Below, one piece after another: positions 1 through 20,305 of a stretch of DNA of 20,305 nucleotides; within the stretch, counting starts at the first letter, position 1; the number at the start of each line of letters is the position of its first letter. Made by a program: the position numbers and the translations under genes. Below the pieces are notes generated by a model. That model was given only the letters and a program-made list of their open reading frames with translations, did not search any database and was not told where the DNA came from. Source of the stretch: a virus; the IMG/VR virus record IMGVR_UViG_3300020187_000281, positions 1 to 20,305 of that record; one strand, written 5' to 3'.

Positions 1-1
1 C

Positions 2-274
2 AGCGATTATTCAGATTTCCCAAGAGATGACACATACGAAGCTAAATTTATTGCTAACATTAATGATGAGTTATGGGAAAAGCTATTAAACCATAATCAT
101 CCTATATTGGTATTAGAGAATTACATTGTGGAGTCTTATAAGTATATACGTAAGTTACAACCAAAACCAGATATTATAACTTACAAAGGAGAGGAGTATG
201 AAGTTGATATAGTAGAAGTAACTTCAGGTCATCATCAAGAAGCTACTTTCCATTGTTATAAGATTAGTAAATAA
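2..274 (+). CDS. Hypothetical protein, C-terminal part (5' end outside window)
   Basis: An open frame enters from the left edge and runs 90 codons to a TAA at 272-274. It is the only plus-strand gene I can support. The visible part is hydrophilic and of mixed charge, with an aromatic-rich stretch (residues 40-50, with Y41, Y46 and Y48) and a histidine/cysteine-containing C-terminus (HHQEATFHCYKISK). No signal peptide or membrane segment is seen in this portion. I recognise no family. It converges on the late operon and is followed within 10 bases by a bidirectional terminator, which supports it being a real transcribed gene, probably of another (early or middle) transcription unit. The other two plus-strand frames are interrupted by stops. 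Confidence 0.6.
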   Translation, partial: SDYSDFPRDDTYEAKFIANINDELWEKLLNHNHPILVLENYIVESYKYIRKLQPKPDIITYKGEEYEVDIVEVTSGHHQEATFHCYKISK

Positions 275-279
275 TTTGT

Positions 280-312
280 AAAACCCACTAGACTAACAAT
301 CCAGTGGGTTTT
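280..312. terminator. Bidirectional intrinsic terminator between convergent genes
   Basis: A 10-bp perfect inverted repeat, AAAACCCACT (280-289) and AGTGGGTTTT (303-312), has a 13-base loop. The plus strand continues into a T run (309-313) and the minus strand reads GGGTTTTACAAATT after the stem. It therefore serves the plus-strand gene ending at 274 and the minus-strand operon ending at 319. Confidence 0.88.
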
Positions 313-318
313 TATTGC

Positions 319-855
319 CTATAGGTTTCTCTTTCTTGTTATTTTAATATACCAACCCCTCACTTTAACCGTACAATCTTCATCTGAACTTAAAGAAAAA
401 TGACCTCCTCCATTTAATGTTCCCTCATTCCCTATATAAAAGCTGTTATACTCTGTAATAGAGTGAGGCGCAGCACTCTTATAATTAAACTGTGTTATAA
501 ATGGTAGATTATAAGTGTTACTGCCTAAATTCAATTTAACATCTATTGCAGTGTTAGGTGTAGTTGTAGTAACTTCTATGTCTAATCTTATATCGACAAC
601 ATCTCCTAATGATAACATGCTCCAATCAAACTGACCTGTACTAGCATTCCATACATCCTCAATACCTCTAGGTGCATACTGTCTTGTAGAATAAGCCCCT
701 AATCCATCATTAGTCAATGCCACTTCTCCTGCCGACTCTAGCACTGTAATAGGGGTTACTAGAGTAGCTGTATCATTATAATCCAGAAACCCTGTCTCCC
801 AATAGCCATATAAATTATTGTGATGAGGAGTGTTAGTATTAGCTATAATAATCAT
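319..855 (-). CDS. Beta-rich putative virion surface / receptor-binding protein
   Basis: A 178-aa protein, the last gene of the late operon. It is rich in T, N, G and aromatic residues, has no membrane segment and no cysteine cluster apart from one Cys near the end, and looks all-beta. The C-terminal strands (residues 145-175, GHFSLSSDEDCTVKVRGWYI) resemble the end of small trimeric phage decoration or fibre domains. Its ATG overlaps the stop of the gene before it (ATGA, 852-855), so the two are translated as a pair. Position after the lysis genes and before the final terminator would suit an accessory virion protein such as a head fibre or secondary adhesin. That role is inferred from composition and place. 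I do not recognise a named family. Confidence 0.72.
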   Translation of the reverse strand: MIIIANTNTPHHNNLYGYWETGFLDYNDTATLVTPITVLESAGEVALTNDGLGAYSTRQYAPRGIEDVWNASTGQFDWSMLSLGDVVDIRLDIEVTTTTPNTAIDVKLNLGSNTYNLPFITQFNYKSAAPHSITEYNSFYIGNEGTLNGGGHFSLSSDEDCTVKVRGWYIKITRKRNL

Positions 856-1139
856 ACAATCACCTCTGGGGTTAGCTCAGCACCTAGTGTAGAGATAGCT
901 TTAGCCCATATTCTTAAACTTCCTGTTGGTATTATGGCAAGAGAATTAGGAAACCTATGAGGGTCTAGTATCTTACCTTTTGTATCATTATGAGATGGCT
1001 CAGAAGATTGTTCTATTAGTTTTATAGATCCAGTACCTTCATTATATAAAGAGAAAGCTGTGCCTACACTAATACCTGATTCTGTATTTACATCTACCCA
1101 AGATTGCCCTATAGATATATTCGGCAATGTCTCTGCCAT
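852..1139 (-). CDS. Small beta-rich protein, possible head fibre/decoration anchor
   Basis: A 95-aa protein with alternating hydrophobic and polar residues and many Gly/Ser/Thr, predicted to be beta-sheet (for example SWVDVNTESGISVGTAFSLY at 13-32 and SLRIWAKAISTLGAEL later). There is no signal peptide or transmembrane segment. The start is an ATG at 1139 with an AAAGGA ribosome site 7 bases upstream. It lies just after the terminator at 1163-1213, so its expression depends on read-through or on an unseen promoter, and it is coupled by an ATGA overlap to the next gene. Small proteins of this look occur in phage late regions, but I cannot name the family. An attachment partner for the downstream 178-aa protein is a reasonable guess. 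Confidence 0.7.
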   Translation of the reverse strand: MAETLPNISIGQSWVDVNTESGISVGTAFSLYNEGTGSIKLIEQSSEPSHNDTKGKILDPHRFPNSLAIIPTGSLRIWAKAISTLGAELTPEVIV

Positions 1140-1162
1140 ATTATTTTCCTTTATTTATATAT

Positions 1163-1213
1163 GAAAAAATCCCCTAGCTGATCTACGAGGAGGAGGACGT
1201 AGGGCTAGGGGAT
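1163..1213 (-). terminator. Strong intrinsic terminator after the receiver-domain gene
   Basis: On the minus strand a 10-bp stem ATCCCCTAGC (1213-1204) / GCTAGGGGAT (1178-1169) is followed directly by six T residues (1168-1163). Inside it a second stem CTACG/CGTAG (202-198 and 187-183, plus 1000) closes a loop reading TCCTCCTCCT on the transcript strand. This should end most transcripts after the lysis/accessory genes and lower expression of the two genes beyond it. Confidence 0.9.
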
Positions 1214-1227
1214 GGCCAGCGATGTTA

Positions 1228-1554
1228 TTAAACATCATTATTTTTTATTATTATTTTATCTAAGAACTTAGAGAAATTATCTTTAGGTATTACTTCAAAT
1301 TCACATTGCAAGTCATAAGATGTATAGATATATATCTGAGACTCTGGGTGTGTATCCTGTATTTCCCTTGCTAATTCTAAACCATCTTTAACACCTAATA
1401 GGTAGTCTACCAGAAAGATATCATAATCTACTAATTCTTTTACATCTATATCTTCATCTACTACTTTATATTTAATCACTTTCCTAGTTTCAAGTACAGC
1501 AGATATGAGATACCTGTGAGCTTCATTATCATCTATGTAGACTATTTTAATCAT
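1228..1554 (-). CDS. Stand-alone CheY-like receiver domain protein
   Basis: A 108-aa single-domain protein with the receiver-domain pattern of two-component response regulators. Strand 1 (IKIVYIDDN) carries the acidic pair D8/D9. Strand 3 ends in FLVD with the phospho-acceptor D50, followed by the typical G-x-x-DGLEL turn. Strand 4 ends in YTS with the conserved T78, and K91 fits the conserved lysine of strand 5. All catalytic positions are therefore present. The stretch between T78 and K91 is only about 12 residues, roughly nine shorter than in CheY, so helix 4 and the usual signalling face look trimmed. No DNA-binding, kinase or enzymatic output domain is attached. The start overlaps the previous gene by 8 bases, giving translational coupling, and a strong terminator follows. 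Role unknown; candidates are a phosphate sink, an interaction module with the upstream membrane proteins, or interference with host signalling or motility. Confidence 0.85.
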   Translation of the reverse strand: MIKIVYIDDNEAHRYLISAVLETRKVIKYKVVDEDIDVKELVDYDIFLVDYLLGVKDGLELAREIQDTHPESQIYIYTSYDLQCEFEVIPKDNFSKFLDKIIIKNNDV

Positions 1555-1954
1555 TCTTATTGCTCATCAAGTAATCCATTGTTTTACTAAACATTTCTGT
1601 CATCTGAGTATTAGCTGCTCTAGCTTCTAGTATTACCCTTTGAGATTCTTTATTTAGTTCATTAAGTTCAGCATTAATCTTTTTAGTGTCAACTAACTCT
1701 TTAGTTAGTTTAGCTTTATCTCCTAAACAAGTAGCTCTTTCTTGCTTAGCCAGTTCTAATTCTTCCTTAATGTATTCATCACTTACTTTCTGATCTTGTC
1801 TTGATTGTGTATTATGTTTCGCATTTTGTCTCACAATGACAAGTACACATATAGAGACAATAAGTAGTGCTAATATAACGATGGTATTACCTCCCCCTAC
1901 TTCCGCTCCTAAATTTGTTATTTTTTCTATTAGGATTCCTATTTTGTCTATCAT
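1547..1954 (-). CDS. Membrane-anchored coiled-coil protein
   Basis: A 135-aa protein with a short N-terminal amphipathic part (1-22), one transmembrane helix (about 24-41, TIVILALLIVSICVLVIV) and a long charged coiled coil (about 57-125) rich in K, E, L and A. Basic residues right after the membrane helix (R42, K47, H48, R52) suggest that the coil faces the cytoplasm, although charges are weak on the other side. One TM plus coiled coil is also the outline of an inner-membrane spanin (Rz). Against that, the charge bias favours the wrong orientation and no embedded lipoprotein-like partner frame of useful length is evident. It overlaps its upstream neighbour by ATGA and the receiver gene by 8 bases, so the three proteins are probably made together. 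Exact role unknown. Confidence 0.75.
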   Translation of the reverse strand: MIDKIGILIEKITNLGAEVGGGNTIVILALLIVSICVLVIVRQNAKHNTQSRQDQKVSDEYIKEELELAKQERATCLGDKAKLTKELVDTKKINAELNELNKESQRVILEARAANTQMTEMFSKTMDYLMSNKND

Positions 1955-2496
1955 TTAACCACACCTTTAAAACTGAGATAATAAGACAACACATAATCCC
2001 CAATAAACTGAGATATTCCGTTTCCGACATTTTTAGCCCTACCTTTTCTATCGTACAAGTAGTAAGCAGCTATTAAGTAGTAGGTTATTATCATGCAACT
2101 ATATATCCACATCTCTCCTAGTAGTATAGCAGGTGCATATCCAGTAGTGTCATATATAAGGTTACTTGCGTGTATGCCTAAATTATGATACCATTGAATA
2201 ATACCTAATACATTTATCACAAGTTCAACACCTAACAGTGTCATCACTGTACACCGTAGCCTTGATGGAGACAGAAGTGATAATAGTGTAACACCTATTG
2301 TAACACTGATAGCATTTATAACATAACCATATCCATCCCGTATTTCATACTCTAATAGGAAAGATAAACCCTTAGTTATTTCTGGTAGTAAAGTTGCTAA
2401 CACAAATACACCACAAACTAATACCCCTTGTTTAGTAGGATGGGTTAGTGTATAGTATATACAAAGGCATACTAAGGATAACCAAAGTATTAACAT
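1951..2496 (-). CDS. Polytopic membrane protein (about five segments)
   Basis: A 181-aa hydrophobic protein with likely membrane helices near residues 1-17, 23-40, 58-77, 82-101 and 122-148, and a basic segment after the last one (DRKGRAK), which would lie in the cytoplasm. Its C-terminus (ISQFIGDYVLSYYLSF) is amphipathic. I recognise no family. Its place directly downstream of the holin suggests a lysis-related or envelope function such as a second holin, an antiholin or a superinfection-exclusion protein. It begins the coupled cassette that continues with the coiled-coil and receiver proteins (ATGA overlap at 1951-1954). The start is an ATG at 2496 with AAGGGG 8 bases upstream, lying at the end of a possible 20-codon ORF. 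Confidence 0.72.
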   Translation of the reverse strand: MLILWLSLVCLCIYYTLTHPTKQGVLVCGVFVLATLLPEITKGLSFLLEYEIRDGYGYVINAISVTIGVTLLSLLSPSRLRCTVMTLLGVELVINVLGIIQWYHNLGIHASNLIYDTTGYAPAILLGEMWIYSCMIITYYLIAAYYLYDRKGRAKNVGNGISQFIGDYVLSYYLSFKGVVK

Positions 2497-2497
2497 A

Positions 2498-2560
2498 TTA
2501 ACTACCCCTTATTTTAGGCTTATCTGAGCTATCTCTTGAGGTTCTAGTTGGACTTGACAT
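2498..2560 (-). CDS. Possible 20-aa small ORF ahead of the membrane cassette
   Basis: A 20-codon frame, MSSPTRTSRDSSDKPKIRGS, starts at an ATG at 2560 preceded by AAAGG with a 6-base spacer, and ends in TAA one base before the ATG of the membrane protein at 2496. The peptide is Ser/Arg-rich and soluble. The ribosome site and exact abutment suggest translation, either as a leader that couples the next gene or as a small protein. Chance cannot be excluded for so short a frame. Confidence 0.4.
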   Translation of the reverse strand: MSSPTRTSRDSSDKPKIRGS

Positions 2561-2600
2561 TTGACACCTTTAACTTAATTAATTATTGATTTATAGTGTA

Positions 2601-2691
2601 ACCCTATCCATACCCTTAAAACATAGCCCTAGACGGGCTTAGATTCCATTCTGAGAGCATTTCTCTATTTATGTGTAGGGTAGGATAGGGT
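2601..2691 (-). other. Potential structured RNA element (nested stems)
   Basis: In the 238-base gap between the holin and the next gene, ACCCTATCC-A-TACCCT (2601-2616) pairs with AGGGTAGGATAGGGT (2677-2691): nine base pairs, one bulged base, six more pairs. The enclosed 60 bases contain a further hairpin AGCCC-TAGAC-GGGCT (2625-2639). Upstream on the transcript, CTTAGA/TCTAAG (2733-2728 and 2711-2706) forms another stem directly after the holin stop. No protein of useful length fits the gap apart from the 20-codon frame at its far end. It could be an mRNA processing or stabilising element, a regulatory leader for the membrane cassette, or a small RNA. Confidence 0.5.
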
Positions 2692-2734
2692 CTAAACTAC
2701 GTGAGCTTAGAGAGGCTTATAGGAGCTTCTAAGA

Positions 2735-3175
2735 TTAACCTATACTATCTGTCTGTGTTCTATTCTTCTTATCATAAGATCGCATCATTCCTATACCTAA
2801 CATGCCTGTAACCACAGAAAATAAAGCACCCGTCTCCAGAACAGGAGGTGCTGCTACATCTGGATATGCAAAAGCAATAACCCATAACAACAAAGGATAT
2901 AATATAAACTGGTAGGCCATAGCCACACCTCCTATCCACCCTATAAAAGGTCTCCACCCTGCTACAAATATACTCTTATGACCAGCCTCTACTGCATTTA
3001 CTTTGAGCTGTCCAAGCATTAGTTGTACATGCGTATTCAGCTTGTGCATATCTCCAGACTGCCTAAGCTCTTCTAGTTTTCTTACTTCCTCTGCCCTTTT
3101 AATAGGATCAGGCCATATACGCTCTATGGCACTCTTACCCAAATCAAATATAGCACTTAATGGATCAAAACTCAT
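2735..3175 (-). CDS. Holin, three-transmembrane type (GTA-holin-like)
   Basis: A 146-aa protein matching the 3-TM holin family first described for gene-transfer-agent release. The N-terminal half is charged and helical (IERIWPDPIKRAEEVRKLEE at 18-37, then QLKVNAVEAGHKS). It is followed by the hallmark SIFVAGWRPFIGWIGGVAMA (68-87), a second hydrophobic run (89-104, FILYPLLLWVIAFAY), and a third (117-132) ending in MLGIGMMRSYDK. It oligomerises in the inner membrane to release or activate the muralytic enzyme at the time of lysis. No endolysin is seen in the window. The start is an ATG at 3175 with GGAGGTGG just upstream, overlapping the previous stop (ATGA). Confidence 0.92.
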   Translation of the reverse strand: MSFDPLSAIFDLGKSAIERIWPDPIKRAEEVRKLEELRQSGDMHKLNTHVQLMLGQLKVNAVEAGHKSIFVAGWRPFIGWIGGVAMAYQFILYPLLLWVIAFAYPDVAAPPVLETGALFSVVTGMLGIGMMRSYDKKNRTQTDSIG

Positions 3176-3522
3176 ACCACCTCCTCACACTTATATTCTT
3201 TAACATAAGCCTTATAGCAATGTTTAGGATCATTAAATAACCAATCAATAAACCTCTCAAATGGATAAATATATGAACTCTCTAACCCTTTTGCTCTCTC
3301 TTCTGTTGCTTTCTTACCTGTCACTCCACTAACAGTTTTATATGTAGTAGAGTACAAAACAGATGCTCCCATTACATCTATTCCATGAGCTACCGCAAAT
3401 ATATAAAAGTTAAACTCTTCAAAGTCTGTTATTTTATATATAATGTTTCTTATAATAGCTAATGGAATTAGCAGAAGAGATGCAAATATAGCTAAGATGA
3501 GTAATCCTAAGTTTCTTATCAT
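3172..3522 (-). CDS. Small membrane protein upstream of the holin
   Basis: A 116-aa protein with a hydrophobic N-terminus forming one, perhaps two, membrane helices (LGLLILAIFASLLLIPLAII, residues 5-24) and a soluble C-terminal half with many charged and aromatic residues (ESSYIYPFERFIDWLFNDP near 81-99). No lipobox is seen, so a signal anchor is more likely than secretion. It overlaps the holin gene by ATGA, placing it in the lysis block. Antiholin, holin partner or an unrelated inner-membrane function are all possible. I do not recognise a family with confidence. Confidence 0.7.
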   Translation of the reverse strand: MIRNLGLLILAIFASLLLIPLAIIRNIIYKITDFEEFNFYIFAVAHGIDVMGASVLYSTTYKTVSGVTGKKATEERAKGLESSYIYPFERFIDWLFNDPKHCYKAYVKEYKCEEVV

Positions 3523-3537
3523 GGTGTTACCTGTATA

Positions 3538-3951
3538 CTAAGAGTTGACTGCATTATACCAGATATCATAGTTTTCTGATGTTTGTCTAACTCCATCTAG
3601 TAGAGCTGCTTGTAGTTCAGTTTCATTTAATGTTTGCTTAATACCATTAACATCCGTTACTTGTACAGTTGTAGTTAACCCACTCTGTATTTTTAGTAGT
3701 AAACCGCGTAGTACAGGGTCATCGTATTTACCTACTTGTAATGGACGTACAGTGATTATGACATTAGGGCGCACTTCATAAGTTTGAGCCAGCCAAGCGT
3801 CATTCCTAACTTGCTCTGCACTAAGAGCTGTTATGGCTAGATATTCAGGATTATTTATATCTACAGGATGTACATCAACATTACTATTATTAGGCTGAGG
3901 GGAGTTATAAAACCCAATAGCTTTCCCATTATCTCTAAACAAATATGGCAT
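3538..3951 (-). CDS. Probable tail fibre accessory/assembly protein
   Basis: A 137-aa soluble protein directly after the tail fibre gene, sharing one base with it (TAATG). The N-terminus (MPYLFRDNGKAIGFYNSPQP) and middle look beta-rich. The C-terminus (DVNGIKQTLNETELQAALLD followed by a helix) resembles the helical tail of phage proteins of the DUF4376 type, often found next to tail fibres and thought to assist their folding or attachment. It could alternatively be a second fibre component. Function is inferred mainly from position and general pattern. Confidence 0.6.
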   Translation of the reverse strand: MPYLFRDNGKAIGFYNSPQPNNSNVDVHPVDINNPEYLAITALSAEQVRNDAWLAQTYEVRPNVIITVRPLQVGKYDDPVLRGLLLKIQSGLTTTVQVTDVNGIKQTLNETELQAALLDGVRQTSENYDIWYNAVNS

Positions 3952-4991
3952 TATAATTGTCCTCTTTTCATCTTAAATCCTAAAGTTACATATCGTAATG
4001 TGACAGATAATGCAGAATGTCTAGCTATCTCGGAAGAACTATTGGTTAATATCCCTGTTATTTTACTACCACCTTGATCATTTGTTGCTCCAGACATACC
4101 CCACGTCATAAAAGGGTTCACTGTAAGAGAACCTCCCAGATCGACCGCATCAGGGCTACTAAAATAGTGTGCCCCGTTTACGAGCGTATGTATATTAAAA
4201 TCTACCTCGACTGGAAATCCAGAAGGAACAGAAATAGCATCTACAACTCTATCAACCGTAGATGCTCCGTTAAATTCTAGTATAGGCGTTTTCCAATCAC
4301 ATCGGTCGTAGTGTTGTATGAAATTTATAATATTAGAGCTAGAGTCTGTTACTACTGACCACAAATGTTGTACATCTACTGCACCACTAATCCCTAACAG
4401 AGAAGCACCTGTTAAGTCTGTCGTATATGCCCAATCAACTACTCCATCATCAAACAATATTGCAAGGCAATGGTAAGTCGTATTTACAGTTAAACTGTCA
4501 TTAGAATCTAATCCACCAGCAGAGCTTTTAACATAAGAGCTGTCTATGGCTTTTGTTATAACACCTGATGATTGTATAAGTCTAGCATTTTTACCTATAG
4601 TAGTAAAAACCGTAATATCCAAATCGTGGTCTGAATCTGTACCATTACTTACTGCACCACCTGATATTACACCTCTTGTGGCAAGACTGATAGTATTGCC
4701 TTTATTATCCCAGTATGTATTGGCTATATCTAATTCTGGGTCTTGGTTACTATGAGATTGTTTTGCCCTATACAATACCCCATTCCTGTCACAATACCCT
4801 CCACTTAAAAATGGAAAGTCTGTTGTCCAAGGGATAATCCCACCGTGCCCTTGTTTACTTACTGCTCCAGACATTTGCTTGGTAGATCCACCCTGATCTG
4901 TGATAAACAAATCCGTATCTTGTAAGGCTGTATTAACTGCCCTTTCTGGTATTGTACTTGTCTCTATAGGGAAACTTGTTAATGTTGTCAT
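3951..4991 (-). CDS. Tail fibre / receptor-binding protein
   Basis: A 346-aa protein, strongly beta-predicted and rich in G, S, T, D and N. The N-terminus (residues 1-45) contains DLFITDQGG-x-TKQMSGAVSK, a pattern common in phage fibre stalk starts. Residues 65-94 (GYCDRNGVLYRAKQSHSNQD, with a later YW) look like a small carbohydrate-binding module of the chitin-binding type: aromatic, turn, VLYR, spacing, then P and W. The remaining 250 residues look like a unique C-terminal binding region. It follows the baseplate wedge and fibre-attachment genes, the standard place for the fibre. It should bind the host surface. The ribosome site is weak (GAGATAAGAT). Confidence 0.75.
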   Translation of the reverse strand: MTTLTSFPIETSTIPERAVNTALQDTDLFITDQGGSTKQMSGAVSKQGHGGIIPWTTDFPFLSGGYCDRNGVLYRAKQSHSNQDPELDIANTYWDNKGNTISLATRGVISGGAVSNGTDSDHDLDITVFTTIGKNARLIQSSGVITKAIDSSYVKSSAGGLDSNDSLTVNTTYHCLAILFDDGVVDWAYTTDLTGASLLGISGAVDVQHLWSVVTDSSSNIINFIQHYDRCDWKTPILEFNGASTVDRVVDAISVPSGFPVEVDFNIHTLVNGAHYFSSPDAVDLGGSLTVNPFMTWGMSGATNDQGGSKITGILTNSSSEIARHSALSVTLRYVTLGFKMKRGQL

Positions 4992-5009
4992 ATCTTATCT
5001 CTTATCTCT

Positions 5010-5372
5010 TTAAGCTGTTTTCTTAAATACATTTACACTTTCAGTGCCTATAGTATCTGTACCTGAAAGAGTCCATGTACCTCCTAATCTTGTACTGATA
5101 GTTGTAGCATTCTCTGCTGTAGTAGTTATGTGTATATCTCCTACAATATATCTTTCGTCTAGGTGATCTATCCAAGAGAATATGTTATTAAATTTATAAT
5201 TTAGGAAAGGTCTAGGCCACTTCCCCCTCACAGAGATACCACTACTTTGTAATTGAGTAGGGGGTAAATATTTATTAGGATAAGCTTGCAAGCCATCTCC
5301 TTTTTCTAAATCATACTGCTCTACAATATCTGTAGCAGCCCATTGTAATTTCTCACTTGGTCTTTCAGCCAT
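5010..5372 (-). CDS. Fibre-attachment / baseplate periphery protein
   Basis: A 120-aa protein between the last wedge protein and the tail fibre. It opens with a Lys/Glu-rich helix and continues with YPNKYLPPTQLQSSGISVRG, then KWPRPFLNYKFNNIFSWIDHL. This NY-x-x-NN-x-x-x-WI pattern is frequent near the N-terminus of phage tail fibre proteins. The C-terminal 35 residues are Thr-rich and beta-like. It may be a short fibre or the adaptor that fixes the 346-aa fibre to the baseplate. The start ATG at 5372 lies three bases after the previous stop. Confidence 0.65.
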   Translation of the reverse strand: MAERPSEKLQWAATDIVEQYDLEKGDGLQAYPNKYLPPTQLQSSGISVRGKWPRPFLNYKFNNIFSWIDHLDERYIVGDIHITTTAENATTISTRLGGTWTLSGTDTIGTESVNVFKKTA

Positions 5373-5375
5373 TTA

Positions 5376-6146
5376 CTATAATCCTGTTGTTAGTTTCCAA
5401 GCTAGAATAGAACCATCACTTAATTCTATAGCTTCATTATTGTTAGTAGTTAAGATACCTGCCTCTGCAATAAACTCAGCAGTATCAAATATCTCTGCCA
5501 TTGGATTAATTATTTCTTCATCCATTTCTGGTAAAAAAGAATGCTCATTACTCCATGATTCTATATAGGAAGGTGTAGCTAATAATGAACCATCCTCTAA
5601 TTCTATAGCTTCATTATTGTTAGTGAGTATTAAATCCTGAGAAGATAATATCTCTGAGCCTACAAAAGAGTCACCTTCATCATCGAATACTAAAAGTGTA
5701 CCAACACCAGCGGCAGCTATTTTATCTAATGTTATTGCTAAGTTTCTAGTAGCACGTCTATCTACATATCCCATAAAGAAAGCTGGGTAGTATTCAAATA
5801 ATTGAGGAGATGGACAACCTGTTATAGATGCTAGGATATCTAGTATCACTGGCTCTGTACCATCTGAATTATTAATTGCTATTCTTCTCAGAATAGCTAA
5901 TCTATACTCATCATCTTCCATCCCAGCGCGAGGTACATTATATAACCTGCCATAGTTATTTAACTGCTCACCTACAGCAACTAAAATACCCCTATCTTCT
6001 AACAGTTGAAATATAGTATCTTCTACTTGTTGTAACTCTCTTAATGGAGTTTCTAGTAATCCTTGTGCTTTAGGTTTATCTTTCCAGAAATCTATTAGGA
6101 AGTCTAGGCCTTCAGCAACTACATCTTGTTTAATAGGTGTAGCCAT
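5376..6146 (-). CDS. Baseplate wedge protein, DUF2612 / tail protein I type
   Basis: A 256-aa protein. Residues 10-150 match the DUF2612 pattern: a helical start with LIDFWKDKPKAQGLL, LRELQQVEDTIFQLLEDRGI, the GEQLNNYGRLYNVPRAGMED run (residues 58-77, with G58, G65, P71 and R72), then YR-x-x-I-x-x-x-I-x-x-NNSDGTEP. This family acts like gpI or T4 gp53/gp7 in joining wedges to fibres. The C-terminal region holds the 16-residue motif TNNNEAIELEDGSLLA twice (about 175-190 and 234-249, second copy slightly changed). The repeat is also visible in DNA. The start overlaps the baseplate J stop by one base (TAATG). Confidence 0.83.
   Translation of the reverse strand: MATPIKQDVVAEGLDFLIDFWKDKPKAQGLLETPLRELQQVEDTIFQLLEDRGILVAVGEQLNNYGRLYNVPRAGMEDDEYRLAILRRIAINNSDGTEPVILDILASITGCPSPQLFEYYPAFFMGYVDRRATRNLAITLDKIAAAGVGTLLVFDDEGDSFVGSEILSSQDLILTNNNEAIELEDGSLLATPSYIESWSNEHSFLPEMDEEIINPMAEIFDTAEFIAEAGILTTNNNEAIELSDGSILAWKLTTGL
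5401..5626 (-). repeat. Pair of direct repeats inside the wedge gene
   Basis: Two copies of a roughly 49-base segment (5401-5449 and 5578-5626) lie 177 bases apart, which is exactly 59 codons. The core of 27 bases (5420-5446 and 5597-5623) is identical as read by eye. They encode the duplicated TNNNEAIEL-x-DGS-x-LA motif. Because the frame is kept, recombination between the copies would delete 59 codons without breaking the gene. Confidence 0.75.
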
Positions 6147-7594
6147 TAGATCACCTCGACAGTTATATCTGAGAGTATAGTCCTAGCGTATTCTGAATCT
6201 GAAATAGATAACTTAGTTGTTTGCCAATTAACAGGATTAGGCGTATCACCTTGATTAGTTATTTGTTGTACACTTACTATAAGAGCCTCTAAAGAACCTA
6301 CTGCTGTAATAATTCCACCAAAGTAGTTAATAGGTATTACATCCTGTCCCAGTGATAGCTGATCTGTACTCTCTACAATAGATGCTTTAATTAAGTCAAC
6401 ACCATCTGTAGGAAAACTAGTCTCTGTGTGTTCTGTATATTCAATCTTAAATGCTAAGTTAATAGTAGGTGGCCTAGTAATATATATAGTCTTTTGAGTA
6501 CCATATTTATTAGTCGTTACTACACCTGTATTACCATAGGATTGGATACCAGCAGGTTTAGCTACTCTTACTGCTATAGCTATATCTAAATCAACACCGC
6601 CCTGTACAACAGTCTCAAAACTATTAGCAGGTCTTCCTTCTCCATCAACAACACTTGTATCATTCTCTGTAACCTTAGCTACTGTAACACCTTCTGTTAC
6701 TGTTACATCATCTTGTATAGCTTCTACTGTAGCCTTACCACCTGTGCCTTGAGTAGTGAGCATCCTTGTACGGTATATCTCATCTGACTCTTTATCACGT
6801 CCTGTGACATAAGCAGTGGGATTAGTAGTAACTACATTAGAAGACGTAACCATCTTTGTAACACTGTTAGATGGTGCATCAATAGATCCAAACTCTTGTG
6901 CTTCTACGTAACCTAGAGATGTAACATCGTGTGTTGATATATAAGCCAATGTAGATACTTTTAATACTTGATTATTAACACCTTCAATAACTAAGTAAGT
7001 ATTATCTGTATCTAACGTGGCTGTAAATAACGTAGGACTTGTTGCATCAATAGATGCTTTTAATCCTGTAATTATCTCTAATGCTGTAGCACTACCATCA
7101 CTTGTAAATGTGTAGGCTATATCATTGATATTAATTCTATACAATGTAGAATCTAATACTGTGTTGATAGAATACTCTACTCGTGTACAAGCATTAGTTG
7201 TAATAGTAAGAGAGGATGTAGTGACAAACCTATCTAATGTATTAGGGTTTTCTAATACAGCACCAGCATTTAGTACGAAGCCATTTTGCTGTGTAAACCT
7301 TTGTGTAGATGTAAATGACTTAGCAGCTGCTTGCCTAGGAACATTCAGCAATACACCTATATCATCTAAACTTGTACCCTCTGCTTTAAGAGGGTTTTGA
7401 GAGTTAACTACTACTTCTAACGCCTCCTCTACTTCAGATATCTTTGTTGCTAAGATATTAGCATCCTGTCCAAACTTTTCATCATCTCTAATAGTTAAGT
7501 CTGGATGTACTAATTCTTGATAAGAAGACAACATACTATCTAGTACTTCTGGTTGTCGCCTTATTGTTAAACCTTCGGCTGTTAACTCTGCCAT
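6146..7594 (-). CDS. Baseplate J-like wedge protein
   Basis: A 482-aa protein of the Baseplate_J family (phage P2 gpJ, T4 gp6 role), which forms the baseplate ring around the hub. Visible features are the N-terminal helical part with GTSLDDIGVLLNVPRQAA (residues 73-90), the central GRDKESDEIYRTRMLTTQGT segment that is diagnostic for the family (after residue 265), and the C-terminal strands with NYFGGI and a closing ILSDITVEVI. Residues about 149-211 form an inserted beta/alpha unit (YTFTSDGSATALEIITGL) also seen in the sheath. The start is an ATG at 7594 with GGAGGGGG directly upstream. Confidence 0.92.
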   Translation of the reverse strand: MAELTAEGLTIRRQPEVLDSMLSSYQELVHPDLTIRDDEKFGQDANILATKISEVEEALEVVVNSQNPLKAEGTSLDDIGVLLNVPRQAAAKSFTSTQRFTQQNGFVLNAGAVLENPNTLDRFVTTSSLTITTNACTRVEYSINTVLDSTLYRININDIAYTFTSDGSATALEIITGLKASIDATSPTLFTATLDTDNTYLVIEGVNNQVLKVSTLAYISTHDVTSLGYVEAQEFGSIDAPSNSVTKMVTSSNVVTTNPTAYVTGRDKESDEIYRTRMLTTQGTGGKATVEAIQDDVTVTEGVTVAKVTENDTSVVDGEGRPANSFETVVQGGVDLDIAIAVRVAKPAGIQSYGNTGVVTTNKYGTQKTIYITRPPTINLAFKIEYTEHTETSFPTDGVDLIKASIVESTDQLSLGQDVIPINYFGGIITAVGSLEALIVSVQQITNQGDTPNPVNWQTTKLSISDSEYARTILSDITVEVI

Positions 7595-7609
7595 TCCCCC
7601 TCCTAATTA

Positions 7610-8002
7610 TTAAGAAACAGTAAGAGATAAAATATTATCTACTGTTAGTGTACTACCTGAACTTGTTACTGCTGTAAATGAGATACTTAATTGTCTAGTG
7701 GGTTTATCTAGTGTAGACTCATAAGTTGTAATACTTTGTATATTCTCTCTATCTAAAATATCTTGATATATATAAGAATCTAGTAATTGCTTAGTTGTCT
7801 TACCAAGTAATTGTATGTTATTATTATCATTCTTCAGATAAGGGATACCAGTAAGTATATTGAAATCCCATTCACCTCTATAAGTAGATAGACTTATCAA
7901 CACTTGTTGTTTACTTGATTGTTCTATTGTACTTGTATATTGTGGAGAGCCATTTACTATAGCTATATCTCCACTCTCATCTAGGAGGTAATCTATACTC
8001 AT
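7610..8002 (-). CDS. Baseplate wedge protein, gp25-like (W)
   Basis: A 130-aa protein with the T4 gp25 / P2 gpW outline: an N-terminal DYLLDESGDIAIVNGSPQY, then a helix, LSTYRGEWDFNILTGIPYLK (residues about 39-58; G-E-W-x-x-x-x-x-x-G-I-P-Y is typical), and a C-terminal half with ENIQSI and RQLSISFTAVTSSG strands. It links the sheath-proximal wedge to the hub. It sits between the PAAR tip and baseplate J, the usual order. AGGAG stands 7 bases before the ATG at 8002. Confidence 0.82.
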   Translation of the reverse strand: MSIDYLLDESGDIAIVNGSPQYTSTIEQSSKQQVLISLSTYRGEWDFNILTGIPYLKNDNNNIQLLGKTTKQLLDSYIYQDILDRENIQSITTYESTLDKPTRQLSISFTAVTSSGSTLTVDNILSLTVS

Positions 8003-8004
8003 AT

Positions 8005-8274
8005 CTAATCTCCTATAAATATATTATCTGAACCTGCTGATAATGTGTGTCCACACGAAGCCGCATCGCCTGTCCTGCAAACAGCTATACCATTCACAAA
8101 GACTGTGGAACTCCCTTCCACCATTGTAGGGGATGCGTGTACTCCATCCCCATGTCCTGTTACTGCCGCCCCTACTAAAACTATAGGACTTCCATTCACT
8201 ATAACATCAGGAGCTATAACGCCTATAATGATGTCACCTGCACTGTCAACACCTACTCTTCCAACACCCTTCAT
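8005..8274 (-). CDS. PAAR-domain spike tip protein
   Basis: An 89-aa protein with the PAAR fold pattern: repeated VNG turns (VIVNGSPIVLVG, VFVNGIAVCRTGD) and the zinc-ligand candidates H41, H46, C74 and H76 (GHGDGVH and SCGH). PAAR proteins cap the beta-helical spike with a zinc-held cone and help puncture the outer membrane. It directly follows the spike gene, which fits. The full length agrees with the minimal PAAR domain, and no toxin or effector extension is attached. Confidence 0.92.
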   Translation of the reverse strand: MKGVGRVGVDSAGDIIIGVIAPDVIVNGSPIVLVGAAVTGHGDGVHASPTMVEGSSTVFVNGIAVCRTGDAASCGHTLSAGSDNIFIGD

Positions 8275-8282
8275 AAGTAATC

Positions 8283-8855
8283 CTAAGTGTTCATATTTAT
8301 ATTAGCTGCTGTGAGTGTTAAATCACCTGTTGTAGTTATAGTAGAATTACCACCTACTACTACATCATAATCTGTAGCTACGTTTAAACTGACACTCCCA
8401 CTTGGTTTCATCCTCCAACTACTACCAGCAAACTTTATTTCTACGTCAGTGGGGTTAGGTTTTAAGTTAGATGTTGTTGTATACAACCCAGCTATGGCTA
8501 TTGCATCTGTTACAGAATGATGTCTAGTGGATGGGGTTGGTAATACTTCTTGTCCATTACTAGCTTCCCAGTTATCTAAGTTTCTCATTGAGAATAACAA
8601 GCAAACTCCATCTCCCTCTTTAATAGGGAAAGATATAACTGCACCTCCAGCAGAAGGCATAATAACAGGGACATTATCTATTTGTTGTGGAAGTAAGTTA
8701 ACACCATCTTGGTATAATCTTCCAATAAGAGGTTGTACAGATATGGTTTGTAATGTACTATAATCATCTACATTAACTACTTTAGCAGGTAACATAGTGT
8801 AGACATCCGACCTTATCTTATCCTCTATTAAGGAATTTATTAAATCTATATCCAC
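8283..8855 (-). CDS. Central baseplate spike (Gp138 N-terminal / gpV-like)
   Basis: A 190-aa protein. Residues about 18-125 form the OB-fold of the Gp138-type membrane-piercing spike: MLPAKVVNVDDYS, QTISVQPLIGRLYQDG, NVPVIMPSAGGAVISFPIKE, GD-x-x-CLLFS and RHHSVTDAIAIAGL. The last 55 residues are alternating short strands (GSVSLNVATDYDVVVGGNST and onward), a trimeric beta-helix needle that would receive the PAAR tip. The start is GTG at 8855 with GGAG 6 bases upstream (TTGGAGTAGTAAGTG). No in-frame ATG is better placed. Confidence 0.88.
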   Translation of the reverse strand: MDIDLINSLIEDKIRSDVYTMLPAKVVNVDDYSTLQTISVQPLIGRLYQDGVNLLPQQIDNVPVIMPSAGGAVISFPIKEGDGVCLLFSMRNLDNWEASNGQEVLPTPSTRHHSVTDAIAIAGLYTTTSNLKPNPTDVEIKFAGSSWRMKPSGSVSLNVATDYDVVVGGNSTITTTGDLTLTAANINMNT

Positions 8856-8858
8856 TTA

Positions 8859-9899
8859 CTACTCCAACCTTTTTAATGTTAATTCTGTATCCCAAGCTGC
8901 ACCTTCGAAGTCCAAGGTGTACTTAATAGTCTCAACCTCATAACTACCTTTTAAACTAGAACTTGTATCTAACTTAACAATATTAGGTAATCGAATCCTA
9001 CCATCTAAGAATGTAACTGCTTTAATACCAGACTTGCTACCTTGTGTTATTGATATACCAGCAGTATTCTTCAAAGGTTTAACTGGATGTTTCAATAAAG
9101 AGTCTGTTAATGTGAAACTTTCTTTCTTCTTTACATGTCCGTATAGCGAGCCATCTGGCTGTATGTATAGTTTACCTAAGTAAATATAGTATATATAATT
9201 AATCTCCTTGAGTACTTTAGAGAGTTCCTGTAGGACATTTCCTTCATACACTCTTCCATTAGGGAGTGTTTTTAATAGAGGTTCTAAGTACTCAAAATCA
9301 GACTCTTGTGATCTTCTCGATGCTAGTAATGTCCTGCTAATGGTATAAGGTCTATATATAACAGGGCGAGGATCTGGTAATCCTTCGTAGAACTCTCCTA
9401 GTGGGAGTCCATTTTCACCTAACGTGTTTACTAAGCTCTTAATAAGTGTCTTATAAGTTGTTTTAGGAGCTACTGAACCGCTAACTCTAAGATTACTTAT
9501 TATATTCTGAGAGTCTTTACAGACAATAGTTGTTACACTGTCCTTACCTCTATTCTCAAAGGCTGTAAATACTGTTGTAATATCCCCTGTAAATATGACA
9601 GGTAAATCAGAAGATGAGTTATATCCTGCTTTTAATATAACCCTATCATTCTGCCTTATACTCTCTTGGGATTTTTCTGAGATATTGTATATCTTAATAA
9701 TAACAGCGCCGTTAGTTCCAGATTTTGTGTAAGTTATAGTAGTAGTAAAATGATGCTCTGTTAATACTATTGCACCTGCTGTTTGCTTAGTGAAGTTATT
9801 TATAAGACCTGTACTACTAATTTCGTTTTGATTTATTGATACATCTTCTGGTATAAATCTGGCAACTGATAACTCATACTTTCTTATCCAGTTAGTCAC
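8859..9899 (-). CDS. Baseplate hub protein (gpD / gp27-like)
   Basis: A hub protein of about 346 aa. It shows strand-rich N-terminal domains (TTTITYTKSGTNGAVIIKIY, ILKAGY-x-x-x-x-x-LPVIFTGDI), a helical insertion with SQESDFEYLEPLLKTLPNGR, and a C-terminal region with LYIQPDG and GSYEVETIKYTLDF before the final LTLKRLE. This matches phage hub proteins that hold the spike trimer. I chose the GTG at 9899, giving MTNWIRKYEL, because GAGG (9909-9906) lies 6 bases ahead. An ATG at 9911 would add four residues but has a poor ribosome site and overlaps the upstream gene by 20 bases. Confidence 0.82.
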   Translation of the reverse strand: MTNWIRKYELSVARFIPEDVSINQNEISSTGLINNFTKQTAGAIVLTEHHFTTTITYTKSGTNGAVIIKIYNISEKSQESIRQNDRVILKAGYNSSSDLPVIFTGDITTVFTAFENRGKDSVTTIVCKDSQNIISNLRVSGSVAPKTTYKTLIKSLVNTLGENGLPLGEFYEGLPDPRPVIYRPYTISRTLLASRRSQESDFEYLEPLLKTLPNGRVYEGNVLQELSKVLKEINYIYYIYLGKLYIQPDGSLYGHVKKKESFTLTDSLLKHPVKPLKNTAGISITQGSKSGIKAVTFLDGRIRLPNIVKLDTSSSLKGSYEVETIKYTLDFEGAAWDTELTLKRLE

Positions 9900-10233
9900 T
9901 AAACACCTCATCTATCTCTGAAGGTGTAAAATATATAAGCTCATAGTCTAAGTCTACACCTAAGTTATCAAAACCTACTGGCGTTGTAGTATTACTCTTT
10001 CTAAAACAGATAATATCGCCTTCAAAATTATCTAATCTATATCTGGACAATAGACTTTGATTTTCCATAACCTTTACACCTAACTTCAATGCTGTGCTAT
10101 CTGAATTGTATATATCGAAATACCACCTACTGTCCCTACTATTAAATCTAAACTTAAAGTCATAAGTATTTAATCCTAACGATACATTAAATAAATCAGT
10201 GGTTGTGGATGGCACTGGTATGATACTTGGCAT
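9892..10233 (-). CDS. Baseplate plug protein (Pam3 gp18 / DUF6983-like)
   Basis: A 113-aa beta protein. The pattern YDFKFRFNSRDSRWYFDIYN (residues 24-43), LKLGVKVMENQSLLSRYR and FDNLGVDLDYELIYF is that of the small plug protein described in the cyanophage Pam3 baseplate and found beside hub genes in many phages. It is thought to fill the hub lumen below the tape measure. It lies between the Dit-like adaptor and the hub, as expected. The ribosome site is TAGG, 6 bases before the ATG. Confidence 0.78.
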   Translation of the reverse strand: MPSIIPVPSTTTDLFNVSLGLNTYDFKFRFNSRDSRWYFDIYNSDSTALKLGVKVMENQSLLSRYRLDNFEGDIICFRKSNTTTPVGFDNLGVDLDYELIYFTPSEIDEVFSD

Positions 10234-10247
10234 ATAAAACCTATTTA

Positions 10248-10865
10248 TTACTTAGAAAGTAAATCTGAAAGAATTGAATTTCTACCTAGAGATCTTCTCC
10301 TAGCTTCTAATGCTGGATCAGTTTTAGAAGATGTATCTTTGGTAATAGGTGCTTCTTTTGGTGTCTCAGGAGGTATGATTGTAAGACTCTTTACTTTCAC
10401 AGATGACTCTACAAAACTTCTAGTAGCTGGTGCTATAATTCTTATTTTCTTAAAAGATAAAGATACCTTATAAGAGGAAAGTGTACCACCTGCTATACCA
10501 TTTTCAGGATCTTGTTTAAAACTTGCATTCAATAATACACAACTGTTTATTACCCTTATAGGATTTCCTGCACCTTCTGTTAACCCTACACTGACAGAAA
10601 CTATCTGTTTAGAGTTACGTATTTTTTCAATCTTAGATATAAACTCTACCGATGAGATATCCTCTCCTGTTGAAGAGTTTATATCTGTGATAACACCTGA
10701 GAAGGATATTTCATCCCCTGTGTTAACTATATTATCAGAAGCAAAACCCCCATCCTCTACTGGAAATTCAGTTACCCTAGAGTTTAATACCCTTGATACT
10801 TGTAATGTAGCATCCATAGAAAATGCTTCTTCATTTGTAATTATAGAAAAATACCTTATAGCCAT
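10248..10865 (-). CDS. Dit-like baseplate hub adaptor
   Basis: A 205-aa protein. Residues about 24-66 (SRVLNSRVTEFPVEDGGFAS, then NIVNTGDEISFSGVITDINS) match the Dit-like phage tail protein pattern, with the characteristic FPVEDG. A beta-rich second half (SSYKVSLSFKKIRII) follows, and then a Pro/Lys/Thr linker with a short helical tail (ALEARRRSLGRNSILSDLLS). It would connect the tail tube end to the hub. It follows the tape measure, as usual. AAGGAG sits 5 bases before the ATG at 10865. Confidence 0.82.
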   Translation of the reverse strand: MAIRYFSIITNEEAFSMDATLQVSRVLNSRVTEFPVEDGGFASDNIVNTGDEISFSGVITDINSSTGEDISSVEFISKIEKIRNSKQIVSVSVGLTEGAGNPIRVINSCVLLNASFKQDPENGIAGGTLSSYKVSLSFKKIRIIAPATRSFVESSVKVKSLTIIPPETPKEAPITKDTSSKTDPALEARRRSLGRNSILSDLLSK

Positions 10866-10874
10866 ATTAACTCC

Positions 10875-12905
10875 TTAAAATAAAACAGCTTGACTACTAG
10901 AATATAAATCCATCTCTCCTACTAATCTCCTACCGAACTCTTCTGGAGACTCCCCAGATGTTTGAGTTAATGTTATTTTATCTATATTAACTTGAGTATT
11001 AGATGTCTTGTTTGATGAACCATTACTTATTACATTTCTACCTAGTGAGTCTAATTTACTAGGTGTAGATAGTTTATCATATACCCAATTTAATCCCTCC
11101 ATTAGCAAAAATAAAGGTAACGCTGTTCTTAGTAAGGATCTTAAAGCAAACCTCATTGCTAATAATCCTTTAGTAGCCACAGAAGTCCCTGTGGACATTG
11201 CAAAGAAACCTTTAGTCATTGCCATGGCATTTATAGCACCTGCTGCTAATTGTGCTGTCATACCACTAAGAGCTATTACTAGTTTAGGTATTAATAAAAT
11301 ACCTAGTATTCTAAAAGCCCATACTAAACCTTGACCTTCATCCATTCCTAATATTTGAGCTATGTTGTCTAACAACCTTAATGGAGCTGTAAGTACTTTT
11401 GCTAAAATAGAGAAACCAAATGTTAAACCTTTTAATGCAGGCGTTATAGCTTCAATCAATATAGCTGCACCTGAGAATATACTTTTTAGTAAATCTCCTA
11501 ATCCCGCATTAGCAATACCCTCAACAGCCTTATCCTTGGCATTAATCATCCTAGTTTCTTCTGCGGATATAGAACCCATTGCAGCTAATAATGAACCAGA
11601 TTGTTTACCCATATCACTAAGGTTTCTAGCTACTATCTCTGTGAATTTCTTAGCATCAACACCTGCTGTCTTAATAGTATCTTTAAAACTCTTACCATTC
11701 TCAGATAAGTGATCTTTAGCTGTAATACCCATCTCATTTAATGCTGCTGTTGCTGCACCCATAAAGGCGGGTACTTGGTCAACCACTTGGTTGATCTCTT
11801 GTGCTTGAACTACAGAACCAGAGATCATCTGTCTAAAACCTAGTAAAGCTAGTTTAGCTGACTCTGCGCTTGTAGCTGATGATGCTAAACCTTCTGTGAG
11901 GTTGGTGAATACTTGTTTAGCCTTTTCAGGATCAACGCCACCTGATATAGCAGCTACATTAAACGTAGCAAATGCCTTAGCTGTATCTTTATATCTAAGA
12001 CCTAACCTCTCCGTTAATGCGTCAACATATTTTAAATCTTCTGCTGATTTAACTGCATTGCCAGATGCTAATAGAGATGCAACACCAATGTTCTCCATCT
12101 CTGCTGCTGTATTTTTAAGATGAGATACACCTGCCATAATAGCAAATACAGATACCCAACTTCTGGCCATATTCTTCAACGAATCAGTCATACCATTAGC
12201 GGCAAACTTATTAGCATTAAATCGTTTAGTTAGCTGGGCTGACTCTCTACCAACCTTAGTTAACTGATCTTTACTTCCTTGCAATGTCTTATTATAATTT
12301 AAGAAGGTGGCATCTGTTTTCTTAGTGGATTTAGCTAAATTATCTTGTGCATGTTTTAAACTTTTTAAGGTGTTCTCAACTCTAGCTATAGTGCCTTGAG
12401 TTTCTTTTCCACCTATTTTACGAAGTGTTTGTAACTTCTCTTCTGCTCTTACTTGAAGGCGTTGTAACTCAATGTTTCTATTCTGTCTTTCATTAACATT
12501 GATATTACCTGCACCAGCTTTTCTCCCATCTCTTTTTCTATTCTCTATAAGAGCTAGAGAGTGTGTCTTTTCTAAGGCTATCTCTCTTTTTTTCATAGCA
12601 GCCATCTCTGCTGCTAAATTATACTCTTTCTTCTTACTACTTAAACTATCCCTATTTATTCTTTTCTGATTTTCTTCTATTGCCTGCTGATGAGTCTTCT
12701 CTGCCTTCCTTTGTCTTTTTCTTTCATTATTCATCTCATTGGCTAAGGCAAGCTCATCTTTGTTAATACCTTGAGATTTCATCTTAGGTTTAACTTTCAT
12801 ATCCTTGTCGAAAGATGCAAACCTCTTTTCTAAATCTTTAAAACTCTTATTAAAATCCCTAAGGTCGAGTCCTAGCTTTACAGCATAATCATTATCACCT
12901 ACCAT
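10875..12905 (-). CDS. Tape measure protein
   Basis: A 676-aa protein. Residues 15-225 are a charged coiled coil with an internal near-repeat (about 52-85 and 96-128, both containing KTH and IEN). Residues about 235-445 form the conserved tape-measure N-terminal domain (GVASLLASGNAVKSAEDLKY, GLRYKDTAKAFATFNVAAIS, LLGFRQMISGSVVQAQEINQ, VPAFMGAATAALNEMGIT). Hydrophobic helices follow (about 475-610). At about 1.5 angstrom per residue, a general rule for tape measures, the tail would be near 100 nm. It lies after the chaperone pair, the standard order. The ribosome site is weak (GAGG 12 bases away), so translation probably relies on read-on from the upstream frame. Confidence 0.93.
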   Translation of the reverse strand: MVGDNDYAVKLGLDLRDFNKSFKDLEKRFASFDKDMKVKPKMKSQGINKDELALANEMNNERKRQRKAEKTHQQAIEENQKRINRDSLSSKKKEYNLAAEMAAMKKREIALEKTHSLALIENRKRDGRKAGAGNINVNERQNRNIELQRLQVRAEEKLQTLRKIGGKETQGTIARVENTLKSLKHAQDNLAKSTKKTDATFLNYNKTLQGSKDQLTKVGRESAQLTKRFNANKFAANGMTDSLKNMARSWVSVFAIMAGVSHLKNTAAEMENIGVASLLASGNAVKSAEDLKYVDALTERLGLRYKDTAKAFATFNVAAISGGVDPEKAKQVFTNLTEGLASSATSAESAKLALLGFRQMISGSVVQAQEINQVVDQVPAFMGAATAALNEMGITAKDHLSENGKSFKDTIKTAGVDAKKFTEIVARNLSDMGKQSGSLLAAMGSISAEETRMINAKDKAVEGIANAGLGDLLKSIFSGAAILIEAITPALKGLTFGFSILAKVLTAPLRLLDNIAQILGMDEGQGLVWAFRILGILLIPKLVIALSGMTAQLAAGAINAMAMTKGFFAMSTGTSVATKGLLAMRFALRSLLRTALPLFLLMEGLNWVYDKLSTPSKLDSLGRNVISNGSSNKTSNTQVNIDKITLTQTSGESPEEFGRRLVGEMDLYSSSQAVLF

Positions 12906-12923
12906 ATTAATCGCTAGCCTCTA

Positions 12924-13630
12924 TCATTTATTAGGATTCTTTTCTTCTTGATCTTTTTCATGTGCTTGTACATAAGCACTTCTAGTTTCAATATATTCCA
13001 TTAGGTCATATATCTCTGGGAGTGTTCTATCATATAGTAATGTTCTAACACACCTATCACCCTCTGGAGTGTGTTCACTAGATGCTAACCCATAAGCAAT
13101 TCTTTTTGTAAGAGAGAGGGAAGACTTCTCTTCCACTAACTTCTCTATTCTTTTGACGTGTCTTCCGTAGTTGTCATTTTGTTCTTTAAAAGGATTTCTG
13201 AAAAAATGTCTGTTGTCCCCATCTCCAGAAATCCTTGTGTAAAAGTCTCTGGGGTTAAGCCATTCTCCTGTACACTCCAAATACATAAAGGGATAATCTT
13301 TCCTTTCTCTTTACCTTTGAAATCTTCTTCTAGGTTAACTGGTGCGCCATCTACATATAAACCAGTTAGTAACTTCTTAACTAAGTCTAATACATTTGCT
13401 TTACCCATAGACATATTTAATGCCTGTGCTAAATGTTTACCTATATCTAAATCTTTGAAATCTTCTCCTGTGAAAAGACCTCCATCATAAGCTGCACCTA
13501 TAGGCAGAGCTAATAATTCCATTAGTTGTTGACCAACAGTAATGGAATCTGTTAAATTCATTAATTTGAGGGCATATTCTTTACCATCAAACTCTTTCTG
13601 TACTACACCTGCTTTACTTAAAGCATTCAT
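12924..13630 (-). CDS. Tail assembly chaperone, -1 frameshift product (G-T type)
   Basis: The 161-codon chaperone frame (13630-13145) overlaps a second frame (13286-12924) shifted by -1. A canonical slippery heptamer T TTA AAG lies in the overlap at 13190-13184, in the right phase. A slip there gives residues 1-149 of the first frame plus 86 residues from the second, about 235 aa, ending HEKDQEEKNPNK. The second frame has no good ribosome site for an independent start. This is the gpG/gpGT arrangement known from lambda and many tailed phages: the short and long forms bind the tape measure and recruit tube subunits. Its position between tube and tape measure agrees. Confidence 0.85.
13119..13166 (-). 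other. Possible frameshift-stimulating RNA structure
   Basis: Downstream of the slippery site, GGAAGAC (13166-13160) can pair with GTCTTCC (13125-13119). Alternatively GGAAGA-GAAG-TCTTCC (13134-13119) forms a compact hairpin. The two pairings compete. The first stem begins 17 bases after the heptamer, farther than the usual 5-9, so a stimulating role is uncertain. Confidence 0.3.
13145..13630 (-). CDS. Tail assembly chaperone, short form (G-like)
   Basis: A 161-aa soluble, mostly helical protein starting at ATG 13630 with a strong GGAGGAG site 6 bases upstream. The N-terminal FDGKEYALKLMNLTDSITVG (residues 14-33) is the FDGKEY-type opening seen in many tail assembly chaperones, followed by hydrophobic helices (QQLMELLALPIGA, LVKKLLTGLYVDG). 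The last 12 codons (150-161) lie past the slippery site and are present only in the unshifted form. The protein is needed for tail assembly and is normally absent from the finished virion. Confidence 0.83.
   Translation of the reverse strand: MNALSKAGVVQKEFDGKEYALKLMNLTDSITVGQQLMELLALPIGAAYDGGLFTGEDFKDLDIGKHLAQALNMSMGKANVLDLVKKLLTGLYVDGAPVNLEEDFKGKEKGKIIPLCIWSVQENGLTPETFTQGFLEMGTTDIFSEILLKNKMTTTEDTSKE
13184..13190 (-). other. -1 ribosomal frameshift slippery site (TTTAAAG)
   Basis: The heptamer is in phase X XXY YYZ relative to the chaperone frame: T, then TTA (codon 148), then AAG (codon 149). After a one-base backward slip the tRNAs re-pair with TTT and AAA, and translation continues in the overlapping frame with GAA. 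Confidence 0.83.
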
Positions 13631-13652
13631 TATAATCTCCTCCTACATACTA

Positions 13653-13668
13653 AGGGGCAAAAGCCCCT
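13653..13668 (-). other. Stem-loop directly after the tail tube gene
   Basis: AGGGGC-TTTT-GCCCCT on the minus strand, a perfect 6-bp GC-rich stem with a four-base loop, begins 5 bases after the tube stop codon. No T run follows, so it is not a typical terminator. A 3' mRNA-stabilising or processing hairpin, or partial terminator, is more likely. Confidence 0.65.
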
Positions 13669-13673
13669 CCTAT

Positions 13674-14174
13674 TTACCCAACAAATGAGCCTAAGTTATC
13701 AATACCTGCCTTAATCTCAGCAAGGATACCTACTTCATCTACGATACCTTCTGGTGTAACTAAGAACTGCATACCCTCTGCAAATATCTTCCAAGTTCTT
13801 TCACCATACTCTGCACTATAATCTAATGTAGGTGTAGCTTGGATATGACAATCAGATAAAAGAGCAATAGCACCACCTGATGAATCTTTAAATGTAAAAG
13901 ACCCTCTAGTTTTAGTATTGTTAAGTTCTTCATAGTTAACCACACTTGATAATGCGATATCTGCTGGAGAACCAGCAAACACTGTTAACTCAAACATGCC
14001 TGTTCTATTAGGATTAACTGCAATAGCAGATTCCCCAAAAGCACCCACTGCTACGGTTGTTAGATCTTCATTACGAGAGATACTTGCAAAGTTACTTGCG
14101 ACACCTGTAATATTAAATCCAAGGAAAGCAATCTCTACTTTCCTACTTGAATAAATTGGTAATGCACCTGCCAT
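13674..14174 (-). CDS. Tail tube protein (DUF3277-like)
   Basis: A 166-aa beta-rich protein fitting the DUF3277 tail tube family: YSSRKVEIAFLGFNITGVAS (residues 8-27), FASISRNEDLTTVAVGAFGE, the RTGMFELTVFAGSPADIALS segment, GSFTFKDSSGGAIALLSDCH and TWKIFAEG. It polymerises into the inner tube of the contractile tail through which DNA passes. It follows the sheath gene by 15 bases, the normal pairing. AGGAG lies 9 bases ahead of ATG 14174, and a stem-loop follows the stop, in keeping with high expression. Confidence 0.9.
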   Translation of the reverse strand: MAGALPIYSSRKVEIAFLGFNITGVASNFASISRNEDLTTVAVGAFGESAIAVNPNRTGMFELTVFAGSPADIALSSVVNYEELNNTKTRGSFTFKDSSGGAIALLSDCHIQATPTLDYSAEYGERTWKIFAEGMQFLVTPEGIVDEVGILAEIKAGIDNLGSFVG

Positions 14175-14189
14175 TATATCTATCTCCTA

Positions 14190-15545
14190 TTAAGATTGGG
14201 CTTCATAAGTTAAGCTACCATTAATGTTTGCTATAATTTGAATAGCCCCTGCTAGATACATAGTTACCGAACCATTAAATGTACGTGCTGCCACTTCACC
14301 AAATGCAATGCTTGCACGTTTAGGGAAGTCAATAATATAAGCATTATCTTCTTGTAAGATATGTGGAATAACACCTCTAGATTTATATCTATCGAGTGTA
14401 GAAGTAATAACATTCTCAATAAGAGAAATACCTGCATCTGTGTAGATAATCTTCTTCTTATTAATAATAAGATTCTGTAGATTTTCAGTTAATCTGGCAT
14501 CCAAGAAGTCTCTATCCCTAATAATATCTACGAAGAATGTAGCACCACCTGATACTGTACCTCTACGTGTAATACCTAATCCACCTACATTCTCAGTGAA
14601 AGAAGCATTCTTATTAGTTAGATTGGTTTTATCTGTAACAGATAAGTAGTTACCTGTTAGTGGATTTTTAGCTGCACCTAAGCTTTTAGATAAGTTACCT
14701 GCAATTACATACTTACCTGCATCTTGCGGAGCAAACATAGCTAGGTAAACCATCTCTGGGAACGTAGTATCTGCTGTGTGATGAAACCAATATGATGTAC
14801 GGAATCTTGCATTCTGTTTTAACACAGAAGGAATATCTGTAGCACTCTCTGAATATACACCTAGATCAGCTTGATTCTGAGTAGACACCCAGTATTGCTT
14901 TTCAGTTGATTCAATGTATAGTGATAATGCTTCTACGAAAGCTACTGAGTGGTCACTAGAGGCTACAAAGTAGAAGTCATCATCTTCATCTCTAATAGCA
15001 TCCATCATATCTGCTGCATCTTCTGTAGTAACAACAGTATATGTAAGACGACCTACGTCTGTGACTGCATAAGCTGCTGTACCAGTTTTAGACAATGTAA
15101 TACTACCTGTGTCATCTACAACCGTAACACCTGTTGGTGAACCTAATGCTGTAACCAATGCTGTAGCAATAGTTGTAGCTGTTTCAGAACCAGTGGTAGT
15201 TGTAAACGTTGCTGTAGTAGTTACGTCTGCTGTATCAAATACTTCTAGTGTATAAGTTTGACCTGCTGATGTAGCTGCCTCTGGTGTGAATGTAATACTA
15301 TCTACTTCCCTACGACCTACTTTAACTGTACTGGGGTTAATATCCTGTGAGAATGCTGCTGTCATTGCTGCATAAACATTAGAATCAGATGGGAAGTCAT
15401 CTGTAGTAGGTTTAATTACATAAGAACGTGAACGCTCTTTAAACCATACGTGTGCATCTGTAAACATTGGTGTACCAAAGGATGCCCTTGATACTGCTGC
15501 AACATCGAGACTGATATTGACTGTTACTATCTGTTGATAAGACAA
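14190..15545 (-). CDS. Contractile tail sheath protein (DUF3383-like)
   Basis: A 451-aa protein of the DUF3383 sheath group. The N-terminus IVTVNISLDVAAVSRASFGT is the typical opening. The C-terminal half carries FFVDIIRDRDFLDARLTENL, KKIIYTDAGISLIENVITST and the final tube-binding strands (FNGSVTMYLAGAIQIIANIN). Residues about 94-165 form an inserted Thr-rich unit (AGQTYTLEVFDTADVTTTAT with a later TATTIATAL). The start is TTG at 15545, supported by GGAG 7 bases upstream. The next in-frame Met is residue 27, inside the conserved region. The sheath contracts to drive the tube through the envelope. Confidence 0.92.
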   Translation of the reverse strand: MSYQQIVTVNISLDVAAVSRASFGTPMFTDAHVWFKERSRSYVIKPTTDDFPSDSNVYAAMTAAFSQDINPSTVKVGRREVDSITFTPEAATSAGQTYTLEVFDTADVTTTATFTTTTGSETATTIATALVTALGSPTGVTVVDDTGSITLSKTGTAAYAVTDVGRLTYTVVTTEDAADMMDAIRDEDDDFYFVASSDHSVAFVEALSLYIESTEKQYWVSTQNQADLGVYSESATDIPSVLKQNARFRTSYWFHHTADTTFPEMVYLAMFAPQDAGKYVIAGNLSKSLGAAKNPLTGNYLSVTDKTNLTNKNASFTENVGGLGITRRGTVSGGATFFVDIIRDRDFLDARLTENLQNLIINKKKIIYTDAGISLIENVITSTLDRYKSRGVIPHILQEDNAYIIDFPKRASIAFGEVAARTFNGSVTMYLAGAIQIIANINGSLTYEAQS

Positions 15546-15552
15546 GTTGTTT

Positions 15553-15556
15553 CTCC
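15553..15556 (-). promoter_or_regulatory. Ribosome binding site fixing the TTG start of the sheath
   Basis: ACAGGAGAAACAACTTG on the minus strand: GGAG with a 7-base spacer to TTG at 15545. No ATG or GTG is equally placed. Confidence 0.75.
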
Positions 15557-15574
15557 TGTTCGAGATTTATTTAA

Positions 15575-16165
15575 TTATGGGGTGGGGCATGTAACACTAA
15601 TATCTATCTGTAAAGCGTTATCCTCTTCATCTGGATCTTCATCAACTTCACCAGTTAAAACTATTGTTTCTATAATTCCTGTTTCTATATCTGTCACTAC
15701 ATCTGCAATACCTACAGATAGATTAAAAGATGCCACTTCTAGGTAATCTGTTGCTAACTTCTGAGGGAGCGAATTAACATTGAATACATCTTTTAATCCT
15801 GCACCTGTATTAGTAGTTATAGCATCTAGTACACGACCTATTCTGAATCTACCTTTAAGATCTTGAGCTATAGATAATGAGTTATCTCCATATACTGTAT
15901 ATTGCAAAAGTAAGTTAAAATAGGATGCAAAGAATGGATTATCATTCTCATCTACACCTGTATTATTTAACCAACTGCCTGAGTCATCTATAGTAAGAAT
16001 ATCTACAGTGATGTAAGGTGTCTCAGGGATTAAATCTTTAGGTCTTTCTGTGATAACTGTGGGAACATTTTGACCTGATTTTCTATATGTACTTAAATGT
16101 TCTCCAACTTCCTCGCTTGCTATTCTTTTAAATTCTGTTAGAATAGCTTTAGTATTTATTGCCAT
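15575..16165 (-). CDS. Tail terminator / neck protein (gp12-like)
   Basis: A 196-aa protein. PTVITERPKDLIPETPYITV (residues 35-54), ASYFNLLLQYTVYGDNSLSI, and LEVASFNLSVGIADVVTDI match the phage neck terminator family, which closes the upper end of the tail tube and joins it to the head. The C-terminus is acidic (DEDPDEEDNALQID). It lies directly before the sheath gene, the usual position. The start shares a base with the upstream stop (TAATG). Confidence 0.78.
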   Translation of the reverse strand: MAINTKAILTEFKRIASEEVGEHLSTYRKSGQNVPTVITERPKDLIPETPYITVDILTIDDSGSWLNNTGVDENDNPFFASYFNLLLQYTVYGDNSLSIAQDLKGRFRIGRVLDAITTNTGAGLKDVFNVNSLPQKLATDYLEVASFNLSVGIADVVTDIETGIIETIVLTGEVDEDPDEEDNALQIDISVTCPTP

Positions 16166-16545
16166 TAGTTAGACCTCTGAGATGATCGTTTATCCTCTCT
16201 CACAAATAATGTTTTATAGTGATCAGCTCTAGACCCATGTCTTGCCCAATTAGCTACTTTAAATGCAATATAACTATTACCATCTATGGTTGTTTTATCT
16301 GCCTTGAGATTATTAAAAGGATCAGCTTCTTTAATAGGTGTCTTACCCAGCACGACTTGTACATCATTAGATGTAATACCATCTGGGAAGATAATCTGTT
16401 CAGATCCTTGTCTATAAGGTTGAATACTATATAATCCATCACCTATAATTTCAGGAGGGAAATCTTCAAACTCATCATTATCATTAAACTCCCCTCCTGT
16501 ATGACGTTCAATGGTTAAAGGTGTTACAAATATTCTTGAACGCAT
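16165..16545 (-). CDS. Putative head closure / head-tail joining protein
   Basis: A 126-aa beta-rich protein: GLYSIQPYRQGSEQIIFPDG (residues 37-56), then NDVQVVLGKTPIKEAD, SYIAFKVANWARHG and HYKTLFVRED near the end. The short beta-barrel-like layout with a strand ending in HYK-x-x-x-VR is common to head-tail joining (stopper) proteins. Its position between the gp10-like protein and the tail terminator supports this. The ATG at 16545 comes directly after the previous stop, with AGGTGG 4 bases ahead inside that gene. Confidence 0.65.
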   Translation of the reverse strand: MRSRIFVTPLTIERHTGGEFNDNDEFEDFPPEIIGDGLYSIQPYRQGSEQIIFPDGITSNDVQVVLGKTPIKEADPFNNLKADKTTIDGNSYIAFKVANWARHGSRADHYKTLFVREDKRSSQRSN

Positions 16546-17040
16546 CTATCCACCTACCTCGTTTACTTTATTATTATAAGAAGTCTTGTAAGCTGATTTA
16601 GATTTAAGTTCACCAGTATCTAATAGTGGAGTTGTGTTATCTCCAACGATAGGCATAAACAATCCAGCTTTACCAAATAGTTCAGAATACTCTTCCCTGA
16701 GAACAAGCCCTATCTCCATTAGGAAGGTTTCACTTGCTGAACCCTGTAGTAAATTCTTAGAGAACTTCTTAAACACTTTCTGAATCTTAGGGTTCTTTAA
16801 AAACTTCTTATTTTGTAATTGAGTGAAAGCGAATGCAGCTAGTGGGTTTTTGATGACACCACTATTTGTTAATCCTACAGACCACAACTTTAACAACTCT
16901 GTATGTGTTAAGTCTGAGCCTGTGTGAATACCGCTATCTTCAAAATGACCCACTTGTACATTATTCTTAGAAAGACTATTAAGATTTTTTAGTATTTTTT
17001 CTAAGTTTCCCTTTTTCTTTACTATCTTCGCTGTTATCAC
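16546..17040 (-). CDS. gp10-like neck / tail completion protein
   Basis: A 164-aa protein. A basic helical N-terminus is followed by NVQVGHFEDSGIHTGSDLTH (residues 27-46), then LLKLWSVG, KNPLAAFAF and, near the end, PLLDTGELKSKSAYKTSY. The order VGHF, then a head-group motif with P, then DTG-x-L-x-x-S is that of HK97 gp10 / Mu gpG-like neck proteins. The start is GTG at 17040 with GGAG 6 bases upstream. That ribosome site lies within the 46-codon gene, and the two genes overlap by 62 bases in different frames. Confidence 0.72.
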   Translation of the reverse strand: MITAKIVKKKGNLEKILKNLNSLSKNNVQVGHFEDSGIHTGSDLTHTELLKLWSVGLTNSGVIKNPLAAFAFTQLQNKKFLKNPKIQKVFKKFSKNLLQGSASETFLMEIGLVLREEYSELFGKAGLFMPIVGDNTTPLLDTGELKSKSAYKTSYNNKVNEVGG

Positions 17041-17119
17041 TTACATCTCCTTTTTCAACAAAGACTTCCTTATCTTCTAAGATGTTTCCATCCTTATCCT
17101 TAACTGTTCTTTTTATCAT
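16979..17119 (-). CDS. Overlapping 46-aa charged protein
   Basis: A 46-codon frame from ATG 17119 to TAA 16979. The ATG overlaps the previous stop as ATGA, the same coupling used elsewhere in this operon. The peptide starts MIKRTVKDKDGNILEDKEVF and is very rich in K, D and E, so it is probably a soluble, flexible protein. The last 62 bases lie out of frame over the start of the gp10-like gene, whose ribosome site it contains. No family is recognised. It may be a small structural or assembly factor of the neck, or mainly a coupling device for the next gene. Confidence 0.7.
   Translation of the reverse strand: MIKRTVKDKDGNILEDKEVFVEKGDVSDNSEDSKEKGKLRKNTKKS
17047..17050 (-). promoter_or_regulatory. 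Ribosome binding site for the GTG start of the gp10-like gene
   Basis: AAAAGGAGATGTAAGTG: GGAG with a 6-base spacer to GTG at 17040. The intervening ATG is followed at once by TAA, so it cannot be the start. Confidence 0.75.
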
Positions 17120-17559
17120 AAAATTAACCTATCTGAGTTAGAAGTGATTGTGGATTTATAACAGGATATTGTATCTTCCTGATTATGGAAATATATTCTA
17201 GTGTTACTCTTCATCTTGTAACCACCTTTAGGAAGGTAGGGGCAAAGATTAGGTAAATCATCTATAAACTCTCTCCATATATTCTTATTATCTGTAGAGA
17301 AATAATATTCAACACCATCAACCCTCTCTCTTGTGATGTTATCCCCATCTACAATATATAAAGAGTTATTCCTTATAGCTGCAACCTTTAATGACTTACA
17401 TAATGCTTCAGAGTAATACTGCTCATCATCTTCTAGAATGTTATTACTAATAACATTCTCTGCTAGTGTTTTTAATTGACTCTCTTTTAATACATTAACA
17501 TCTGGAGGTAGATATTCCACCAAGTCAGAAACTAACTCATCTATATTTATAATGGGCAT
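17116..17559 (-). CDS. Putative head-tail connector / head completion protein
   Basis: A 147-aa protein with a helical N-terminal half (MPIINIDELVSDLVEYLPPD, LKTLAENVISNNILEDDEQY) and a beta-rich second half (LYIVDGDNITRERVDGVEYY, TRIYFHNQEDTISCY). I recognise no named family. Position between the capsid gene and the neck genes is that of the connector (gp6/gp15-like) protein, so this role is inferred from order. A strong GGAGGGG site precedes ATG 17559 after the palindromic intergenic stretch. Confidence 0.6.
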   Translation of the reverse strand: MPIINIDELVSDLVEYLPPDVNVLKESQLKTLAENVISNNILEDDEQYYSEALCKSLKVAAIRNNSLYIVDGDNITRERVDGVEYYFSTDNKNIWREFIDDLPNLCPYLPKGGYKMKSNTRIYFHNQEDTISCYKSTITSNSDRLIL

Positions 17560-17579
17560 TTACCCCTCCTTGCAAATAA

Positions 17580-17620
17580 TATATTATTAATAACTCTACA
17601 TAAGAACTATTAATAATATA
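17580..17620. repeat. 13-bp perfect AT-only inverted repeat
   Basis: TATATTATTAATA (17580-17592) and TATTAATAATATA (17608-17620) are perfect reverse complements separated by 15 bases. The repeat lies between the capsid stem-loop and the next gene and shares its last two bases with that stem-loop, so the two structures compete. It could be an RNA processing site or a protein binding site. No convincing promoter is seen. Confidence 0.7.
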
Positions 17621-17639
17621 GCCTCCAAAAAGGAGGCTA
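17619..17639 (-). terminator. Stem-loop after the major capsid gene (partial terminator)
   Basis: TAGCCTCC-TTTTT-GGAGGCTA on the minus strand is a perfect 8-bp stem with a five-T loop, 15 bases after the capsid stop codon. The following tract TATTATTAATAG is only moderately T-rich. Partial termination or 3' mRNA stabilisation would fit, since the genes beyond are needed in smaller amounts than the capsid protein. Confidence 0.65.
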
Positions 17640-17654
17640 AGGCTTCTCTAACTA

Positions 17655-18749
17655 TTAATCAGAAGAAGTGAAGTGCTGGATAAGCTCTGGGTACTTATTC
17701 ATGTAAAGAACGTTTTGCTCTTCATACAAAGTAACACCTTCGCGGTCATGCTCTTTCATAAAGCCATACTTAGGCATTGCTACCATATCGTAGTAATCTT
17801 TATGTAAAATGGTAGAGTAGATACGTGCAAACATGTTAGTTGCGCCTACAGGAATCATAATACCATTATCTGTTGGAAGGAAAGGAGTTCCAGTTACACT
17901 ATCTGGGACACGTACATAAGTAACACCAGTTAATGCAGATGTGAAGTGTCTACGCATAAATGATAAACTTTGCCCTTCGAAGTTAGAACGTGATACACCA
18001 TAAGCTGTTAGATCTAATGGAGTTGCAGGGTTAAGTGCAAATACACCAGCAGCTACAGTTTGTTCTAAATCAAATAATTTATCGAACAATGTACCACCAC
18101 ATACCATGAAGACTGCTTGATATGAAATACCAGCTTTAGAAGCATTCTCTTGTAGTGCGTCTACTTTAGCATTAATCTTGTTAACAACATCGTCTGCTGC
18201 ACTTCCTAGTAAGAGATCAGTAGCAACCGCTCGTGAACTGCCTACGATATCAGTGTGGAAGTTGTAAGATTTGGCTGCGCCACCTGCTGTATAGTTTGTA
18301 TCTGCTGTAAGAAGTTGTGCATAAGACATTTCTTCAAACAGATTCCAACCGCGTTGCATTTTAACGGTTAATTCAGCTACACGATCTTCAATAGAGTATG
18401 CACCTTCCTCACCAAACTTACGTTTACCATAAACATCTGCAACAGAAACTTTACCACTAATTCCGAAAGAACCTGTACGGAACATTTTCTCTTTACCAGA
18501 ATCTAGTGTAACCTTACCGCCGCCAACTTCATCAAAACGCTTACCAGATACTAACTGTTGGTTTTCGATGATTTCGTCATAGACTACTTTATCACTAATT
18601 TGGAAATGGTTCTCAGTCATGCCACTTAAAAGGGCTGTCATGAAGGCAGGTTGTACACCTGCTTTACGAGATACTGCTGATGTAACATCAACTAACTCAA
18701 AAGAATTACTCTCTGAGCGTACTGATTTATCAATAGATTGAACTTGCAT
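17655..18749 (-). CDS. Major capsid protein (lambda gpE-like HK97 fold)
   Basis: A 364-aa protein, of usual length for a lambda gpE-type major capsid protein. It opens with LVDVTSAVSRKAGVQPAFMT, followed by the long-loop region (VVYDEIIENQQLVSGKRFDE), a spine helix (SIEDRVAELTVKMQRGWNLF), and the end segment MIPVGATNMFARIYSTILHK, then DYYDMVAMPKYGFMKEHDRE and a beta end with LYMNKYPELIQHF. Its position after protease, scaffold and decoration genes is decisive. The pairing with a gpD-like decoration protein supports the gpE-like assignment. Composition is richer in GC-ending codons in places than the accessory genes, as often in highly expressed genes. Confidence 0.87.
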   Translation of the reverse strand: MQVQSIDKSVRSESNSFELVDVTSAVSRKAGVQPAFMTALLSGMTENHFQISDKVVYDEIIENQQLVSGKRFDEVGGGKVTLDSGKEKMFRTGSFGISGKVSVADVYGKRKFGEEGAYSIEDRVAELTVKMQRGWNLFEEMSYAQLLTADTNYTAGGAAKSYNFHTDIVGSSRAVATDLLLGSAADDVVNKINAKVDALQENASKAGISYQAVFMVCGGTLFDKLFDLEQTVAAGVFALNPATPLDLTAYGVSRSNFEGQSLSFMRRHFTSALTGVTYVRVPDSVTGTPFLPTDNGIMIPVGATNMFARIYSTILHKDYYDMVAMPKYGFMKEHDREGVTLYEEQNVLYMNKYPELIQHFTSSD

Positions 18750-18763
18750 ATTTTAGTTATTCC

Positions 18764-19246
18764 TTATAAGTAAGTTGGAGTTACTACAGTAGCCTTAGCA
18801 GAAGTAGTAATACGTTGTTTTTCTAGCTGAGCTAAGAATAAGCCTTGAGCTGTTGCATCTGCACCATTCCAGATAATACCATCTGTTAGGATGTTAGCAT
18901 CTCCACGATAGAGAACAGTCATTTTAGCGTCTGCGTCTGCTAGGTTTGTGTCTTCATAATTCAAACCTTTGCCTTGATACTCACCTACAGATAATGCAAT
19001 AACACTACCATCTTTAAGAGGTGAATTACCTGTAGTAATAGCTGCTGCAATATCTTGTGCTACATACTTCTCGAATCGAGAGTTTGCATTAACCCAGATC
19101 AATGCCACACCGATATTATCTACTGTGCCTGTACCACCAACATCAACTGTTGCAAAGCTATTATCAACAGCATTTTCATTTGAATAACTATCTTCTGCTA
19201 CTAGCAAAGAAGATAAAAGTTTACGACTTACTGAAATATCCGGCAT
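18764..19246 (-). CDS. Head decoration protein (gpD-like)
   Basis: A 160-aa beta-rich protein: SPLKDGSVIALSVGEYQGKG (residues 75-94) and the segment DAKMTVLYRGDANILTDGII, ending in a helix (AQGLFLAQLEKQRITTSAKA). The RGDANI-x-x-x-x-I-W motif followed by a helix and RI resembles phage head decoration proteins that stabilise the expanded capsid. It lies between scaffold and major capsid genes, where this protein is usually found. GGAG is 9 bases before ATG 19246. Confidence 0.73.
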   Translation of the reverse strand: MPDISVSRKLLSSLLVAEDSYSNENAVDNSFATVDVGGTGTVDNIGVALIWVNANSRFEKYVAQDIAAAITTGNSPLKDGSVIALSVGEYQGKGLNYEDTNLADADAKMTVLYRGDANILTDGIIWNGADATAQGLFLAQLEKQRITTSAKATVVTPTYL

Positions 19247-19251
19247 TATTA

Positions 19252-19599
19252 TTATGCTCCTTCTTGTAATTTAGCGACTTTTTCTGCGATTTTCTCATTA
19301 AGAGATTTCTCAACGTCTTGTTCTGGTTGACCTTCATAGCCAAGCTCTTTATCAATTTCTTGATCTTGTTTAGCAGCTTTCTCTACATCAACCTTAGTTG
19401 TATATAACTCTTCAAATGCTTTGGTTAATTCAGTGCGCTCTTCTGCACTAACACCTTGCATAGCATCTACAACTTTATCTACATTAGATAAATTAAACTT
19501 ACTTAATTCTGCACCAAGTTCTTTACTAACGAGTGCTTTTTTAAGTGTTGCAATTTCATCTTGCGCTTTTTGTAAAGCACTGGTTTCTTGATCTGACAT
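19252..19599 (-). CDS. Nested scaffold protein from internal start
   Basis: In-frame internal ATG at 19599 (Met96 of the longer frame), preceded by AAAGGA with a 6-base spacer, better than the site of the full-length start. The 115-aa product MSDQETSALQKAQDEIATLK and onward is a Glu/Lys/Ala-rich coiled coil of scaffold type. Nested scaffold genes sharing the C-terminus of a longer protein are known (lambda Nu3 within C). Whether both forms are made is an inference from the ribosome site and the domain boundary. Confidence 0.5.
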   Translation of the reverse strand: MSDQETSALQKAQDEIATLKKALVSKELGAELSKFNLSNVDKVVDAMQGVSAEERTELTKAFEELYTTKVDVEKAAKQDQEIDKELGYEGQPEQDVEKSLNEKIAEKVAKLQEGA

Positions 19600-19884
19600 T
19601 TCGTTTCCTTTAGTCAAGTTTTCATCTTCCCCTGCATCACTCTTGACAGAGGAGAGGGATTGGGCATCACCACCTTGTTTATACAAGGGAGTAAATTCTT
19701 CACCATACTTTTCTAGTAGGGCTGTTTGTTCTTCTGTTAAATCTTCTTTACACGTATATCTATTCTTTAATAAGATAGTTTCCATACCAGAAGCAGCGAA
19801 TCCTTGGGACTCATCTGTCATTGATATTTCAGATATATCTAAGTCATAAAGATTAGCCTTCGCTTTGCCATTAGATTCACTCAT
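19252..19884 (-). CDS. Scaffold-like head protein, long form
   Basis: A 210-aa acidic protein. Residues 1-70 are a compact N-terminal part (SMTDESQGFAASGMETILLK, CKEDLTEEQTALLEKYGEEF) that reads like the C-terminal appendix of a protease gene. Residues 70-95 are a Ser/Asp/Glu linker, and 96-210 are a coiled-coil scaffold region. The gene overlaps the protease by 8 bases (ATGAGTGA). It probably guides capsid assembly and is removed by the protease. A prohead protease fusion or delivery domain is an alternative reading of the N-terminal part. Confidence 0.75.
   Translation of the reverse strand: MSESNGKAKANLYDLDISEISMTDESQGFAASGMETILLKNRYTCKEDLTEEQTALLEKYGEEFTPLYKQGGDAQSLSSVKSDAGEDENLTKGNEMSDQETSALQKAQDEIATLKKALVSKELGAELSKFNLSNVDKVVDAMQGVSAEERTELTKAFEELYTTKVDVEKAAKQDQEIDKELGYEGQPEQDVEKSLNEKIAEKVAKLQEGA
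19606..19609 (-). promoter_or_regulatory. Internal ribosome binding site in the scaffold gene
   Basis: CTAAAGGAAACGAAATG: AGGA with a 6-base spacer to the in-frame ATG at 19599, located where the linker ends and the coiled coil begins. Confidence 0.55.
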
Positions 19885-20305
19885 CTTCTATCTCCAATTT
19901 AATACCTTTAGCTCCGAAAGATGGTGCGCCTAATACACCAGATTTTTTATCTTCCCAAGCTAACTTATTATTCCATTTAGCAGATATAAGAGGAGTACCC
20001 GCTTTAACAAATTTATTACCTAATGTAGCATCTACTTCTTGAACCCAAGCTCTTTGCCAAGTAAAAGTGTTAGTCTTGTGTGCGTGGAATAAACCAGATG
20101 GTAATGTACCTTTATCAATCTTCTGATTAATATTATCTACAGCTTTTCTAACCTCTTCTAATGATATAGTATCTCCATGTAGATCAACTTCACCAGCAGG
20201 TCGCCAGATAGGTTCAATAGAGATCATCTGCTCATCGTTGAAATCTTTAAGTAATTCAACTTCTTTCTTTTTAAAATACTTATCTAAGAAAGAAAATAAA
20301 CTCTT
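19877..20305 (-). CDS. Prohead protease, XkdF-like (5' end outside window)
   Basis: A frame of 142 codons plus stop that stays open to the right edge. The ATG at 20227 lacks a ribosome site, and the 26 codons upstream (KSLFSFLDKYFKKKEVELLK and onward) are in frame, so the true start is beyond the window. EPIWRPAGEVDLHGDTISLE, SGLFHAHKTNTFTWQ, then AGTPLISAKWNNKLAWEDKK and SGVLGAPSFGAKGIKLEIED follow the XkdF (peptidase S78_2) pattern: a DxHGD-type strand, a central His in FHAH, and a KSG-x-x-x-x-x-SFGAKG end like KSGELTGFSIGG. The His in HAH and the Ser in PSFG are the probable catalytic pair. The enzyme would cleave scaffold and capsid precursors during head maturation. Confidence 0.78.
   Translation of the reverse strand, partial: KSLFSFLDKYFKKKEVELLKDFNDEQMISIEPIWRPAGEVDLHGDTISLEEVRKAVDNINQKIDKGTLPSGLFHAHKTNTFTWQRAWVQEVDATLGNKFVKAGTPLISAKWNNKLAWEDKKSGVLGAPSFGAKGIKLEIEDE

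Follow-up and report, generated by a model that had tools for sequence, protein, structure and literature searches.

Background

The question raised by this locus is what a phage would do with a response regulator receiver domain that has no output domain. The stretch of DNA analyzed, designated the window, comprises the 20,305 bases of an IMG/VR virus record. It is a fragment that encodes a contractile-tail phage (it carries a tail sheath gene) of marine type, whose nearest named relative by capsid and sheath is Alteromonas phage V22. An initial annotation, made from the letters alone, described a complete receiver in a lysis or accessory block, knew of nothing comparable among the standard phage late genes, and listed a phosphate sink, a decoy of host kinases or chemotaxis and a sensor of host state that tunes lysis as possible roles.

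The supposed lack of precedent was too strong a statement. Late genes that encode a receiver alone have been recorded in the Alteromonas phages V22 (PMC7289586), A5 (PMC10579305) and R8W (PMC8228385); those of V22 and A5 were labelled CheY-like auxiliary genes in the respective papers, and R8W gp48 was published as PhoB. At 153 residues, however, gp48 is too short to contain both a receiver and a PhoB-type DNA-binding domain. V22 gp30 is a "hybrid histidine kinase" in GenBank, yet it has 149 residues and a confident match to the receiver family only. The new part of the present study is therefore not the receiver-only gene itself but its constant arrangement with a gene for a membrane-anchored coiled-coil protein, TM-CC, a pairing absent from the initial annotation and of which no description was found in a literature search that largely did not reach subscription journals.

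Results

Table 1. Features of the window around the receiver gene
Feature	Position	Strand	Evidence
Receiver-only response regulator	1228..1554	(-)	ORF, PF00072, AlphaFold2 fold, Foldseek, L014 homolog
TM-CC, membrane-anchored coiled-coil protein, 135 aa	1547..1954	(-)	Hydropathy and charge, L014 homolog, recurrence of the arrangement at 12 further loci
Polytopic membrane protein, 181 aa	1951..2496	(-)	42% identical homolog in L014
Holin, GTA_holin_3TM family	2735..3175	(-)	PF11351, E 7.9e-21; phrog_3427, E 2.9e-33
Intrinsic-terminator-like hairpin and T run	1169..1213	(-)	RNA fold -21.7 kcal/mol, z -2.65

The receiver and its predicted fold

The receiver gene runs from ATG to stop in a clean frame and encodes 108 residues with the complete phosphorylation set, D8, D9, D50, T78 and K91, as first described. 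The Pfam profile PF00072 (Response_reg) matched residues 4-100 with an E value of 7.8e-8 and a score of 32.9 bits; the curated cut-off, 30.2 bits, is lower. This was the only Pfam domain in the protein, which has no output domain and, by Pfam, no DNA-binding domain. The segment between T78 and K91 had been described as about nine residues short; the spacing is 13 residues, compared with 22 in V22 gp30 (S83-K105), nine fewer.

The AlphaFold2 model, calculated from a 7-sequence alignment (pLDDT 88.8, pTM 0.82), has strands at residues 2-7, 27-32, 46-50, 73-78 and 87-90 and helices at 11-23, 58-68 and 91-107. The five strands are in receiver order, with α4 absent, α2 vestigial and β5 short, and the five key residues sit at the C-terminal ends of strands 1, 3, 4 and 5. 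A Foldseek search of the PDB with this model returned receivers almost throughout, CheY and CheY4 among them. The model falls short of the canonical (β/α)5 fold in that α4 is missing, and for the same reason lacks the complete α4-β5-α5 face with which CheY binds FliM. FATGUY receivers carry a PFxFATG motif at β4; this motif is absent from the window receiver, in which β4 reads QIYIYTSYD. The FATGUY family has been described in PMC9981736, which also records solved receivers without α4, so that this helix is not obligatory. On sequence and modeling, the gene product is a receiver domain protein with a predicted α4-less fold.

One relative, designated L014, was reached through its baseplate protein, 93% identical to that of the window. 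Its receiver is about 40-41% identical to the window receiver over 102 residues, scores 20.5 bits against PF00072, below the cut-off, is shortened in the same way and is likewise predicted to fold without helix 4, indicating that the short β4-β5 segment is a property of the family and not an assembly error. Single-protein scans found no close relatives of the window receiver or of its TM-CC, and no relatives of the receiver were found in a collection of genome contigs. By BLASTP, V22 gp30 did not match the window receiver, the A5 receiver gave a marginal match (31% over 70 residues, E 2.7e-4), and weak links led via L014 to the receivers of L027 and L190. At genome scale the V22-type receiver matched ordinary bacterial regulators, and many "phage" tblastn matches were set aside as unannotated fragments resembling host contamination.

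Neighboring genes in the window

The holin (Table 1), 67% identical to that of Vibrio phage D93, lies three genes upstream of the receiver, in agreement with the initial placement in a lysis or accessory block. The TM-CC gene overlaps the start of the receiver gene by 8 nt and is itself overlapped by 4 nt by the gene for the polytopic membrane protein. The window TM-CC has one membrane segment at about residues 25-41 and a charged C-terminal part, with one Lys or Arg before the segment and four after it, so that the C-terminus is predicted to be cytoplasmic; it is probably the partner of the receiver. The polytopic protein matched nothing in phages, Pfam or NCBIfam, and its sole homolog was found in L014, where the gene is overlapped by a second TM-CC paralog as it is by TM-CC in the window; it possibly belongs to the same module. 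The terminator-like hairpin lies directly 3' of the receiver gene, and 3 of 200 shuffled sequences folded equally well. None of the genes directly downstream of the receiver was recognizable as a lysis gene, and no Rz/Rz1 pair was found in the window, nor any lipobox ORF or Rz match downstream of the receiver.

Two other features of the window were recorded. A long inverted repeat (CCCTATCCTACCC / GGGTATGGATAGGG; z -1.7) lies at 2601-2692, between the holin gene and the module. At the contig end, just before the capsid genes, a 116-residue ORF (19877-20227, minus strand) matches phrog_1530, labelled DNA methyltransferase, only at profile positions 247-357.

A TM-CC gene precedes the receiver gene in three lineages

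In all 14 loci, a TM-CC gene stands immediately before the receiver gene, with a spacing of -11 to +8 nt, in genomes that span myo-, podo- and siphophages. The receivers fall into three sequence lineages, 1) V22-like, including A5, L027, L187 and L190, 2) R9Y1, R9Y3, R8W and V19, and 3) the window and L014. The loss of α4 and the short receiver are confined to the third, and the other two keep the helix. BLASTP groups the TM-CC proteins as it does their receivers (V22-like; R9Y1, R9Y3 and R8W; window and L014), the 93-residue TM-CC of V19 being assigned by position only. These proteins have 93-135 residues and a single N-terminal membrane segment; the rest of the chain is charged and was taken as a coiled coil from composition and a reading of the sequence rather than from a dedicated predictor. 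Lys and Arg are more numerous on the C-terminal side of the membrane segment than on its N-terminal side in 14/14, the reverse of the neighboring i-spanins; by this simple charge count, the coiled coil is predicted to be cytoplasmic and accessible to a soluble receiver. In the V22 group the membrane segments are only weakly hydrophobic. Where divergence was measurable, pN/pS was 0.07 to 0.43 for both genes, indicating purifying selection.

The surroundings place the receivers of V22-like phages, R9Y1, R9Y3 and R8W in or beside lysis blocks. V22 gp30 follows the tail fiber, chaperone and amidase genes and the small coiled-coil gene gp29, and in V22-like loci an Rz-like i-spanin gene with a nested lipoprotein frame overlaps or adjoins the receiver gene (the V22 i-spanin matches phrog_4297, E 8.5e-6). 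The receiver overlaps the lysozyme gene by 4 nt in R9Y1 and R9Y3. In R8W it lies between a holin gene, just upstream, and the terminase genes. All three of these receivers overlap the preceding TM-CC gene by 4 nt. The published label "host recognition module" does not convey this lysis-block setting. Lysis-type neighbors were found in most of the loci.

Small membrane proteins are abundant in lysis cassettes, so the adjacency of TM-CC could partly reflect location. The base rate of TM-CC-like genes was 2.7% (16/597 predicted genes), a value that is indicative only since the criterion was set after the examples were known. Similar TM-CC genes occur without a receiver in L016 and L025, so TM-CC has a role independent of the receiver.

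The comparison of the window with L014 showed how the pair behaves when its surroundings change. Upstream genes are 84-93% identical, and identity falls to 31-46% where the terminal block begins (window 319-3522, L014 4666-8294): 31% for TM-CC, about 40% for the receiver and 45-46% for the two small genes after them. Within the block the order of the flanking genes has changed and the two have different holins, yet both have kept the TM-CC/receiver pair with its 8-nt overlap. The block has the appearance of a recombination hot spot.

Several observations were made at related loci. In L015, a more distant relative, a 181-residue protein (9297-9842, plus strand), PAS-like by eye and without a Pfam match, directly precedes a TM-CC-like gene at 9806-10138, whereas the other loci have a receiver after TM-CC. 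An unannotated lipoprotein frame with the motif LILTGC (L004:4493-4792, plus strand) starts inside V22 gp31 and extends beyond it; it is likely to be an Rz1 o-spanin. A near-identical 244-residue ORF lies between the o-spanin and holin genes of two V22-like phages (L008:7123-7857 and L190:6120-6854) and is possibly a homing endonuclease.

Phosphorylation residues and the source of phosphate

The phosphorylation residues are retained in 13/14 receivers at about 20% identity. The exception is the V19 receiver (L012:4992-5444, plus strand), in which neither the phospho-Asp (the segment reads LFIPAS) nor the Lys remains; the gene for this phage pseudo-receiver still forms a pair with a TM-CC gene. 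The L014 receiver has Glu at the first acidic position.

No HATPase_c domain scored above the cut-off in the 12 phage records searched, which included V22, A5, R9Y1, R9Y3 and V19 but not R8W. A phage-borne kinase was rejected, the single match, in A5, being sub-threshold. If the receiver is phosphorylated, its phosphate would thus be supplied by kinases of the host or by small-molecule donors. A phospho-histidine in TM-CC was likewise rejected because no His is conserved; L187 has Gln at the position of the V22 His, and the L014 protein lacks His47 of the window.

Discussion

The only feature that never varies among these loci is the neighboring TM-CC gene, and for this reason action on a membrane partner is the favored interpretation. 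We tentatively propose, at somewhat less than even confidence, that the receiver is the late-made half of a two-protein module with TM-CC that tunes a membrane or lysis step to host signaling. The receiver would be made late in infection, alongside the TM-CC encoded just before it, and D50 would be loaded by a host histidine kinase or acetyl phosphate. Either the charged or the uncharged form would bind the cytoplasmic coiled coil, and binding would alter the assembly of TM-CC or its contact with the holin/spanin machinery, adjusting the membrane or lysis step to the signaling state of the host. There is a precedent in EpsW~P, which binds a membrane enzyme (PMC12802240). Of the roles first listed, the sensor of host state, acting on a lysis or membrane partner, thus gains from the conserved pairing, and the reading of a receiver-only protein without helix 4 in a late or lysis block stands, although not its lack of precedent.

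The strongest competing explanation is a phosphate sink or hub, in which the receiver drains host histidine kinases or phosphotransfer proteins and silences the host response late in infection, with TM-CC merely tethering it near membrane kinases. LovR is an example of a sink and MrrA of a hub (PMC5964349), and CckA Rec and Sma0114, which have no ordered α4, are phosphorelay intermediates that work independently of the α4-β5-α5 face (PMC9981736), a face that the window receiver has itself lost while its phosphorylation pocket remains intact. The absence of a kinase domain above the cut-off in the searched phages is also consistent with this mechanism, and phages are known to target host kinases, for example through PIT4 (PMC10714779). 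However, a sink accounts neither for the pairing with TM-CC in the lysis blocks of three lineages nor for the retention of α4 in two of them, and it is considered rather unlikely. The two actions, on a membrane partner and as a sink, are compatible and not exclusive.

Less probable still is an adaptor in which the receiver fold persists as a TM-CC-binding domain and phosphorylation is now irrelevant. The substitutions in V19 and L014 are what such an adaptor would allow, as is the removal of the usual switch by the α4 deletion, but drift would not have kept the Asp, Thr/Ser and Lys in 13/14 receivers that have diverged to about 20% identity. Finally, the receiver could act as a CheY-like decoy that interferes with host chemotaxis or with a DNA-binding regulator, as suggested by the resemblance to CheY and CheY4 and by the names CheY-like and PhoB given to relatives; this is very improbable because the missing α4 and short β5 truncate the FliM-type and OmpR-type dimer surface and the 108 residues include no DNA-binding domain.

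The timing of phage lysis is usually attributed to holin mutation, antiholins and superinfection. The membrane-partner interpretation can be extended to a kinase-less two-gene module that unrelated phages have repeatedly acquired and that couples host histidine-kinase signaling directly to holin or spanin action. This wider proposal is doubtful; if it is true, lysis timing would read the two-component state of the host, and a cytoplasm-facing coiled coil with a receiver in lysis blocks would make that reading post-translational. In cultured phages such as V22, A5, R8W and R9Y1, receiver genes filed as auxiliary metabolic or PhoB genes could then be lysis-block genes.

Comparison with known systems

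V22 gp30 and A5 gp11 resemble the window gene in being receiver-only late genes directly after a TM-CC gene, downstream of tail fiber and chaperone genes, in phages with no kinase ATPase domain above the cut-off; unlike it, they keep α4, are longer by about 40 residues and have Rz/Rz1 spanin genes after them. R8W gp48 and the R9Y1 and R9Y3 genes also encode receiver-only proteins after TM-CC, next to a holin or lysozyme gene, but these are canonical-length receivers with α4 and their TM-CC belongs to another sequence lineage.

Among bacterial proteins, CckA Rec and Sma0114 share with the window receiver the lack of an ordered α4 and a retained phosphorylation site (PMC9981736). These two, MrrA and other phosphorelay-intermediate receivers mostly have the FATGUY motif where the window has IYTSY, and the linker that is disordered in CckA Rec and Sma0114 is deleted by nine residues in the window. 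In phage N4, the pinholin gp63 and the lysis regulator gp62 (PMC12642591) show that a soluble region beside a single membrane segment can control lysis timing; the "Receiver domain" of gp63 was rejected as a relative, since the likeness is in name only and the domain does not have the response-regulator fold. EpsW (PMC12802240) is a bacterial, chromosomally encoded protein whose partner is a glycosyl transferase, and it is, as proposed for the window protein, a receiver-only protein that acts on a membrane-bound partner.
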